Shown here in pieces: positions 1 to 64,000 of a stretch of DNA of 64,000 nt. Positions within the stretch are counted from its first letter, which is position 1; the number at the start of each line of letters is the position of its first letter. Below the pieces are notes generated by a model. The model was given only the letters and a program-made list of their open reading frames with translations. It ran no database searches and was not told the origin of the DNA. The DNA comes from Vibrio cyclitrophicus (lineage in GTDB: Bacteria > Pseudomonadota > Gammaproteobacteria > Enterobacterales > Vibrionaceae): contig NZ_AP025481.1 of the NCBI RefSeq assembly GCF_024347435.1, positions 1,612,001-1,676,000 on the forward strand. Reading direction: 5' to 3'. Both the position numbers and the translations under genes were made by a program.

Positions 1-483
1 CAAATCGCCGCTGCACGTTTTCGTCGTCAGTCGCTGGGTTTTGTGTTTCAGCGATTCAATCTGGTTCCTGTGATGACTGCGCTTGAGAATGTCGCTTACC
101 CATTGATGTTGAACCAATGCTCTAAGCAAGAACAGCAGAGCAGAGCGCAAGACATGTTAGAGCGTGTTGGGCTAGGGGATTACGTTAATCATCGTCCAGA
201 CAGCTTGTCTGGAGGTCAGCAACAACGTGTCGCGATTGCCAGAGCACTGATCCACAACCCAAGCTTAGTGATTGCCGATGAGCCGACCGCGAGCTTAGAT
301 AGCCACACTGCGAACCTTGTGATCGACATTATGAAAGAGCTTGGTCACGAAATGAGTACGACTTTTATCGTCGCAACGCACGACCCAAGAATGGCGCAGC
401 GTTGTGACCGAGTGATTGAACTTATCGACGGACAATTGGCTCCACAAGCCACAGCAACGGAGACGATCTCATGGGCAAGTTAA
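1..483 (+). CDS. ABC transporter ATP-binding protein, LolD/MacB type (5' end outside window)
   Basis: The reading frame is open from the first base, so the gene starts upstream and its Walker A is not visible. What remains has the Q-loop (VFQRFNLVP) near position 43, the ABC signature LSGGQQQR near 205, Walker B VIADEP with the D-loop SLD near 268-300, and the switch histidine in ATHD near 373. These are the features of the LolD/MacB/FtsE branch, which powers extrusion of lipoproteins or substrates from the inner-membrane outer leaflet and not import. It overlaps the next gene, a permease, by 13 bases, so the two are almost certainly translated together as one transporter. The substrate cannot be read from the sequence. 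Confidence 0.9.
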   Translation, partial: QIAAARFRRQSLGFVFQRFNLVPVMTALENVAYPLMLNQCSKQEQQSRAQDMLERVGLGDYVNHRPDSLSGGQQQRVAIARALIHNPSLVIADEPTASLDSHTANLVIDIMKELGHEMSTTFIVATHDPRMAQRCDRVIELIDGQLAPQATATETISWAS

Positions 484-1769
484 CACAAAGAATGAGCACG
501 TTTTTACTTCCAACTTCGGTGCGTTTGGCGTGGCTTAATCTATTAAGAAATGGTCGACGTAGTTTGTTGTCGGTGTTGATCATCGCCATTGCGGTATTTG
601 CACTGACCAGTGCTGGTGGTTATGGGCTTTACACCTATGAGTCACTGAGAGAATCGACTGCGCGTGATACTGGCCACCTTACTTTGAGTACGCCAGGTTA
701 TTTTGAACAAGATGAAGACATGCCGCTGAGCAATGGTCTGGATAACGTACAAACGCTAACCAAGAGCATTATCGGTGATAGTGACGTGCGTGGTGTGCAG
801 CCGCGAGTCTATTTCAGTGGTTTGGTGTCTAACGGCAGTAAGTCGACCATCTTTATGGGAACGGGTGTCAATGAGCGTGAGTTCGACATGAAAGGCCCTT
901 TCCTTGATGTGCGCAGCGGGCAAACCCTGTCGGATGTGAAATCCCCAAGATACGATAGCCAAGAGCCACAAGTGATGCTGGGTACTGACTTGGCTCGTAA
1001 TCTTAAAGTTGCGGTAGGAGATTGGGTGACTCTGCTCGCTACAACAAGTGACGGTGCTTTGAACGCTTTTGATTTTAAGGTGCAGGGCATCTACTCGACA
1101 GGCGTGCCAGAGTTGGATAAGCGTCAGCTGTATGTTCATATCACTGCCGCTCAAGAGCTTTTGGCCTCAGACAAAGTCAGTACCTTATCGGTGTTCCTAT
1201 TTGAAACAAGCAAGACCTCGACCGTTCAACAACGTATCCAAACTGCTTTAGATCGAAATAGCGCTAGCCAAAGCGAACAAGGATCAGAGATCGAGATCAC
1301 TCCATGGCAAGATCGCGCGTTTTTCTATACCAAGGTTAAAGATCTTTACGACCGGATCTTCGGCATCATGGGTGCTGTGATGGCGTTGGTAGTGTTTGTG
1401 TCGTTGTTTAACACCATGACCATGTCGGTGACCGAACGCACTCGTGAAATTGGCACCTTGTCAGCACTCGGCAGTTACCCTTCTGAAATCGTGGCGGGTT
1501 TCTTAAAAGAGGCGGGACTACTGGCGGTGATTGGTAGCATGATTGGCGCGCTAGTGAGTGGCTTAGTGTCGGTGTTATTGCTGGTGGTTGATATACAAAT
1601 GCCACCACCTCCGGGTCGAACCGAAGGTTATCCACTCAACATTTACTTCTCATTGGAACTGGTTGGTTACGCCACTTTAGGTGTGCTGACGATATGTTTG
1701 CTGGCTGCTTATTTCTCTGCTCGCAAAGGCGTGAATAAGCCAATCACGGAGGCACTCGTTTATGTGTAA
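471..1769 (+). CDS. ABC transporter permease, FtsX/LolE/MacB family
   Basis: A 432-residue membrane protein with the FtsX/MacB architecture: one transmembrane segment near residues 29-50, a large periplasmic domain at about 50-290, then three C-terminal transmembrane segments at about 295-320, 345-375 and 395-415. The TERTREIGTLSALG stretch after the second helix is the typical FtsX cytoplasmic coupling loop. It partners with the overlapping upstream ATPase. The neighbours downstream, a LolA-like periplasmic protein and an outer-membrane barrel-like protein, suggest a dedicated lipoprotein or lipid export route to the outer membrane; that is inference. A second in-frame ATG at 492 is a possible alternative start. 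Confidence 0.88.
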   Translation: MGKLTQRMSTFLLPTSVRLAWLNLLRNGRRSLLSVLIIAIAVFALTSAGGYGLYTYESLRESTARDTGHLTLSTPGYFEQDEDMPLSNGLDNVQTLTKSIIGDSDVRGVQPRVYFSGLVSNGSKSTIFMGTGVNEREFDMKGPFLDVRSGQTLSDVKSPRYDSQEPQVMLGTDLARNLKVAVGDWVTLLATTSDGALNAFDFKVQGIYSTGVPELDKRQLYVHITAAQELLASDKVSTLSVFLFETSKTSTVQQRIQTALDRNSASQSEQGSEIEITPWQDRAFFYTKVKDLYDRIFGIMGAVMALVVFVSLFNTMTMSVTERTREIGTLSALGSYPSEIVAGFLKEAGLLAVIGSMIGALVSGLVSVLLLVVDIQMPPPPGRTEGYPLNIYFSLELVGYATLGVLTICLLAAYFSARKGVNKPITEALVYV

Positions 1770-2556
1770 ATTAACTCGTTCATTCAATATCTTGGCTTTC
1801 GCGTTGGGCTCTGTTTTGGCTCTGGTTCTAGCATCGACACCAAGCTGGGCTGTCGATTCACAACAAGTCACTGAGATGATTGCCAAAGCGGATAGCTATC
1901 GCTTGAACAGCGAACAGGCGTCTAAGGTAGTGTCTTTGGTGGCGCTATATCAAGACGAGCAATTGGATAAAACGCGAGAATACAATGTCTACACAAGGCC
2001 AAATCGAGAGTCATTAGTCGTCTTTAAATCAGCTGTTGAGGCAGGTCAAAAGATGCTGATGATTGAAGATAATTATTGGTTACTGATGCCGAAATCGCGC
2101 CGCCCAATTCGTATCACACCAATGCAAAAGCTATTAGGTGAAGCGTCGGTTGGCGATATCTCGACGCTGACTTGGAGCGAAGATTACCAAGGCGAGTGGG
2201 TTGCCGATCAGCAGGTTGAGATGCCCAATGGTGAACAGCTCGATACCCATCACCTAAAGCTCGCGGCGAAAACTAAGGGTGCCAGCTATCAATCGATTGA
2301 TCTGTGGTTAACGGCAGACCGAGCGTTTCCAGTTAAAGCGGATCTGTATCTGCGTTCAGGAAAGCTGGCAAAACAAGCTTGGTTTACTGAGGGCGTGCGT
2401 GATGGTTTACCCACAGTGGTGTCGATGACCTTGCTCGATAAGATTCAACCAAGCAAGAAAACCGTGATTGAGTACCGCGAAGTGATTGAACAAAGCTTGG
2501 AAGACAAATATTACAACCCTGCTTATTTATCGCGTAACAGTGTTTCTGGTCTGTAG
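1762..2556 (+). CDS. Outer membrane lipoprotein-sorting (LolA-like) periplasmic protein
   Basis: 264 residues with a clear signal peptide (hydrophobic segment at about 10-26, cleavage after SWA). The mature part resembles the LolA-like outer-membrane lipoprotein-sorting family: a half-barrel with the motif NYWLLMPKSRRPIRITP, followed by repeated strand-forming stretches. Members often sit beside RND or LolCDE-like exporters and carry a lipid-modified cargo across the periplasm. It overlaps the permease gene by 8 bases and is followed at once by a putative outer-membrane protein, so it probably bridges the two. The family assignment is fairly good; the cargo is unknown. Confidence 0.75.
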   Translation: MCKLTRSFNILAFALGSVLALVLASTPSWAVDSQQVTEMIAKADSYRLNSEQASKVVSLVALYQDEQLDKTREYNVYTRPNRESLVVFKSAVEAGQKMLMIEDNYWLLMPKSRRPIRITPMQKLLGEASVGDISTLTWSEDYQGEWVADQQVEMPNGEQLDTHHLKLAAKTKGASYQSIDLWLTADRAFPVKADLYLRSGKLAKQAWFTEGVRDGLPTVVSMTLLDKIQPSKKTVIEYREVIEQSLEDKYYNPAYLSRNSVSGL

Positions 2557-2565
2557 GTGGACGTC

Positions 2566-3858
2566 ATGAAAGCGCCCAATCGCCGATTCCACATAAAGTC
2601 TTCAATCACTACTTTGCTTGCTTTGTCTTGTGCGAGTAACACGATTCAAGCAGACGATCTGAGCTTGGCCTGGGATTGGCAACTGAGCGCTGAGTCGGTT
2701 GAATCGCGAGAATCGCCATTCAGCCCTTTAGCATCAGATAATCGTCAGTCACTCAATGGTTTGCTGGATCTAGAGATTGGCTATGGCAATTGGCTTGGCC
2801 TGTTTGCCGTGAAAGCCAACGATATTCTAAGCAACAACCCTCAACAACAAGACGCGAGCTTTGAGTCTGAATTCATTGTGCGTGAGTTGTTTTGGCAAGG
2901 TGGTGTTGAGATGTCGAATTCAGTAATCGGTGACCACTATCTTGATGTGACGCTTGGTAAGGTTCGTTTGGATTGGGGGGTGGGTTATGGCTATCGGCCT
3001 TTAGACATCATCAAACCTTATCGCCAAAATCCTGTGGGTATTGTCGCTGAAGAAGGGGCGGGAGTCGCTTCGGCGTCACTGTTCGATATGACGGGCGAGT
3101 GGACATTGCTTTACAGTGATTCGTCATGGACTTCCCAAGATGTAAATGAATTCGAAAAGCAGAATCAGCAACAAGGGCTTGGGATACGTCGTTATAACTT
3201 AGTGGGCGATCACGAATATCAATGGGTCGCTTATTACGATGATGTACGCCACGGCTTGCTCGGGGCTAGTTTGGTTTCGGTATTAAACCTCGCGTGGGAG
3301 TTTCACGGTTCTGTGGTTTATCAGCGACAAAGCCTAGGCTACAGTCAGCCGAGCTCAATGCTTAAACCGGTTTATCTAGAAGAGCAGGGCGAGGCTTATC
3401 AAGCGTTGGCAGGACTAACATGGGCCAATGACTCGGGGCACAATGTGGTTCTGGAATACTGGTTTGATAGCCGAGCTTGGAGTAACTCTGAATGGCAAAG
3501 TGCGATAGAAAGTGCAGTATCTTTGTCGGTTAATCCGATGACAGCTTCGTTGGCAGGTTCTTATGCGCAAGGCTATCAGCACGCCAATTTAGTTCAACAC
3601 AACATCATGTTTCACTGGTCTATGGATTCGACACATGGCTGGCTTGAAGATATCACGCCGACATTCGACGTCATGTTATCTCCACAAGACGGCGGCTTTA
3701 TTGCAACGCAGTGGCTCAACTATCAGGCTTTAGATAATGGTAATTCATCGTTGGATTTGGAACTTGCTGCACGCTTTCTAGAAGGTAAAAGTGATTCTGC
3801 TTACGCCAACTTACCTGATAGTCATATGATTCTCTTAAATATCAAAGGACGATTTTAA
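2566..3858 (+). CDS. Putative outer-membrane beta-barrel protein
   Basis: A protein of about 430 residues with a signal peptide and a long series of alternating aromatic/polar strands. It ends in a hydrophobic pattern with a terminal Phe (LLNIKGRF), the usual signature of barrel proteins inserted by BAM. ATG 2566 is preferred over GTG 2557 because an AGGTGG ribosome-binding site lies five bases before it, overlapping the stop of the previous gene. No specific family is recognised; it resembles the DUF1302-like or porin-like proteins that accompany LolA-like proteins in other gamma-proteobacteria. Its position at the end of the exporter genes suggests it is the outer-membrane terminus of that system. 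Confidence 0.7.
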   Translation: MKAPNRRFHIKSSITTLLALSCASNTIQADDLSLAWDWQLSAESVESRESPFSPLASDNRQSLNGLLDLEIGYGNWLGLFAVKANDILSNNPQQQDASFESEFIVRELFWQGGVEMSNSVIGDHYLDVTLGKVRLDWGVGYGYRPLDIIKPYRQNPVGIVAEEGAGVASASLFDMTGEWTLLYSDSSWTSQDVNEFEKQNQQQGLGIRRYNLVGDHEYQWVAYYDDVRHGLLGASLVSVLNLAWEFHGSVVYQRQSLGYSQPSSMLKPVYLEEQGEAYQALAGLTWANDSGHNVVLEYWFDSRAWSNSEWQSAIESAVSLSVNPMTASLAGSYAQGYQHANLVQHNIMFHWSMDSTHGWLEDITPTFDVMLSPQDGGFIATQWLNYQALDNGNSSLDLELAARFLEGKSDSAYANLPDSHMILLNIKGRF

Positions 3859-4916
3859 TGAACACTTCTTCAAACAGTCGGTTTTCATGGATTAAAAGCT
3901 TCGCGTTCACCACGCTATTTTGTGTTCTTATTGCGATTACAACCCATACGATTTGGGGCGGTGGATTAACGGTTAACCTGGCAATCAGTTTTGGCTTTGG
4001 TTACAGCGCCGTAGGTTCTTCTTTCATCTTGGTGAAGTTGTTTAAGAGGACATCCCGAACGCTTGAAGTGGGCATCTCAATGGTGTTCGCGATGACGGTT
4101 GGTACCTTGAATGCGCACTACTGGTTGAACGGATATTTCGGGGCCAATATCTCGGACCTTAAATCTGTGGTGTTGCTCGGTGTGATTTTCTGTTCGGTTT
4201 GCTATTACTATTTCTACACCCGAGAGCAACAGTTACGTGCCGACAACGAATTGGAAGTAGCCAAACGTCGTCAGGCCGATCAAGAAAAGGTGGTGGTGCT
4301 AAGCCAGCTTAAGCAATTGCAAAGCCAAATTGAACCGCACTTCTTGTTCAACACACTTGCGACCATCAATGTATTGATTGAGAGTGACAGCACGAAAGCC
4401 AAGTTGATGCTCGAAAAACTGACTAACTTGTTGCGTGTGACTTTGAAAAACAGCCGTACTGAGCAATCGACCATCGCACAAGAGGTCGACTTGTTAGACG
4501 CATATCTTAATATCCAAAAGATACGTTTGGATGAGCGTTTAGCGTTTTCTATTGAAACACACGAGATTAGCTATTTGCAGGTGATTCCACCGTTCTTGAT
4601 TCAACCTTTAGTCGAAAATGCACTCACGCACGGCATCGAGCCCAAAGCCGCAGGTGGTAAAGTGAATATCTGCATTACTCAACAAGCACAGCTGCTAAAA
4701 ATCGAAGTTTCAGACAATGGCGCTGGGCTAAAAACGCCTTCTGCGAATACGGGGCACGGTGTTGGGTTGAGCAATATTCGTCAGCGAATAGAAACTCTTT
4801 ACGGTGAGAAAGCTAGTCTGACGATCACTGAGCAAGCTGAGGGTGGGGTGGTATCGACGATCTTATTACCGCTCATAAGCGAAACTGCCGACGAGAACGA
4901 TGAGCCGAAACTCTAA
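3858..4916 (+). CDS. Sensor histidine kinase, LytS/YehU type
   Basis: 352 residues. Three or four hydrophobic segments fill residues 12-120, followed by a coiled linker (about 121-150) and a His_kinase domain whose phosphoacceptor lies in the motif EPHFLFNTLATI (His161). The N-box PLVENALTHGIEP and the glycine-rich DNGAGLK and GHGVGLSNIRQR motifs of the ATPase domain follow. This short, sensor-poor layout is typical of LytS/YehU/YpdA-like kinases paired with LytTR regulators. Its start overlaps the previous stop by one base (TAATG), so it is cotranscribed with the exporter genes and may sense their substrate or a membrane state. Confidence 0.9.
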   Translation: MNTSSNSRFSWIKSFAFTTLFCVLIAITTHTIWGGGLTVNLAISFGFGYSAVGSSFILVKLFKRTSRTLEVGISMVFAMTVGTLNAHYWLNGYFGANISDLKSVVLLGVIFCSVCYYYFYTREQQLRADNELEVAKRRQADQEKVVVLSQLKQLQSQIEPHFLFNTLATINVLIESDSTKAKLMLEKLTNLLRVTLKNSRTEQSTIAQEVDLLDAYLNIQKIRLDERLAFSIETHEISYLQVIPPFLIQPLVENALTHGIEPKAAGGKVNICITQQAQLLKIEVSDNGAGLKTPSANTGHGVGLSNIRQRIETLYGEKASLTITEQAEGGVVSTILLPLISETADENDEPKL

Positions 4917-4967
4917 GAACAGCAACTAAAAACAGACGATTTACAGTGTGAATTTAAAGGAATAATA

Positions 4968-5816
4968 ATGACTAACCCAGCAGTAAAGCCGAACGTAACG
5001 GCAATTATCGCAGACGATGAAGCACTGTTAAGGCATCACCTAGACAAGAGCCTTGCTGAGGTTTGGCCTGAGCTAGAGATTGTCAGCAAGGCAACAAATG
5101 GATTGGAGGCGATGCAGAGTATTCAGCAGTTTGAGCCTGATGTGGTCTTTCTTGATATTCGTATGCCGGAGCTGGATGGTATCTCGTTGGCGAAACAATT
5201 GAACAAGCTAGATTCGCCGCCCTTGGTGGTTTTCATTACCGCTTATGATGAATACGCAGTTAAAGCCTTTGAGCACAATGCGATGGATTACCTGCTTAAA
5301 CCGATCAATGAAGAGCGCTTACTCGCTACCTGTAAGAAGGTGCAAGCGCGTCTGTCGAGTAACCAAGCGCAATCAGGTATTACGCCAGAACAACCGAATA
5401 TCACGGCGTTAATGGCTCAGCTTCAACAGTTATCACAATCGACGTCACAGCAAATGCTGTCTCCTTCTCAATCTCAGAAAAAGCATCTCACTTGGCTCAA
5501 AGCCAGCGTTGGGGAAGACATCCACCTTATCGCCGTTGATGATGTGGCTTACTTCAAAGCGGAAGACAAGTACGTCTCGATATTCAAAAAAGGCCAAGGC
5601 GGTTCGTTAGAGGAGTTTATTCTTCGCGTATCACTAAAAGAGCTGATCGCCCAGCTTAATCCTGATGAGTTTTGGCAGATCCATCGTTCTGTCGTGGTGA
5701 AAGTCTCGGCCATTGATAAGGTGAAGAAAGGGCTCTCAGGTCAAATGTCGGCGTATGTATCAGGCGAGAAGCTACCTATTAGTCGAGCGTCGCAAGTGCT
5801 CTTTAAAGGGATGTAG
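4968..5816 (+). CDS. LytTR-family response regulator
   Basis: 282 residues. The N-terminal receiver domain has the acidic pair Asp16-Asp17, the phosphoacceptor Asp63 in FLDIRMPELDG, Thr91 and Lys111 (YLLKPI). A Gln/Ser-rich linker (about 125-165) precedes a C-terminal LytTR DNA-binding domain (about 172-280) with the usual VAYFKAEDKYVSIF and FWQIHRSVVVKV strands. It is the cognate partner of the kinase 51 bases upstream, with a good GGAATAATAATG initiation region. LytTR proteins bind direct repeats near promoters; the likely target is this operon or genes outside the window. Confidence 0.92.
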   Translation: MTNPAVKPNVTAIIADDEALLRHHLDKSLAEVWPELEIVSKATNGLEAMQSIQQFEPDVVFLDIRMPELDGISLAKQLNKLDSPPLVVFITAYDEYAVKAFEHNAMDYLLKPINEERLLATCKKVQARLSSNQAQSGITPEQPNITALMAQLQQLSQSTSQQMLSPSQSQKKHLTWLKASVGEDIHLIAVDDVAYFKAEDKYVSIFKKGQGGSLEEFILRVSLKELIAQLNPDEFWQIHRSVVVKVSAIDKVKKGLSGQMSAYVSGEKLPISRASQVLFKGM

Positions 5817-5948
5817 CCATTGATTTTAAAGGGACGTAATAAGTTCTTATCAAAACGCCATTTTAAACGAATACTGTCGATTTTTTATAGCGCGTGATGG
5901 TTTATAAAATGAGGATGCAGATCACAAAGATATTCATCGGGTTAAATA

Positions 5949-5967
5949 TTAAATAATAATCATTAAT
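5949..5967. promoter_or_regulatory. Possible Fur box upstream of the M16 protease gene
   Basis: The stretch around ATAATCATTA matches about 13 of 19 positions of the classical Fur box. PqqL-like M16 proteases are iron-regulated in E. coli, which makes a Fur site plausible, but the region is very AT-rich and such a match can occur by chance. Confidence 0.3.
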
Positions 5968-6008
5968 TCAATCTGTATATTGTTGATGAATGACATTAAG
6001 AGGTTGTT

Positions 6009-8790
6009 ATGAAAATATATTATTTAGCGACGGCACTATGCCTTACCTTAGTTGGCTGTAGTTCAACATCAAATATCACCGAAACCTTAATCCAGCCGGA
6101 TCCGGCATGGACATCAGGCCAGCTAGAAAATGGTCTTACCTACCATGTTTATCCAGATCATGAAGAATCCGTATCTGTTCGGTTAGTCGTGCACGCGGGT
6201 TCGTTCCAAGAAACTGACCAACAAGAAGGTTATGCTCATTTCTTGGAGCACATGGCATTCAATGGCAGCAAGAATTTCTCTCAAAATGACGTGATTCGCT
6301 TATTTGAAGATGCCGGCGCTAGCTTTGGTGCTGATATTAATGCTTATACCTCTTACCAAGAAACCGTATACGAATTAGATTTACCAGATAATACACAATT
6401 AGAGCAGGCTTTAACCTGGCTGCGTGATGTCGGTGATGGCCTTGAAATCGCCGATACGGAAGTAGAAAAAGAGAAAGGCGTTATTATTGGTGAATTTCGT
6501 TATGCACGCTTAGATGATAAACCATTCGCAGAGCAGTTCTTCGATCACTTTATAGAGGGCAGCCAGTATGAAGACCAAGATGCATTGGGTTCCAAAGGAG
6601 CTGTGCTCAACGCGACTTCTCAAGGGATAAATAGCTTTTATCAGACTTGGTATCAGCCCCAAATTGTCGAGGTGATTGTCTCGGGTGACATTGACAAAAA
6701 AAACGGCTATTCCACTCATTGAAGCGAAGTTTTCTAGCTGGGAACGTGGTGAAACACCAAAGCCAGGAAAACAAAGAATCATAAAGTTCAATGACGGTGA
6801 TTATATCGAGTATGCAGAAGGGGAAACCCCAAGTATTTCTTTGATGATCAACCGAGGTTCAAGCGAGATAACGACTCGCGAACAACAGCATCAACTTTGG
6901 CTCGATGAAACTGCACAACAACTGATTCGACAACGACTCAACACCAAGTTCAATGACGCGGCCTTAGCGACTCAATGGGTGGTGGCTGAACATTACTCAA
7001 TGGAATATCAGCGCTATTCATCGATCAGTGTTGGTTTCCCTGTTGGTGCGCGTGAGGTGACTCAACAAGAGCTTATCGCGACATTGGCATCTCTACGTGA
7101 TTATGGTGTCTCTGAAAGTGAGATCATCAGCGAGCAGAACTATTATCAAGACTTGCTCGATAATGTTGAGGTCGACTGGGACAACATGGACAGTGCTCAA
7201 CACGCTAATCAGAAAACGTTGGCTTTAGTGAACGAGCAAACCGTGCAATCACAAAGAGACTATGAAGCGAGCCTTGAAGAGTTTGTCGCGAATCTCGATC
7301 TTGAAGGGATTAATGCCAGTATCAATGCCTTGCTTTCTAGTGACTATTTTTTAGTGGTAGGGATGAGTGAAAGCGAAGATAAAGTTGCGGTTACCCAAGC
7401 TATCGATAGCTTAAAAGCAACCTATAGCGAAGCGGGCGCCAAACCTGTGCTTGCAGTGACCAGCAGTGCTTTTGCCGTACCGAGTTCTCAAGGTGATATT
7501 GTGTTGGTCGAACAGATGTATATTGACCCATATGTTCAAAAGTGGACGCTCAGTAATGGTATCGATATGTGGTATCTGCGTGATTCTCTTGCTGGTAATG
7601 AAGTGGGTATGTACTACACAAGCTTAGGGGGCAAGGCCGTTTTAGACTCAAGCTTATATCCAGCGACCGAGTTGGCTCTTGCGGCTATTGGTCGAAGTGG
7701 TGTTGGCAGTTTTACAGGAACGGAGCTTGATGCGCATCTTGATCGTGAAGATATTAAAGTTTATCCGTTCATCGAACCGACTCGCCACGGCGTCGAGTTT
7801 AAGATCAAAAAGAGTGGTTTAGCGGAAACTTTTGCCGCACTCAACGCGATCGTGACATCAGTGAAAGTATCACCAGAGCAACTAGCGGCGGTTAAGCAAG
7901 AGTTCATTCAAAACCGAGAATCCTACTTAGCAAGCCCAGCTGGTCAGTTCGCCTATGCAATGAACAAAAATACTTATCAAGCAAACAGCGACCATGTGTT
8001 GTTAGACGGAAAAAGTGTTGAAGCGGTTTCCGTTGAGGATGTAAAGAATGTGCATCAGCAGTTATTCGGGCAATTGCGAAGTAACCAACTGGTTATGGTG
8101 GGCGATATTGATCCTAGTGAACTGAAACCTTTGGTTCGCCAGTACTTGGCTTCTATTCCGTTGGAGAAAACCGCTGCACCTGACTTTAACGTCGCGTACA
8201 AGCACCCTTCCAAAGCGCGTATTGATTTGGCGGTTAACAGTGCCAACAGTACTGAGTACATGCTAAGAGTGATTGCGGAGCCTTCCGTTAATACAGGAAT
8301 GGTAAGAGGGCAAACGGCGAAAGATATCTTTATGGAAGATCTGCTACAACGCGTGCTTTCTACTCGTTTAGATGCGTACATTCGTGAAGATTTAAGCCTA
8401 GATTATTCACCTTATTCTTACTATGTATCTCAAGATGGAGAAACAAGTCATGATTGGTTTATTGGTGCGATGATCGCCCCTGAAAATACTGAACAGATAG
8501 AAGTGGCGATTGATAAAGTGGTTGCAGACCTTTTGAAGGGGGTCTCACAAGATGAAGTTAGAGCGGCGGGCAAGCAATTAGAAGCGGATTTTACGCCTTT
8601 AGATGCTAGCACTGTTGACCAAGCATGGTTCGTGTCTCGTTATCTTTTGCACGACTATGGCGTAGCAGCTTTGTTTAACGTAAAAGCGACGATTCGCTCA
8701 ATTTCTCGTGAAGACATGAATCAACTTGTGCAGCGTATATTTGGTGAAAACAGCCGTAAGGTTAAAAATATCATGCGCCCTAAAGCCTAA
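6009..8790 (+). pseudogene. M16 family zinc metalloprotease lipoprotein, frameshifted
   Basis: A PqqL/pitrilysin-like protease of about 925 residues, split into two frames. The first part (6009-6722) has a lipoprotein signal peptide with lipobox LVGC (Cys17) and the inverted zinc motif HFLEH (His77, Glu80, His81), with the downstream EKEKGVIIGEF helix that carries the third ligand. The frame is lost at a run of eight A at 6696-6703. Seven A would join GDIDKK directly to TAIPLIEAKF, and the second part then runs open to 8790 through the M16 C-terminal domains. The halves overlap only as out-of-frame tails. Causes could be a sequencing error, a real null mutation, phase variation, or rescue by slippage on the A8 run. 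If the break is real, the active site would be made only as a short fragment. Confidence 0.85.
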
Positions 8791-8806
8791 AGCCTAAAGC
8801 CTAAAG
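8779..8806 (+). repeat. Four copies of a 7-bp direct repeat across the stop codon
   Basis: CCTAAAG is repeated in tandem about four times, starting in the last codons of the M16 gene and running past its TAA stop. Changes in copy number would alter the C-terminus by a few residues only. Confidence 0.7.
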
Positions 8807-8837
8807 CTATAAGCAAACAGAAAGACTTAACTCAAAG

Positions 8838-8879
8838 CCAAGCATGCACTGATGCACTGCTTGGTTTTTTTGTTTTTTT
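8838..8879 (+). terminator. Rho-independent terminator after the M16 protease gene
   Basis: Stem CCAAGCA/TGCTTGG with a 13-base loop followed by a T7 run, then G and a second T run. Confidence 0.85.
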
Positions 8880-9049
8880 ACATTATTCATAACATCAATG
8901 TATTAGGTGTTGTTGGCCGCATTTAAAGGCATGTAGTTCTGAATGCGAGAGTGCTTAATCGGTTGCTTCGTATCATTTTCTAAAAAAATGTTTTAAATCA
9001 AGACAGCGTTTCATTTGTATTGTAAATTGGCGATCTACGAGAATGTTGT

Positions 9050-9556
9050 TTGGATATTAGATTGCTTAAATTAGGTACCCGATTAGTCTTAATGTTGTTT
9101 TTACTGAGCTTTGGCTTAGTGAATTCTAACGGCTATTCGTTCCCTTCTAAGCCATTCCAAATCCACTCCGCTCAAGAGCAGCCTTCGCAGAATAATCTTT
9201 GTAAACAAGCTGCTGCGGATAATCCGTCGAGCTACATGGAATGTGATCAGGTTCAGTTTGACACTGCGTCTTTAGGTGATAGTTCCAATTATCACGACAC
9301 TGAATCGAGTCTCCAAGCGGTAACCTTTAGACGTATGCTCAGCAACGAGCAAGAAAGCGTGGCCGACCTTGAGCCTGCTTATCATCTATTGATCGACTTC
9401 TCTCCCCCATCACTACTGGCTTCTCTGCTCTTCAACACGCCGATGTTGGATACTAAGCAGCATTGGACCAGCATTGTGAGTTCTCCGTCCTCCCGGCTTT
9501 CGGGGTGGAAAGAGGGCAACATCCAATACTCGCATTTCCGAGAACTTCTCAGCTAA
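9050..9556 (+). CDS. vemP: VemP-like secretion-monitoring arrest peptide
   Basis: 168 residues from a TTG start with a weak GAGA site before it. The N-terminus is an export signal (Arg4, Lys7, Arg11, then a hydrophobic core at 12-25); the middle is polar and unremarkable. The C-terminus carries RLSGWKEGNIQY at residues 149-160, close to the conserved RxSGWKExNxxY arrest segment of Vibrio alginolyticus VemP as I recall it. VemP stalls its own ribosome when Sec export is slow or external Na+ is low, which opens the mRNA and allows translation of secD2F2. Here secD2 and secF2 follow directly, which supports the call strongly. Starts at TTG 9062 or ATG 9092 are possible but would shorten the basic N-region. 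Confidence 0.82.
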   Translation: MDIRLLKLGTRLVLMLFLLSFGLVNSNGYSFPSKPFQIHSAQEQPSQNNLCKQAAADNPSSYMECDQVQFDTASLGDSSNYHDTESSLQAVTFRRMLSNEQESVADLEPAYHLLIDFSPPSLLASLLFNTPMLDTKQHWTSIVSSPSSRLSGWKEGNIQYSHFRELLS

Positions 9557-9713
9557 TCGTTTGACCCTAAATTGGTCGTCTCGATGGTCACTTGTGCCCG
9601 TTGAGCTCGCCAGTTAACCAAGACAAACATAGCGACATCAGCTTTAGCATCATTACCGTTCAATCAGCTTGTTCTGGTTTCGGCTATCGCTCGTGTTCGC
9701 AAAACATCAGTTA

Positions 9714-9814
9714 TACCAATCGTAGTAAATGACTGGTCACCCAAGCTGGTTAAAATGCTCGAACACTGCTTTTTTTCGGCTCTATTTTTGAGCTCGTATT
9801 TACGGTGATTGGTA
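9714..9814 (+). promoter_or_regulatory. Long hairpin before the secD2 ribosome-binding site
   Basis: Arms 9714-9730 and 9798-9814 pair over 17 positions with two G-U pairs and one mismatch (TACCAATC/GATTGGTA at the base, GTAAAT/ATTTAC at the top). A smaller GGCTC/GAGCT hairpin lies inside. The base of the stem ends three bases before the AAGAAGAGA Shine-Dalgarno region of secD2, so it could control access of the 30S subunit. The sharp terminal palindrome also resembles small MITE-like intergenic repeats, so an inserted element is the alternative. Confidence 0.55.
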
Positions 9815-9833
9815 CAAAGAAGAGATCTTGACT

Positions 9834-11627
9834 GTGAAAAAACGCATTCCAAGAAAACAAATTAACCACTACTCAAAGTGGAAATACGTGGTGCTTATCG
9901 CCACCATCATTATCATGATTCTAAGTGCCTTACCTTCTTGGTTTGGTGAGGACGCCTCGGTTCAAATCAGTAACCGTTCTGAGCAGACGATCGACGCCAC
10001 TCAAGTGACGCAATACCTTGCTAGCGAAGGCATTCAAGCGACATCAGCCTTTCAAAAAGACAAACGCTTAGTTGTGATCTTAGAAGATGCAGAGCAGCAA
10101 GCGAAAGCCAAAGAAGTGCTTAATGAGCGCTTCCTCGACAGCGCAACCGTTGCTCTAGCGATGGAGCCAGCTGCACCTAAATGGCTAACTGATATGGGTT
10201 TTGCGCCGATTCAACTAGGTCTTGATTTACGCGGTGGCGTGCAGTTCTTGCTAGAAGTGGATATGGCACCGGTTTATCACGCGCAAGCTCAAGCGGTGGT
10301 CGACGAGATCACTAGCGAAGTGCGTTATGCCCGTGGTGAAGTGGTGAACAACCAAGTTAAGTTTAATTTCCGCACTGATGCTGATTTTGAACAAGCTCAA
10401 AAGCTGATTCGTGAAGAGTTCCCACAATGGCAACGTGATCGTTCAGATAAATCGCTAACGTTAACCCAATCTGAAGAAGAGCAAAGAACGCTACGTAACC
10501 TAACGGTTCAACAAAACCTGCAAATCATGCGCAGCCGTATTGAAGAGTTAGGCATCACAGAAGCATCAATTCAACGCCAAGGTGAAAGCCGTATTCGTAT
10601 TGAACTGCCGGGCGTACAAGACCCTGCAGCAGCGAAAGATGTGATTGGTGCAACCGCATCACTTGCTTTCTATTCTGTGTACGACAACCCAACGCGCAGC
10701 ACTCAAACGCTGAAGGACACAGACGGCAACCGCGTGGTAGTCGACCGCAAGGCTGTGTTGAGTGGCGAACACATTATCGATGCTCGTAGTGGCATTGGTG
10801 AGATGGGCAGCGCAGAAGTAAACATCACACTGGATTCTTCTGGCGGCAAAAAAATGTCTGAGTTTTCTCGCCATAATATTGGTAAGCCAATGGCGACTGT
10901 TTACAGCGAATACAGCCGCGACAGAGCCGGCAACAGCGAGAAAACCAGTGAAGTGATCAGCGTTGCAAACATCCAATCTCAGTTGGGTAGCCGTTTCCGT
11001 ATCACAGGTGCTGGCACGTTAGGTGAAGCACAAGAGTTGGCTCTACTCCTTCGTGCGGGTTCATTAACCGCGCCCGTTACCATCATTGAAGAGCGTACTA
11101 TTGGCCCATCTCTGGGTGCCGAAAACGTAACCAACGGCTTTGCTGCTTTGGCGCTTGGCTTGGGTCTTACTCTGACGTTTATGGCGCTATGGTATCGCCG
11201 CTTAGGTTGGGTCGCGAACTGTGCATTGGTGGTGAACATGACCACATTGTTTGGCTTGATTGCCTTGCTACCAGGTGCGGTATTAACCTTGCCAGGCATT
11301 GCGGGCTTGGTACTGACCGTCGGTATGGCGGTGGATACCAACGTGCTTATCTTCGAGCGTATTCGAGACAAGATGAAAGAAGGACGTAGTTTTGCTAGTT
11401 CTATCGATCGTGGTTTCGATAGCGCGTTCTCGTCAATTTTCGATGCTAACGTCACCACCATGATCGTTGCTGTGGCTCTATACACCATTGGTAATGGACC
11501 GATTCAGGGCTTCGCTTTGACTCTGGGCTTAGGTCTTCTAACCAGTATGTTTACGGGCATTTTTGCTTCACGAGCGATCATCAATTTGGTTTGGGGGCGT
11601 GACCAACGCCACGACGTAAGGATTTAA
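9834..11627 (+). CDS. secD: Protein translocase subunit SecD (second, VemP-linked paralog)
   Basis: About 597 residues. It has an N-terminal transmembrane segment, the SecD P1-head region, the diagnostic GLDLRGGVQFLLEVDM motif, RIRIELPGV, and the C-terminal five-helix RND-like domain with AVDTNVLIFERIRDKM. With SecF it uses the proton or sodium motive force to pull translocating proteins into the periplasm after SecYEG. In vibrios the secDF2 copy is induced by VemP arrest and is reported to replace the Na+-driven SecDF1 when Na+ is low. GTG 9834 (MKKRIPRK) is preferred over TTG 9828 because the AAGAAGAGA site is then suitably spaced. It lies two bases before secF. Confidence 0.93.
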   Translation: MKKRIPRKQINHYSKWKYVVLIATIIIMILSALPSWFGEDASVQISNRSEQTIDATQVTQYLASEGIQATSAFQKDKRLVVILEDAEQQAKAKEVLNERFLDSATVALAMEPAAPKWLTDMGFAPIQLGLDLRGGVQFLLEVDMAPVYHAQAQAVVDEITSEVRYARGEVVNNQVKFNFRTDADFEQAQKLIREEFPQWQRDRSDKSLTLTQSEEEQRTLRNLTVQQNLQIMRSRIEELGITEASIQRQGESRIRIELPGVQDPAAAKDVIGATASLAFYSVYDNPTRSTQTLKDTDGNRVVVDRKAVLSGEHIIDARSGIGEMGSAEVNITLDSSGGKKMSEFSRHNIGKPMATVYSEYSRDRAGNSEKTSEVISVANIQSQLGSRFRITGAGTLGEAQELALLLRAGSLTAPVTIIEERTIGPSLGAENVTNGFAALALGLGLTLTFMALWYRRLGWVANCALVVNMTTLFGLIALLPGAVLTLPGIAGLVLTVGMAVDTNVLIFERIRDKMKEGRSFASSIDRGFDSAFSSIFDANVTTMIVAVALYTIGNGPIQGFALTLGLGLLTSMFTGIFASRAIINLVWGRDQRHDVRI

Positions 11628-11629
11628 GC

Positions 11630-12583
11630 ATGAGTATTTCAAATATGACTAATTCAAACAGCTATGTTTCAGACCGCTATATTACAGACAGCAACATGAC
11701 TCGCCTCCGTAAGGTGATGTCTGTGATTTCTATTATGCTGTTCATGAGCTCTGTAATGCTGGTGGCAGTGAAAGGTTTTAACTGGGGCTTGGACTTTACT
11801 GGCGGTGTGGTTGCCGAGGTTCAGCTCTCTGACCAAGTGACGAAAGACGCGTTAAAAACCAAGCTTGATACGGCTTTCCAACAAGACGTTCAAGTGGTTG
11901 GCATGGCAGAGCAAGATCGCTGGACGATTCGTTACAGCCAGCTGACAGATGCTCCACAGCCAAACTTAGTGGATGCTTTGTCATCGGTGAGCGACCAAGT
12001 AAAAGTGCTCAACAGCAGCGTGGTTGGCCCTCAAGTGGGTCAAGACATGGTTGAGCAAGGCGGCTTGGCGGTGTTGGTGTGCTTCCTAATGATCATGCTG
12101 TACCTGAGTGTACGATTTGAATGGCGTTTGGCTCTGGGTGCGCTTGCCGCGATTATCTATGATGTCACGCTTATCTTAGGCTTGTTCGCCTTCACTCAAT
12201 TCGAGTTCAACCTGACCGTATTGGCGGCTGTGTTAGCGATTTTGGGTTACTCACTCAATGACTCAATCATCATCGCCGACCGTGTCCGTGAAATGCTGCG
12301 CGGTAATCCAAACGGTGATACTGACAACCTACTTAACGAATCGGTGAAAGCGACCTTCTCACGCACCATGGTGACTTCAGGAACAACTCTAATCACCGTA
12401 TCAGCGCTTTGGCTACTTGGTGGTGCTGCGCTGCAAGGTTTTGCTATTGCGTTGGTTGTCGGCATTGTTAGCGGTACGTGGTCTTCCGTTTCCGTCGGCA
12501 TCACTCTGCCTAAGTTGCTTGGCCTGCAGCCTTGTCACTACAAAGTAAAAGTGCCAGTAGAAGTTGAGGGAGAGTACCCCTAG
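11630..12583 (+). CDS. secF: Protein translocase subunit SecF (second paralog)
   Basis: 317 residues with six transmembrane segments and the SecF signatures GLDFTGGVVAEV near the N-terminus and YSLNDSIIIADRVREMLR in the fourth and fifth helices. It completes the SecDF complex with the gene two bases upstream, with AAGG as ribosome-binding site. An N-terminal polar extension of about 25 residues precedes the first helix. The pair ends at a strong terminator, so vemP-secD-secF form one transcription unit. Confidence 0.95.
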   Translation: MSISNMTNSNSYVSDRYITDSNMTRLRKVMSVISIMLFMSSVMLVAVKGFNWGLDFTGGVVAEVQLSDQVTKDALKTKLDTAFQQDVQVVGMAEQDRWTIRYSQLTDAPQPNLVDALSSVSDQVKVLNSSVVGPQVGQDMVEQGGLAVLVCFLMIMLYLSVRFEWRLALGALAAIIYDVTLILGLFAFTQFEFNLTVLAAVLAILGYSLNDSIIIADRVREMLRGNPNGDTDNLLNESVKATFSRTMVTSGTTLITVSALWLLGGAALQGFAIALVVGIVSGTWSSVSVGITLPKLLGLQPCHYKVKVPVEVEGEYP

Positions 12584-12625
12584 GTTGTTTATGCTCTAGC
12601 AGTACAAGTTAGCAAGTAACGTCAG

Positions 12626-12668
12626 TAAAGCCCTTCGTTTGTAATAAAACGAAGGGCTTTATTTTTTA
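12626..12668 (+). terminator. Terminator after secF
   Basis: A stem of about 15 pairs, TAAAGCCCTTCGTTT with its complement, and a short loop, followed by ATTTTTTA. Confidence 0.92.
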
Positions 12669-12784
12669 TAAGAGTCAAACAGTTAGTGAAAAGAGAGCCT
12701 ATTTCAAAAAACAGTGGATTGAGCAGGCAAGCCCACATGATATGAAGTATGTTTATATGACGTTCGTAGAAATGAGGCAAGGGA

Positions 12785-13651
12785 ATGGAATATCGACATC
12801 AATGTCATGTAGGCGACCATGGTGATGCGCTAAAGCATCCAGTATTGAGTGCACTTGTTCAGTCATTAATGCAGCAACATTCACGCCTCAATGTTATCGA
12901 CACACACTCTGGTACAGGGTGTTATGACCTCACCACCGCACCAAGTAATCATGCAGGTGAGTTTGCTGAAGGGGTCGGGTACTTGTGGCACAATAAGGCT
13001 TATCTTCCTCCTGCATTCGCTTCTTTTATGTCGGTACTGGAATACTACAATCCGAATCAACTTATCTCTTTGTATCCGGGTTCTGCCGCCATCACTTACC
13101 AACAAGGTCGCAGCCAAGATAGCTTCTATTTTTCAGACATTCAGCAAGATGAAGCTGATTTACTGCAAACTAATATCGATAAGTTACAGCGTAACTTTGG
13201 TGTTTCAAGCAAGCTTACGATTAGCGCAGGTGATGGGCTTAAAGCGTTACCTGATGACGTAGCTAAACATGACAATCATCATCTGATTGTTATCGACCCA
13301 CCCTATGAAACTGATTCAGAATATCTCGCGGTGATTGATGCCTTAGTTAAGGCATATCAGCAGTCGGAGAAAGTATCTGCACTAATTTGGTACCCGCTCT
13401 ACACGGATGACAAGAGCTCACTGATTTTGAACCACTGTGTGACCGCAGTGAAAGATGGTTTACTGCCAAGTCCGATTAAATCGGAGCTTCGCCTTCGAGA
13501 TCCTAAGGGTGATGATCGCCTGATCGGTAGTGGTTTACTGTTGTTCAATCCACCACAAGGCATTGCTGGGACAGTTGCAGATACGCTCTATTATTTACAC
13601 AGCCAACTCGCGACCAATGGTGAAGGGTATTGGCAAATCAGAAGTCTATAG
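12785..13651 (+). CDS. rlmJ: 23S rRNA (adenine(2030)-N6)-methyltransferase RlmJ
   Basis: 288 residues, close to the usual 280. The start MEYRHQCHVGDHGDALKH matches the RlmJ N-terminal YRHxxHAGNHADxLKH motif, DTHSGTGCYDL is the SAM-binding loop, and VIDPPYE is the catalytic DPPY motif of N6-adenine methyltransferases. The enzyme methylates A2030 of 23S rRNA. It is preceded by a terminator and stands alone. The His-for-Asn change in the N-terminal motif is mild. Confidence 0.93.
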   Translation: MEYRHQCHVGDHGDALKHPVLSALVQSLMQQHSRLNVIDTHSGTGCYDLTTAPSNHAGEFAEGVGYLWHNKAYLPPAFASFMSVLEYYNPNQLISLYPGSAAITYQQGRSQDSFYFSDIQQDEADLLQTNIDKLQRNFGVSSKLTISAGDGLKALPDDVAKHDNHHLIVIDPPYETDSEYLAVIDALVKAYQQSEKVSALIWYPLYTDDKSSLILNHCVTAVKDGLLPSPIKSELRLRDPKGDDRLIGSGLLLFNPPQGIAGTVADTLYYLHSQLATNGEGYWQIRSL

Positions 13652-13784
13652 CTCTGATTTATATGGGGTTTATGATTACTTTCGAGATGTGTCTCACTAA
13701 ATCGCTAATTTTTGTGTGGTTTAAATTGACCAAACGCTAACTTTTATCGATTGATTAATTGCAGTGAATCATTTAAAAATAGAA

Positions 13785-13906
13785 TATCAATGCGCGCAAG
13801 TGCATAAAGGCTCATAAGTTAAATAATTAGTCTAAGATTAATATCAGATTGTGGTTTACCCCCTAAACTGCATAAGGCTCGCACTAGTCATGCGAGCCTT
13901 TCTTTT
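13785..13906 (+). ncRNA. Possible small RNA ending in a strong terminator
   Basis: A 10-bp perfect stem (AAGGCTCGCA/TGCGAGCCTT) with a T-rich tail at 13874-13906 lies 220 bases after rlmJ with no open frame between. A TAGAAT box at about 13780 could be a -10 element. Two similar segments (GCATAAAGGCTCAT and GCATAAGGCTCGCA) occur within it. This could instead be only a distal rlmJ terminator. No known family is recognised. Confidence 0.25.
13874..13906 (+). terminator. Rho-independent terminator
   Basis: A perfect 10-bp stem AAGGCTCGCA/TGCGAGCCTT with a 7-base loop, followed by TCTTTT. It faces the convergent minus-strand gene at 13931. Confidence 0.85.
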
Positions 13907-13930
13907 GCCTGTCGGAAATGTATTTCTAGT

Positions 13931-14350
13931 CTACTGAGTGACAGAGTTGCACTTCGGGCATTTGTATTTACCTAAATCGTGGAACGTTGAAGGTAGTTCG
14001 GATTCAATAATTAATTTTTTATCGTCGTTGTAGCATTTGGCACAAAAAGGACCTGGAGCTTGTCCTTCTTGAGGTGTTTTCAAAAAGTAATGTCCGTTTG
14101 TAAATACTACTTCTTCATTTTGGTTTAGTTTCTCTTTTAACTCTTTGATAGCCGTTTTCAGTTCTTGGTTTTCCTCTCTCAACTCAGATGCAGCGATTTT
14201 TGCATCAGATAGGGCTTCAATGAGTTCTGCCAGTTTTAACCTGACTTCAGCGTCCTTTAGCGAAGAGTCAATATTCCTCAATTCTTTCGTAATATCTAGT
14301 GCTGTTTTTATCGACGTTATTCCCGCAGAGATACTTGCTACATCAACCAT
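13931..14350 (-). CDS. Hypothetical coiled-coil protein with C-terminal zinc ribbon
   Basis: 139 residues. The first half is a long charged coiled coil (about residues 20-78, rich in Glu, Lys and Leu heptads), followed by a small domain with two CxxC knuckles, CAKC near residue 104 and CPKC near 133, likely a zinc ribbon. Related small proteins occur scattered in genomic islands and phage-derived regions. It stands alone between convergent and tandem neighbours, and its AT-rich leader is unlike the surrounding genes. No function can be assigned. Confidence 0.7.
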   Translation of the reverse strand: MVDVASISAGITSIKTALDITKELRNIDSSLKDAEVRLKLAELIEALSDAKIAASELREENQELKTAIKELKEKLNQNEEVVFTNGHYFLKTPQEGQAPGPFCAKCYNDDKKLIIESELPSTFHDLGKYKCPKCNSVTQ

Positions 14351-14506
14351 TTCGAATTCCCCTGATAGCTTCAGATAATAATAAATCGAGTTGTTTATAT
14401 TTTACCGTATATCAATAAAAACAAATTATAACAGGATCTTAAAACACAGGGTATGAATCAGAACCACAGTTATATTAGCCTGAAGATTTCATGCAGGCCT
14501 TTTCAA

Positions 14507-15246
14507 TTACGCCAACGCTGGGTAATCGATGTAGCCTTTTTCGTTGCCGCCGAATAGGGTGGTGCCGTCTAGTTCTGACAGTTCGCTGCCGTTTTGTAGG
14601 CGTGATACGAGATCTGGGTTGGCCACGAATGGGCGACCAAATGCGACGAGATCGGCGTAGCCTTTACTCAATACTTCTTCGGCGCGCTCTGGTGTGTAAC
14701 TGCCAGCGACGATGATAGCGTTAGAGAACAGCTCTCTTAGATCGACTCGGAAGCTTTCAGGGATAACCGGTGCGTCATCCCAGTCGGCTTCTGAAAGGTG
14801 CAGATAAGCGATATCACGCGCCTGCAGTGCTTTTGACGCTTCTAAAATCGTTGGCACTATGTCTGGGCAGTTCATGTCTTTGAAGGTGATGAATAGGGCC
14901 AAACGTACGCCCACTTTGCCTGCGCCAATTGCTTCAATCACCGCATCTACTACTTCGATTAGAAAGCGAAGTCGGTTCTCACGGCTACCGCCATAGTTGT
15001 CGGTGCGCTTATTTGAATTGGTTCTTAGGAATTGATCGATGAGGTAGCCATTACCACCGTGGATCTCGACGCCGTTGAATCCTGCTTCGACTGCTTTTTT
15101 CGCTGAGTTAGCAAAATCTTGAACAACACGATCGATATCTGCTTGGGTCATCTCTCTTGGTTGGATGCAATCGACCATGTTGCCATAACGACGCGGTTTT
15201 GCAGTTCTAGGCCTTTTAGTTCTGATGTTTCGAATAATTTGTTCAT
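14507..15246 (-). pseudogene. Old Yellow Enzyme family oxidoreductase with internal deletion
   Basis: The C-terminal two thirds of a NemA-like FMN oxidoreductase is intact: GFNGVEIHGGNGYLIDQFL, NKRTDNYGGS, the FMN-phosphate region VAFGRPFVANPDL and the ending GYIDYPAL. The proper N-terminus is also present, in another frame: ATG at 15246 with an AAAGG site gives MNKLFETSELKGLELQNRV and then stops at about 15148. Between them the barrel strands that normally span roughly residues 23-155 are missing, so about 400 bp was lost and the frame broken. An open frame runs to 15283 but its first 40 residues are unrelated to the family. It was probably the last gene of the SDR-MFS cluster. Confidence 0.8.
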
Positions 15247-15331
15247 GGTCTCTACCTTTGTGAATTTTTAGCTGCTGTGCCAATGCCAGTTTGAGAATGA
15301 ATTGGCATTTTGAAGTTTCTGAGTTCTTAAA

Positions 15332-16540
15332 TTACTTAGCTTCTGTTGGTGCGAATATTGAGTTGCTTTGTGGCTTTCCGTTTCGGTTAGCTTTAGCAAT
15401 CAAGAACAAGCCGATGAAAGGAACGACAACGGCAGTGAATGGAATCATTCCTGCGCCTAGTTGGCTGTCGAGTACCATGCCGCCAAGGAAGCCACCGAAG
15501 GCATTGGCCAAGTTAAAGGCTGAGATATTCGCGGTTGCTGCTAGCTCTTGCCCTTCGCCACCGTGGTTCATTACTCGAAGCTGCATAGCAGGAACGTTCG
15601 CAAATGATGCAATGCCAAAGACAAATGCAGCTGCAACGAATAGGATTTTGTTGTCTACAACAAGGCCAACCACTACTAATGAAACGATCATCGCGACAGC
15701 CCAAAACATCGATGCTTTGCCTAAATCTTTGTCAGAAGAGCGTCCGCCCAAGGTGTTACCGATGATTAAGCCGACACCCACAATCACTAAGATCCAAGTG
15801 ACTGACTCTTGACCGTAACCCGTGATGTGCATGGCGATAGGCGCAAGGTAGCCGTAAAGCGTCATGAAGCCAGACCAAGCAAAAGCGGTGATCGCCAAGC
15901 TGATGAGAAGCATTGGATTTTTGAATGCCAACAGCTGAGTTTTGATGTCTTTCGCTTCGCTGTGACCTGAAGATTTTATTGACGTTAAGATTGAAATCAT
16001 GGCGATGGTGCCAAGTGCTGCCACGGTAAAGAAAGTGGTGTGCCAACCGAATTGCAAGCTCACCCAAGTTCCTGCGGGAACCCCTAGAACGTTAGCGAGT
16101 GTTAAGCCAGCGAACATCTGACCAACAGCACGACCTGCCATTTTCTCAGACACTAAATTGGTCGCGACAACTGCACCTATGCCATAGAAAGGACCTTGCA
16201 CTAAGCCTGCGATAACGCGGCTTGCAAGTAGAAGTGGGTAGCTAGGAGCTAAGGCTGACAAGATATTGCCGATGATGAACAGTGCCATTAAGCCAATCAG
16301 TACCATCTTCTTGTTAAAACGTGCGAGGTAGATGGTTAAGATAGGGCCACCAATAACGATAGCCAATGCGTAAGCACTGATTAGGTATCCGGCTTGACCT
16401 TCGGTGATCGAAAGGGATGTGGCAATTTGTGGAAGGATGCCTGCGATAACAAATTCAGCCGTACCAATAGCGAACGCCGCGAGTGTCAGTATCCAAACTT
16501 GGAATGGGATCTTTTCTTTATGGATCGCTTCTGGTTTCAT
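15332..16540 (-). CDS. MFS transporter, drug:H+ antiporter-1 (AraJ/YdhP-like)
   Basis: 402 residues with twelve predicted transmembrane helices. The opening region, IGTAEFVIAGILPQIA, is the typical first helix of DHA1 sugar-efflux/multidrug transporters of the AraJ/YdhP group, and the conserved SRVIAGLVQGPFYGIG segment lies at helix 4. It sits downstream of an SDR gene and upstream of a broken OYE gene on the same strand, opposite a LysR regulator. This is a common arrangement for handling electrophilic or xenobiotic compounds; the substrate is unknown. Confidence 0.9.
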   Translation of the reverse strand: MKPEAIHKEKIPFQVWILTLAAFAIGTAEFVIAGILPQIATSLSITEGQAGYLISAYALAIVIGGPILTIYLARFNKKMVLIGLMALFIIGNILSALAPSYPLLLASRVIAGLVQGPFYGIGAVVATNLVSEKMAGRAVGQMFAGLTLANVLGVPAGTWVSLQFGWHTTFFTVAALGTIAMISILTSIKSSGHSEAKDIKTQLLAFKNPMLLISLAITAFAWSGFMTLYGYLAPIAMHITGYGQESVTWILVIVGVGLIIGNTLGGRSSDKDLGKASMFWAVAMIVSLVVVGLVVDNKILFVAAAFVFGIASFANVPAMQLRVMNHGGEGQELAATANISAFNLANAFGGFLGGMVLDSQLGAGMIPFTAVVVPFIGLFLIAKANRNGKPQSNSIFAPTEAK

Positions 16541-16615
16541 AGTGAAGTACCTGTGTTAATTCTTGTTTGTTAGGACGTTTACATACACGCCCTAACGATT
16601 GTTCTTTGCGGAGTG

Positions 16616-17299
16616 TTAACCGAGTAGAGCACCGCCATCGATGTCGATGATTGACCCCGTTACATATGGGTTGTTAATCACGAATAAATAGCCCATTGCG
16701 ATATCTTTAGCCTCTCCGACTTTGCCTGCTGGTAGGTTGTTTTTCGCGTTGTCGTACATTGTTGAACGAGCTGAGTCATCCATATTTTTGTAGGCTTCAG
16801 TCATGGTAAGGCCGGGGCTGACGGCGTTGACTCTAATCGGTGATAGCTCTTTCGCCAGTACTTTAGTCACGCTCTCTAGTGCGGCATTAATCGCGGTTTT
16901 TACGTAAGTACCAGCAACCACTTTGCGTGACAGCATGCCGGTTGTGAGTGTGATTGAGCCGTTTGGAGTCATGTAACGTGCGGCGTGCTTGGCTACGTTT
17001 AAGCTTCCCCAAAACTTTGTATCAAATGCTGCTTTTGCGTCTGTGATAGCAACGTCTGTCACTTTTCCGCCCGGAGCGTATGAGCCTGCGGTTATTACCA
17101 AATGATCAAAGGCACCAATTGACTCAAAGTAAGCACAAATTGACTTTTCATCTCTGATATCGAGGCCTGTGTGTCGACTGGCAATGTGTACCGTGTTTTC
17201 TTCGTTTCTCAATTGCATTGCTAATGCTTTGCCGATACCAGATGTGCCACCAATGATGACAAAAGTGCTCTTTTCTTGGTTCGCTAGTGTGTTGCTCAT
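16616..17299 (-). CDS. SDR family oxidoreductase lacking the canonical YxxxK
   Basis: 227 residues with the Rossmann start GGTSGIGKALAMQL, a middle strand LVITAGSY replacing NNAG, and the late SDR motif IRVNAVSPGLTMTE. The catalytic YxxxK is not found: the equivalent region reads GTYVKTAINAAL. This is seen in a subgroup of small SDRs adjacent to LysR regulators, so it is not necessarily inactive. It is the first gene of the minus-strand cluster SDR-MFS-OYE, divergent from a LysR-type regulator 126 bases away that probably controls it. Confidence 0.85.
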   Translation of the reverse strand: MSNTLANQEKSTFVIIGGTSGIGKALAMQLRNEENTVHIASRHTGLDIRDEKSICAYFESIGAFDHLVITAGSYAPGGKVTDVAITDAKAAFDTKFWGSLNVAKHAARYMTPNGSITLTTGMLSRKVVAGTYVKTAINAALESVTKVLAKELSPIRVNAVSPGLTMTEAYKNMDDSARSTMYDNAKNNLPAGKVGEAKDIAMGYLFVINNPYVTGSIIDIDGGALLG

Positions 17300-17378
17300 G
17301 GTCTGAATTCCTGCGTGTTCTGCTGATGGTTGTCATTATATTTGTTCGACTAAATTTGATAATTGGCTAAAATATAAA

Positions 17379-17400
17379 TTCATTATTCGGTTTAAATGAA
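17379..17400. promoter_or_regulatory. Inverted repeat in the SDR/LysR divergent promoter region
   Basis: TTCATT and AATGAA are separated by ten bases in the AT-rich 125-bp gap between divergent genes, a plausible binding site for the LysR-type protein encoded at 17425. It is short and could be chance. Confidence 0.3.
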
Positions 17401-17424
17401 CAATAGGGCGAGAGCACGAATAGC

Positions 17425-18360
17425 ATGGATAAGTTTTCAGACATGGCGATGTTCGTCAGTATCGTGAAACATCAAGGTTTGGCTGCTGCGGGACGTGAAC
17501 TGGGTTTATCACCCGCGACCATGACAGCAAGGCTTCAAGCACTTGAAGAACGATATGGTGTGAAGTTGTTGAATCGAAGTACGCGCCATGTGTCTTTGAC
17601 CGACTCTGGAGAGCTGTATCACAAGGCGTGTTTGGAGATTTTAGACAACGTCAGCGAGGCCGAAAACCTGATTCAAAATGGCGTCAAAGAAGTTAAAGGT
17701 CCGTTAAAGATTGCTGCGCCAAAAGACATCGGGAAACAGTACATTCTTCCTATTTTGACTGAGTTTTGTCAGCAGTATCCAGACGTTGTTCCCTACTTGT
17801 ATTTGAACGATAACTTATCGAATATCGCTGAATCAGGCATGGACATCGTGATCCGCTACGGTGAATTGGTTGACAGTAGTTTGATCTCTAGACGCTTATC
17901 ACCAAGCCGACGAGTGCTATGTGCTTCACCAGAATATCTCGCTAAACACGGCACGCCGATCAAGCCACAAGATTTGGTTGATCATGCGTGTCTGGCGATG
18001 CTTCGCAGCAACGAAGAACTCAAAACCTGGCACTTCCAAGATCATGACATGAAGAAGGCTGTGACGGTGGTTCCCAAGCGATTTTCGGATGATGGCGAAG
18101 TGATCCGTTATTGGGCGCTACAAGGAGAGGGGATTGCACTGAAATCCATTCTGGATGTGCAAGATGACATCAATAATCAGCGTCTTGTGACGTTACTTAA
18201 CGGCTACATGAAGAACTTCAATACCGCGATGTCTGTGTCCAGTACCGATTTGAATGTGGTGTACATCAGCAAGAAATATCAGCCGAAACGTATCCGACTC
18301 TTCTTAGATTATCTTCTTGAGAACTTCAGTGGTTTGGTCGAAAGATCAGGTAAAGAGTAG
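17425..18360 (+). CDS. LysR family transcriptional regulator
   Basis: 311 residues. The N-terminal winged helix-turn-helix (residues 1-62) contains GLAAAGRELGLSPATMTARLQALEERYGVKLLNRSTRHVSLT in the standard LysR layout, here split as helix-turn-helix and wing. The C-terminal effector domain begins at about residue 92 (GPLKIAAPKDIG) and follows the CrgA/YafC-like subgroup. Its divergent orientation to the SDR-MFS-OYE cluster is the usual LysR arrangement, so it probably regulates that cluster and itself. Confidence 0.92.
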   Translation: MDKFSDMAMFVSIVKHQGLAAAGRELGLSPATMTARLQALEERYGVKLLNRSTRHVSLTDSGELYHKACLEILDNVSEAENLIQNGVKEVKGPLKIAAPKDIGKQYILPILTEFCQQYPDVVPYLYLNDNLSNIAESGMDIVIRYGELVDSSLISRRLSPSRRVLCASPEYLAKHGTPIKPQDLVDHACLAMLRSNEELKTWHFQDHDMKKAVTVVPKRFSDDGEVIRYWALQGEGIALKSILDVQDDINNQRLVTLLNGYMKNFNTAMSVSSTDLNVVYISKKYQPKRIRLFLDYLLENFSGLVERSGKE

Positions 18361-18468
18361 ACGCTTACCTACGTATGACGGATCTCTCGAACTCAGCGTC
18401 AGCTTACGGACAGAGATCATCGTTCTGGTTATGATACCTGCAACATAAGGACGTGATTGGAGAGAGAA

Positions 18469-18861
18469 ATGAAAGTCGTCGGTAACACGGTTATCCAACC
18501 TTTTCACAAAGCCACCTGCCACTGCGGTGCGGTGGAATTAGAACTCAGCCTACCTAACGGGATCGAAAAGCCGCGTCGCTGCGATTGCTCTATCTGTCGT
18601 CGTAAAGGCGCGATAGTTGGCTCTGTGGCGCTTGATGGGATTAAGGTTCTGAAAGGTGCTGAGCATCTCAAGCTTTATCAATTTAATACTAATACGGCTA
18701 AGCACTACTTCTGCTCGAACTGCGGTATATATACGCATCATCAGCGCCGTTCTAGCCCAAATGAATACGGGTTTAACATTGGTTGTTTGGAAGGGGTAAA
18801 CCCTTTTGATATTGACGATGTAGTGACCAACGATGGTGTCAATCACCCTGCTGATCGATAA
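18469..18861 (+). CDS. GFA family (CENP-V/Mss4-like) zinc-binding protein
   Basis: About 130 residues with the GFA zinc ligands: CHCGAVEL near the N-terminus, CDCSICRRKGA at about 45, and FCSNCGIYTHH near 93. The family includes glutathione-dependent formaldehyde-activating enzyme, but most members are uncharacterised small-molecule thiol adduct enzymes. ATG 18469 is chosen because GGAGAGAG sits just before it, whereas the upstream TTG has no site. It is followed 26 bases later by an osmC-like gene and may be cotranscribed with it for detoxification. Confidence 0.88.
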   Translation: MKVVGNTVIQPFHKATCHCGAVELELSLPNGIEKPRRCDCSICRRKGAIVGSVALDGIKVLKGAEHLKLYQFNTNTAKHYFCSNCGIYTHHQRRSSPNEYGFNIGCLEGVNPFDIDDVVTNDGVNHPADR

Positions 18862-18887
18862 GATAAACATTAAAAAGGAACAGTTCT

Positions 18888-19349
18888 ATGTCTGAATACG
18901 GTGCGCTCATTCGTTGGCAAAAAGCGGAAGATGAAGTCTTTAACGATAATCAATACAGCCGCGGTCATACGTGGGAATTTGATGGCGGTGTTACTGTGCC
19001 AGCTTCGTCTTCTCCCCATGTGGTACCACTGCCGTTTTCGGTAGAAGAGAGTGTTGACCCAGAAGAAGCCTTTATCGCGGCACTTTCTAGCTGCCATATG
19101 TTGACGTTTTTGGGCATTGCCGCAAAGCAGAAGTACGTGGTCGACTCTTATGTCGATGCTGCAATTGGTGTGCTTGAAGAAGATGAATCAGGCCGCTCAT
19201 CGGTTACCACGGTGACTCTACGACCTCAAATTGTGTTTCTAGGCTCTAAACAACCAACCGCCAAACAACTCAAAAAACTTCATCACCTAGCCCATAAAAA
19301 CTGCTTTATCGCGAACTCTGTCAAAACAGAGATAAAGGTAGAAGTGTGA
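18888..19349 (+). CDS. OsmC family peroxidase-like protein
   Basis: 153 residues with the two OsmC/Ohr redox cysteines in the expected places: ALSSCHMLTF in the middle and NCFIANSVKTEI near the end. OsmC-type proteins reduce organic hydroperoxides with thiol cofactors. A good AAAGGA site precedes the ATG. Its location after the GFA gene suggests a small stress-detoxification unit. It belongs to the YhfA/OsmC-like subgroup rather than to Ohr. Confidence 0.9.
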   Translation: MSEYGALIRWQKAEDEVFNDNQYSRGHTWEFDGGVTVPASSSPHVVPLPFSVEESVDPEEAFIAALSSCHMLTFLGIAAKQKYVVDSYVDAAIGVLEEDESGRSSVTTVTLRPQIVFLGSKQPTAKQLKKLHHLAHKNCFIANSVKTEIKVEV

Positions 19350-19478
19350 GTTTAATTTTTATCACATCATCTTATTTTCTACAAAGTTTCGTCTTTCTGG
19401 CTTCACCATCGTCTTAAGGGTATTGATGCAATTCAGTTGATTGTAAAAAGACCGAATATACTATTTGAGGGCACCTCC

Positions 19479-20711
19479 ATGACAGCGTTTAACAGCACAT
19501 CTAACTATGGTGAAAATGCGTTTATAAAAAACAAACCGCAGATGCTACAGAATATTTATAACACCACAGATGTATTCCCATATTGGATTGCTGATATGGA
19601 CTTTCAGGTTGCAGAACCTATCACTCAAGAGCTGAACCGATTGGTTGAACGTGGTGTGTACTCTTACGAATTTAGTGAGCAAGAGGTGTTTGAAGCTTTG
19701 TCTCAGTGGTATTCAAAGCGTCACGGTGTGAGCCTTTCGGTTGATAAATTTGTTCAGGTCCCGGGAGTGCTATCAGGTATTGCACTGTTATTGCGTCAAT
19801 TTACCAACGAAGACGATGGCGTGCTTATCCACACTCCGGCATATCATCAGTTTTCTAACTTGGTGAATAAAGCAAACCGTCAGGTCGTGCAAAGCCCGTT
19901 GTGCAGTGATAAACAGGGTTACCAAATTGATTTCGCTGGTATGGAACAACAAATCATCGAGCAAAAAGTGAAGGCGATGATTTTCTGTAATCCACATAAC
20001 CCGACTGGGCGCGTGTGGACATCTCAAGACATTGAACAAGTCACCGAGATTGCTAAGCGTCATGATGTATTGATCATCAGTGATGAGGTCCATTCAGACA
20101 TTATCTTTGAAGGTCACGCTTTTACGAGTTTAACCAACTTTGATTACGACAAGGTCATCACCTTAATTGGATCTCCGGCAAAAACATTTGGTATGCACAG
20201 CATCTCAAACGGCTATGTGTACACCAACAATGATGAGCTATTTGAAGCGTTCAAAACCAATGTGGTCGCGATGTATCTTGATCACGGGAATGCATTCAGC
20301 ACGTTTGCAACCGCGGCGGCCTTCGAAAAGGGTGAAGAGTGGTTAGATGGCATGTTGGTGTACCTGCAAGACACGGTTAAGTGGATTACCGAGTTTACAG
20401 AGCAACGTATTCCTCAATTAAAAGTCTTTCAGCCGCAAGGCACCTACCAAATGTGGTTTGATTTCTCAGGCTTAGGCTTTTCGGGAGAAGAGCTAAAAAA
20501 TGTGGTGTTTGAGCAGGCTAAAATGGGTTTAACTCCAGGTGATTGGTTTGGTGCTGAAAGTCCTAACTTTATGCGAATGAATATTGCGACGTCACGCGAC
20601 AATATCGAGCAATCATTTAATGTTTTAGCGGACGCGATTGATGGCTTTGAGCGAGGAAGTCATACTCGTTCAATTTGTTGTGATAGCGGTGCTTCAAAAA
20701 GCTGCTGCTGA
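19479..20711 (+). CDS. MalY/PatB-type PLP-dependent aminotransferase (C-S lyase)
   Basis: 410 residues of fold-type I aminotransferase with the MalY/PatB start PYWIADMDFQVAEPI, the CNPHNPTGRVW motif, ISDEVHSDI and the PLP lysine in GSPAKTFGMHS (Lys235). Members cleave cystathionine or cysteine conjugates (C-S beta-lyase). ATG 19479 is used because GAGGG lies before it; the 14-residue upstream extension has no site. The protein ends in an unusual cysteine-rich tail, SICCDSGASKSCC, which is not part of the fold. Confidence 0.92.
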   Translation: MTAFNSTSNYGENAFIKNKPQMLQNIYNTTDVFPYWIADMDFQVAEPITQELNRLVERGVYSYEFSEQEVFEALSQWYSKRHGVSLSVDKFVQVPGVLSGIALLLRQFTNEDDGVLIHTPAYHQFSNLVNKANRQVVQSPLCSDKQGYQIDFAGMEQQIIEQKVKAMIFCNPHNPTGRVWTSQDIEQVTEIAKRHDVLIISDEVHSDIIFEGHAFTSLTNFDYDKVITLIGSPAKTFGMHSISNGYVYTNNDELFEAFKTNVVAMYLDHGNAFSTFATAAAFEKGEEWLDGMLVYLQDTVKWITEFTEQRIPQLKVFQPQGTYQMWFDFSGLGFSGEELKNVVFEQAKMGLTPGDWFGAESPNFMRMNIATSRDNIEQSFNVLADAIDGFERGSHTRSICCDSGASKSCC

Positions 20712-20740
20712 TATCGATCGTTAGTCCTAAAAAACGAAAA

Positions 20741-20778
20741 ATCGCCAGGCTGCTTAGTGCACCACTGGCGGTTTTTTT
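20741..20778 (+). terminator. Terminator after the PatB-like gene
   Basis: Stem ATCGCCAG/CTGGCGGT with one G-U pair and a 16-base loop, then T7. Confidence 0.8.
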
Positions 20779-20884
20779 GTGTCTGTGTAATCCTACGTGC
20801 GGTTTATTGAGTAACAGTTAAAAAGTTCGGAGAGATAGGTAGAGAGCTTTTGAATGGTAGGAATGGATTGGTTATCAGAGAGTT

Positions 20885-21229
20885 ATGTTTAGCGTCCCAT
20901 TGAATAGTTTTGTACATCGTGTGAGTGATAAGAGCCAATTGATGGCCAATGCTGCAGAGTGTGGATGTCAGTTAAAACGCGTTCGTCGTTCGCGTAATTG
21001 GATGTTGGTCGCTCAAGAGCGTCAGCTCGTTGAGTTTAAAACGATGTTAACCCACGAAAAAGACGGTTGGATAGCGATCGCAATCGACAAAGTACTGCCT
21101 AAACCAGTGGTATGTTTGGCATCTCTGTTGGTCGCGACACCCTCAATGACTGTGGCTCAGTTGATTATGGAATCTGGATGTTCAATGGCAGAGGCAAGAC
21201 GTGCTATTGATGAACATGAAGGACTGTAG
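20885..21229 (+). CDS. Small protein resembling the Vibrio RRF_GI (ribosome recycling factor-like) family
   Basis: 114 residues, basic N-terminal half with a CGCQLKRVRRSRNWML segment, C-terminal half possibly helix-turn-helix like (MTVAQLIMESGCSMAEARRAID). It matches my memory of a short Vibrio/Shewanella family labelled ribosome recycling factor family, but it does not look like true Frr and the name should not be read as a function. It has its own promoter space and converges on the RRM gene. Confidence 0.55.
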   Translation: MFSVPLNSFVHRVSDKSQLMANAAECGCQLKRVRRSRNWMLVAQERQLVEFKTMLTHEKDGWIAIAIDKVLPKPVVCLASLLVATPSMTVAQLIMESGCSMAEARRAIDEHEGL

Positions 21230-21265
21230 GCATATTCGAATCGTATGAAAAGAGATTTGCGGTCA

Positions 21266-21323
21266 GCAAAAAGCCTGTAACGATATTACGTTTTTCAACG
21301 CAATATCGTTACAGGCTTTATCA
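21266..21323. terminator. Bidirectional terminator with an 18-bp perfect stem
   Basis: AAAGCCTGTAACGATATT at 21270-21287 pairs perfectly with 21302-21319. On the minus strand it is followed by TTTTTGC, so it serves mainly the RRM gene ending at 21369; it can also stop the plus-strand gene ending at 21229. Confidence 0.9.
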
Positions 21324-21368
21324 TTTGTGTTGCAGTTAAGCCGTAGGGCTTACAAAGCATCTACTCGA

Positions 21369-21608
21369 TTAAGAGTTAGCCACTTTTACACGAATCGTGT
21401 TTTTGCCAAGCTTTGACATGTTCAGCTTGTTTAGTGCTGCTTTAGCTTCTTCGTGCTCTGGCATTTCAACAAAAGCAAAGCCTTTAGATTCACCAGTTTC
21501 TTGGTCTAAAACTAGGCTGCACTCTTTTACTGAGCCAAACTCAGAAAATAGAACACGGATGTCTTGCTCAGCAGTAGAGCGTGATAGGTTACGAACTAGA
21601 AGTTTCAT
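21369..21608 (-). CDS. RRM-domain RNA-binding protein
   Basis: 79 residues forming a single RNA recognition motif: RNP2 is LLVRNLS at the start and RNP1 is KGFAFVEM. Such small RRM proteins are common in gamma-proteobacteria and cyanobacteria, often cold-inducible, and bind single-stranded RNA. ATG 21608 with the preceding CAAGG site gives the canonical MKLLVRNLSR start; the upstream ATG would add 11 unrelated residues. It ends before a strong terminator. Confidence 0.9.
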   Translation of the reverse strand: MKLLVRNLSRSTAEQDIRVLFSEFGSVKECSLVLDQETGESKGFAFVEMPEHEEAKAALNKLNMSKLGKNTIRVKVANS

Positions 21609-21720
21609 AATAAACCTTGAATATGAATTTACGCCGAGCATTGTCGCACACTTTCATGCTCACCCTCACAAATAATTACTCGAATGTAACTCTTTAGCTA
21701 TTCGCTTCTCTGTTTACGTG

Positions 21721-22395
21721 TTAGCCGCGGTTTATTGTGACATCTGAAATATACCCATGCTCAGTGCTGGTTAACGCCTGTTGCAGCATCTGAGCGGCTT
21801 CTGTAGCTGTCATAAAGCTTGAGGTATCCATCGCTTTGCCACTCGTTCCCCAAAACTCGGTCGCCATTCCTCCAGGATAAACGGCAACGATTTTCATCGG
21901 GTGACCTTTTAGTTCCAACCTAACCGATTCGATAAAGCCTTTTACTGCCCATTTGGCCGCGCAGTAAGTTGATTCTTCCGCTTTTGCTCCTTGCGCTGCG
22001 GTCGACATTATTACAGCTATGGTGACAGGTTGCTCTTTGTAGCGTTTAACCATTTCTCGAATCAGAAAGATTGAAGACTCGATATTGTTTTTAAGCATAT
22101 CGCTGATTGTGGTTGGGTCTTGCTGCTCTATCTTACCGAAGTATCCACTGCCTGCGCTGTGAATGACCAGTTTGGGTGTTTCAGGTAACGCATCCAACAA
22201 ATCGCTTACTGATTGCGGGTCACATAAGTTACAGGTTTGGCTAATGGTATTCGCTGGCAGAATTTTCGCCACTTCAGCTAAACGTTGCGTGTTACGACCT
22301 GTAATGGCTACGCGTTGAGCGTCTGTTGTAGAGCTCGCATATTGTTTCGCTAGAGCTGCACCTAATCCGCTGCTTGATCCGGTAATTAAAATCAT
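21721..22395 (-). CDS. SDR family NAD(P)-dependent oxidoreductase
   Basis: 224 residues, classical short-chain dehydrogenase: cofactor loop TGSSSGLGAAL at the N-terminus, active-site strand with VIMSTAAQ and the catalytic YCAAKWAVK (YxxxK), then AVYPGGMATEFW. The group resembles DltE/YbbO-like short enzymes of unknown substrate. It is transcribed alone. Confidence 0.9.
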   Translation of the reverse strand: MILITGSSSGLGAALAKQYASSTTDAQRVAITGRNTQRLAEVAKILPANTISQTCNLCDPQSVSDLLDALPETPKLVIHSAGSGYFGKIEQQDPTTISDMLKNNIESSIFLIREMVKRYKEQPVTIAVIMSTAAQGAKAEESTYCAAKWAVKGFIESVRLELKGHPMKIVAVYPGGMATEFWGTSGKAMDTSSFMTATEAAQMLQQALTSTEHGYISDVTINRG

Positions 22396-22562
22396 ACTGT
22401 CTTAAATTTGTAGAGTTGATTCGAGATAGTAAGGGGCTAGGCTGAGTTTTTCTGAGATCTATGGCCAAAGTTGACGGATAGCTTCGTTGATAGTCTTTAC
22501 GATAGATCGAGATTACAGAATAGTGAAAGTGGAGGAGCAGAATGATGAAGCAGAGCTAGAAA

Positions 22563-22594
22563 GTAAAAACGCCGGCATTGAGCCAGCGCTTTTG
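22563..22594 (-). terminator. Terminator after the small charged protein gene
   Basis: On the minus strand a stem of about 12 pairs (AAAAGCGCTGGC with GCCGGCGTTTTT, two G-U pairs) runs directly into the T tract. Confidence 0.75.
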
Positions 22595-22609
22595 AGTAAT
22601 CAGCCGTGA

Positions 22610-22873
22610 TTATTCTTCGTCGAACTGTTTGATCGTGAATGCGTCTTCGATTCGGTTTAGTTCTTCTTGTTCTTTAACTCGCTTCTCTTCTTGAAGCGTT
22701 GCTCTCGTTTCGTTGAAACGTTTTTTCTCTGACTTAGTCAGGAATTTTACAGCTTTTTTGTTGGTCAATGCGTAAGCAACTACGTCTTCGCCTTTTTCTC
22801 TGCGGTCGTTTACGCGTTGTGAGAAACGTTCATTGTCGCGAGCTTTACGCTCCGCTGAGGTCAACTTGCTCAT
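22610..22873 (-). CDS. Small highly charged hypothetical protein
   Basis: 87 residues, rich in Lys, Arg and Glu throughout, with no hydrophobic core segment and probably a long helix. It has good coding character and its own terminator, and similar short proteins are conserved in vibrios. The composition would suit nucleic-acid or ribosome association, but no function can be claimed. Confidence 0.7.
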   Translation of the reverse strand: MSKLTSAERKARDNERFSQRVNDRREKGEDVVAYALTNKKAVKFLTKSEKKRFNETRATLQEEKRVKEQEELNRIEDAFTIKQFDEE

Positions 22874-23137
22874 GCTTTAAAGCCTTTTCAATTAATCATG
22901 GTAGGGAATCTACACTTAGCGAAACAAATAGGAACTGCTGTGTGTGAGTCTAGCCTATTTGTGTGCTGGTGGCGCATCTTAGCACAGAGACTTGATGTTG
23001 CAGATACGCTATTCGAGGGATTAAACAAAACAGCCTACAATTTAATGTTGTAGGCTGTGGTTTTTGTAAGGACTGGATGGTGCTTGTTGGCTTATAGGAA
23101 TGTCAGATAAACTCTGTTGAACCTAAAATTGGGTTAA

Positions 23138-23680
23138 TCAAATCTTCTCAATGTATAAGATCACTTCACCAACTTTGAAACCGAATTTGGACATTTCAGT
23201 TTTGTTAAATAAGCGTTTTTCGTCCATTAAGAACATCCAGTCATCCAAGACTACTTCATAAGTGCTGCCGTCTACTTCAATTTCTAAATCATATTTCCAA
23301 TATAGAGCTGAACCTTGAGTTTCACCATAAGCGGTACCAACTACGTCATTGGCCGTTCCGGTATACGTGTTTTCTCCGGTCTTGATTAGGTTCCATACTC
23401 GAGTTGAACGCTCGCCATCAGCGAAAAAAAACCACTCTTTGATTACTCCGTTATTACCCTCCCAAGTGGCGATGAGTTTGACATCAAAGCGTCGCAATAA
23501 ATCGCCCGAACGGTCGAGAACCATGCCATAGGCCTTAAGTTCACCGTTGAAAAAGGTTTCAAGCTTGAGCTCTGGAGTGGTGTTTGCGTGATTATCTAAA
23601 CTCGCCGAACCGCAGCCGACTAGCCAAGTGAGTGACAAAATAGCTAGGGTGAATTTTAATATTTTTGTCTTTGGATTCAT
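23138..23680 (-). CDS. DUF3833 family lipoprotein
   Basis: 180 residues with a lipoprotein signal (hydrophobic core at about 9-20, lipobox LVGC). The mature part matches the DUF3833 family: FFNGELKAYGMVLDRSGDLLRRF near the start and KRLFNKTEMSKFGFKVGEV at the end, here quoted in short pieces of one domain. Its start overlaps the stop of the preceding gene as ATGA, so translation is coupled. DUF3833 genes are regular members of the ChrR-linked cluster together with CFA synthase and DUF2878, which suggests a role in envelope lipid handling. Confidence 0.88.
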   Translation of the reverse strand: MNPKTKILKFTLAILSLTWLVGCGSASLDNHANTTPELKLETFFNGELKAYGMVLDRSGDLLRRFDVKLIATWEGNNGVIKEWFFFADGERSTRVWNLIKTGENTYTGTANDVVGTAYGETQGSALYWKYDLEIEVDGSTYEVVLDDWMFLMDEKRLFNKTEMSKFGFKVGEVILYIEKI

Positions 23681-24300
23681 TTATTCAAACCTAAAAGTTG
23701 CTTGCGTAGAAGCGGCTCGGATGTGTTTTCAGAGAGCCAAATCGCCAGAAAGGCCTCGCCAAATTGTTTGTCTTGTATGGTGCCGATAGGTTGTTCATCG
23801 AAATAAAAACGGCTCACATTATCTTCAGCGACACGGATGGTTAGGGTGCTTCCTTCTTCAACGTTCGGCCACATTGCGTATAACGGTTTCAACCAACGCT
23901 GAATGTTACTGCTAGAGTAACCAAGTTTACTCCACTGATCTTTGGTTGCATTTACTAAGTCTTGACTATCAATAGATCGATAGTACTCAATTTTTAACGC
24001 TCGCTCCGAATTAGAGGGTGTGGTGTAGAACTCGGCCGAGTAAAGTGTCCAAAACAGGTAACTCATCTCGCCTTGACCACGCTTATTCAAATCATCGACG
24101 GCAGAAGCTTTCGAATTTCCGGTAAAAAGGAGTGCAGCGCAAACTAACGCTAAGGCGATTAAGCTGAGCAGTTTATTGTTAGTTTGCGGGTTTGACCGGT
24201 TTTGAGAGCTGGTTTGAGCAAACGAGCCTGGATGAATACGAACGCGACTGCTATCGCTCTCTGGTCTGAACGCTTGCGTCGGTTTGCGTGAATAAGCCAT
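23677..24300 (-). CDS. Chalcone isomerase-like periplasmic protein
   Basis: 207 residues. A 40-residue polar N-terminus precedes a hydrophobic segment (about 43-62, SLIALALVCAALLF), giving a signal anchor or a late signal peptide; an in-frame start nearer to it is possible. The mature domain, with GEMSYLFWTLYSAEFY and ALKIEYYRSIDSQDLVNAT, fits the chalcone isomerase-like (CHI-like) family, which probably binds fatty acids. It is tightly packed between DUF2878 and DUF3833 in the sigmaE-ChrR block. Confidence 0.75.
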   Translation of the reverse strand: MAYSRKPTQAFRPESDSSRVRIHPGSFAQTSSQNRSNPQTNNKLLSLIALALVCAALLFTGNSKASAVDDLNKRGQGEMSYLFWTLYSAEFYTTPSNSERALKIEYYRSIDSQDLVNATKDQWSKLGYSSSNIQRWLKPLYAMWPNVEEGSTLTIRVAEDNVSRFYFDEQPIGTIQDKQFGEAFLAIWLSENTSEPLLRKQLLGLNK

Positions 24301-24303
24301 AAA

Positions 24304-24825
24304 TCACCTCGTTGTTGCCATTTTAGGTTGGACCAAGTTGGAGTAGGCGGCCACCAGTAAGGGCAACAAAATCCCCCAACTTATTGCAAGGGCGGCAAGC
24401 ACCCAAGCATCTGGCCAAGTAGTAATGAGGGCACCTGCTTTGATACCTCCCCAATAACTACTAGTACCTGCTACGAACCCTATGACAAACAAGATCACTT
24501 TCGAGCATTTTAAAAGCCAATTTAGGCTGTGATTGAAACTGATTAAAAACATGATCCACAGGCAAATAAGCCACACAGGAAACCAAGATTGATTAGCAAT
24601 CTCTGAGTCGACTGCAAACACGCCGAAATGAAGTAAGAAGCTATCAAGCAACAGCCCTAACGGTAATAAAGCGAGTATTTTGAGGTCGCTTCTGCGGGTT
24701 GGAGAAAGAAGGAAGTGAACCACCACGATCAATGGGGTCACGAACGGGGCTTGCGCGGTAAAAAACGCACTACAAACCCAGGTCGCTTGAAACAGAACGA
24801 GATTAATAATCCAAAACCGTTTCAT
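24304..24825 (-). CDS. DUF2878 family integral membrane protein
   Basis: About 173 residues with five to six hydrophobic segments and the family-typical FQATWVCSAFF start and SYWGGIKAGAL region. ATG 24825 is preferred because GGAG lies six bases before it; the upstream start would add 11 residues inside the CFA gene. It still overlaps the CFA-synthase-like gene by 23 bases, showing strong coupling. The function is unknown, but it almost always accompanies CFA synthase and DUF1365 genes. Confidence 0.85.
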   Translation of the reverse strand: MKRFWIINLVLFQATWVCSAFFTAQAPFVTPLIVVVHFLLSPTRRSDLKILALLPLGLLLDSFLLHFGVFAVDSEIANQSWFPVWLICLWIMFLISFNHSLNWLLKCSKVILFVIGFVAGTSSYWGGIKAGALITTWPDAWVLAALAISWGILLPLLVAAYSNLVQPKMATTR

Positions 24826-26083
24826 CTTTCGCTCCAAAGTAACGAGGTTTTCTTGCAACTAAATGGTGAGTGCTGATTACTCGCTCTTTGAATGCACCTT
24901 CACAGTAGCAGAAATAGAAGATCCACAAGCGCTTGAACTCTTCTGAATATCCGAGAGATTCAAGTTCGTCCCAGCTGTTTTCAAAGGCGATGTTCCAATC
25001 GCTTAGCGTTCGAGCGTAGTGCAAGCCAATATCATCGATCTCTTGAACCACAAGATCAGTGCTGGTGGCAAGATGCTGAGTCATGACTGAAACAGAGGGT
25101 AAGCAACCGCCAGGGAATATGTATTTCTGAATAAAGTCGACGCCTTTGCGATATTTTTCATAACGACTGTCGGCGATGGTAATCGCTTGAATTAACATTT
25201 TTCCCGAAGGCTTTAGCAGCGAAGAACACTTTTCAAAGAAAGTTTGCAGGTATTCATGACCAACGGCTTCGATCATTTCAATCGATACGAGTTTGTCGTA
25301 TTCGCCAGAGAGGTTGCGGTAATCCTCTTTAAGTAGGGTGATTTTGTCCGTTAAACCGAGCGCTTTTACTCTCCGCTCCGCGAGCTCATGTTGCGCATCT
25401 GATATGGTGGTTGTAGTGACATGGCATCCGTAATGTTGAGCCATAAAAATAGCTAAGCCACCCCAGCCCGTACCAATCTCAACGACACTGTCGGATTCCG
25501 ATAACTCTAACCGTTCACAAATGGTCTTCATTTTGTTCTGCTGAGCTTTAGATAAGGTCTCCGCTTCCTTGCTGTAGATAGCCGAAGAGTATTGCATTGA
25601 ACTGTCTAAGAAGCGTTCATAGAGTTCGTTGCCGATATCGTAATGTGCGAGTATGTTTCTTTTAGAGCCTTGTTCAGTGTTCACATTCTTACGACGCAAC
25701 AACAGGTTTTTGATGCGAGAGATCCACTGAGTTTTGTCGTCTAGTTCGTCAAGCTGCGCTTGGTTTCGAGCCATGATCTGAATAACGTGTGTGAGGTCAG
25801 GGCTTGTCCATTTACCGTCAATATAGGCTTCTGAAGCGCCGATACTACCGTTGATGACAACGTCTCTAAAAAAAGTAGCATCATGAATGACGATTTGACC
25901 TTTGAGGTCTGCTTCTCTGTCGCCGAACACTGAATGTTGGTCACGCTCAATCACTTCAAGAGTCGCAAATTGCAGACGCTCAAGAACTTTGAATATTAAA
26001 GCACGATATTTACAGTTGCTCGAAACAGCAACGGCTTTAGCTTGATGTTCAATATTGTTGTTTTGTTTTGCAAGCTGTTCCAT
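24803..26083 (-). CDS. Cyclopropane-fatty-acid synthase family SAM methyltransferase
   Basis: 426 residues. The SAM-binding motif VVEIGTGWGGLAIFMAQ lies near residue 200, followed by the CFA-typical VSIEMIEAVGHEYLQTFF and the C-terminal IGLHYARTLSDWNIAFE. The enzyme methylates unsaturated acyl chains of membrane phospholipids in situ. A GAGGT site precedes the ATG. In Rhodobacter, CFA-like enzymes belong to the sigmaE-ChrR singlet-oxygen regulon and some contribute to furan fatty acids. The neighbours here (FAD oxidoreductase, DUF1365) fit such a lipid-modifying pathway. Confidence 0.93.
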   Translation of the reverse strand: MEQLAKQNNNIEHQAKAVAVSSNCKYRALIFKVLERLQFATLEVIERDQHSVFGDREADLKGQIVIHDATFFRDVVINGSIGASEAYIDGKWTSPDLTHVIQIMARNQAQLDELDDKTQWISRIKNLLLRRKNVNTEQGSKRNILAHYDIGNELYERFLDSSMQYSSAIYSKEAETLSKAQQNKMKTICERLELSESDSVVEIGTGWGGLAIFMAQHYGCHVTTTTISDAQHELAERRVKALGLTDKITLLKEDYRNLSGEYDKLVSIEMIEAVGHEYLQTFFEKCSSLLKPSGKMLIQAITIADSRYEKYRKGVDFIQKYIFPGGCLPSVSVMTQHLATSTDLVVQEIDDIGLHYARTLSDWNIAFENSWDELESLGYSEEFKRLWIFYFCYCEGAFKERVISTHHLVARKPRYFGAKDETVLDY

Positions 26084-26127
26084 GTCAACCTCGCTGAGAA
26101 CTCATTCTAATTTTTCGGCCAACTAAA

Positions 26128-26164
26128 ATTGAGTATTGCTCGTCGGTTTGAGATAACTCAATTC
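26128..26164. repeat. Inverted repeat in the leader of the CFA-synthase-like gene
   Basis: AATTGAGT and ACTCAATT lie 21 bases apart in the 118-bp gap between the DUF1365 and CFA genes, the only real gap in the lower half of this block. It could be an operator or an mRNA hairpin. Confidence 0.35.
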
Positions 26165-26201
26165 TAATTGCCTTGTTGTCATTTAATTGCTTTTTAAGCG
26201 C

Positions 26202-27008
26202 TTAAGATGTTGAATCTGGGTGCGCTATAAACGGTACCTTTTTCAGGAATAATTTGAGAGCCTGATAATAAATTCCCATCACGATCTTTATCGTCATTGC
26301 CGGAACTTTTAATAACGTCCGTCTAATATTTTTCTTCGTTACTGACTGTTTCGTCAGTGCTAGTGTTGCATCGAAAAGCTTATCGTCTCGGCGGCTTTCG
26401 ATGTGTACTAATGTCCGTTTCGCGGGTGGCTTAATTTTCCAAAAGTAAGTCATGTCTAAATCCATGAACGGCGAAACGTGAAACTCTTTCTTAACTTTTA
26501 ATTCTTGATGCATGTCGATGAGGTAATAATGTCGTTGTCGCCATGGTGTATTACTCACTTCGGCCAACATGTATTTGCAATCGCCAGTATCGTCATAACA
26601 GAAAAAACAGTTGATTGGACTGAAATAGATACCTAGACAACGGCACTGGGCTAACATCGTTACACGATTTGAATCTGACCAAACTCCACCAAGTTGTTGT
26701 ACTTTGGAGGCTATACGTTGCTTGAGTGATTTTGGTTCATCATTCGTGAGATTTTCTTTTTTTTCAGCGAGATAATCCGATTCGACAAAGCGAATCAGGT
26801 TGTACCACTGAGTCCCAAACAGCGGACTGCGCGCTGTGGTTTGGGGCAATTCGTCAAGATCTAACCCCATCATGTAAAGCTGGTAGCTAAACTCGTGTGT
26901 GATATCACCAAAACGGCGATGTCTGACATTACCCCAATAGATACCGCTGAGCTCTTCACTCTTTTCGGATGCGATGCCCATTTCGGGTGTTAAGGTGTGA
27001 GTGTTCAT
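26202..27008 (-). CDS. DUF1365 family protein
   Basis: 268 residues matching DUF1365: NVRHRRFGDITHEFSYQLYMMGLDL at the start (one continuous family motif), CRCLGIYFSPINCFFCYD in the middle and EFHVSPFMDLDMTYFWK. The family nearly always lies between an FAD amine-oxidase-like gene and a CFA-type methyltransferase, as here. It overlaps the FAD gene by 4 bases. It may bind or present lipid substrates; the biochemical role is not established to my knowledge. Confidence 0.93.
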   Translation of the reverse strand: MNTHTLTPEMGIASEKSEELSGIYWGNVRHRRFGDITHEFSYQLYMMGLDLDELPQTTARSPLFGTQWYNLIRFVESDYLAEKKENLTNDEPKSLKQRIASKVQQLGGVWSDSNRVTMLAQCRCLGIYFSPINCFFCYDDTGDCKYMLAEVSNTPWRQRHYYLIDMHQELKVKKEFHVSPFMDLDMTYFWKIKPPAKRTLVHIESRRDDKLFDATLALTKQSVTKKNIRRTLLKVPAMTIKIVMGIYYQALKLFLKKVPFIAHPDSTS

Positions 27009-28276
27009 AGTGTTGAACTCGTACTCAAATCTAAGCCAAAGCGTTTGGTTACATCGAGAGCACTGTGGACACCATCTTCGTGGAACCCGTTATACCAGTA
27101 CGCGCCGGCGAAGTGAGTCTGGTTTTTGCCACAGATCTGTTCGCGCTTGTGCTGAGCTTCTACCGTGTTCGAGTTCAGTACCGGGTGATGATAAACAAAG
27201 CTGCGAATGATTTTTTCTGGGTCGATGGCTTCGCTTTGATTCAAGGTGACACAGAAGGTGTCTTGACTTTCGATACCTTGCAGAATGTTCATGTTGTAAG
27301 TGACACAGGCTGGCCTTTTACTGTCGCCATCCAACATGTAGTTCCAACTTGCCCAAGCCAGTTTTCTGTCTGGCAATAAGCGAGTATCTGTGTGCAGAAC
27401 TACTTCGTTACGGCTGTATGGGATCTCCCCTAGAACCTGTTGTTCTTGCTCTGTCGCATCGCCGAGTAAATGTAGCGCTTGATCTGAGTGACATGCAAAT
27501 ATCACTTCGTCGAAATTTTGAGTGCCGCCATCTTTGAATTCAATCGTTATACCTGATTCTTGGCGAGTCACTTGCTTAATCGATGTGTTCAAAGCGACGG
27601 GTTTGCTCAAGCGTGAAAGGATAATTTCCACGTAAGAGCGAGAACCCTTAGGAATCACATACCACTGAGGGCGATTCGCGATATCTAATAGTCCGTGGTT
27701 ATAGAAAAATTGAATGAAGAACTTAAGCTCAAACTCTTCCATCTCTTTTAAGCTTGTGGACCAAATAGCGGCACCCATTGGAAGAATATAGTGCTGGCTG
27801 AAAAAATCTGAAAACTGGTTATCGCGTAGGAAAGTGCCAAGGGTTACATCAGGCGTGAATTTGTTACTTTCGAACTGAGCTTTACACAGCTTGTTGAACT
27901 TTAGAATGTCGGAGACTAAAGACCAGAACTGAGGTTTGAAAATGTTGCTTCTTTGAGCGAATAACGAATTAATGCTGTGGCCGTTGTATTCAAACTTAGT
28001 CGTCGTGTTATGGACGCTAAAGCTCATCTCGGTTGGTTGTCTTTCTATGCCTAACTGCTTAAGCAGTTGGTTAAAGTTTGGATAGGTTCTGTCGTTAAAA
28101 ACGATGAAACCAGTATCTATTGAAAACGCCGTGCCTTGATGTTCAATATCAACCGTGGCGGTGTGACCACCGACGTAGTCATTTTTTTCGAATACCGTTA
28201 CGTCGTGGTGTTTATCTAATATGTGTGCGCAAGTCAGTCCAGAAATACCTGAACCTATAATGGCGATTTTCTTCAT
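27005..28276 (-). CDS. NAD(P)/FAD-dependent oxidoreductase (amine-oxidase-like, lipid cluster)
   Basis: About 423 residues. The dinucleotide loop IIGSGISGLTCAHIL opens the protein, followed by FEKNDYVGGHTATV, which is typical of the flavin amine oxidase/phytoene-desaturase-like group. The C-terminal HFAGAYWYNGFHEDGVHSA motif closes the FAD site and is characteristic of the subfamily paired with DUF1365 and CFA synthase. ATG 28276, two bases after the SDR stop, is preferred over a start 33 bases upstream. The likely role is oxidation or desaturation of a modified acyl chain. Confidence 0.9.
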   Translation of the reverse strand: MKKIAIIGSGISGLTCAHILDKHHDVTVFEKNDYVGGHTATVDIEHQGTAFSIDTGFIVFNDRTYPNFNQLLKQLGIERQPTEMSFSVHNTTTKFEYNGHSINSLFAQRSNIFKPQFWSLVSDILKFNKLCKAQFESNKFTPDVTLGTFLRDNQFSDFFSQHYILPMGAAIWSTSLKEMEEFELKFFIQFFYNHGLLDIANRPQWYVIPKGSRSYVEIILSRLSKPVALNTSIKQVTRQESGITIEFKDGGTQNFDEVIFACHSDQALHLLGDATEQEQQVLGEIPYSRNEVVLHTDTRLLPDRKLAWASWNYMLDGDSKRPACVTYNMNILQGIESQDTFCVTLNQSEAIDPEKIIRSFVYHHPVLNSNTVEAQHKREQICGKNQTHFAGAYWYNGFHEDGVHSALDVTKRFGLDLSTSSTL

Positions 28277-28278
28277 TG

Positions 28279-29010
28279 TTATACCATCCTTGAAGCGAGT
28301 TTTTGCCAAACTGAAGTTGGAAGCATTCTGAGTAGCTTCATCAACATAATGAATCGTCTTGGGAAATCAATTTCACTCTTTCCTTGAGCAATACCTTTTA
28401 CAATTCTCTGAGTTGCAGCTTCGCTACTAATAATCATAGGCATAGAGAAAGAGTTTCGCTCGGTAAGTGGTGTCTCAACAAAGCCTGGATGCACAATTGA
28501 GACATGAATATTGTGTTTTGCTAGGTCAACCGACAGGGTTCTTCCTAAATACGTCAGTGCCGCCTTTGAAGCGCCATAAGCTTCTGCTCTGGGTAGAGGG
28601 AGAAAATTGGCGCTTGAGCTGACTAGTACCAAGCGACCACCAGGCTTAATGTTTTTTAACCACGACTTAAGCGCATAACCGATTGATATCAGATTAATAT
28701 TGATAACACGTTCGAATAGCTCGGCATCAAAGTTAATTGGGTCATCAATGTATTCACAATCTCCGGCGTTCAAAATCAACAGGTCGAGAGGTTCATTTTG
28801 GTTGAGTTCTGGGAAATTATGGTAATCAGTTAAATCAAAACAGAGTGGCGTAATTGACGGATGGGACAGGTCTGTCTCGTGAGAATCAACGAGAGCCTGT
28901 AACTTTTCCGCGCTACGTCCGCAAGCGATGACTTGATGTCCTTGCTGGGCATAGTCCTTGGACAGTGATTGGCCGATACCTGAGGTCGCGCCAGTAATCA
29001 TAATACGCAT
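28279..29010 (-). CDS. SDR family NAD(P)-dependent oxidoreductase in the ChrR-linked block
   Basis: 243 residues: cofactor loop ITGATSGIGQSLSKDY, LILNAGDCEY (NNAG equivalent), active-site Ser in VLVSSSANFLPL, catalytic YGASKAAL (YxxxK) and VHPGFVETPL. It is a typical member of the cluster and corresponds to the SDR in the Rhodobacter sigmaE regulon. Its ATG overlaps the last base of the NTF2-like gene, and the FAD gene follows after two bases, so it is translated within one operon. Confidence 0.92.
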   Translation of the reverse strand: MRIMITGATSGIGQSLSKDYAQQGHQVIACGRSAEKLQALVDSHETDLSHPSITPLCFDLTDYHNFPELNQNEPLDLLILNAGDCEYIDDPINFDAELFERVININLISIGYALKSWLKNIKPGGRLVLVSSSANFLPLPRAEAYGASKAALTYLGRTLSVDLAKHNIHVSIVHPGFVETPLTERNSFSMPMIISSEAATQRIVKGIAQGKSEIDFPRRFIMLMKLLRMLPTSVWQKLASRMV

Positions 29011-29441
29011 TAGCGGCTCGCTCTTTTCTTGATGGATTTGATCGCGCAGCCTAACACTGGGATATGTTCATATAGCATAGCGCCAACGTCGAGATAGTCT
29101 CTGTGATAGACCACTTGATCGTCGAGCATTTTCAGGTGGCTGTGCCCTTGCACTTCGATTGGTTTTTGACCGTTCAGCTGTTTGTGAGAAAACTGCATGG
29201 TCCAATATACTGACGCTTCATTATTTGCCTCAAAGGCGTGCTCGATATGAAAGTTACAGCTTGTCACTTGTGTATAAATGTTCTCAAAATAATGGGTTAG
29301 TTCATCAATTCCGCTGACGTGATGCAGCGGATCTTGGAATTCGACATCAGAGTGATAAACCGTTCTTAGTATGTCGAAGCTGTCTGTTCCGAGTTCTTGA
29401 TACATGTTGAGAAAGTTATTAAGCCAGAGAGAGTTATCCAT
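29010..29441 (-). CDS. NTF2-like/SnoaL-like small protein
   Basis: 143 residues with the cone-shaped NTF2 fold pattern: HSDVEFQDPLHHVSGIDELTHYF followed by alternating beta strands such as EVQGHSHLKMLDDQVVYHRDYLD. The family provides small hydrophobic pockets for isomerases, cyclases or chaperone-like roles. It is the link between photolyase and SDR in this operon and is conserved in that place. No catalytic assignment is possible. Confidence 0.85.
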   Translation of the reverse strand: MDNSLWLNNFLNMYQELGTDSFDILRTVYHSDVEFQDPLHHVSGIDELTHYFENIYTQVTSCNFHIEHAFEANNEASVYWTMQFSHKQLNGQKPIEVQGHSHLKMLDDQVVYHRDYLDVGAMLYEHIPVLGCAIKSIKKRASR

Positions 29442-29455
29442 AATCTACACTCTAA

Positions 29456-30886
29456 TTATTTGAAAAAGGCTAAGGCTCTCAATCGTGCTTCTTTGTGTTC
29501 AACGATGGGTTGCCAGTATTCACTGTTTAATCCGTTTTTCTTGATGTAGTCATGCGGGAAGTGCACATGCTTATCCGGAATTTTTTGCAGCTCTGGTATG
29601 TACTTACGAATAAAAATTCCTTTTGGATCAAACTTTTCGCTTTGCGTGATTGGATTGAAAATTCGAAAGTAAGGTTGAGCATCACAACCAGTGCTCGAAG
29701 CCCACTGCCAGCCACCGTTGTTCGCACTAAAATCGCCATCGATAAGGTGCGACATAAAAAATCTCTCTCCCCAGCGCCAGTCAATCAACAGGTGTTTGGT
29801 AAGGAAGCTCGCCACCACCATTCTCAATCTGTTGTGCATCCAACCTGTCTCAACCAATTGACGCATTGCCGCATCAACCAATGGATAGCCAGTTTTACCT
29901 TCACACCAAGCTTTGAAACTTGGGTGATCTTGATACCAATCTAAGCCATTATATTTCTGTTGAAAGTTAGCACCTTTAACCAGTCTAGGATGGTGGAACA
30001 TTAAATGCTTGTAAAAATCTCGCCAAATCAATTCATTGAGCCAAGAAAAAGCGGGCAGTTGAGTATCAAACAACAAATCGGGCTGTTGTTGAATCAGCTG
30101 AATCGCTAGCCAGCGCGGACTGACCGCACCAATCGTTAAGTATGGCGACAGGCCAGAGGTTCCTTTGATCGAAGGAATGTCTCTAAATTTGCCATAGTCG
30201 TTAACTTTGTTGGCTAAGAAGTTTGGGATCACGCTATTTAGTACATCTTGGCTTAGTGGCCAACGATCTGAATCAACACGCGGAAAGTCAAAGTCGTACT
30301 CATCAGAAAGCTTATGAGGAGTAAGATCGCCAGACAACTGGGTGTTAAGACGCTCGGTCTGTGTAGGCTCTGCTTGTATGATTGGAGCTGGGCTACACTG
30401 GATCCCTTTGACTTGCACTTCTTTTAACCAGGCGTTTTTGAATGGCGTGAAAACTTTGAACATCTCGCCTTGTTTATTCAAAACACTGCCCAAGGGAAGA
30501 ATGGTGTCGCAGTCGGTCATTTTCAGTTTGATACCGCTAGCGATTAAACGTTTGTCACGTAACTGCTCGTCTACTTCAGGCTCAGAGTTAGTGTAAACAC
30601 ACTTGGCATCGAGCTCATTGTATAAACGAGTGAGTTGTGCGGCTTGGTCGTCAAAGTCGGTCGCTTTCAGATGCAGCAAAGTTATCCCAAATTCAGCAAG
30701 CTGCAATTCAAGTTGCTTGAGATGGCGATAAATAAAATCAGCTTTTATTGGTGCGAGATCATGTTGTTGCCATTGTTGCGGGGTTGAGATGAAAACGGCG
30801 TTAGTTACACCGTTTTCAACTGCCGCGACGAGCGCTGGGTTATCGTGAATCCGCAGATCTCGTCTTATCCATAGAATGTCGCTCAA
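29456..30886 (-). CDS. phrB: Deoxyribodipyrimidine photo-lyase (class I CPD)
   Basis: 476 residues, the usual length. The N-terminal antenna-binding domain starts ILWIRRDLRIHDNPAL, and the FAD domain contains GWMHNRLRMVVASFL and the diagnostic NNGGWQWASSTGCDAQPYFR. It repairs UV-induced cyclobutane pyrimidine dimers with visible light. Its ATG overlaps the stop of the DUF523/DUF1722 gene by 4 bases. Photolyase is a core member of the sigmaE-ChrR regulon, linking singlet-oxygen signalling with light damage repair. Confidence 0.95.
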   Translation of the reverse strand: MSDILWIRRDLRIHDNPALVAAVENGVTNAVFISTPQQWQQHDLAPIKADFIYRHLKQLELQLAEFGITLLHLKATDFDDQAAQLTRLYNELDAKCVYTNSEPEVDEQLRDKRLIASGIKLKMTDCDTILPLGSVLNKQGEMFKVFTPFKNAWLKEVQVKGIQCSPAPIIQAEPTQTERLNTQLSGDLTPHKLSDEYDFDFPRVDSDRWPLSQDVLNSVIPNFLANKVNDYGKFRDIPSIKGTSGLSPYLTIGAVSPRWLAIQLIQQQPDLLFDTQLPAFSWLNELIWRDFYKHLMFHHPRLVKGANFQQKYNGLDWYQDHPSFKAWCEGKTGYPLVDAAMRQLVETGWMHNRLRMVVASFLTKHLLIDWRWGERFFMSHLIDGDFSANNGGWQWASSTGCDAQPYFRIFNPITQSEKFDPKGIFIRKYIPELQKIPDKHVHFPHDYIKKNGLNSEYWQPIVEHKEARLRALAFFK

Positions 30887-31830
30887 TATCCGTATCTCAG
30901 TTTAAGTTCTTGTGGATGAGGGTTCAGGTAAACCTGTGATTCTAAGTACTCGTTTGGGTATTCCATCAAGTAGTGGTTAATCAAGGTTAATGGGACTAAC
31001 AGAGGAACTAGCCCTTCTCTGAATGATGAAATTTGATTGGTGAGTTCTTGTTTGTGAGCGCTGCTCAGCTGTTTTTTAAAGTAACCTTGCAAGTGATGCA
31101 AAGTATTAGCGTGGCTACCGCGATTCGCGTGATGAGATAAGGCGGTCATCAACCCTTCAATGTATTGGTTTGCTAATTCATCAATTTCAAGTTCATTGCC
31201 AGCTAGCAATTTGCCAAGGCTCTTGTACCCTTCAACGTGGTGACACATCACCAAATACTTGTGCGCACTGTGGAATTGAATCAATTTGTGTTTGGTAACG
31301 CCCTCGTCGACAAGATCCAGCCACTTTTGATAAGTGAAAACTCGTGTCATGAAGTTTTCACGTAGAATTGGGTCGTTGAGGCGGCCATTCTCTTCAACAG
31401 GAAGTAAAGGGTTACCATCCATTATTTGTTGGGTGAACATGCCGACACCTGTCGATTCAGAACCGCGACCGTGGTGGTGATAAATCTTTACTCGCTCCAT
31501 ACCGCAGGTAGGACTTTTTTGGCAAACAATGAAACCAGCAATGTGCTGATTGGCCTTCGAGTAGTTTTGTCCGAACTCGATAAGTTCGTTGGTCACATCG
31601 CCTGAACCATCAGGACGAGAAACATGGATGACGTCATCTAACATTCTTGTTTGGCGAATAGTAGGGCGAGGCGTTGGAAGGCCGATTGCCATTTCTGGGC
31701 ATACAGGTTCTAACTCAACATAATCTGCAAGATCATCTGTACAAAAACGAGAGCGTTTATGACCAGTATCGAAGCGTACTTTGTGTCCTGCAACACATGC
31801 GCTGATACCTATTTTAATTTTCTTTTCCAT
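30883..31830 (-). CDS. DUF523 and DUF1722 domain protein (YbgA-like)
   Basis: 315 residues: the N-terminal DUF523 has ISACVAGHKVRFDTGHKRS, ELEPVCPEMAIGLPTPR and CQKSPTCGMERVKIY with conserved cysteines, possibly for a metal or cluster; the C-terminal DUF1722 (YbgA) covers about 190-310 (KLIQFHSAHKYLVMCHH). It starts the photolyase operon after a 175-bp gap from chrR, so this gap may carry a sigmaE-dependent promoter. Recent work on other members links DUF523 to thiouracil desulfuration, but that cannot be verified here. Confidence 0.9.
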   Translation of the reverse strand: MEKKIKIGISACVAGHKVRFDTGHKRSRFCTDDLADYVELEPVCPEMAIGLPTPRPTIRQTRMLDDVIHVSRPDGSGDVTNELIEFGQNYSKANQHIAGFIVCQKSPTCGMERVKIYHHHGRGSESTGVGMFTQQIMDGNPLLPVEENGRLNDPILRENFMTRVFTYQKWLDLVDEGVTKHKLIQFHSAHKYLVMCHHVEGYKSLGKLLAGNELEIDELANQYIEGLMTALSHHANRGSHANTLHHLQGYFKKQLSSAHKQELTNQISSFREGLVPLLVPLTLINHYLMEYPNEYLESQVYLNPHPQELKLRYGY

Positions 31831-31958
31831 TGGCCAACTCCTTTGCTCTTGCTCTGAGCTATTTATTATATTTCAACATTGCTAATCGTACTTACTGAGC
31901 CAAGTTGTTTTCAAGTCTCAATATTGTCGATGTTTTAATCCAGTGATATTAACGATTT

Positions 31959-31983
31959 ACAGGATGGCTTAATGCCATCCTGT
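31959..31983 (-). terminator. Hairpin after chrR without a clear T tract
   Basis: ACAGGATGGC/GCCATCCTGT forms a perfect 10-bp stem with a 5-base loop 20 bases after the chrR stop. On the minus strand it is followed by AAATCG, so it may only partly terminate or may protect the upstream mRNA. Confidence 0.5.
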
Positions 31984-32005
31984 ATATTTATAGCGTGCAA
32001 CTGGA

Positions 32006-32728
32006 TTAATAGATATACCTGCCGAGTGGATTGAATAACTGGCTTACACCTTTTGTGAAGTAAAGCGCATCACTCGAAACAGTCAAACAAACACAACCTT
32101 CTTTGGTCGCTGGTTGATGAGTATGATTACCGTCCAACCAGATGAAATCACCTTTGTTGTAGACGCCCATTTCATCTTCGAAGCTACCTTCTAAAAGTAG
32201 TGTGATCTCGAAGCCCTTATGAGTGTGGCAAGGTACCTTTCCATCTTTGTCGATGTGTAACAAACTCGTGTGGTGTGCCTCGTCATCAAAATCCAATCTC
32301 GCTCGCGAAATTTTTCCTAAATTCATCCAATCTTTTCTTGTCACCGAACTCAATGCTCTTGGAATAGTGAACGTGGTGTCGGCGATGGTTACTTTCTGCA
32401 GTTCAGGTGTCACCTCAACTGATTGAGATGGATCGGATGTTATCTGCGCTATAGCTTCGAAATCAAAATCACTATTTTCGGACAGGAATTTTTCTATATC
32501 CAAATCTATTTCTTCGTTAGAGAATGATTGATCTTCTGACAACACGCGTTGACCCGATTCTTCTGCATCAAAAACATTATTTGCCGCTTCTGCGGTCAAT
32601 TGATTTACTTGTTGCTGGCAGTGTTCACACAGTTCAACGTGGCTTGATACGATCAAGGAAACTGAATCGGCTAGAGTGCCATCGACAAAGTCTTTCAACA
32701 TTGCTGCGTTTGGATGATGTTTAATCAT
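32006..32728 (-). CDS. chrR: ChrR-type cupin anti-sigma factor
   Basis: 240 residues. The N-terminal zinc anti-sigma domain has HPNAAMLKDFVDGTL and the HxxxCxxC motif at His30, Cys34 and Cys37 (SSHVELCEHCQQ). The C-terminal cupin domain (about 145-225) contains HTHKGFEITLLLEGSF and GDFIWLDGNHTHQP with metal-ligand histidines. In Rhodobacter ChrR holds sigmaE inactive through the zinc domain, and the cupin domain is needed for the singlet-oxygen response. It overlaps the sigma gene by 8 bases, the usual coupling. Confidence 0.94.
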   Translation of the reverse strand: MIKHHPNAAMLKDFVDGTLADSVSLIVSSHVELCEHCQQQVNQLTAEAANNVFDAEESGQRVLSEDQSFSNEEIDLDIEKFLSENSDFDFEAIAQITSDPSQSVEVTPELQKVTIADTTFTIPRALSSVTRKDWMNLGKISRARLDFDDEAHHTSLLHIDKDGKVPCHTHKGFEITLLLEGSFEDEMGVYNKGDFIWLDGNHTHQPATKEGCVCLTVSSDALYFTKGVSQLFNPLGRYIY

Positions 32729-33368
32729 GACTTTGGTCCCCCATGTGAACCTTGAGTTTGGCTAAAGCGAGTCTTAGTCGCGATTTCACTGTTCCGAGCG
32801 GAACGCCGAGTTGTTGTGCGAGCTGTTCTTGAGATAGCTCCTGAAAATACACACCTTTGACAATCGTTTTTTGAGCTAGAGGCAGCTTCTCAATTTGAGT
32901 CATTACGTGACGACTCATCAAATGATCACCAAAAGGCAATTCTTCATTCTGAGACTCGGCCACCATCGCATCAATTGGCCAAATGTCGTCGGCGATCGTT
33001 TGTTCTGCTTTTGCTTTGACCTTTCTCAACATGTCGAAGGCAGCATTTCGCATCACGGTGTAAACCCAAGTGGTCGCTGCACCTTTCTCTTGGTTGTAAA
33101 GATGTGCTTTCTTCCACACATTGGTCATAGTGTCTTGAACTAGCTCGTTAGCCGCGGCTTCGCTACCTAACTTGTTAATGCCAAAACGTTTTATCTTCGG
33201 AGCGAAGAATTTGAACAAACAGGTAAAAGCCTGCTTGTCTCGGTCTGTACCAACCAAAATTAGCCAGCTTGAGAGCTCTGTAGGTACTTTGTTGTTGGTA
33301 GGTGAGTTATTGTCGGGAATAATGACTTGCTCCTTGCCTATCCCTAAACTTCTGCTTTCCACTTGCAT
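32721..33368 (-). CDS. ECF RNA polymerase sigma factor, ChrR-regulated (RpoE-type)
   Basis: 215 residues. Region 2 lies at about 45-115 (ELVQDTMTNVWKKAHLY, WVYTVMRNAAFDMLRK) and region 4 at about 150-205 with the helix-turn-helix QLAQQLGVPLGTVKSRLRLAL. The overlapping anti-sigma gene of ChrR type defines this as the ECF group that answers singlet oxygen, distinct from the envelope-stress RpoE of vibrios. A candidate self-recognised promoter lies just upstream, so it probably autoregulates. Confidence 0.94.
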   Translation of the reverse strand: MQVESRSLGIGKEQVIIPDNNSPTNNKVPTELSSWLILVGTDRDKQAFTCLFKFFAPKIKRFGINKLGSEAAANELVQDTMTNVWKKAHLYNQEKGAATTWVYTVMRNAAFDMLRKVKAKAEQTIADDIWPIDAMVAESQNEELPFGDHLMSRHVMTQIEKLPLAQKTIVKGVYFQELSQEQLAQQLGVPLGTVKSRLRLALAKLKVHMGDQSHD

Positions 33369-33399
33369 AGCAAATTACCGCTGTTCGAATTTGATTGGC

Positions 33400-33427
33400 A
33401 TTACGTGGTTAAAGAGGAGAGGGATCA
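33400..33427 (-). promoter_or_regulatory. Candidate sigmaE-type promoter of the sigma-chrR operon
   Basis: On the minus strand TGATCC (33427-33422), a 16-base spacer and CGTAAT (33405-33400) lie 32 bases before the start codon. TGATCC matches the -35 element known for Rhodobacter sigmaE promoters, while the -10 match is looser. Confidence 0.55.
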
Positions 33428-33478
33428 CTTTTAATTAAAATAATTTCTACTATACAAAATTATAGTGAATAAAAGTGT

Positions 33479-34099
33479 TTATTGCCCCGTAATGATTTGA
33501 TTCAAAAAAGGAACTAGTGATGGAAAGCTGGTTGGCTCAGTGAATTTTGTTTTCTTTTCTATAGGGATAGGCATTATCTCAAGCAACCGAGCGCATATCC
33601 ATTGTGAGCTCTCAAAATCAGGGGTCGGGTAGAGGTTTCTGATTGAGTCGTGGTCGCGAAACAGTTGCACCAAGAACGCTGTTACCACATTAGGGACTTT
33701 GTACTCAAGCTCAGGCCAGTGAGGCATTGAACTAAATCTACTCTTAATTAAACCGTCTTGAGAACGAAAAGACGAATGAAGTTGGACAAGCTCTTGTCCC
33801 TCGACATCGATTTCTAAAATTTGATCATCAGACATATTGAAATCGACAATAGAAACTTTTGTTCCCCAGTAACTATGGTGTTCTGAATTTGAATTGTCTT
33901 GAGTGGCGAGAATAAAACCATCCCCCTGTGCCGCTTGAGCGACCATGGCAAGGTACTTAGGCTCAAAAATGCGTAATCTTTGTCGGCCTCCAGGCAAAAG
34001 AAAGATGGGGAGAGGAAACACGGCGAGTTCTGGAGAAGACTTTACAGGTGTTTCTAATTCGTCTTTTGTCTGTGTGGTCTTGTTGAGTGAGTTCGGCAC
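33479..34099 (-). CDS. LON substrate-binding (N-terminal) domain protein
   Basis: 206 residues with the LON_substr_bdg layout: VFPLPIFLLPGGRQRLRIFEPKYLAMV early and repeated beta strands, with no ATPase or protease domain. Such stand-alone proteins may act as adaptors or simply bind unfolded peptides. It lies 110 bases upstream of the sigma gene on the same strand, at the usual edge of this cluster in vibrios, and may share its regulation. The function is not established. Confidence 0.88.
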   Translation of the reverse strand: MPNSLNKTTQTKDELETPVKSSPELAVFPLPIFLLPGGRQRLRIFEPKYLAMVAQAAQGDGFILATQDNSNSEHHSYWGTKVSIVDFNMSDDQILEIDVEGQELVQLHSSFRSQDGLIKSRFSSMPHWPELEYKVPNVVTAFLVQLFRDHDSIRNLYPTPDFESSQWICARLLEIMPIPIEKKTKFTEPTSFPSLVPFLNQIITGQ

Positions 34100-34422
34100 A
34101 TAGTACTCCTTAGTTCAAATTTAATGTGAACAGATATACGGGGTATTTCTGGTGTTCGATCAATTTGTTGTAATGAGTACCTCTGAGCGTTTCTAGAATA
34201 GCTACTTTACTGAGGTCTGATCGATATCTCACGGAGGAGTGACTGAGTGAAAAATCGAACCCTATGTTTTTTGTTGCACCTGTTCATAAATTCATTGATT
34301 TAACCTTCTTTCATTGACGTCATTAGGTAATATATGAACAAATAGTAAGCGAGTGGATAGCAGCCAAGCGGTCCTTCTATCTAACGTTCTTCTTTACCTA
34401 ACATCACATCAAAGGAATGGTC
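34100..34422. other. Intergenic region between divergent genes
   Basis: This 323-bp gap separates the LON-domain gene (minus) and the tautomerase-like gene (plus), so it must hold both promoters. It is AT-rich. I see no convincing operator, RNA gene or coding frame. Confidence 0.6.
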
Positions 34423-34809
34423 ATGATTGTTATTTATGGTATCAAAGAGTGCTTAAATCCAATTAAGTTGCAGCTATCTAACGTGTTGCAGCAATGCTTA
34501 AACAGTGAGATGGGGTTGCCCGATGACAAGCGAGCCCATCGGTTTGTGCCGTTGGAAAGGGATGACTTCTTTTACCCAGAGGGTAGAACCGACGCATACA
34601 CGGTTATCGAAATCAACATGATGGAAGGTCGGGCGGTAAATACTAAAAAGCGTCTGATTAAGAAAATATTCTCCGAAATAGAAAAGCAACTCTCTATCTC
34701 TCCTATTGATATCGAAATCACCATTAAAGAGCAGCCATCGCACTGTTGGGGATTCCGAGGAATGACCGGTGATGAAGCTCAAGACCTTAAGTATAAAGTA
34801 AAAGTCTAG
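34423..34809 (+). CDS. Tautomerase family protein lacking the N-terminal proline
   Basis: 128 residues resembling the Tautomerase_2 group: AHRFVPLERDDFFYPEGRTDAYTVIEI and the late CWGFRGMTGDEA. The catalytic Pro1 of tautomerases is not present after the initiator (MIVIYGIKE), so it is either a structural relative or uses other residues. ATG 34423 gives proper spacing from AAAGGA; ATG 34417 lies too close to it. It stands alone and no pathway is suggested by the neighbours. Confidence 0.82.
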   Translation: MIVIYGIKECLNPIKLQLSNVLQQCLNSEMGLPDDKRAHRFVPLERDDFFYPEGRTDAYTVIEINMMEGRAVNTKKRLIKKIFSEIEKQLSISPIDIEITIKEQPSHCWGFRGMTGDEAQDLKYKVKV

Positions 34810-34913
34810 ATTTAACCCTGTTTGATAGCGGCTTCAGAATTGGTTTCTAGGCCGCTCGCTTAACTCTAACTCTTTTGTAGAACTTTCGGCTTTTTGTCTC
34901 TTTAGGTCTTTAA

Positions 34914-35735
34914 CTAACCCTCACTACTCTCTTTCAAATATTGATGCCAATTCGCGTTAATCACATCGAAGTGCTCCACGCAGAACTCTTTTCTATTTTT
35001 TAGGTAGTCATTTTCCACGTCATCGAGTAAGTTTTTATAAGCTTCAGGGTCGCTTCCATATACTAAACACAGAGTAGAGAAGTAACGTTGGAGATCAAAG
35101 CTGTGTTCATCAATGTATTCACCTAAATCGTAATATTCAGGACGGTCTTCTGACTCGAAAGCAAACATGTCAGCGGCACTAATTGCGGCATCTCCGCCGT
35201 GTTCTACATAGTTGAGCAACATGATGGTAGCGAGGTTATCAACGGCGTCCTCTTCCTTCCCCAAAATAGCAATTTTTTGATCTTCTATGTAAGCATGCCC
35301 AGCTTCGTGCAGTAGGGTGTGAAGTAAGGTATCGATAGCTCCAGTTTGTGCCGTTTTCCCGTACTCTTTTTCGTACTGATTCTTTTCAAAGTAAGTTAAC
35401 GATTCAGCATAAAAGCTATAAGGGATGAGCACTTGATGCGTTTGTGGATCGTAGAGTGGACCGTCTTCGTTGCCATATTGAATGGTTAATGGGTTATTAA
35501 ACATGAAGAGCTGATTGGATAGGTCAATCACGGTGTCGTTGACGCCACTAAGTTGAATCTCTTTTTTGATCTGTTGTTCTGCCTCAGTCTTAGGTGTCGA
35601 GTACTCAACAATAAGGTTATCAGGTAGCGTATTGACACGGGATGTTTCACTAGACACATAAGTTGTGGCGAACACAGAGCCAATGGCTAGGCTGTAGGTT
35701 AGTGCTCGTTTCTGCACGAGTTTAATGAATGTCAT
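34914..35735 (-). CDS. DUF4344 family putative zinc metallopeptidase
   Basis: 273 residues with a signal peptide (hydrophobic core at about 11-25) and the zinc motif HEAGH (His143, Glu144, His147), followed by EEDAVDNLATIML, where the third ligand is expected. Cysteines near 218 and 250 could form a periplasmic disulfide. The family is found in proteobacteria and cyanobacteria with no established substrate. A secreted or periplasmic location is likely. It is transcribed alone. Confidence 0.85.
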   Translation of the reverse strand: MTFIKLVQKRALTYSLAIGSVFATTYVSSETSRVNTLPDNLIVEYSTPKTEAEQQIKKEIQLSGVNDTVIDLSNQLFMFNNPLTIQYGNEDGPLYDPQTHQVLIPYSFYAESLTYFEKNQYEKEYGKTAQTGAIDTLLHTLLHEAGHAYIEDQKIAILGKEEDAVDNLATIMLLNYVEHGGDAAISAADMFAFESEDRPEYYDLGEYIDEHSFDLQRYFSTLCLVYGSDPEAYKNLLDDVENDYLKNRKEFCVEHFDVINANWHQYLKESSEG

Positions 35736-35978
35736 CGTAGATCCTTATGTGGTGGCACTAAGTTCTTTTTGCCGTTGGATTTTTGGTGAGTGGCACAGAC
35801 GAGTGAAACATCACTTATCGAGGGTTAATCTATTCTAGAATGATTATCGAGTGGTAATCAGTTTAGGTTATCTTTGATTCGATTGGCTATTTGTCAGATA
35901 AATTTCGGTTCAGGTAAAGCCTTGTGCTATACTCCGCGCCCCAATCCGAATTGGCTTGTTTAATCTTAGGAAATTATT

Positions 35979-36335
35979 ATGAGTGTTAAAAACGAACTTC
36001 AACAAATTAACAACCGTCTAGACAAGTGTCGCAACAAGTTAGCGGCTGCTAAAACTCGTAATGATCGTCCTGTTGTTCGTCAATTTGAAGATGAGATTAA
36101 GAAGCTAACTAAGAAAATTGCCCAGCTTAAACACAAAGAAAGCTTCGATGTGAATCAAGAGCGTAAGTCGCTGATTGATATGCCATTTAGCCGTGAAATT
36201 ACAAAAGCTGAGCAAGCGGATATGGGCAAATTGAAAAAGTCTGTAAAAGGATTAGTGATTGTTCACCCAATGACGAAGATTGGTAAAGAGCTTCGCATTG
36301 AGGTTATGACAGGGTATGCCCCGAAAAAATTCTAA
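35979..36335 (+). CDS. yibL: YibL family ribosome-associated protein
   Basis: 118 residues, the usual size. The N-terminal half is a coiled coil (ELQQINNRLDKCRNKLAAAKTRND and onward, in heptads) and the C-terminal part contains the conserved FSREITKAEQADMGKLKKSVKGLVIVHPMTK region, given here as one family signature. E. coli YibL co-sediments with ribosomes; its role is unclear. It has a good promoter gap upstream and a strong terminator after. Confidence 0.93.
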   Translation: MSVKNELQQINNRLDKCRNKLAAAKTRNDRPVVRQFEDEIKKLTKKIAQLKHKESFDVNQERKSLIDMPFSREITKAEQADMGKLKKSVKGLVIVHPMTKIGKELRIEVMTGYAPKKF

Positions 36336-36353
36336 TTACCAGCAATGGTAATA

Positions 36354-36389
36354 AAAAAGGAGCTAGCAATGGCTCCTTTTTGCTTTTTT
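36354..36389 (+). terminator. Terminator after yibL
   Basis: Stem AAAAAGGAGC/GCTCCTTTTT with an 8-base loop followed by a further T run. Confidence 0.92.
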
Positions 36390-36649
36390 AGGTATTCAAA
36401 AAGAGATTGAGCAGCAGTATCATTGCTGTCGATTTATACTTTTGGAGATTGATTGTTATCACAAAACCGTCGCTCTCTACTTAAAAGTTAACGTACTACT
36501 AACATGGTACGGAGTGAACGCAGCAATGCGCTGGTTTTCTCATCCACAATTTCTTACCCATTCTCATAGCACAGGTAGAGCAGCACACATAATTACAGAC
36601 AAAACCAGACTCATTAGGGAAGATGAGCACGCAAAACAATAGAGGTTAT
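36390..36649 (+). other. Leader region of gltS
   Basis: About 260 bases separate the yibL terminator and gltS. An open frame at 36442-36642 has no ribosome-binding site or family resemblance and I regard it as non-coding. I see no clear riboswitch or operator. Confidence 0.5.
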
Positions 36650-37876
36650 ATGAATCAATTAATTTCAATAGGGCCACTAGAATCTTTCCTAATCGCAATT
36701 AGCGTTTTGTTTCTAGGTCATTTTGTAAATGCAAAGCTACCGGTTCTCAAAAAGTACAATATCCCTGAGCCCATCGTCGGCGGTTTGATCGTCGCTTTTG
36801 CTATTACTGCCCTACACTTCAACGGCGTTGACCTAGAGTTCTCTTTGCCATTGCAGAACACCTTCATGTTGATGTTCTTTGCGACTGTTGGCCTTGCTGC
36901 TAACTACACCCAGTTGATGAAAGGTGGTGCAAAGGTGTTTCTGTTCTTAGGGGTCGCTTCGATTTACATCATTATCCAAAATGGTGTAGGTGTGACATTA
37001 GCCACAGCCCTTGGTCTTGAACCTTTGATGGGCTTGATTGCAGGCTCTATTACGCTATCTGGCGGTCATGGTACCGGTGCAGCTTGGTCACAGACGTTTT
37101 CAGACACATTCGGTATTGCCAATACTCTAGAAATTGCGATGGCTTCAGCCACCTTTGGTTTGATTATTGGCGGCATCATCGGTAGCCCTGTGGCCCAAAA
37201 GTTGATTGATAAGAACCAACTTGAATCTGAATACGGTACTGGCACGCAAACGCACGAACGCTTCCCTGAACTCGTTACTTACAATGAGTACGAAGAAGAC
37301 AAAGTGACCGCGAAGAAGGTGATCGAAGTATTGTTCATTCTTCTTATCTGTATCACGGGCGCGAAATACCTAGAGCAGTGGGTAGCGACCTTTGAAATTT
37401 CTTGGTTGATGATCCCTGACTTCGTTTATGCGTTGTTTATTGGTGTATTCATTACAAATGTTTTTGAAGTCACTAAGCTGCATAAAACCGATAGCGAAAC
37501 GGTCGATATTCTGGGCACGGTGTCATTATCACTGTTCTTAGCTATGGCGCTAATGAGCCTTAAGCTTTGGAACATCTTTGACCTTGCGATTCCGTTCTTG
37601 GTTATCCTTGCGGTTCAGGCTGTGGTGTTGGGTATCTTCTCTTACTTTGTGACGTTCAAAGTAATGGGTTCTAACTACGACGCAGCGGTTATGGCGGGTG
37701 GTCACTGTGGTTTTGGCCTAGGTGCAACACCAACAGCGGTAATGAACATGGGTTCTTTGGTGAACCGATTCGGTCCGTCGCCACAAGCCTTCATGGTTGT
37801 GCCAATCGTTGGTGCCTTCTTTATCGATATCGTTAACCTGATCATCCTTCAAGGTTACATCTCGTTTATCGGTTAA
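36650..37876 (+). CDS. gltS: Sodium/glutamate symporter GltS
   Basis: About 408 residues with 10 or more transmembrane helices in two inverted halves. The two conserved glycine-rich re-entrant motifs are visible: GSITLSGGHGTGAAWSQTF in the first half and GGHCGFGLGATPTAVMNMG in the second. It imports glutamate with Na+, fitting a marine bacterium. ATG 36650 follows AGAGG at good spacing; the upstream start lacks one. It ends before a terminator shared with the convergent norW. Confidence 0.95.
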   Translation: MNQLISIGPLESFLIAISVLFLGHFVNAKLPVLKKYNIPEPIVGGLIVAFAITALHFNGVDLEFSLPLQNTFMLMFFATVGLAANYTQLMKGGAKVFLFLGVASIYIIIQNGVGVTLATALGLEPLMGLIAGSITLSGGHGTGAAWSQTFSDTFGIANTLEIAMASATFGLIIGGIIGSPVAQKLIDKNQLESEYGTGTQTHERFPELVTYNEYEEDKVTAKKVIEVLFILLICITGAKYLEQWVATFEISWLMIPDFVYALFIGVFITNVFEVTKLHKTDSETVDILGTVSLSLFLAMALMSLKLWNIFDLAIPFLVILAVQAVVLGIFSYFVTFKVMGSNYDAAVMAGGHCGFGLGATPTAVMNMGSLVNRFGPSPQAFMVVPIVGAFFIDIVNLIILQGYISFIG

Positions 37877-37928
37877 TGTTCGTCCTTGCTTAAATGCGAT
37901 GAGCTAATCGCACCAAGATGAATACAAG

Positions 37929-37956
37929 AAAGCCAGTCGATTGACTGGCTTTTTTA
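37929..37956. terminator. Bidirectional terminator between gltS and norW
   Basis: Stem AAAGCCAGTC/GACTGGCTTT with a short loop; T run on the plus strand and TTTCTTGT on the minus strand. Confidence 0.88.
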
Positions 37957-37990
37957 TTGTCTAGCATATACCGAACTTATAGATTTTATC

Positions 37991-39139
37991 TTATGTCGGT
38001 GAACTGGTCTGTAGTTCTTTAAGCAGAGGAAATGCTGCTTTAGTGTGTTCCCCTGTGACAATGAATCCGACGAGTTGGTTTGCCTCATTAAAACCTTTGG
38101 CGACAATCCCTTTTGGATCAAACCGAGTCTCCCAACTCTGAGCAGTTTGAATATCACGGCCTGCCAGCTGAATCGGATAACTAGGCGTTTTCACTTTAGT
38201 CATAATATGCGGCAAGCTTAGCTTTCCTTCACCCGTAGTGAGTTGTTTCGCCAATACGTTGGCCGCTAATATCGCGGGTTGCAGGTAAGCCATTACTCGT
38301 CCTTGAATTTCAGCACAATCCCCAATGGCATAGACATTTTTGATGTTAGTTCTCATTGCTTCATCAACGATGATACCTCTGTTCACTGCCATTCCTGTCT
38401 GTTGCGCGAGTGCTGTATTTGGCATTAACCCAGCTGCAGCGATGACCACATCGGTTTTGATTAATCGAGAAGAGGTCGTTTGTAACCTTACTCCGTCAGC
38501 GAGATAGGTGGCATGGCTTACCATTGCATCCGTCTCAACTGTCACACCGGCTTTACGAAGCTCTCGTTCCAGTTCTAGGGAGATAAAAGGTGGTACCAAA
38601 CTACCTAATAGATAACTTGCTGGTTCAATGACCGTGACACTTTTCCCCGCAGTTTGAAGGTCGAAAGCTAACTCGACGCCAATGAGCCCGCCACCGATAA
38701 CGGTGATTCGTTGCGCAGCGTCGATCTGAGCTTTGTGTTTTTCGAACTCTTCCAAGCTATTGAGAGTAATCGTTGCCTGAGCACTCAACCCCTCAGCAGC
38801 AGGTATGAAAGGCGCTGCCCCGGTTGCCAGCACTAGTTTTGAGTATGGGATGATATCATCGCCAGCGACAATAAACTGTTGCTCGGTGTTAATCTCGTTT
38901 ACCCAAACGTTGGTTTTAATGACAACGTTATGCAGCTCAGCTAATTGTTGAGCAGTATTGATCGCAAGTTGCTGAGGTGTTTGAGCTTGACTGAATACAT
39001 GCGAAAGATTCGGCTTACTGTATTCAATACCCGCATCAGCAGTGACTATTGTAATAGCGATATTTGGGTCAGTTTTACGGATCATCTTTATGGTTTGTAA
39101 AGCAGCGAAACCAGCGCCCACAAGAACAATGTTGTCCAT
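37991..39139 (-). CDS. norW: Nitric oxide reductase FlRd-NAD(+) reductase NorW
   Basis: About 382 residues of pyridine nucleotide-disulfide oxidoreductase: FAD loop LVGAGFAALQTI at the start, NAD loop VIGGGLIGVELAFDL in the middle and the second FAD motif NVYAIGDCAEI. It passes electrons from NADH to the rubredoxin of NorV. ATG 39139 is used since GGAGAAG precedes it and the norV stop codon overlaps this start region. Together with norV it detoxifies nitric oxide under low oxygen. Confidence 0.93.
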   Translation of the reverse strand: MDNIVLVGAGFAALQTIKMIRKTDPNIAITIVTADAGIEYSKPNLSHVFSQAQTPQQLAINTAQQLAELHNVVIKTNVWVNEINTEQQFIVAGDDIIPYSKLVLATGAAPFIPAAEGLSAQATITLNSLEEFEKHKAQIDAAQRITVIGGGLIGVELAFDLQTAGKSVTVIEPASYLLGSLVPPFISLELERELRKAGVTVETDAMVSHATYLADGVRLQTTSSRLIKTDVVIAAAGLMPNTALAQQTGMAVNRGIIVDEAMRTNIKNVYAIGDCAEIQGRVMAYLQPAILAANVLAKQLTTGEGKLSLPHIMTKVKTPSYPIQLAGRDIQTAQSWETRFDPKGIVAKGFNEANQLVGFIVTGEHTKAAFPLLKELQTSSPT

Positions 39140-39140
39140 A

Positions 39141-40703
39141 TTACTTCTCCACAAACACTTCTTTGCCTAAATGGCATTCTGGGCAAAGGAAGTCATCCGG
39201 CACTTGTGCCCAAGGTGTTCCTGGTTCAACGCCTTGGTAGGGTTCGCCCAATTGTGGGTCGTACACCCATTCACAGACAGTGCAGCGCCAGCAAGTGCAA
39301 TCTGCGCTGTGGTTTGGCTGGCCTTGAACTTGCTCGGGCTGTTTCTCAAGTTGTTTTTCGACGAGTTGTTGCTGATCGAATTGCTGCTGATCGAGTTGCA
39401 GCTCGTCTGTGTCATCGAGTGCGACTGGAGTGCTCGTTGGCGAAGGCGCGGTTTCAAGCGGTGTCACATTACGTGATACTTGCTTTGGTGCGCTGACTTC
39501 GTCTGGATTCACACGCCAAACCTCGGCCAGTGTCATACCATAATCAATACATTGACGAAGTGCGTCTGTATCTGGTTTCCAGTGGATATGCTGAGGTGCG
39601 CTCACTTCGAAGTTGGCTTCACGTAAGCGAGCATCGATGCGTTTTACTGCGCCGCCAGTCCACCCTGAAGAGCCAAATGCTGCGGCTCTTTTTTCTGCAA
39701 AGCGCAGGCCGTGTACTTCTTCAAGTAGTGCGGCGATTTGCGGCATCATCACATTGTTCATGGTCGATGATCCAACAAGCACGCCCTTTGAACGGAAGAT
39801 ATTGGCAAGGATGTCATTCTTATCGTGCTTAGAGATATTGAAGACTTTGATGGCTGTTTCTGGGCTGCCTTTACGAATACCCTTTGCGATCGCATCTGCC
39901 ATCATGCGAGTGTTATTGGACATGGTGTCGTAGACAATGGTGATACGATCTTCTTTGTAGGCTTTTGACCACTCGTAATATTGCTCAACGATTTGAGTCG
40001 CGTTGTCACGCCAAATACAGCCATGAGAAGTAGCAATAACATCGATTGGCACGCCTAAACTCAAGACTTCTTCTATCTTCGCTTTCACCAAAGGCGCGAA
40101 AGGCGTGAGGATGTTTGAGAAGTAACGCAGACATTGGTCATGCAGCTCTACTTGGTCTAGTTGGTCATTGAATAGGTTCTCGTCGCAGTAGTGTTGCCCG
40201 AAAGCATCGTTACTAAACAGGATTTCATCACCGGTTAGGTATGTCGCCATTGAGTCTGGCCAGTGCAGCATTTTCATCTCAACAAAGATGAGTTGCTTAC
40301 CGTTACCGACATCGAGCGTGTCGCCTGTTTTAACGGTTCGGAAGTTCCAGTCAGGCTGGTGGTGATGGCCAACAATAGAGTTAACACCAGCTTCTGTGCA
40401 GTAGACGGGTGTGTTCGGAATTTTAGCCAGTAGCGCAGAGAGGGCGCCTGAGTGATCTTCTTCTGCATGCTGACAAATGATGTAGTCGATCTCGTTGATA
40501 TCGATTTCCATCTCTAGGTTTGCAAGGAATTGTTCAGTAAAGCGATGATCGACAGTATCGACAAGCACCGTCTTCTCTTCACGGATCAGGTATGAGTTAT
40601 AGCTCGTACCTTTGTTCATGTGGTATTCCTTACCGTGGAAGTGCTCGGTTTCCCAATCGTGGACGCCGACCCAATGAACATTTGATTTAACGTGAATAGT
40701 CAT
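39141..40703 (-). CDS. norV: Anaerobic nitric oxide reductase flavorubredoxin NorV
   Basis: 520 residues in three domains: a metallo-beta-lactamase diiron domain with HAEEDH (His79, Glu81, Asp83, His84), a flavodoxin domain at about 255-395 ([16 protein letters not shown]) and a C-terminal rubredoxin with [13 protein letters not shown] and CPEC. A Gln-rich linker with several QQQ runs (about residues 425-460) separates flavodoxin and rubredoxin and is longer than in E. coli. It reduces NO to N2O. The upstream region carries sigma-54 and NorR-type sites. Confidence 0.95.
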
Positions 40704-40740
40704 AATGATAATACCTTATTTAAATATCTGATCTCATCAT

Positions 40741-40756
40741 TGCATTTGGTGTGCCA
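40741..40756 (-). promoter_or_regulatory. Sigma-54 promoter of norVW
   Basis: On the minus strand TGGCAC, then ACCAA, then ATGCA: the GG and GC doublets have the exact -24/-12 spacing, with one change in the TTGC element. The predicted start is near 40730, about 27 bases before the norV start codon. Confidence 0.72.
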
Positions 40757-40810
40757 TGTTTTTAAATGATTGTTTTTAATTAGGTTAATTTAATCCTGGT
40801 AAGGATTTGT

Positions 40811-40821
40811 GTCATTATGAC
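40811..40821. promoter_or_regulatory. NorR-type enhancer site 1
   Basis: GTCATTATGAC is a perfect match to the palindromic NorR core GTCA-N3-TGAC (GT-N7-AC), about 85 bases upstream of the sigma-54 start. Confidence 0.68.
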
Positions 40822-40855
40822 TTTTTTATATTTGTTGTCTTAATAATCCTTCAGT

Positions 40856-40866
40856 GTCATTTTAAC
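40856..40866. promoter_or_regulatory. NorR-type enhancer site 2
   Basis: GTCATTTTAAC retains GT-N7-AC with one half-site change. It lies 45 bases beyond the first site, as in multi-site NorR enhancers. Confidence 0.5.
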
Positions 40867-40969
40867 TCGCGCGAAATTGTTCTAGGTATTGGCATGCTTA
40901 TGGATAAAGATAGATGAAACTGAGCCTCTATAAATATGACTAGTTGATTGGGAAAATCAGTAGCAGATA

Positions 40970-40998
40970 CAAAAAAGGCCAGACAAGTGTCTGGCCAA
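40970..40998 (-). terminator. Terminator after the nitroreductase gene
   Basis: GGCCAGAC/GTCTGGCC perfect stem with a 4-base loop followed on the minus strand by TTTTTTG. Confidence 0.85.
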
Positions 40999-41038
40999 AA
41001 TATAAGGCAGTACGTTTAAGCATATTAAATGTAGTCAT

Positions 41039-41100
41039 AACTAAAATTGGCGTTATAACTAATATTGGTTTTAAAGCTAAAATTGGTTTTCACACTAAAC
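41039..41100. repeat. 18-bp tandem repeat, about 3.4 copies
   Basis: Three consecutive 18-base units of the form AACTAAAATTGGTTTTAA and a partial fourth lie directly after the nitroreductase stop. They are imperfect. A short VNTR with no obvious role. Confidence 0.6.
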
Positions 41101-41138
41101 TAAATGAATGGTTCATTTAGCAAGGTTGTTCGTATCAA

Positions 41139-41795
41139 CTAGAGAGTTGTTACAACTTGATCAACCGCTAGACGCGCTTTTGGTTTACCGTAGTTATAAT
41201 CTTCGCCATCTTTGTGGTAACCAATCGCCAATGCAACATCAACAACATGACCATCTAACTCATCGGCAAATTCTTCACTAATCATTTTTGCGTCTACACC
41301 TTCCATCGGTGTTGAAGCGATGCCAAGACGAGCTAGCGTGTGCAGTGTATTACCAAGTGCGATGTAAACTTGAGATTTAGTCCAATTGCCGTTAAAGCCT
41401 TCTTCGTCTGTGTTCATTTCAGCGAATGCGTAAGCACCTAAGAACTGCTCGTACATTTCAGCGGGTAGGTGACCAGAACTGACTTCTGTGTCAGCACGTT
41501 TTGCGAATTTTTCTTTAGTGTACTTAGGGTCGTGAGCAAACAAGATCGTGTGTGACGCTTCTTTCGCATGTGGTTGGTTAAACTGGAACATGTTTTCGAA
41601 AGTATTGTGGAAGCGCTGTTTTGCTTCGTCACTCTCAATGATGATGAACTTCCAAGGCTGAGAGTTTATAGAAGAAGCTGACAAGCGAAGAGCTTCTTTG
41701 ATTACTTCCATATCTTCTGCTGATACACGTTTGTCGGCATCGTATTTTTTAGCAGTGTAGCGAGTGTTCAAATCTGTGATGATTGGATGAGTCAT
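41139..41795 (-). CDS. NAD(P)H nitroreductase, NfsB-like
   Basis: 218 residues, the NfsB/FRase I size. Typical features are the start ITDLNTRYTAKKYDADKRV, the FMN region LRLSASSINSQPWKFIII and GIASTPMEGVDAKMI. It reduces nitroaromatics or quinones with NAD(P)H and FMN. It lies behind norVW on the same strand but with its own terminator, so it is not part of that operon. Confidence 0.93.
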   Translation of the reverse strand: MTHPIITDLNTRYTAKKYDADKRVSAEDMEVIKEALRLSASSINSQPWKFIIIESDEAKQRFHNTFENMFQFNQPHAKEASHTILFAHDPKYTKEKFAKRADTEVSSGHLPAEMYEQFLGAYAFAEMNTDEEGFNGNWTKSQVYIALGNTLHTLARLGIASTPMEGVDAKMISEEFADELDGHVVDVALAIGYHKDGEDYNYGKPKARLAVDQVVTTL

Positions 41796-42084
41796 GTTGG
41801 CTCCTAATATCTATAAGAATAAATGTTGTAGGGTTTAATGTTCAGTGACGTCAACAATAAACGGACAGCTCAGTTAAATCGAAACCTTTTATAAAGTCGT
41901 TTAAATGGCTATCGAACATGCCCCAAATACCGAATTACTATAGTAACTCGAGTCGATGGGGGTAAGATAATAGAAGAGTCGCTTGAGAAAAATAGCGAAC
42001 ATATCAAATCACTATGGTAGTTAAAGTCCATAATAAGCGAATTAATGTGATCTTGATTAGCTATAGTGTGCGAGTTTCAGTGAC

Positions 42085-42951
42085 TTAATACGCCTTTATT
42101 CCATATTCACGCAATAATGGCGGTAATACCTTGTCGAGATTGGGAATATCTTCTGGGCAGATTTCGATTAAACCAAAACCATGCTCCTCGTAAATTTTCT
42201 TAGTGGCAATGCGCTGGTCTTGATCTATTGACCCATAATCCGTTCCCCAGAACTGAATGTACACCTTGCCAGTTGGCAGGTAGAAATCGCTCATGGCTTC
42301 TTTTGCGATTGGGAGTGGACGTTCGTAGGCGTGGACTACTCCTGCCATATAGAGCCAGTTATCTATGATCAGCTCGCCTTTCGACCTAACATAGTGTCCG
42401 TCCAAGCTTCGGTGTTTTGCTTCGAACTTCTGACGAAAGCTAGAAAACGAAGCGTCAGTAGAATGGCTTTCGGCGTCGTGACCTAAAAATTCGACAACAG
42501 ATTGCTTTAAGCGCTTATTACGCACCAAAGAGTCGTGCCACACCACAAACAAGTTTTTTGTTGCTTTATCTTCTCTCTGTTCACCACCGGCTTTTAAACC
42601 CGTAGAAGTCACATGCCAGCCATCTTCTTCTTTGGTTATCCAACCAAGCTCATTGAGTAGCAGGTTAATTTTCTTCGCGCTGAGTTGAAAAGCGTTGCCC
42701 AACTGAGTCGCGGTTAGCGTTTTACCAGAGAATGAATCTAAGTCGATGAGCAGATTCTCCGGCCATACAATAAAGATACCAAATTTTTTGTGCTCTACAT
42801 ATTCCCCTCCAAAACTTTCACCGCGCTCAGTGAGCACCCAACGTTCTTGCGATCGCACTATATAGCCAGCACTTTTTAGATCACTGAAGAGAGTTTTAGG
42901 TTCCACCCCTTTGTGTTTGGCGAGTGCTGATGTGGAGATTTTTTCTGGCAT
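42085..42951 (-). CDS. Winged-helix and PD-(D/E)XK nuclease-like protein
   Basis: About 288 residues. Two or three small helix-turn-helix-like modules fill the first 130 residues (ALAKHKGVEPKTLFSDLK; TATQLGNAFQLSAKKINLLLNEL). The C-terminal 110 residues show a nuclease-like pattern: SKGELIIDNWLYMAGVVHAYERPL, then SDFYLPTGKVYIQFWG, i.e. the E...D-X-Q/E pattern of PD-(D/E)XK folds with the final acidic residue replaced by Gln. Homologs are often misnamed glycerol kinase. ATG 42951 is preferred over a TTG upstream. The function is unknown; the presumed site may be altered. Confidence 0.7.
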   Translation of the reverse strand: MPEKISTSALAKHKGVEPKTLFSDLKSAGYIVRSQERWVLTERGESFGGEYVEHKKFGIFIVWPENLLIDLDSFSGKTLTATQLGNAFQLSAKKINLLLNELGWITKEEDGWHVTSTGLKAGGEQREDKATKNLFVVWHDSLVRNKRLKQSVVEFLGHDAESHSTDASFSSFRQKFEAKHRSLDGHYVRSKGELIIDNWLYMAGVVHAYERPLPIAKEAMSDFYLPTGKVYIQFWGTDYGSIDQDQRIATKKIYEEHGFGLIEICPEDIPNLDKVLPPLLREYGIKAY

Positions 42952-43240
42952 AGTTTTTCTCAAATAGCAGAGCAACCTGCTGGTTGGTGTTGAAGGGGAA
43001 TTAAATAAATAGCATTTGAGTAGCTAAATACCATATCACATCCATCTAGTGTTCACTGCAGCGCTCTGGCCTGTAGTTTTAATAGTGCGCTATGTCTCAT
43101 TTCATTTGAAGCTTAGGTTTTGTTTTTGTAATTAAATTACAAAGTCAAGTTTTTGGTTCGTACTGATGCATATGTATTGAGCATGATACGCTGTTATTTT
43201 GCTCACTAATTATAGATTTTAGATACCCTATTTTATTAAG

Positions 43241-43256
43241 TGTGATATTGATCACT
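43241..43256. promoter_or_regulatory. CRP site 1 upstream of mtlA
   Basis: TGTGATATTGATCACT fits the CRP consensus TGTGA-N6-TCACA with one change. Confidence 0.7.
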
Positions 43257-43284
43257 ATTTATTTTTAAGTATTACAAAACAAAA

Positions 43285-43300
43285 TGTGATCAATATCACT
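43285..43300. promoter_or_regulatory. CRP site 2 upstream of mtlA
   Basis: TGTGATCAATATCACT, again one change from the CRP consensus, 44 bases from site 1 (about four helical turns). Confidence 0.7.
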
Positions 43301-43389
43301 CGATAATGAGTGTTATTCCCATTTACATTGCTTTGTAATTTAAATTCATACCATTTTTGTGATCTAAGTGGCTATCGATAACCCGAAAG

Positions 43390-43523
43390 TGTTTTTTGTG
43401 TGTGACCACTGTCACTAAAATTGCCTCAAGGTGCATTTTCGAAATGTTGTGATACATTTTAATCGACTTTTGAATAAACACTTTCGGTCATTTGACCAAC
43501 CAATACACTACGGGGTTCTACCT
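43390..43523 (-). ncRNA. Possible MtlS-like antisense sRNA locus (extent approximate)
   Basis: In Vibrio cholerae an sRNA, MtlS, is transcribed antisense to the mtlA 5' leader and represses MtlA. The same leader position is present here, without a coding frame, and contains a long-range pair CCGAAAGTGTTT (43383) and AAACACTTTCGG (43478). No sure promoter or terminator was found on the minus strand, so only the location is suggested. Confidence 0.25.
43401..43416. promoter_or_regulatory. CRP site 3 upstream of mtlA
   Basis: TGTGACCACTGTCACT fits TGTGA-N6-TCACA with one change and lies nearest the gene. Confidence 0.62.
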
Positions 43524-45413
43524 ATGTTATCACCAGAAGCAAAGATTAAGGTTCAAAACTTTGGTCGTTTCTTATCCAATATGGTAATGCCAAACATCGG
43601 CGCATTTATTGCGTGGGGTTTCATTACTGCACTATTTATTCCAACAGGTTGGTGGCCTAACGAAACGTTAGCATCAATGGTTGGTCCTATGATCACATAC
43701 CTACTACCGCTATTGATCGGTTACACCGGTGGTAAAATGGTTGGCGGCGACCGTGGAGCGGTTGTTGGTGCAATTACAACGATGGGTGTCATCGTTGGTA
43801 CAGATATCCCTATGTTCATGGGTGCAATGATTGTTGGTCCACTAGGTGGTATCGCAATTAAGAAATTCGATGAAGCTGTTCACGGTAAGGTGAAGAGCGG
43901 TTTCGAAATGCTAGTGAACAACTTCTCTGCTGGTATCATCGGTATGATCTGCGCAATCATCGCGTTTGTCGTGATTGGTCCTGCAGTTAAGATTCTATCT
44001 GGTGGTCTTGCGGCCGGTGTTAACGCAATGGTTGAAGCAGGTGCTCTTCCTCTAGCTTCTATCTTTGTTGAACCTGCGAAAATTCTTTTCCTAAACAACG
44101 CAATTAACCACGGTATCTTCTCTCCACTAGGTATCCAGCAATCTGAAGAGATTGGTCGTTCAATCTTCTTCCTAATTGAAGCTAACCCAGGTCCTGGTTT
44201 TGGTCTTCTACTTGCTTACATGGTATTTGGTAAAGGTAGCGCGAAACAGTCTGCTGCTGGTGCATCTATCATCCACTTCCTAGGTGGTATCCACGAGATT
44301 TACTTCCCGTACGTACTGATGAACCCACGTCTAATTCTTGCTGTAATTGCAGGTGGTATGACGGGTGTATTCACTAACGTAATGTTTGATTCTGGTCTTA
44401 TCTCTCCAGCATCTCCAGGTTCTATCTTCGCAGTTTTACTGATGACGCCAAAAGGTTCTTACCTAGGTGTTGTACTTTCAGTAATCGCTTCAACCGCTGT
44501 GTCTTTCATCGTAGCTTCAATCCTACTTAAGACTTCAGCTCAAGGTGACGACGAAGATTCACTAGAAAAAGCATCAGCACAAATGAAAGACATGAAAGCG
44601 TCTTCTAAAGGTGCGGTATCAGGTGCAAACGTGAACCTAGCTAATGTAGAAGCTGTGTACGTAGCGTGTGATGCGGGTATGGGTTCAAGCGCAATGGGTG
44701 CTGGTCTACTACGTAAAAAAGTAGAAACAGCAGGCCTGAACATTGTGGTAACTAACTATGCAATCAACAACCTACCAGCTGATTCGCAAATTGTTATTAC
44801 ACACAAAGACCTAACAGACCGTGCACGTAAAACCGTACCAGGTGCAATGCACATGTCTCTTAACAATTTCCTAGATGGCGCTGTATATGACCAGTTGGTT
44901 GTAGACCTTGTAGAAGCACAAAGCGGTGAAGCGAAAGTAGCAGCACCTGCGGCAGCGGCTCCAGCACAAGAAGGCAACAAACTTGCTCTGACTAACGACA
45001 GCATCTTCCTTGGTCTAAAAGCGACTCAGAAAAAAGACGCGATTAAGTTTGCTGGTGACCAATTAGTAAAACTTGGCAATGTGTCACCTGAATACGTAGA
45101 AGGTATGTTTGCTCGTGAAGAGCTTGTGTCTACTTACTTAGGCGAGTCTATCGCGGTACCACACGGCACAATCGAAGCGAAACAGTACGTACAAAAAACC
45201 GGCATCGTTTTCTGTCAATACCCTGAAGGCATTCAGTGGGGTGAAGATGAAGATGATATTGCGAAGATGGTTATCGGTATTGCAGCACAAGGCGATGAAC
45301 ACAACATGGTGTTGATGGCTATTACCAATTCACTTGATGACGAAGAAGCAGTGGAATGCTTACAGAACACAACTAACCCAGATGATGTTCTACGTATTCT
45401 AAACGGAAATTAA
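43524..45413 (+). CDS. mtlA: PTS mannitol transporter subunit IICBA
   Basis: About 629 residues in EIIC-EIIB-EIIA order. EIIC covers about 1-340 with membrane helices and GGIHEIYFPYVLMNPRLI, EIIB has the phosphocysteine in YVACDAGMGSSAMG (Cys382), and EIIA the phosphohistidine in AVPHGTIEAK (His547). It takes up mannitol as mannitol 1-phosphate. ATG 43524 (MLSPEAKIKV) is the family start with a GGGG site; the frame runs open 31 codons further up. Codon use is strongly biased (GGT, CTA, GAA), as in highly expressed genes. Confidence 0.97.
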   Translation: MLSPEAKIKVQNFGRFLSNMVMPNIGAFIAWGFITALFIPTGWWPNETLASMVGPMITYLLPLLIGYTGGKMVGGDRGAVVGAITTMGVIVGTDIPMFMGAMIVGPLGGIAIKKFDEAVHGKVKSGFEMLVNNFSAGIIGMICAIIAFVVIGPAVKILSGGLAAGVNAMVEAGALPLASIFVEPAKILFLNNAINHGIFSPLGIQQSEEIGRSIFFLIEANPGPGFGLLLAYMVFGKGSAKQSAAGASIIHFLGGIHEIYFPYVLMNPRLILAVIAGGMTGVFTNVMFDSGLISPASPGSIFAVLLMTPKGSYLGVVLSVIASTAVSFIVASILLKTSAQGDDEDSLEKASAQMKDMKASSKGAVSGANVNLANVEAVYVACDAGMGSSAMGAGLLRKKVETAGLNIVVTNYAINNLPADSQIVITHKDLTDRARKTVPGAMHMSLNNFLDGAVYDQLVVDLVEAQSGEAKVAAPAAAAPAQEGNKLALTNDSIFLGLKATQKKDAIKFAGDQLVKLGNVSPEYVEGMFAREELVSTYLGESIAVPHGTIEAKQYVQKTGIVFCQYPEGIQWGEDEDDIAKMVIGIAAQGDEHNMVLMAITNSLDDEEAVECLQNTTNPDDVLRILNGN

Positions 45414-45606
45414 TACGCTCTAGTCAAGCTCCTGAGTGAAGGAGGCCGGTGTCCCCCCACTGGCCTCATTTTCGGTCTTACTCTTTATCGGTTTAATAAA
45501 GATTCAGTCTGTATAGCTTACTGTTTAATGCCTAGAACCTAATTGGAAAAGGCATGTTGTTGAGTAGTTAGCTATCTAGATTCAAATATTTATAAGGTCT
45601 AAAATT

Positions 45607-46755
45607 ATGAAAGCGTTACATTTTGGTGCAGGTAATATCGGTCGTGGTTTCATTGGTAAGCTTCTTTCTGATGCTGGTATGAAGGTTACGTTTGCAGACG
45701 TAAATGAAACGGTTGTTAATGCGTTAATTGAGCGTAAAGAATACCCAGTAAAGATTGTTGGAGAAGAGTGTGTTGTTGAGATCGTTAAAAACGTAACAGC
45801 AGTAAACTCAGCGACAAGCGCTGTGGTGGATTGCATTGCTGAATCGGATCTTATTACAACAGCGGTAGGCCCAACGGTTCTCAAGATTATCTCTAAATCT
45901 ATCGCGCAAGGCATTGAAAAACGTGCTGCTGCTGGTAACACTGCACCAATGAACGTAATCGCGGCAGAGAACATGGTTCGTGGTACTAGCCAACTTAAAG
46001 CTGCAGTATTAGAGCACCTTTCTGATGAAATGAAAGCCTTCACTGAAGAGCACATTGGTTTCGTTGATTCAGCGGTTGACCGTATTGTTCCACCGGCAGA
46101 AGCTGGCGAGACAGACCCTCTAGCAGTAACGGTTGAAACGTTCAGCGAATGGATTGTAGATCAAACACAATTTAAGGGTGATATCCCAAACATCCCAGGA
46201 ATGGAATGTACTGATAACTTAATGGCTTTCGTTGAGCGTAAACTGTTTACTCTTAACACTGGTCACCTAGTAACGGCATACCTTGGCGTTCTTGCGGGTC
46301 ATGAGACAATCAAAGACTCTATTGAAGACGACGTAATCCGTGCTGAAGTAACAGCAACAATGGAAGAGAGTGGTGCTGTACTTATTAAGCGTTACGGTTT
46401 TGATCCTGAAGCTCACGCTGCATACATCCAAAAAATCCTTGGTCGTTTTGCAAACCCATTCCTACGTGATGAAGTAGATCGTGTTGGTCGTCAACCAATT
46501 CGTAAGCTGAGCCCACAAGATCGCTTGGTTAAGCCACTGAACGGCACATTAGAATACGGCCTTCCAAACGCTCACCTAGTAAAAGCGATTGCGGCAGCGT
46601 TCCATTATAAGAACGAAGATGACCCTCAAGCGGTTGAACTTCAGGCAATGTTTGCAGAAAAAGGCTTTGCAGAGACATTAGCATATTATTCTGAGCTGAA
46701 TAGTGACTCAGAAGTTGTTAAACTAGCGGAACAAGCTTATCTAGCATTGAAATGA
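45607..46755 (+). CDS. mtlD: Mannitol-1-phosphate 5-dehydrogenase
   Basis: 382 residues, the standard length. The NAD loop [16 protein letters not shown] is at the start, and [21 protein letters not shown] with the catalytic Lys region is in the middle. It oxidises mannitol 1-phosphate to fructose 6-phosphate. It follows mtlA after 193 bases and shares its biased codon use. A hairpin right after the stop may reduce readthrough to mtlR. Confidence 0.97.
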
Positions 46756-46764
46756 TAAACCACC

Positions 46765-46793
46765 AAAGTGCCACTCCTGTGGCACTTTCTTAT
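46765..46793 (+). terminator. Hairpin between mtlD and mtlR
   Basis: AAAGTGCCAC/GTGGCACTTT, a perfect 10-bp stem with a TCCT loop, followed by CTTATT. It is probably a leaky terminator that lowers mtlR expression. It also argues against an mtlR start at 46752. Confidence 0.75.
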
Positions 46794-46805
46794 TGCCGAG
46801 CCGTT

Positions 46806-47342
46806 ATGCCAATACAAACTAATCATGAAACAGAATTACTCGAAGCACTTTCCGAGGCTGAGAGTGCTGGCGCTTGCCTGATGGCCGCTTATGATGCATT
46901 GGATGATACGGTAGATTCGGTTTTAAAAAATATTTTCAAGAAAGACGATACTGCGATTAAGTTCGTTGTAGAACCTCTTCTCAATAGTGGCGGGCCGCTA
47001 GGGGAAATAATGATACGCGGAAAGTTGCTTCTGGGGCTTGGCGTGATCAGTAAAGAGCTTTATGACGACTTAGAGATTTTCGTGACCTTAAAAGAATGGG
47101 CGAAAATACAGGGTGATGACACCAGTTTTACTGAAGTGGATATCATCTTTGAGCTAAACAAAGTACATGCTATTCAGCGTATTATGCCTATTGAATACGA
47201 CCCTGATATGGTGAAAACCATGTCTGGTCCAATGTTAGAAATGTTCTTGGGTCGACATAACCAGAAAGTGAAATCCACGATCGTTTTGGCTATTACAGAC
47301 ATCATTAACACCTTGTGCCGAGATAACGCGCTGAGTTCTTAG
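46806..47342 (+). CDS. mtlR: MtlR/FumE-type mannitol operon repressor
   Basis: About 178 residues of the MltR family: NHETELLEALSEAESAGACLMAAYD at the start and GPLGEIMIRGKLLLGLGVI in the middle. MtlR represses the mannitol operon, although the fold lacks a standard DNA-binding domain and it may act through partners. The open frame begins at 46752, overlapping mtlD, but this would cover the mtlD hairpin, so ATG 46806 is chosen. Order mtlA-mtlD-mtlR is as in E. coli. Confidence 0.88.
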   Translation: MPIQTNHETELLEALSEAESAGACLMAAYDALDDTVDSVLKNIFKKDDTAIKFVVEPLLNSGGPLGEIMIRGKLLLGLGVISKELYDDLEIFVTLKEWAKIQGDDTSFTEVDIIFELNKVHAIQRIMPIEYDPDMVKTMSGPMLEMFLGRHNQKVKSTIVLAITDIINTLCRDNALSS

Positions 47343-47561
47343 TTTTTGCTATTGAGTTCATAGCTTGAAGCTTTCGCTTGAGCTTACACCTAAAGTGTTT
47401 ATTTAGCTTATCTAGCTTTAATTCGTTTTATCCATCTTAGAATATACCGTCATTGCGGTTTCTCTTGTTTGAGAAATCGCTTTTTTGTTTCTGCAGCCTG
47501 TTTAAACGAGCTTGTCGCTCTATTATCGATCCTGTTACTCACCTCCTCAAATTGCAGATAC

Positions 47562-47587
47562 AAAAAAAGCCACATTCTGTGGCTTTC
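47562..47587 (-). terminator. Terminator after nagB
   Basis: On the minus strand AAAGCCACA/TGTGGCTTT followed by TTTTG. The region 47343-47561 shows no other gene. Confidence 0.85.
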
Positions 47588-47640
47588 TCTATTCAAGACG
47601 CTCTTTCTATTAAAAACGCCTTTTTATTCAAGACAATCGA

Positions 47641-48441
47641 TTATAGGTCTTGGATGTTTTCAGCTTCTAGCTCTTGGAAGTAGCGTAGAGTCTTAACTTT
47701 TAGCTCTTGTTGAGCTGGCTCATCAGCAACGATGATAGCTTTACGGTGCATCTGTAGAGCGGTAACAGTCCACATGTGGTTTACAGAACCTTCGATAGCC
47801 ATTTGAAGTGCTTGCGCTTTGTTGTGTCCTAGAGAAAGGATCATTACTTCTTCAGCATCTAGAAGAGTCGCAACACCGATAGTTAGTGCGTATTTAGGCA
47901 CTTGGTTAATGTCGCCATCGAAGAAACGAGAGTTCGCGATACGAGTGTCTTCAGTTAGCGTTTTGATACGCGTGCGTGAAGACAGAGAAGAACCTGGCTC
48001 ATTGAATGCGATGTGACCGTCGATGCCTACGCCGCCCATGAATAGGTTGATTTTACCGTATGAGCGGATTTTCTCTTCGTACGCTGCACAGTGTGCATCT
48101 ATGTCGTCAGCTTTGCCATCAAGAAGGTTGATGTTTTCAGCTTGGATATCAACGTGGTTGAAGAAGTTCTCGTGCATGAATGTGCGGTAAGACTCTGGGT
48201 GGTTAGGGTCGATGCCAACGTACTCATCCATATTGAATGTTACAACGTGCTTAAAGCTTACTTCACCAGCTTTGTAAAGTTCAATTAGCGCAGCGTAAGT
48301 AGTTAGAGGTGTGCTACCAGTAGGAAGGCCTAATACAAATGGACGCTCGGCAGTCGGAGCGAATTTGTTGATAGAATCTGCGATATGACGAGCAGCCCAT
48401 TTACCTACTTTTGCTTTGTTGCTTAATGGAATAAGTCTCAT
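47641..48441 (-). CDS. nagB: Glucosamine-6-phosphate deaminase
   Basis: 266 residues, the family length. Key parts are [40 protein letters not shown] with the catalytic Asp, and [20 protein letters not shown] with the His/Glu relay. It converts GlcN6P to Fru6P and ammonia in amino-sugar (chitin) catabolism. It stands alone with a long, AT-rich upstream region, and its codon use is strongly biased, implying high expression. Confidence 0.97.
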
Positions 48442-48991
48442 TGATTTTGCCCCTAGAAATTAAATTTTATAGTGTTCTGAAACATTAATTCGCATTATAA
48501 AATAAGTTGTCATGTTCTGCTATTGTTTTAGGTCAATATTTTACTTTTTTCATTGTATTTGTGACTAGATCTCTCAGAATTGCATAATTATTGTATGGAT
48601 ATTTGGTGGCGTTAAACAAGATTAATACGTTTGTCATATAGCATAATATTGATTCAATTCAGCGTCTGAAAGGGTCGATAAGCTTGATTTGTTTGTGTAC
48701 TTCGATGCATTAACAGGCCGCTAGAATAGAGTTCAGGCAGAAAAATAAGGGGGGTAATGTAGAGTGATATTGATTAAAGAAGGGGGGGAAGGAGAGAAAC
48801 GTAAATTCTACAGTGATGCAAGTACCGTTGAGGTTATGCCTGAGTCGAGGTGTCTCGGTGCTATCGTTATGAATTATTTATATATATTGGTAAAACCAGC
48901 CGGGTTAGCTAAACTTAACTGTTGCGAAGATAAAGTGTGTTGAAGGCAAAAAAAAGCCCAAAGTGATGAGGTATCACTTTGAGCTATTTTA
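48442..48991. other. 550-bp intergenic region upstream of nagB
   Basis: This stretch holds the nagB promoter and the terminator of maoP at its far end. The AT-rich part next to nagB may carry NagC or CRP sites but none is convincing. A 59-codon GTG frame at 48764-48943 is open but has no recognised features. Confidence 0.5.
48950..48986 (-). terminator. Terminator after maoP
   Basis: On the minus strand AGCTCAAAGTGAT pairs with ATCACTTTGGGCT around a 5-base loop, followed by TTTTTTT. Confidence 0.88.
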
Positions 48992-49345
48992 CTAATCTTC
49001 TAACACTAACTCACTTTCGTATCCTTCCCTAGGCACTTCACCGCGTTTGCAGCCGTTTAGGGTATGAAAGCGACGGCGTCCACGAGCTAGTTGAATGTAC
49101 TTCAACCAAACACGCTCTAACTTGGACTTAGCCTTATGAGGGTGAGATAGCACTTTAATGAAGTGTTTTTCTTCAGCATTGGTTGGTGTGAGTTCACCAG
49201 TTTCAAGTGCAAGCATAGTGTCACCAAACAAGGTTAGGATTTCCTCTTCTGAAAGAGTAAAATCACCTGACTTAGCGAACCCTCGTGGGAATTTAATGGT
49301 GTCATAAAAACGTTTTTTTCCGTGTCGGAATTCGGTCTCAGACAT
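48992..49345 (-). CDS. maoP: Macrodomain Ori organization protein MaoP (DUF413, YifE)
   Basis: 117 residues with the DUF413 pattern: FRHGKKRFYDTIKFPRGFAKSGDFT at the start and the basic LARGRRRFHTLNGCKRGEVP near the end. In E. coli MaoP binds maoS and organises the Ori macrodomain. It is divergent from hdfR with a 154-bp gap, exactly as yifE and hdfR in E. coli, and this synteny supports both names. Confidence 0.93.
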   Translation of the reverse strand: MSETEFRHGKKRFYDTIKFPRGFAKSGDFTLSEEEILTLFGDTMLALETGELTPTNAEEKHFIKVLSHPHKAKSKLERVWLKYIQLARGRRRFHTLNGCKRGEVPREGYESELVLED

Positions 49346-49499
49346 ATCAGCCTCAGTAATGTGGTTAGATAGAAATTAGTGTTTATTGTTCACGCGAAAA
49401 TATTGTTAAAAGGCAAAAATAGAAAACAAAACGTTTTTGCCTTTACGATAAACAATCCTAGATCGGCTAGTTAGCAGATTTATTACAGAGATGTATTTG

Positions 49500-50393
49500 A
49501 TGGATGTGAAAGTATTTAGAACCTTTCTTGAGGTTGCAAGGGTGCGCCATTTTGGGCGTGCAGCAGAAAATTTGTATCTGACACAGGCGGCGGTGAGTGC
49601 GCGTATCAAACAGCTAGAAGGCTATTTTGATACTCAGCTCTTCATTCGTGATCGCAATAACATCAAGCTCACCTCTTCCGGTGAGCGTTTGATTGGTTAT
49701 GCGGAAGTGATGGTGTCTACCTTACAACAAGCTAAATTTGAGCTGTCGTTGGAGAGTGGTAAAGCTTTGCAGTTAACACTGGGTGGTACACCGAATATTT
49801 GGGATGCGTATCTGCAAAATTGTTTGAGTGTAGTAACCGATTCTTTTGGTGGTTATGGCTTTATGGCCGAGGTGATGGGGCGTGAGCAACTCAACCGAAA
49901 TTTACTTGAACGCACCTTAGATATGGCTTTCGCTTTCGATCAGATCAAAGCGGAAGAGTTGAACTGTAAAAAAGTCGCTGATTTGGTTTTGGTGTTGGTA
50001 TCAACGCAACAAGATGATCTGGAATCTGTATTCCAACATAAATATGTTTATGTCGACTGGGGAACGCGTTTTGGTTCTGAACACGCCGAGCGTCACCCAA
50101 AAGTGCCCGCGCCGTATCTACGTACCTCTACGGCTCGTATTGCCCTTGACTTCATTTTGGAGAAAGGGGGGAGTGCCTACCTACCTGTATCTCTGGTTGA
50201 ACCTTTTATTGCTTCGGGTCAGTTACACAAGGTTAAAGGGGTTGAAGACTGGTATCGCCCTATTTACTTGAGCTACCGTAAAAGCAGTACTTCAGTTGAC
50301 GCTATCATGCAGGTTGAGCAATTGGTTAATGAGATTGACCCATCAACGGCGTATACGCTTCAACAAGCAGCTGAGCAAGCTCCAAACGCTTAG
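49500..50393 (+). CDS. hdfR: LysR-type regulator HdfR
   Basis: About 297 residues. [40 protein letters not shown], read here as one winged-helix domain, is close to E. coli HdfR ([23 protein letters not shown]). HdfR represses flhDC in E. coli; vibrios lack flhDC, so targets here differ. ATG 49500 matches the family start and has a GAGA site. The gene is followed by a strong terminator. Confidence 0.9.
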   Translation: [297 protein letters not shown]

Positions 50394-50416
50394 TTTTAAT
50401 TTCACGATGTTTTCAT

Positions 50417-50456
50417 AAAAAAATGGCTCCTTGTTAAAGGAGCCATTTTTGTTTTT
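50417..50456 (+). terminator. Terminator after hdfR
   Basis: AAAAATGGCTCC/GGAGCCATTTTT, 12-bp perfect stem with an 8-base loop, then GTTTTT. Confidence 0.92.
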
Positions 50457-50612
50457 AAACCAGCGAGAACTTTATTTTTAAATCCGAGATCATCCCATTC
50501 TTTAAAACATAAATATTTTCTAAATCAAAGATAAGCTCTAAACCAAATCAAAAGTCAGTTCTAACCCACATAAAAGAAGTTAAGCCTGGTCAATGTGCCT
50601 TATTTGGCGGAA

Positions 50613-50816
50613 CTATAAGTTCATTAGATTCTCGATTGACTCTTCAAGAGAGCGAGACATGTACGAATGGATTTGATTTCCATCGGTAGCATCAATTTCG
50701 ATCATAGAAATTCCGATGTCGGCTTGATCCTCAAGGTAACTGAGAGATTGCTCGACTGATTGACTGGTGAGAATTTGTTGGTTTGATAACACAATTCGAC
50801 ACGTATGAAGATCCAT
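50613..50816 (-). CDS. Small hypothetical protein
   Basis: 67 residues. A strong AAGGAAAAAGG ribosome-binding site precedes the ATG, which is the main support. The protein is acidic, contains one cysteine and no membrane segment, and shows a beta-alpha-like pattern (CRIVLSNQQILTSQSVEQSLSYLED). I do not recognise the family. The surrounding 200-base gaps hold no other frame. Confidence 0.55.
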   Translation of the reverse strand: MDLHTCRIVLSNQQILTSQSVEQSLSYLEDQADIGISMIEIDATDGNQIHSYMSRSLEESIENLMNL

Positions 50817-51050
50817 AGCCTTTTTCCTTTTTATCCAATAGGTCTCTGCATCTTAATGTGCTAAGTACCAGTTGTTGACGTTGTTAGAAGTATCCCTTCT
50901 ACCTATTAAAAATAGCTGAATTGAGTGAAAATAAAACTGTTTTTGTGATTTATTTAACCTTCACTTCCGAAAGTGGCTAGCGGCAATGGCGGTTCGCGGT
51001 AGACTTTTAGTTATTGGAAAAAGAGCAGCCGTTAATTAGAAGAGTATGAC

Positions 51051-52499
51051 ATGTTAAAAAATATCAATAACAACAGTGTCTTAACTACTGAGCAGTGTAG
51101 TTTGGCTCGCTACTCTCGAGATGCTCGGTTTGACGGCATGTTTTTTACCGCAGTGAAAACGACAGGTATCTTTTGTCGACCTATTTGCCCGGCAAGCCCG
51201 CCCAAAGAAGAAAATGTCGAATACTTTTCTCATCAAGCTCAGGCTTTGAAAGCGGGTTATCGTCCTTGTTTACGATGTCGCCCTGATAGCGCACCATTCT
51301 CACCCGCGTGGAAAGGCGTCGAAACAACGTTTTTGCGTGCTTTACAATTGATCGATAACGGTGCTTTGAATTCAGGCTCAATCGTAGAACTTGCGGCTCG
51401 TTTGGGTATCTCAGACCGCTATTTACGAACCTTATTCGACAATTACATCGGTGTGTCACCAAAGCAATACAGCCTATATAGCCAGTTAATGTTTGCGAAG
51501 CAGTTACTGCACACCAGTAGCATGAGCATTACTGATGTCGGTTTTGCGAGCGGCTTTAACAGTACACGCCGTTTCAATGATGCCTTTTTAAAAGAGCTGA
51601 AGCTCTCACCAAGCCAAATCCGACGCTCTAAACCCAGCAACTACCTGAGTAACCATATCCAACTTTCTTTTCATGGCCCTTTAGATTGGGAGCACCTGTT
51701 GGGTTTTTATCGACGAAGAATGATTGAAGGTCTGGAGGGCATCGGTGAAAACTATTATCAACGCACGGTGAATGTGAATGGTTCTAAAGGCTGGTTCAAG
51801 GCCACCTTAGTAAAAGAAAACCGCTTAGATATTGAATTTGAGTTGGACGATATAAGCCAATTAAGAAGTTTGATTGCTAACATTCGACGTATGTTCGACC
51901 TTGATGTCGATATTGCCAAGGTTGAGGCTTTTTTTATGACCATTGATCCTAACTTGGTTGCCAAGAGTGGTATCCGTATTCCTGGCGTTTGGAGTGCTTG
52001 GGAGGCTGGTGTAAGAGCGATTCTAGGGCAGCAAGTCTCAGTAACAGCAGCGATCGGCCAACTCAACTTACTGGTGCGAGAGATTTCTGGTACGCATCAA
52101 GCTTCTGTTTTACAAGAGTTGGCTAATTCCCAAGAGTGCTCTGAATTACAACAAATTGCTTATGCATCTGAGAAAGCGTATTTCCCAACACCTAAACAAA
52201 TAGCTGATGCTGATGTGAGCTTTTTAAGAATGCCGGGAAGTCGTAAGGAAACTTTAAAGCGTTTTGCCGAATACATGGTCGACAACGAAGCCGAACACCC
52301 TTCTAAGTGGATTGACCTAAAGGGCATTGGGCCTTGGACGATTCAGTACGCGCTGCTCAGAGGGTTAAGTGAGCCTAACCACCTGTTGATTAGCGATTTG
52401 GTGGTGAAGAAGTTCATTGAGCATCGCTCTACGATTAATACAGAGAGTGTTTCGCCTTGGGGAAGCTACGCCACGTTCCACTGCTGGAATCAGTCTTAA
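51051..52499 (+). CDS. alkA: Ada-like regulator fused to AlkA DNA glycosylase
   Basis: 482 residues in three parts. An Ada metal-binding domain carries Cys42, Cys46, Cys73 and Cys76, in the same spacing as Ada C38/C42/C69/C72 (GIFCRPICPASPP, RPCLRCRPD); an AraC-type helix-turn-helix lies at about 95-190; and an AlkA glycosylase (about 195-480) has GIRIPGVWSAWEAGVRAILGQQ, the HhH segment LKGIGPWTIQYALLRG and the catalytic Asp in LISDLVV. It would sense methyl phosphotriesters, activate genes and excise alkylated bases. The ogt gene follows 64 bases later. Confidence 0.95.
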   Translation: MLKNINNNSVLTTEQCSLARYSRDARFDGMFFTAVKTTGIFCRPICPASPPKEENVEYFSHQAQALKAGYRPCLRCRPDSAPFSPAWKGVETTFLRALQLIDNGALNSGSIVELAARLGISDRYLRTLFDNYIGVSPKQYSLYSQLMFAKQLLHTSSMSITDVGFASGFNSTRRFNDAFLKELKLSPSQIRRSKPSNYLSNHIQLSFHGPLDWEHLLGFYRRRMIEGLEGIGENYYQRTVNVNGSKGWFKATLVKENRLDIEFELDDISQLRSLIANIRRMFDLDVDIAKVEAFFMTIDPNLVAKSGIRIPGVWSAWEAGVRAILGQQVSVTAAIGQLNLLVREISGTHQASVLQELANSQECSELQQIAYASEKAYFPTPKQIADADVSFLRMPGSRKETLKRFAEYMVDNEAEHPSKWIDLKGIGPWTIQYALLRGLSEPNHLLISDLVVKKFIEHRSTINTESVSPWGSYATFHCWNQS

Positions 52500-52563
52500 A
52501 ATAAAGAGTGCTCACAAACATCTACAATACACAAACATCTGTAGTACTAGGCTAGGAGATATT

Positions 52564-53046
52564 ATGACTAACCGTTTTACTTATTATGAGAGCCCACTGG
52601 GAACCGTGACTTTACAGGGGAACGATGAAGGGCTGCTCGGTCTTTGGTTTGAAACATACACAACCAAGCCAGATCAGTTAGGCGTTCGAGATGATGACTT
52701 TCCGATCTTTGAATTGGTTGCCGACCAGCTCAATCGATATTTTTCTGGCGAAGCCATTCAATTTACTGTGCCGATCTCAGCCAAGGGTACACCGTTTCAG
52801 CAGTCGGTGTGGCAAGCTCTCACGACGATTCCATACGGTGAAACCTGGAGCTATGCACAATTGGCTGATGCGATTGGCAATCCGAAAGCGGTGCGTGCTG
52901 TTGGTCTAGCGAATGGCAAAAATCCGGTGTCAGTGATTGTGCCGTGTCACCGTGTGATTGGTAAAAATGGCAAGCTGACCGGGTATGCAGGTGGTGTCGA
53001 ACGAAAGCAACGCTTATTGGTTATCGAAGGAAGGGAACAGGAGTAG
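52564..53046 (+). CDS. ogt: Methylated-DNA--protein-cysteine methyltransferase
   Basis: 160 residues with the active-site motif VIVPCHRVIGKNG (acceptor Cys128) and the preceding helix GNPKAVRAVGLANGKNP. It removes O6-methylguanine by self-alkylation. ATG 52564 follows an AGGAGAT site; the open frame further up has no support. It pairs with the upstream Ada-AlkA fusion, so the two form a compact adaptive-response unit. Confidence 0.95.
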   Translation: MTNRFTYYESPLGTVTLQGNDEGLLGLWFETYTTKPDQLGVRDDDFPIFELVADQLNRYFSGEAIQFTVPISAKGTPFQQSVWQALTTIPYGETWSYAQLADAIGNPKAVRAVGLANGKNPVSVIVPCHRVIGKNGKLTGYAGGVERKQRLLVIEGREQE

Positions 53047-53274
53047 ATAGGTTCTGTAGAGAATGTTGATTGGGCTTTATCGAGAGTGCATTGCTTTTCA
53101 TGGTGCACAAATTGATATTGAGTACTAATGCCATTCATTGATGTATCGATTTATGGTTAAAAACTCATGGGCTAGGGACGTAAAGAGTGACTTTACAATA
53201 AAATTGGCGCTTTCTGGAAAATACTAGTTTAGTTGCATACTATTTAACTATATTCTCCAAGCAAGGATGCTCAA

Positions 53275-53661
53275 ATGAATAGCCGTTATTCACTTATATT
53301 CTGCTGCAGTAGCGCATTATTGCTAACTGGCTGCTTAACCGACACGAGTCGCCCCTTCGAAGTACCACAGCTTGTTTTGTTCAAAGGCATGTATGAGAAC
53401 GCTGAGAATGGCAGCTATTTAGTGTTCGAATCGGGGCAAGTGACTTATCAAACTATGGGTAATACCGTTACCCGCACGTATCGTGTCGAAGATGATTTGA
53501 TCAACATTAAATTAAATTCCGCAAATAGTCGAGTTGACCCTGGATTGGTAATGCGGATTCAACATCAAGGTGCGGTACTCACCTGCAACCGCTGCCCAGC
53601 GATGCAACTAAGCAATGTCTGGACAAGGGTTGAGAAGCCTTTGGGCGAGTTGTCTAATTAG
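53275..53661 (+). CDS. Hypothetical lipoprotein
   Basis: 128 residues with a lipoprotein signal peptide (core LIFCCSSALLLTGC, lipobox LTGC at Cys19). The mature part contains a CNRC pair near residue 105 and alternating beta strands. I do not recognise a family. Its end overlaps the stop of the convergent nhaD gene by four bases. Confidence 0.75.
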   Translation: MNSRYSLIFCCSSALLLTGCLTDTSRPFEVPQLVLFKGMYENAENGSYLVFESGQVTYQTMGNTVTRTYRVEDDLINIKLNSANSRVDPGLVMRIQHQGAVLTCNRCPAMQLSNVWTRVEKPLGELSN

Positions 53662-55097
53662 AAAAGAGCGCTGTTAAGCCATAAGTGAGCGACGATACTG
53701 ACGGCATAACCTATCATGATCACTGGCATCCATTTTAAGTGCCCAAAGAAGGTGTATTTCCCATGCGCTGCCCCCATCAACGCCACGCCTGCTGCACTAC
53801 CAATAGACAACAAGCTGCCCCCAACACCTGCAGTTAAGGTAATCAATAGCCAGTTACCTATTGACATCTGTGGCTCCATGGACAGCACCGCAAACATCAC
53901 TGGAATGTTATCGACAATAGCAGACAAGATCCCGACCATGATGTTGGCCCAAATTGGGTCCCATTGGTTGTACATCACACCAGAGGCAAGCTCTAAGTAA
54001 CCTAACAAACTCAAGCCGCCCACGCACATTACGACACCGTAGAAGAACAATAACGTGTCCCACTCGGCATGAGATACCCTACGAAATACATCAAATGGCA
54101 CGACTGAACCTAATCTCTTAAGCGCGCCTTCGTCTTTGTTAGCAATCGCCACCGCTTTTTTCTTAGCGAGCGAATTGGGCAAGGTCTGGCGTAGGTAATA
54201 CCCAAAGAACTGGAGGTAGGCGAGCCCCATCATCATGCCCATTACAGGAGGGAAGTGAAGCACGGCGTGGAAAGCGACCGCGGTACCGATTGTCATGATG
54301 AACAAGAAGACGATTCGCCTTGCGCCACGTTTTAACTCGATGTGTTGGTGCACAGTATCGGGCTGAGTGGTTGGAACAAAGTAAGACATGATCAGTGCTG
54401 GAACCAAGTAGTTCATCACTGAAGGAATAAATAACGGAATGAATTCGGTAAAACTGACATGTCCAGCCTGCCAAACCATTAGTGTCGTGATATCCCCAAA
54501 CGGACTGAATGCGCCGCCGGCATTGGCAGCTATCACGATATTCACACACGCGAGGTTAACGAATTTTGGATTAGAGCCTGCGACCTTAAGAACCACAGCA
54601 CACATCAATAGAGCCGTGGTGAGGTTATCGGCAATGGGGGAAATGAAGAATGCAAGAATACCTGTTAACCAAAATAGAGACCGGAAATTGAACCCTTTGC
54701 CTACCATCCACGCTTGCAATGCATCAAATAACCTCCTCTCTTCCATGGCACTGATGTACGTCATGGCCACGAGTAGGAACAGCAGTAGTTCAGCGTATTC
54801 TAGTAAGTTATGTTCAAGGGCTTGTTTGGCCACTTCGACAAGGTTGTGTTCTTGGTAAGTGAAACCAATGATAATCCAGATTAAGCCAGCTGCCAGTAAC
54901 ACGGGCTTTGACTTTCTGAGCTTTAGGTATTCTTCCATCATCACCACTATGTAGGCGACAACGAAAATGGTCAGCGACAGGTAGCCAGCAAACGAGTTGG
55001 TTAGACTGAGCGATTCCTCTAGCTGAGAAGTGGAAGCAGCTGCTACCGTTGAAAAGAAGAATAGAGAGAGAACAGCTGAAAGCTGGATACCTAGCAT
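53658..55097 (-). CDS. nhaD: Na+/H+ antiporter NhaD
   Basis: 479 residues with a possible cleavable signal at the N-terminus and about 11-12 further helices. Family signs are the segment FISPIADNLTTALLMCAVVLK, NAGGAFSPFGDITTLMVW and the C-terminal VDNIPVMFAVLSM, with the conserved Asp/Thr residues needed for Na+ and Li+ exchange in Vibrio NhaD. A GGAG site precedes the ATG. NhaD supports sodium and alkaline tolerance. Confidence 0.95.
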   Translation of the reverse strand: MLGIQLSAVLSLFFFSTVAAASTSQLEESLSLTNSFAGYLSLTIFVVAYIVVMMEEYLKLRKSKPVLLAAGLIWIIIGFTYQEHNLVEVAKQALEHNLLEYAELLLFLLVAMTYISAMEERRLFDALQAWMVGKGFNFRSLFWLTGILAFFISPIADNLTTALLMCAVVLKVAGSNPKFVNLACVNIVIAANAGGAFSPFGDITTLMVWQAGHVSFTEFIPLFIPSVMNYLVPALIMSYFVPTTQPDTVHQHIELKRGARRIVFLFIMTIGTAVAFHAVLHFPPVMGMMMGLAYLQFFGYYLRQTLPNSLAKKKAVAIANKDEGALKRLGSVVPFDVFRRVSHAEWDTLLFFYGVVMCVGGLSLLGYLELASGVMYNQWDPIWANIMVGILSAIVDNIPVMFAVLSMEPQMSIGNWLLITLTAGVGGSLLSIGSAAGVALMGAAHGKYTFFGHLKWMPVIMIGYAVSIVAHLWLNSALF

Positions 55098-55216
55098 GGA
55101 TTACGCTCCGAAGTTAATAAGTTATTAACACGGGTAAAAGCGTAGACCTAAATAAGCATGTGGGGTGTGATAGATATCTTAATAATTCAATAGATTATAG
55201 TGAAAAAGAAAGACGG

Positions 55217-55551
55217 TGGCGAAAGTATTAGCTTTGATGGATACTCCTGGCAACTCAGGCTTAGCATTGATTGCGTCGCTTCAAAGTACTGATGCTGGCG
55301 CGGGGCGATCGTTAACTTCTTCTCTTCAGGTACAGTACTGTTCACCCTTCCAGTTATGGATGGTTATTTGGCGGTAACTTCGTCAATTGGCCTAGCGGTT
55401 GCTGTGATGTTTATCTTCAAGTTTGTTGGTGCAATACATGGGACGTATCATGGGACCAATTGGTATTGAAGGTCGCTATATTCCAGTGATGATCGCGATT
55501 TCAGTATTGAATGCGTTTGGTGCGATGTTCTTGATGAATATTATTCTATAA
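55217..55551 (+). pseudogene. Decayed membrane-protein remnant
   Basis: Three consecutive frames each encode hydrophobic, protein-like sequence: VAKVLALMDTPGNSGLALIA from 55217, then IVNFFSSGTVLFTLPVMDGY in a second frame from about 55308, then QYMGRIMGPIGIEGRYIPVM in a third from about 55431, ending at the TAA at 55549-55551. Together they look like the C-terminal third of a multi-spanning transporter with at least two frameshifts and a lost 5' part. I cannot name the family. Confidence 0.6.
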
Positions 55552-55627
55552 CTTTTGTAGAATGACAGTTCTCGAAACTTTTTAGGGTTTATGGTAAATG
55601 AATTGCCAATGAGACTTTTCAAACGCT

Positions 55628-55941
55628 AAAAAAAAGGAAACCCCGTTTGGCTTTCACCAAACGGGGTTTATTCTTTTTGTAGCCATCCTGCTACTGCGCG
55701 TTACTAATTTTTCAATAGGTAACTGGTGCTCCCTGCATCATTCCTTGACGTGGCTAAATCCTTTAACCTATCCAATTCGTCGCCTTCCTAGCGGTGTCCT
55801 TGCTAACTCGTCATCCTGGCGAGTGGCTCTATCCTAGAGGAAAACTTCCATGCTGATCACTCATCCTAAGTCATCAAATCTTCGTCCTGAAGATACCTAA
55901 TCCGTTAGGCTTTTTCCTGTTCCTGCCAACTCCCTGTCGAC
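55628..55941 (-). ncRNA. csrB: CsrB-family regulatory sRNA
   Basis: On the minus strand the RNA would start GTCGACAGGGAGT, identical to the 5' end of E. coli CsrB, and run about 310 bases to a terminator with a 13-bp perfect stem (AAACCCCGTTTGG and its complement) and a U8 tail. In between lie about 16 GGA motifs, many as AGGAT or CAGGA in loops. This is the pattern of RNAs that titrate CsrA. A TAATAC -10 box lies just before the start and a GacA/VarA palindrome further upstream. No protein frame competes for the region. Confidence 0.92.
55634..55678. terminator. Terminator of csrB (bidirectional stem)
   Basis: 13-bp perfect stem 55638-55650 with 55657-55669, loop of six bases. On the minus strand TTTCC is followed by T8; on the plus strand ATTCTTTTT follows. 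Confidence 0.93.
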
Positions 55942-56100
55942 CTGTGTATTAAACACTTTGGAGGCTTTGCTCGCAATTGATGGTAAGAAATAAATGAATA
56001 CGCTAACTGAAATAAATATGCGTAGATTCATACAAAACAAAGGGTTGGGTTTGTTTTTTAGGTGTTTTCTGCGAAGCTTAATTGTGATCTCTTACGTTAC

Positions 56101-56120
56101 ATGTAAGAGATCTCTTACAT
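56101..56120. promoter_or_regulatory. GacA/VarA (UvrY) binding palindrome upstream of csrB
   Basis: A perfect 20-bp palindrome containing TGTAAGAGATCTCTTACA, the classical GacA box TGTAAG-N6-CTTACA. It lies about 160-180 bases upstream of the csrB start, as the UvrY/BarA site does in E. coli. Confidence 0.88.
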
Positions 56121-56212
56121 ATTTTCGGGCTCAAATATCATTTTGCATTGACTGCACCAATGAATTGATGGGTAATGTATGACGAATTAACACCAAGTGA
56201 TAGGGAAACATA

Positions 56213-56599
56213 ATGGTTACAGCACTTTACGCAGCCTTGCTGACGGTCGTCATGATCTGGTTAGCGATCGAAGTTATTAAGCAGAGGCGAGCGAACCTGG
56301 TCGCTTACGCCGATGGCGGTGTTGAGTCGTTGCAGATAGCACGCTCGGCACAAAGCAACGCAATGGATTATATCCCCATTACAATTATCTTGATGGGGTT
56401 CTTAGAGATGAACGGAGCCAATGTTTGGTTTATTCATGTACTGGGCGTGGCTTTTCTTTTGGGACGTGTGATTCATGCTAAAGGAATTCTAGCGGAAAAT
56501 TTTAAGGGTCGAAAAGTGGGTATGGTGTTAACGCTTATCTGCATGATCTCTTTGATTGTCCTAAACTTAGCTTACCTACCTTTTGATAAAATGTTCTAG
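56213..56599 (+). CDS. MAPEG family membrane protein
   Basis: 128 residues with four hydrophobic segments and the MAPEG pattern: RRANLVAYADGGVESLQIARSAQSNAMDYIPI followed by LGVAFLLGRVIHAKGI, the usual loop 1 and helix 3 features, quoted as family pieces. The family covers glutathione transferases and peroxidases of the membrane; short bacterial members (YecN-like) are uncharacterised. The next gene follows after eight bases and is probably cotranscribed. Confidence 0.88.
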   Translation: MVTALYAALLTVVMIWLAIEVIKQRRANLVAYADGGVESLQIARSAQSNAMDYIPITIILMGFLEMNGANVWFIHVLGVAFLLGRVIHAKGILAENFKGRKVGMVLTLICMISLIVLNLAYLPFDKMF

Positions 56600-56607
56600 G
56601 GAGCATT

Positions 56608-57138
56608 ATGGTATTACGCCTTCCTCCTGCTTGGGCAATTGTCCTTGCAGGTCTGATACTCAACATCATGGCGATTGTTATGTCGAGCTTGGTGTTAGAT
56701 AAACTTGAAGCGGAAAAAGCGGAATACAACGATCGCAAATACGGCAATGTATATTCGATACAACTAGCCTGGAATACGATCGAAACCCTAGAACGCAAGC
56801 GTGAAGCCATTCTAATTCACCTTGATAAACGACCAACAGAAGTGGCTCAACCTGCGACAGTTCTCAATGAAGCGTTGCGCGGCCAGCTCAGGCGCTGGGT
56901 GAGTGATGAAGTGCCAACGATTTCGTTGGCTAATTTACCCGAGATTATGGTGTTGATAAACCGTGCTCAAGAAGCACAACGAACACGAATCGACGATTAC
57001 TATTTGGATAACCTAACCTTGGTTGAGTTAATACAAAGGCTCGATGAGAAAATGGCTTTCTACAAGAATATCGCGCTTTTTCTTCAGGTATTTGGTTTAG
57101 CACTGATCTTAGCTCGAGATCTGGCAAGAAGGCCTTAG
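56608..57138 (+). CDS. Hypothetical membrane-anchored protein
   Basis: 176 residues with a transmembrane segment at each end (about 8-29 and 152-168) and a helical, charged middle (AEKAEYNDRKYGNVYSIQLA; VELIQRLDEKMAFYKN), a layout resembling a chemoreceptor-like or sensor scaffold without signalling domain. GGGAG precedes the ATG. It is part of a two-gene unit with the MAPEG gene. No family is recognised. Confidence 0.75.
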   Translation: MVLRLPPAWAIVLAGLILNIMAIVMSSLVLDKLEAEKAEYNDRKYGNVYSIQLAWNTIETLERKREAILIHLDKRPTEVAQPATVLNEALRGQLRRWVSDEVPTISLANLPEIMVLINRAQEAQRTRIDDYYLDNLTLVELIQRLDEKMAFYKNIALFLQVFGLALILARDLARRP

Positions 57139-57170
57139 TGGTTTGCTTTCCACTATTGGCAGTTATATAG

Positions 57171-57806
57171 CTAGCGAGACTCGCTTGGCAGGTGAGGGTG
57201 TTGCTGGCCTTGGTATTTTGGTAGCTGCTCTTTCAACCCTTTAAACGTACTCAGTGCGCTGCCGATCGATAACTTGTTCATCAACCAATTTGGTAATATC
57301 CCACCCGCGTTCGCATACGCAGTATAGGTAATGTAGGTATTGCCATTGGTAAGTGGTTGCAATGTCCAAAGTGCGTCCACATCGTAGATTCGAATATACC
57401 CTGATTCTTTTGCCAAATAGTTCGAAGCATCCTTAATCGATAAAACAAACTGTCCATCTTCGACGCTGTACTGGGAGTAGGTCACCATATCTCGATTTCT
57501 AGCAGGCCAAGGTGCTTTAAACTGGGTGTAGACGATGTTTTCAGTTTCAGAAATTTGCATTAACACTTGGCTTGCAGATACATTGTCTATCCAGTTCGGC
57601 ACATTGTCGCTATCTTCCAGCAATAACAAAAAACCAGAATAACTGGTCGGTGTTTGCATTTTCGCTCGTATTTCTACCAAGCCTTCACTATGTGGCCTCT
57701 TATCAATGACGATTCCATCTTCGCTTTTCACAAATTGCCATGGGGCGGCATAGGTGAGTGTTGATAGAGTGTAAAGCCCGAGTGCAACAATCCTAGCTAA
57801 TATCAT
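57171..57806 (-). CDS. START domain protein, periplasmic
   Basis: 211 residues with a signal peptide (cleavage after TYA at about residue 20) and one START (lipid-binding) domain: SEDGIVIDKRPHSEGLVEIR, DNVPNWIDNVSAS, FKAPWPARNRDMVTYSQY and the C-terminal GGILPNWLMNKLSIGS. The domain binds a hydrophobic ligand, probably a lipid in the periplasm. AGGAAG precedes the ATG. Such proteins are common in Vibrio and Pseudomonas; the ligand is unknown. Confidence 0.9.
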   Translation of the reverse strand: MILARIVALGLYTLSTLTYAAPWQFVKSEDGIVIDKRPHSEGLVEIRAKMQTPTSYSGFLLLLEDSDNVPNWIDNVSASQVLMQISETENIVYTQFKAPWPARNRDMVTYSQYSVEDGQFVLSIKDASNYLAKESGYIRIYDVDALWTLQPLTNGNTYITYTAYANAGGILPNWLMNKLSIGSALSTFKGLKEQLPKYQGQQHPHLPSESR

Positions 57807-57969
57807 TATTCTTCCTGAAAAAGAAAAGCTTATCTGTCAGAAGTATAGAGTAAAAATGAATTTGATTCGTGCTGAGGGCTTTATGCTTTTCTCTGATTTG
57901 AGTGTCACATCGTTGTTTATTGTGGTGTCACCATTAGTTGACTACTTATCCATGGTTAAATCGTCGACA

Positions 57970-58003
57970 TGAAAACGGAAGCGTTCGGTCGCTTCCGTTT
58001 TTA
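57970..58003. terminator. Terminator, usable on both strands
   Basis: AAAACGGAAGCG/CGCTTCCGTTTT, 12-bp perfect stem with a TTCGGT loop. It serves the YHS gene on the minus strand. Confidence 0.8.
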
Positions 58004-58088
58004 TTAATGGGCAATGGATAAACGTTGAAGGCTAAAATGAGTAGTGGACAAATTTATAGGCTAAAACTTGTTGACTAGAGCTTATCGA

Positions 58089-58565
58089 CTAGAGTTTATA
58101 AGCTTCGACAGTTTTGATCGTCGTCCAGTTACTGTTGGCATCTTGGATAAATTCTTGTGTATCTTCCAACCATCGTTTTTGTACAGATTTGTCCAAGTTC
58201 AGATATAGCTTTCCATCTTCGACTTTCCATGCATTAGGGTCGGTCTCAAACTTCTTGCCCATAGCTACACCAAAGGCACAATAGCCACCGTATTGAGGCG
58301 CATAAGCTTCAGGGTTAGTACGAAACTGATCTCGGTTTTCACTGCTTGCGAACTGATAAATAGCGTTCTTATAAGTTGCTGTGAATTTTGATGAGCCTTG
58401 AACGGCGCCCGAATCAGTAAAGTAAGCTACTGGGTCATAGCCTTTGATCGCTATGTCATTGCTATCAACGCTCATGTCGATATCTGCTGCCATTAGCGAG
58501 AAGCTGGTACCTAGTAACGCTACCATTAGAGTGAGTTTTTTATTGGCTGGTTTGATGTATGACAT
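58089..58565 (-). CDS. YHS domain protein, periplasmic
   Basis: 158 residues with a signal peptide ending about SLMA (residue 26) and a YHS domain (IAIKGYDPVAYFTDSGAVQG, YKNAIYQFASSENRDQF, YGGYCAFGVAMGKK). The family is linked to metal or redox functions and is often seen next to transport genes. It is divergent from an AraC-type regulator that begins 110 bases away, which may control it. Confidence 0.9.
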   Translation of the reverse strand: MSYIKPANKKLTLMVALLGTSFSLMAADIDMSVDSNDIAIKGYDPVAYFTDSGAVQGSSKFTATYKNAIYQFASSENRDQFRTNPEAYAPQYGGYCAFGVAMGKKFETDPNAWKVEDGKLYLNLDKSVQKRWLEDTQEFIQDANSNWTTIKTVEAYKL

Positions 58566-58674
58566 AACAATTTCCTTGTCTTCTTTGGTTATCTTGTTTG
58601 AATAAATTAGCCCACTAGTCCGGTCTATAGAGGGACAAAAGAACTAAAAAGTAAGCGAATCGTTCGGAGGATGC

Positions 58675-59499
58675 ATGGATCTGCTGTCACAACTAATGGA
58701 ACATTTCTCGATACGTACTGGTGTTTTTTACTCTGGAAATCTGTGTGGTGTATCGTCATTCAAGCCACGACAGGGTAAGGAAGGGCATCTTCATGTGTTG
58801 AGCGCGGGGAAGCTGACCTTATCTCGTGCTCACAAGGAAAGTAAGCAACTTTCACAGCCTTGCATGGTGTATTTGCCTAACAGCACGCCACATGCGATTG
58901 AAGGGGTGGGGGAGGGGGCAGAGTTGGTGTGCGCGAATGTGGAATATCGAGCAGGGCAGATGAATCCTTTGTTGTCTGCTCTTCCTGATGTGATAGTGAT
59001 TCCGTTTGATGAAGCACCTAACTTAATTCCAGTGATCGAAGTGTTGTTTCGGGAGTCGAGCCAAGAATCGTCAGGCCAACAATACTTAATGGATAAATTT
59101 AGTGATGCATTAATGGCTTTAATTTTCCGTCATCTCATTGAACAACAGAAAATTGATAAAGGGCTATTTTCAGCTCTTGCCCATACTCGACTCGCTCCTG
59201 TAATGAACGCTATCCACAGATTGCCTGCTCGTCATTTGTCGGTTGCGGAAATGGCATCATTGGCTGCGATGTCTCGCACTCAATTTATCGAGGCATTTAA
59301 GAGAGAGGTCGGTGAAACGCCCGGAGATTACGTACAAAAGTGGCGTATCTCAGTGGCTCAGTCTTTACTGTTACAAAGTAAGCCAATTAATTGGGTGTCT
59401 GATGAGGTTGGTTACAGCAGTTACTCTGGCTTCTCTCGTGCGTTTCAACATGTCTCTGGTATATCACCACGTCAATGGCTAAAAGAGATCGAGGGATAA
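58675..59499 (+). CDS. AraC family transcriptional regulator (cupin type)
   Basis: 274 residues: an N-terminal AraC-binding cupin (Cupin_6-like, with LHVLSAGKLTLSRAH and MVYLPNSTPHAIEG) and a C-terminal double helix-turn-helix at about 170-270 (LSVAEMASLAAMSRTQFIEAFKREVG, then INWVSDEVGYSSYSGFSRAFQ). GGAGG lies just before the ATG. It is divergent from the YHS gene and probably regulates it or an unlinked target. Confidence 0.93.
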   Translation: MDLLSQLMEHFSIRTGVFYSGNLCGVSSFKPRQGKEGHLHVLSAGKLTLSRAHKESKQLSQPCMVYLPNSTPHAIEGVGEGAELVCANVEYRAGQMNPLLSALPDVIVIPFDEAPNLIPVIEVLFRESSQESSGQQYLMDKFSDALMALIFRHLIEQQKIDKGLFSALAHTRLAPVMNAIHRLPARHLSVAEMASLAAMSRTQFIEAFKREVGETPGDYVQKWRISVAQSLLLQSKPINWVSDEVGYSSYSGFSRAFQHVSGISPRQWLKEIEG

Positions 59500-59518
59500 C
59501 GGTGAGTATCAAATGAAG

Positions 59519-59590
59519 GTTGTCGATATTTATCTTAGGTTTGTGTAAATATTGAGGTTTGTGTAAATACTTATGATTGTGTAGATATTT
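59519..59590. repeat. Short direct repeats GTTTGTGTAAATA
   Basis: Two near-identical 18-base units (AGGTTTGTGTAAATATTG and AGGTTTGTGTAAATACTT) and a weaker third (TGTGTAGATATTTAGATG) follow the AraC gene. No obvious role. Confidence 0.4.
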
Positions 59591-59616
59591 AGATGGATGT
59601 CGATACTTGAGTTAAG

Positions 59617-59658
59617 TAAAAACTGCCAGTGACCATGGGTTAGTGTTTTCACTGGCAG
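59617..59658 (-). terminator. Terminator after the acyltransferase gene
   Basis: CTGCCAGTGA/TCACTGGCAG, 10-bp perfect stem, followed on the minus strand by TTTTTAC. Confidence 0.82.
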
Positions 59659-59702
59659 ATAAATATTGGGAAGAGAGTTTAACGTTTCCGGTGAGATGGC
59701 TG

Positions 59703-60743
59703 TTAGCGAAGCAACCAGCGTTGCAGAGGTGTCTTTTCGATACCCGAAACCAACATAAAGCTCAGGATAAAGGTGCCGAAGAATGCAGTGATATCTTTAC
59801 CGATCTCTGTGATACCTAATATTCCACAAACATTGAACAGCACGATAATAACTAACAAATGGCTGACGTAGATGCCCAACATTCGGTTTGAAATAGAACG
59901 AACCCATGCGTAGTTGCCGATATTTGGATTGGCCAGAAGCCACATAAATACACCTACGCCCCATAATGTGGTTCCAAACAAGAAATCATTCATGTTAAAC
60001 CCGACATCAAAGTTGGTTAGCCATGCAGCTTCGGCAAAGTGGATGAACATGCCTATCGCTAAGAACCCCAAGGCCTTTGTTGACGACACCTTCCATTGAT
60101 GTTGGCGAATCAGGAAGCCTAAAGTCACCATCAGTGTGCTAAAGAATGGGCCGTTACGAGTGAAGAACGGTGCACTGAGGTCGGTTAAGCTTGTGTAACT
60201 GCCTGCCAACACACCATATACGTAAAGTAGAATAGCCGTTGGTAATAGCAGTTTGTCGAGTTTCATCTCAACCATTAAGGCGATGATCAAAACAGCGAAC
60301 ATTAGAGCAGGAAGGAACCATAAGTGAACTAGTCCGCCCTCTAAGAAAGAGTTGAGCGGGGTGTTCATTAGGAAGCCCCAGTAACCTTGGCGTTCGCCTA
60401 AGTAACCCAATTCTTCAACCTTAGCGAGGTTGAATGGCATGACCAGACAGATGATGCTCCATACCAACCAAACTTTGAGTAGTGGTTTGGAGTAGTTGAT
60501 GAAGGTTGTCCAAGGCGACGCTGTGAGTTTAGGTTGGATCAGATAGCCGGAAATAAGAAAGAATAGCGGCACGGCGAAGCGCGCGGCTTGGTTAAGAACA
60601 TAACCAATCCATGGCACTTCATTGATTTGCCAATAAGTCAGTGCCATTTGGCCATGTAAACCAATGATCGCCAATATAGCAATCACTCGGCCCAACTCGA
60701 TACTGGCAATGCGTTGTGCAGGCGTATGTTGAACGGAAGACAT
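59703..60743 (-). CDS. Acyltransferase family 3 membrane protein
   Basis: 346 residues with about ten transmembrane helices. The start IELGRVIAILAIIGLHGQMALTYW with the conserved early histidine and FAVPLFFLISGYLI fits the acyltransferase 3 family (OafA/WecH group), which transfers acetyl or succinyl groups to sugars or exported molecules. WLLANPNIGNYAWVRSIS and GIYVSHLLVIIV near the end match WecH-like proteins. AGAGAT precedes the ATG. It stands alone; the substrate is unknown. Confidence 0.9.
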   Translation of the reverse strand: MSSVQHTPAQRIASIELGRVIAILAIIGLHGQMALTYWQINEVPWIGYVLNQAARFAVPLFFLISGYLIQPKLTASPWTTFINYSKPLLKVWLVWSIICLVMPFNLAKVEELGYLGERQGYWGFLMNTPLNSFLEGGLVHLWFLPALMFAVLIIALMVEMKLDKLLLPTAILLYVYGVLAGSYTSLTDLSAPFFTRNGPFFSTLMVTLGFLIRQHQWKVSSTKALGFLAIGMFIHFAEAAWLTNFDVGFNMNDFLFGTTLWGVGVFMWLLANPNIGNYAWVRSISNRMLGIYVSHLLVIIVLFNVCGILGITEIGKDITAFFGTFILSFMLVSGIEKTPLQRWLLR

Positions 60744-60865
60744 ATCAGATCTCTAAGAAAAATTTCGTAAAATCTAACAGTCTTTATGGCGAATACGTTA
60801 GTCCTAAATCAAGGCTTGCGGCCTTAGTTTTAAGGCTTGTGTTGATTATTTGAAGCCTGTCGCAG

Positions 60866-61822
60866 CTATATTAAATTCATTGCAGTGAGTGCGAATATAC
60901 CAAGCGTGCAAGTGATAAGAGAAACGACAGTCGTTAGAGCGATAATATTGGCGGCTAAGGTAGAGTTTCCCCCCATCGCTCGCGCCATTACGTAACTTGC
61001 GGCAGCGGTTGGCGCGGCGCTCATCAAGAAAATAAGACCAAGATCTAATCCTCTAAAATCGAAGAATATAGCAACTGAAGTAATTAGCAGCGGAGCCAAG
61101 ACCAGCTTGTATCCCGTAGAGAACCAGGTGGGGCCCTTATCTTTTTTCAGAGATCGTATGTCAAGCGACCCTCCAGTGCATAAAAGAGCCAGTGGTAAGG
61201 TCATATTGGCAAAATATTGTCCTGCATCCGACACCATTTTCGGCACTGGAATAGACAGTAAGTAAAACAAGACCCCCATTGCGATAGAGATAATCAGAGG
61301 GTTTTTGGTCAGTGTTTTAATAATCACTTGAACGGCTTTATCACCAGACTCTTGACCCTTCGGAGTGAGTGCGATAACCGCCTGAATGTTGTAGAGAACG
61401 GTCAGTGATGCGACATAAAGAGCTGCGAGCGCAACGCCGTCGTTGCCGTAGATGTTTGCAACATAGGCGAGTCCAATAATGGCGGTATTAGCTCGAAAGC
61501 CACCTTGCACTATTACGCCTTGGTCTTCTGGTTTTTTAAAGGCTATTTTCGTGCTTACCGTGGTAAATATGAAGAACACAAGGTTCGCCACCAAGCCAAA
61601 AATAACGAGCTTGCCGCTAGCCGAAAAATCGTGGTTAGACTGAACAATACTCAAAAATAGCATTGCTGGTAGAGCGACCTGAAAGACGACCTTTGATGCG
61701 ACATCGATGAAGTTGTCATTGATCAAGCCGATTCGCTTGAGCATCACACCAAGAAACAGCATTAGACAGATGGGGCCTGTTACTGACGCCGAAAACGCAA
61801 ACTGTTCCCAAAGTGTGTTCAT
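60866..61822 (-). CDS. AEC family transporter (auxin efflux carrier type)
   Basis: About 318 residues with ten helices in two halves. The start ICLMLFLGVMLKRIGLIN and the end SAAPTAAASYVMARAMGGN are the AEC/YfdV patterns for organic-acid or small-molecule export. ATG 61822 follows AAAGGAAAA; the open frame continues 40 codons upstream but only by translating an octanucleotide repeat, so that is not part of the protein. The repeat lies 39 bases before this start and may influence expression. A TetR gene is divergent. Confidence 0.92.
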   Translation of the reverse strand: MNTLWEQFAFSASVTGPICLMLFLGVMLKRIGLINDNFIDVASKVVFQVALPAMLFLSIVQSNHDFSASGKLVIFGLVANLVFFIFTTVSTKIAFKKPEDQGVIVQGGFRANTAIIGLAYVANIYGNDGVALAALYVASLTVLYNIQAVIALTPKGQESGDKAVQVIIKTLTKNPLIISIAMGVLFYLLSIPVPKMVSDAGQYFANMTLPLALLCTGGSLDIRSLKKDKGPTWFSTGYKLVLAPLLITSVAIFFDFRGLDLGLIFLMSAAPTAAASYVMARAMGGNSTLAANIIALTTVVSLITCTLGIFALTAMNLI

Positions 61823-61860
61823 TATTTTTCCTTTGTTGTTTAATTGAGTCGTTACTTTTT

Positions 61861-61924
61861 GAATAACTGAATAACTGAATAACTGAATAACTGAATAACT
61901 GAATAACTGAATAACTGAATAACT
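61861..61924. repeat. Eight perfect copies of the octanucleotide GAATAACT
   Basis: 64 bases of uninterrupted 8-bp repeat in the leader of the AEC transporter, between it and the divergent TetR gene. Since 8 is not a multiple of 3 or of the helical repeat, copy changes would shift promoter spacing or any upstream frame, as in phase-variable loci. Confidence 0.95.
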
Positions 61925-62107
61925 TGGCGCTGCTTCGATCAATTTTTACTTCGATCAATAGCTGCTTCGCTCAATATCCTTTGAATACTGTCGCATTTTT
62001 CCACAATTCTTTGATAAGAGAAATTAAATCCCTGCGGTTAAGCAAAAAACTTTGAAAAAAAGTACGAACGTGCTAAAAATAATCATCAGATTTATCATTG
62101 GTGAATA

Positions 62108-62701
62108 ATGAGCAAAGGAAAGATAACCAAAGAGTATATTTTGAGCCATGCATTCGCGCTTGCGAGTGAAAATGGTCTCGAGAGTTTAACGATTGGCGAA
62201 TTAGCCAAGCAGTGTGGTATGTCTAAGAGTGGATTGTTCGCGCACTTCAACTCTAAAGAGAACCTACAACTCTCTGTGCTCGAGTATTCCAACGCCATAT
62301 TCACTGAAAGAGTCATCACGCCTGCAAGAGAGTTGGGAGATGGTGACATTGAAGCGAAATTGAAACAGCTGCTCGATAATTGGCTGGGTTGGAATCACTC
62401 GTTTCAAGGTAGCTGCATGTTTATTGATGCATGGAAAGATGCAGGCAGCGAAACGTCTGTGATTCAGAAGGCACTGCAGAAAACCATTTCAGTGTGGATT
62501 GATTACTTGACCATTCAGGTCGCTAAAGCGATCGAGAGCAAGCAGTTTAGAGTTGATTTAGAACCTAAACAGGCAACTTTTGAGTTATATGGGCTTTATT
62601 TGAGTGCTAACTTGTTTTACTCCTTACGAGGTCAGCAAGCGAGTCACACTCATTTCTGGAGTGGCGTAGAACGTTTAGTAGAGAGTTGGAAAGCGGTTTA
62701 G
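62108..62701 (+). CDS. TetR/AcrR family regulator
   Basis: 197 residues. The N-terminal TetR helix-turn-helix is LTIGELAKQCGMSKSGLFAHFNSKENL (residues about 25-51), and the C-terminal domain matches the TetR_C_13/YxaF-like group (GSCMFIDAWKDAGSETS). It is divergent from the AEC transporter with a 285-bp gap and may regulate it or the hydrolase gene that follows after 200 bases. Confidence 0.92.
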   Translation: MSKGKITKEYILSHAFALASENGLESLTIGELAKQCGMSKSGLFAHFNSKENLQLSVLEYSNAIFTERVITPARELGDGDIEAKLKQLLDNWLGWNHSFQGSCMFIDAWKDAGSETSVIQKALQKTISVWIDYLTIQVAKAIESKQFRVDLEPKQATFELYGLYLSANLFYSLRGQQASHTHFWSGVERLVESWKAV

Positions 62702-62903
62702 ATTGCTGACAAGTTTTACTCGAAAATCATTTTATTCGTAAAAAACGTAAGTTTTGCTTTAGTAAGGCTGACCACAATTTTATAGAAGTGGCGGTAAGTG
62801 ATAATAAATTACCGTCATTTTTTAGATAAACAAATAGCACGGTCGTTCGATTTCTGGGGCCGAGCTCTATCCGCCAAGTTGTATGGCGAAACAAGGACAG
62901 GTC

Positions 62904-63752
62904 ATGAGTGACAAAATCTATTTTAATACATCGAACAAATTCAGTTTTAAGCGCAGCTTAATTGGTGCCACGACAAACCTTCACTATATTCTAGCGCCTA
63001 GCCATGCGAAGAAAACAGCACGTAAATTGCTGCTGACTCCAATGCGCACCGAGCAAAAGAATGCCGATCCAAAAGGTTTGATTAAAAGTGAGATCAAAGG
63101 TCGTGACGGTGTATTGAAGACATACTCTCTGGGTACTGGACCGGTTTGGGTGCTTACTCATGGTTGGTCGGGGACAGCGAGTCAGTTTTTCCCTCTCATG
63201 GAACACATCGCAGCCAAAGGCTTTACGGCTTTGGCTTACGATCACCCTGCTCATGGTGGCAGTGATGGTGTACATGGTCATATTCCAGCGTTTGTGAACG
63301 GTTTAGAGGCCATTCTAGATTCGGTTGGTGAAGTGGCAGGTTTGGTTGGCCACAGCATGGGCACTGCTTCTGCGTTGGAGTGCAAGCACGTTAAATTGGA
63401 AAACAAGCCAATGTTGCTGATCGCGCCTGTGTTGGATTACCTAGAAAACCTATTTGGCAGTGTGGCACGTTCTGGTTACTCAATGAAGCTGTTTGAGGCG
63501 GTTGTAGGTGAAGTGGAAGAGCAGTTTAACTACCCAATTCAATCAGTGGATCCTTATGGTAAATTAGCGCTTCGCGAATCGCAGACGATCATTGTTCATG
63601 ATGAGAAAGACAAGTTCACTAAGTTTGATGTCTCTCAACGTGCTGCCAATGAAATGGATCGCGTCACCTTGATTGCCACTCGAGGCCAAGGTCACGGACG
63701 AGTGATGAAGTGCCCGCAAGTATTTGAGAGCTTTGATAACTTAATTGGCTAA
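62904..63752 (+). CDS. Alpha/beta hydrolase
   Basis: About 282 residues of alpha/beta-hydrolase fold. The oxyanion region LTHGWSGTASQFF, the nucleophile elbow VGHSMGTASAL (Ser151) and the late acid/histidine pair HDEKDKF and GQGHGRVM are all present, so it should be active. ATG 62904 follows AAGGACAGG; an ATG 21 bases upstream lacks a site. The substrate cannot be predicted; relatives act on short-chain esters or lysophospholipids. Confidence 0.9.
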   Translation: MSDKIYFNTSNKFSFKRSLIGATTNLHYILAPSHAKKTARKLLLTPMRTEQKNADPKGLIKSEIKGRDGVLKTYSLGTGPVWVLTHGWSGTASQFFPLMEHIAAKGFTALAYDHPAHGGSDGVHGHIPAFVNGLEAILDSVGEVAGLVGHSMGTASALECKHVKLENKPMLLIAPVLDYLENLFGSVARSGYSMKLFEAVVGEVEEQFNYPIQSVDPYGKLALRESQTIIVHDEKDKFTKFDVSQRAANEMDRVTLIATRGQGHGRVMKCPQVFESFDNLIG

Positions 63753-63821
63753 ACCCAACGAGCATACTTAAAAAGGTCATCAGTATAAAGATCGTTAGCT
63801 CAAGGCTAAGAAAATATAAAT

Positions 63822-63860
63822 AAAAAGGCCAATCAGACATTCTCTGATTGGCCTTTGCTT
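63822..63860. terminator. Bidirectional terminator
   Basis: AAAGGCCAATCAGA/TCTGATTGGCCTTT, 14-bp perfect stem with a 5-base loop, T-rich on both sides (TTTA on minus, GCTTTT on plus). Confidence 0.88.
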
Positions 63861-63906
63861 TTAGGGGGTTAGTGGGTGCTTAGCTCGTGTTGAGCTAAAT
63901 CCCATT

Positions 63907-64000
63907 TTAGTTAGCACAGCTCGCAGGGCCGATCTCTTTCCAGACGCCCCATTGGCCTGTCGTTGTTGGATCTTCACCGGTTGTCCACCATTTTGCTTCC
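63907..64000 (-). CDS. C-terminus of a chitin-binding protein (cut by window edge)
   Basis: The last 30 codons read KWWTTGEDPTTTGQWGVWK and end IGPASCAN before TAA at 63907-63909. This is the end of a type 5/12 carbohydrate-binding (ChtBD3) domain: paired Trp for chitin stacking and a terminal disulfide Cys. The full protein is probably a secreted chitinase, chitin-binding LPMO or chitin-active protease. It matches the nagB gene in suggesting chitin use. Confidence 0.8.
   Translation of the reverse strand, partial: EAKWWTTGEDPTTTGQWGVWKEIGPASCAN

Follow-up and report, generated by a model that had tools for sequence, protein, structure and literature searches.

A putative VemP-type arrest peptide encoded upstream of secD2F2 in Vibrio cyclitrophicus, with a tail that differs from that of VemP

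The short open reading frame (ORF) preceding secD2 in the window, here the whole stretch of 64,000 nt analysed from Vibrio cyclitrophicus (GCF_024347435.1, NZ_AP025481.1, 1,612,001-1,676,000, forward strand), is with a probability of about 0.87 a VemP-type monitoring substrate that regulates secD2F2 by its own translation arrest. Judged from its sequence, the encoded protein would very probably arrest the ribosome that makes it and thereby turn on a spare export motor, as VemP does, and the segment expected to block the ribosome active site has been rewritten as compared to VemP. The positions of the features in the window are presented in Table 1.

Table 1. Features of the vemP-type gene and secD2F2 in the window (residue positions in VemP numbering unless marked "here")
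Feature	Position	Strand	Basis
vemP-type gene, 164 aa, TTG start, TAA stop	9062..9556	+	TTG conservation, 44 homologues
N-terminal export signal MLKLGTRLVLMLFLLSFGLVNSNGYS	9062..9139	+	K3 and R7 (here) basic; hydrophobic core at about residues 8-20 (here)
Codon for the Arg85-equivalent (Arg91 here), spaced exactly 54 residues from the downstream arrest Arg	9332..9334	+	alignment/spacing
Trp at position 129, 10 residues before the arrest Arg	9464..9466	+	lineage conservation
Tunnel-anchor half RLSGWKEGNIQY, R139 to Y150	9494..9529	+	motif alignment
SHFR, tail part facing the active site, positions 151-154	9530..9541	+	codon tables
ELLS and stop, positions 155-158	9542..9556	+	codon tables; synonymous changes few, residues change
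Codon predicted to occupy the P-site upon stalling, 156-equivalent (Leu162 here)	9545..9547	+	VemP alignment register
5' arm of predicted stem hiding the Shine-Dalgarno	9539..9558	+	paired 9539-9543, 9545-9549, 9552-9558; duplex/pair counts
Stretch with inverted ends between the arms	9711..9817	+	partial copies elsewhere in the genome
3' arm of predicted stem	9807..9830	+	paired 9807-9813, 9818-9822, 9826-9830; holds Shine-Dalgarno AAGAAGAG at 9817-9824
secD2, likely GTG start, TTG 9828 possible	9834..11627	+	NF009545 978 bits (cut-off 728)
secF2	11630..12583	+	TIGR00966 268 bits (cut-off 160)

The sequence-only reading had described a short ORF with an export signal ahead of secD, and the basic residues, the hydrophobic core, the C-terminal RLSGWKEGNIQY-SHFRELLS with its stop and the adjoining downstream secD2F2 were each found in the window. 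The ORF matched 44 of 85 candidate proteins at E<=1e-3 and thus is not a chance one. Its start had been placed at 9050, which is probably wrong: TTG 9062 was present in 28/28 scorable splendidus-type entries, five of which carry a stop codon immediately 5' of it (two more of the 30 entries were unscorable, L089 being broken and L099 differing in the searched motif). The true start is probably this TTG, which gives a product of 164 residues; several database relatives are annotated from an ATG equivalent to 9092 (154 aa), a start with which the signal peptide would lose K3 and R7. Hydropathy peaked at 2.8 (12-residue windows beginning at residues 8-9), pointing to a Sec signal sequence at the N-terminus. 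The ORF had no family assignment in Pfam or NCBIfam, and Rfam gave zero matches over the window at gathering scores.

Genomic context analyses revealed that the vemP-type ORF lies directly upstream of the second secDF of the genome (secD2F2), from which a spacer of 277 nt separates it, and that a separate secD/secF pair sits on another contig. The likely start of secD2 at GTG 9834 was assigned from Shine-Dalgarno spacing and from relatives. A GWKE-type DNA pattern occurred once in the own genome with at most two mismatches, against none for the reversed control. Among the matches listed, a vemP-type ORF preceded the gene in 128 of 140 SecD-type upstream stretches (a strict pattern found 124, and a relaxed one allowing WR in place of WK a further 4); this count leaves out G000, G094, for which the upstream stretch is 170 bases long, and some of the least similar matches (46-47% identical). 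The search pattern itself fixes positions 139, 143, 144, 147 and 150, so that their invariance is partly by construction and the independent figure is 128/140. The 12 misses comprised seven paralogues in a different setting, two degenerate copies and three without a copy. A small exported protein that acts in the periplasm in its own right, and whose gene merely precedes secD2, would account for the export features and for a product unnamed by Pfam and NCBIfam; this reading is nevertheless extremely improbable, since the extreme C-terminus is strongly conserved beside the stop, where it overlaps the predicted anti-Shine-Dalgarno arm, and this C-terminal motif recurs with the same gene order across six genera, as named in the record titles.

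Profile comparison of 14 canonical with 17 splendidus-type proteins gave a match over 24 columns with 92% probability; the splendidus-type proteins aligned with 12 intermediate ones along 93 columns (99.6%), and this intermediate group aligned with the canonical proteins along 22 columns (96.1%), the E-values holding for single comparisons. The homology to VemP proposed from the sequence alone was thereby recovered, partly through the intermediate group, and the assignment as VemP-like and upstream of secD2F2 agrees with the profile comparison, the gene context and the predicted stem. The proposed close resemblance to V. alginolyticus VemP was not supported in that wording: only 24 columns can be aligned directly, phmmer with the single ORF sequence against PDB sequences, VemP included, gave no match at E<=1, and the operon falls in a sister lineage. 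In the SecD2 tree (93 rows, window SecD2 included; support by SH-aLRT, a quick method), a 29-row VALN clade (support 95) was separated from a 62-row clade with the window (96); a first tree had been built without the window SecD2 and nine near-duplicates. One operon lineage contains all 29 VALN-tailed loci and the other contains the window together with 61 further loci, placing the window operon outside the V. alginolyticus-type (VALN) lineage. None of the 127 distinct proteins of lineage B, the lineage of the window, has N154, a figure that is independent only via the SecD2 tree because the VALN label itself uses positions 153-154. The survey yielded 206 ORFs from two overlapping genome sets, of which 191 remained after removal of identical stretches; some of these are one locus entered twice with the gene start shifted by a few bases (e.g., L021 and L100), and a recount covered 173 distinct proteins and, for the splendidus type, 29 distinct genes.

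The published V. alginolyticus arrest motif is HRIXGWKETNAMYVXLNXX, with positions 155-156 as fillers (PMC7897499). The window protein shares 7 of the 15 named positions (R139, G142, W143, K144, E145, N147, and Y150) and differs in the other eight (H138S, I140L, T146G, A148I, M149Q, V151S, L153F, and N154R), and thus lacks the full motif; six of these eight lie at 146-154, the half adjoining the active site. The remark in the sequence-only reading that the tail after the motif differs from that of VemP was borne out by these counts. In VemP, R139, W143, K144, and Y150 contact the tunnel and Gln156 occupies the P-site at the stall (PMC5449182). N154 of the V. alginolyticus protein is the reported blocker of U2585/U2506. 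With the anchor half kept and the half facing the active site replaced, R154 and F153 must take over the role of N154 and L153 if the peptide arrests, and the chemistry of the stall is probably altered relative to VemP. The SHFR tail was found in 33/33 loci selected for a SecD2 at least 83% identical and for sufficient upstream sequence (17/17 and 16/16, overlapping sets), and P0037 and P0038, which are more remote database proteins, have SHYR instead.

The stall has probably kept its register, as inferred from the alignment with VemP. The VALN and splendidus groups lose conservation after 154, the same boundary as that of the published motif, and the end of the predicted RNA arm coincides with the end of a ribosome stalled at 156. 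Both observations argue against the same regulator having a displaced arrest point, with the P-site placed over 153-155 or over the stop codon and the active site blocked in another way, e.g., by a termination stall. This alternative is unlikely, though by some way the strongest of the rivals: it would suit the absence of N154 from lineage B, the drop of conservation after 153 in the RFI, TxYx, and SxYG groups, one residue earlier than in VemP, and those lineage-B proteins that stop 6 residues past position 150 (RFIQQA, RFIHSR, and VHAHTC), in which a P-site at 156 would place the stop codon in the A site.

Codon-level analysis of the 29 distinct splendidus-type genes showed that R139, G142, and N147 are fixed while their codons gather synonymous changes. 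Codons 151-153 likewise vary synonymously beneath fixed residues, the SHFR group label being defined by residues 151-154, so that invariance there follows by definition and the independent figure is the 33/33 loci. Codons 154 (CGA in 28 of 29) and 156-159 are nearly invariant although residues 155-158 change; invariant codons also occur outside the tail, at 144 (AAA) and 149 (CAA), and low synonymous change is thus not tail-specific. The RNA-like behavior of codons 154 and 156-159 could indicate that the stall has been lost and that the ORF is a relic, or a translated leader that opens the stem by passage, under constraint from RNA alone; consistent with this, at least one relative (L089) has retained secD2 with a frameshifted copy, and the frame of P0043 is similarly broken. 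Such a loss is improbable, since RNA cannot easily account for residues 139, 142, 147, and 151-153 being held fixed despite synonymous changes, nor does it fit the Arg85-R139 distance, which is maintained across lineages. An Arg stood exactly 54 residues ahead of R139 in 106 of 127 distinct lineage-B proteins and somewhere at positions 83-88 in 124 of them, and the window protein has an Arg at the matching spacing; in VemP, Arg85 is needed for regulated release (PMC7793623). Trp129 was conserved in 117 of the 127.

The last codons of the gene also form part of a predicted long-range stem that, with moderate confidence, could hide the secD2 Shine-Dalgarno; its 5' arm runs from codon 154 to just beyond the stop. 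The arms were picked after viewing folds of the same sequences, a choice that works in their favor. The arms were paired in 92.3% of the cells, as compared to 38.5-57.1% in slid versions, and the percentage paired was reached by 42/500 shuffles. The 20-nt arm outranked all other same-gene windows as partner of the Shine-Dalgarno region in 24 of 30 entries; in the window itself 6/370 other windows paired equally well, and the arm was also not best in five further entries. Covariation was modest, with two pairs changed on both sides, a count reached by 152/500 shuffles, and the fold of 9490-9860 showed no extra stability against shuffles (z -0.82). The scores of wide-arm duplexes against those with shuffled partners were generally weak (median z -1.09; 22/191 beat all 40 shuffles). 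When partners were swapped, it was chiefly the splendidus group that favored the native ones (median z -2.23; 10/30 best of 61), against 19/189 best across all groups; the SxYG (median z 0.05) and Aliivibrio (0.47) groups gave no signal.

A stalled ribosome covers about 15 nt beyond its P-site. Counted from a P-site at 9545 this reaches 9560, just beyond the end of the arm, so that a ribosome stalled with its P-site at the 156-equivalent codon would cover the 5' arm. The right end of the 9711-9817 repeat, GATTGGT (9807-9813), lies within the 3' arm, and in 15 of 29 splendidus-type genes, that of the window included, this arm appears to be built in part from the end of such a repeat; the literature retrieved for a named V. 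splendidus repeat contained no related account.

In the proposed mechanism, the signal peptide would engage the Sec translocon during synthesis of the vemP-type protein, while the nascent chain would be wedged in the tunnel via R139, W143, K144, N147, and Y150, and the ribosome would halt near the 156-equivalent codon. The halted ribosome would keep the long-range stem open, exposing the secD2 Shine-Dalgarno and allowing SecD2F2 to be made, presumably under low Na+. Under working export, pulling by the translocon, tuned by the Arg85-equivalent, would release the stall; the stem would then close and secD2F2 would stay low.

Compared with VemP (PDB 5nwy and related), the window shares a secreted leader before secD2F2 with a separate secDF elsewhere, the seven anchor residues, the Arg85-equivalent spacing and, with moderate confidence, a predicted stem over the Shine-Dalgarno, whereas it differs at eight of 15 motif positions, aligns over 24 columns, has its SecD2 in the sister lineage and carries Trp at 129, where VemP has Ser129 together with Trp124. 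SecM (secA) and MifM (yidC2) are alike in the export- or insertion-sensitive leader stall that opens an mRNA stem, which for the window is a proposal, but their arrest motifs, as quoted in PMC7897499, have no similarity to that of the window. ApdA, ApdP, and RAPP/RGPP-type peptides are alike in having a leader ORF before a secDF gene, whereas no RAPP-like motif was read in the window ORF. A VemP-like cluster of 339 sequences with an RxxxWKxxNxxY-like motif has been described (Fujiwara et al., 2024; PMC10987492), and such a motif near the C-terminus is present in the window protein at 9494-9529. The window gene is therefore a variant of an already published family; the passages of that article consulted here contain no description of tail classes, Arg85 spacing or RNA overlap.

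VemP serves as a structural model of arrest via helix formation at the ribosome active site, an account in which N154 is central. Tentatively, and at slightly worse than even odds, VemP may be modular: a fixed anchor (R139, W143, K144, N147, and Y150) at a near-fixed distance from the translocon-facing Arg85 would be combined with a replaceable plug, about four residues long, at the peptidyl transferase center, rewritten in many lineages. VALN with N154 would then be one lineage's solution and the SHFR plug would use a different contact, while the last codons would double as an anti-Shine-Dalgarno arm, with a repeat element adopted into the other arm. The near-constant distance between Arg85 and the anchor despite varying total length suggests a ruler between translocon and ribosome. 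If peptides with R, Q, H, S, G, or L at 154 also arrest, they would form a natural variant series separating general from lineage-specific contacts. A rule restricting position 154 to N, Q, H, or R was rejected, since it held in 70 of the first 78 loci and S, G, L, and E were then found in the larger set. Two vemP-secD/F copies have been reported in the V. hangzhouensis and 10N.286.49.B1 genomes (PMC10987492), and in the present survey both operon lineages occurred together in three genomes.

The window lies on contig C2 (1.73 Mb; G000:C2:1612001-1676000) of a 5.28 Mb genome in three contigs, and this contig is probably chromosome 2. The short ORF ahead of secD2, named as a VemP-like arrest peptide in the sequence-only reading, is present in the sequence, but its start is probably not at 9050 as proposed. 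A TTG at the position equivalent to 9062 was found in all 28 scorable entries out of 30 splendidus-type entries, with a stop codon immediately ahead in five, and the start is therefore best placed at TTG 9062, giving a 164-residue protein whose signal region carries K3 and R7, followed by a hydrophobic core spanning residues 8-20. A second secD/secF pair is located on contig C1. Identity assigns the window to the splendidus group: its best SecD2 relatives are from V. lentus and V. splendidus, and names among the homologues of the ORF include V. coralliirubri, V. crassostreae, V. cyclitrophicus and V. lentus.

Features of the vemP-secD2F2 region
Feature	Position in the window	Location	Evidence
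Predicted stem, 5' arm	9539-9558		
Predicted stem, 3' arm	9807-9830		
Stretch with inverted ends	9711-9817	vemP-secD2 spacer, between the arms	Partial copies elsewhere in the genome
secD2		Downstream of the ORF	NF009545, 978 bits
secF2		Downstream, after secD2	TIGR00966, 268 bits

Residues are numbered according to V. alginolyticus VemP, the window protein being offset by +6 (R139 is R145, Y150 is Y156, 156 is L162 and Arg85 is Arg91). The reference was PDB chain 5nwy_s aligned with a V. harveyi protein (C-terminal end HRISGWKETNAMYVALNSQFSA). The counterpart of the published arrest motif HRIXGWKETNAMYVXLNXX (PMC7897499) is SRLSGWKEGNIQYSHFREL, which is identical at 7 of the 15 named positions (R139, G142, W143, K144, E145, N147 and Y150). 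Searched singly against PDB sequences, the window protein returned no VemP at E<=1. Profile comparison of 14 canonical with 17 splendidus-type proteins gave 92% over 24 columns; the splendidus type against 12 xHxH (mediterranei/hangzhouensis-like) proteins gave 99.6% over 93 columns, and the xHxH against the canonical group 96.1% over 22 columns. The window protein also matches RxxxWKxxNxxY, the published criterion for VemP-like sequences (PMC10987492), and the GWKE-type DNA pattern occurs only once in the genome with two mismatches permitted. Profile comparison and pattern bear out the proposed kinship with VemP, and the doubt raised about the tail (SHFRELLS) was justified, the active-site segment being replaced. 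The gene is a variant of the VemP family, which is already in print.

Among the best 80 of 156 matching SecD2-type loci (contigs of one genome per species), 77 showed a VemP-like motif upstream. The three loci without a scored motif include L016, with only 170 bases upstream, and L048, with H at position 150; no VemP-like ORF was found in the 892 bases upstream of L033. A separate survey of 150 genomes from the family gave a SecD match at E<=1e-150 in 137, and 140 upstream stretches were fetched from among the SecD matches listed. A VemP-like ORF was present in 128 of these 140 (124 by the strict pattern and four when it was relaxed to accept WR in place of WK). The 12 stretches without it comprised two degenerate forms (L190, ending HRISGW, and L221, containing GWQEANLRY), seven SecD paralogues in different settings (L215-L218 and L223-L225), and L171, L177 and L213, where no VemP-like ORF was found in the fetched stretch. 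L171 (G130) and L177 (G122) are SecD2-type genes, 62 and 61% identical to that of the window. L215-L218, also of SecD type, share about 50% identity with SecD2 and have no VemP-like ORF ahead; the ORF preceding them is, by its look, presumably a DedA-like membrane protein. L224 and L225 (G124 and G100, genomes of the group) represent another SecD-like gene, with 46% identity; the frame ahead of it has 153 codons, would by eye encode an exported product and shows no VemP motif.

Two SecD2 trees were built with the quick method of IQ-TREE (SH-aLRT support), one from 92 rows and one from 93 rows that included the window's own SecD2, and they agreed on the split: 29 of 29 VALN-tailed loci in one clade (95), the window with 61 others in a second (96), and the genome's own SecD1 and L231 outside both. 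The window operon thus belongs to a sister lineage ("lineage B") and does not correspond directly to the operon of the V. alginolyticus type. One operon of each lineage was found in G110, G118 and G143; G130 carries a VALN-type operon plus a second SecD2 (L229 on the tree, in lineage B) without a VemP-like ORF. Two copies have been noted in V. hangzhouensis and 10N.286.49.B1 (PMC10987492). The vemP-secD2F2 operon was termed specifically conserved among Vibrio (JBC 2024, PMC11470409); by the tree, lineage B also includes Shewanella, Parashewanella, Aliivibrio, Photobacterium and Motilimonas. PMC7232310 uses VemP in the arrest-peptide sense and cites only the 2015 work; the other papers naming both VemP and Shewanella do not, judging by their titles. 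In the literature searched, no paper combined VemP with secD2 and splendidus, and none combined it with SecD and Photobacterium.

Residue counts were made on 173 distinct proteins (46 VALN, 127 others). Positions 139, 143 and 147 were fixed in all; in the 127 lineage-B proteins, position 144 was K (123) or R (4), and position 150 was Y (114), F (7) or H (6), the invariance at 139, 143, 144, 147 and 150 being due in part to the search pattern, which requires those residues. All but one of the 46 VALN proteins had N at position 154; the 127 others never did, carrying instead Q (30), H (28), R (27), S (16), G (13), L (8), E (3) and two single others. In the V. alginolyticus structure, arrest is explained by a clash of N154 with U2585 and U2506 (PMC5449182). 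Position 129 was W in 117/127 lineage-B and 7/46 VALN proteins. An Arg lies exactly 54 residues ahead of R139 in 106/127 and 11/46, respectively, and within positions 83-88 in 124/127 and 44/46; the Arg-to-R139 distance in 50 VALN entries was 50-55 residues. Arg85 was reported as necessary for stable, PpiD-dependent arrest (PMC7793623). Since the distance from hydrophobic core to Arg varies from 52 to 156 residues (119 entries; rough hydropathy measure, stop-to-stop frames), that from Arg to the anchor (R139-Y150) is what is held.

Residue conservation in both the VALN and the splendidus group drops after 154. The published motif, with fillers at 155-156 (PMC7897499), has the same boundary, and we would therefore expect the same stall register with a different active-site contact. 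The drop follows 153 in the RFI, TxYx and SxYG groups, the xHxH group varies already at 151 and 153, and the Aliivibrio and Shewanella RFSQQ sets, made up of close relatives, show none. VemP-like ORFs of Shewanella/Parashewanella (L036, L041-L046, L063, L064 and L067) end in RFSQQAA, RFIQQA or RQIQQA, only 6-7 residues beyond Y150, so that a stall in the usual register would leave the A site with a stop codon or with the one sense codon still to be read. In L089 (G100:C2, splendidus group), a frameshift inside the LLIDFSPP segment puts the arrest motif out of frame; protein P0043, from another record, is broken in the same segment, and intact copies are present in relatives.

SHFR occupied positions 151-154 in all 33 loci with SecD2 identity of at least 83% (17 + 16, overlapping sets). 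In 29 distinct splendidus-type genes, codons 151 (TCG, TCC, TCA, TCT), 152 (CAT, CAC) and 153 (TTC, TTT) vary synonymously under fixed residues, and thus the peptide is what is held there. From codon 154 onward the pattern is reversed: codons 154 (CGA, 28/29), 156 and 157 (CTT, 25/29 each), 158 (AGC, 27/29) and the stop (TAA, 28/29) are retained, and residues 155-158 vary (E/D, L/S, L/I, S/Y). Low synonymous change alone is no proof, because codons 144 and 149 are also invariant. Replacement of Ser158 (AGC) by Tyr (TAC) is accompanied by a change of the opposite arm from ATTAGTT to ATTAGTG or ATTAGTA. The 3' arm contains the secD2 Shine-Dalgarno AAGAAGAG, and the codon pattern from 154 onward, with the matching changes in the opposite arm, fits a predicted pairing of both arms that would cover it.

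With the 18-pair stem in 14 loci without insertion, standard pairs occupied 92.3% of cells versus 38.5-57.1% for a slid stem. Further pair types numbered eight (equalled in 2/500 shuffles), and the covariation score was 0.099 (reached by 3/500); the percentage paired was reached by 42/500, and the pairs altered on both sides, only two, by 152/500. The 20-nt arm outpaired every other same-gene window against the Shine-Dalgarno region in 24/30 entries; in the window itself, 6 of 370 others matched it. When partners were swapped between groups, the native one was preferred mainly in the splendidus clade (mean -27.3 versus -18.3 kcal/mol for cross pairs), where it was best of 61 in only 10/30. The Aliivibrio and SxYG groups gave no swap signal, and thus their stem, if any, would lie elsewhere.

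Taken as a whole, these elements are consistent with a VemP-type switch, for which we infer the stall, its register, export-driven release and a Na+ trigger. The stall would keep the stem open, so that SecD2F2 is made, and pulling by export would release the stall and let the stem close. Stalled with 9545-9547 in the P-site, the ribosome would occupy the mRNA as far as about 9560, just beyond the 5' arm. Three features make the gene interesting: its active-site segment is replaced, the distance from Arg to anchor is nearly fixed, and its last codons serve two uses.

The spacer exceeds 200 nt in 15 of the 29 distinct genes, all 15 with GATTGGTA just upstream of the Shine-Dalgarno, which is absent there from the 14 shorter-spacer genes. 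The repeat has 10 matches in the genome, itself included. GATTGGT can pair with GCTAATC at the vemP end; mean computed arm pairing was -14.8 kcal/mol in long-spacer entries versus -11.9 in the others (15 and 15 entries). Left of the repeat, the older arm in the window reads ATCAGTT, not ATTAGTT. The repeat ends can also pair with each other, and two folds would therefore compete. Longer spacers, of 331 and 329 nt, were observed in L007 and L095.
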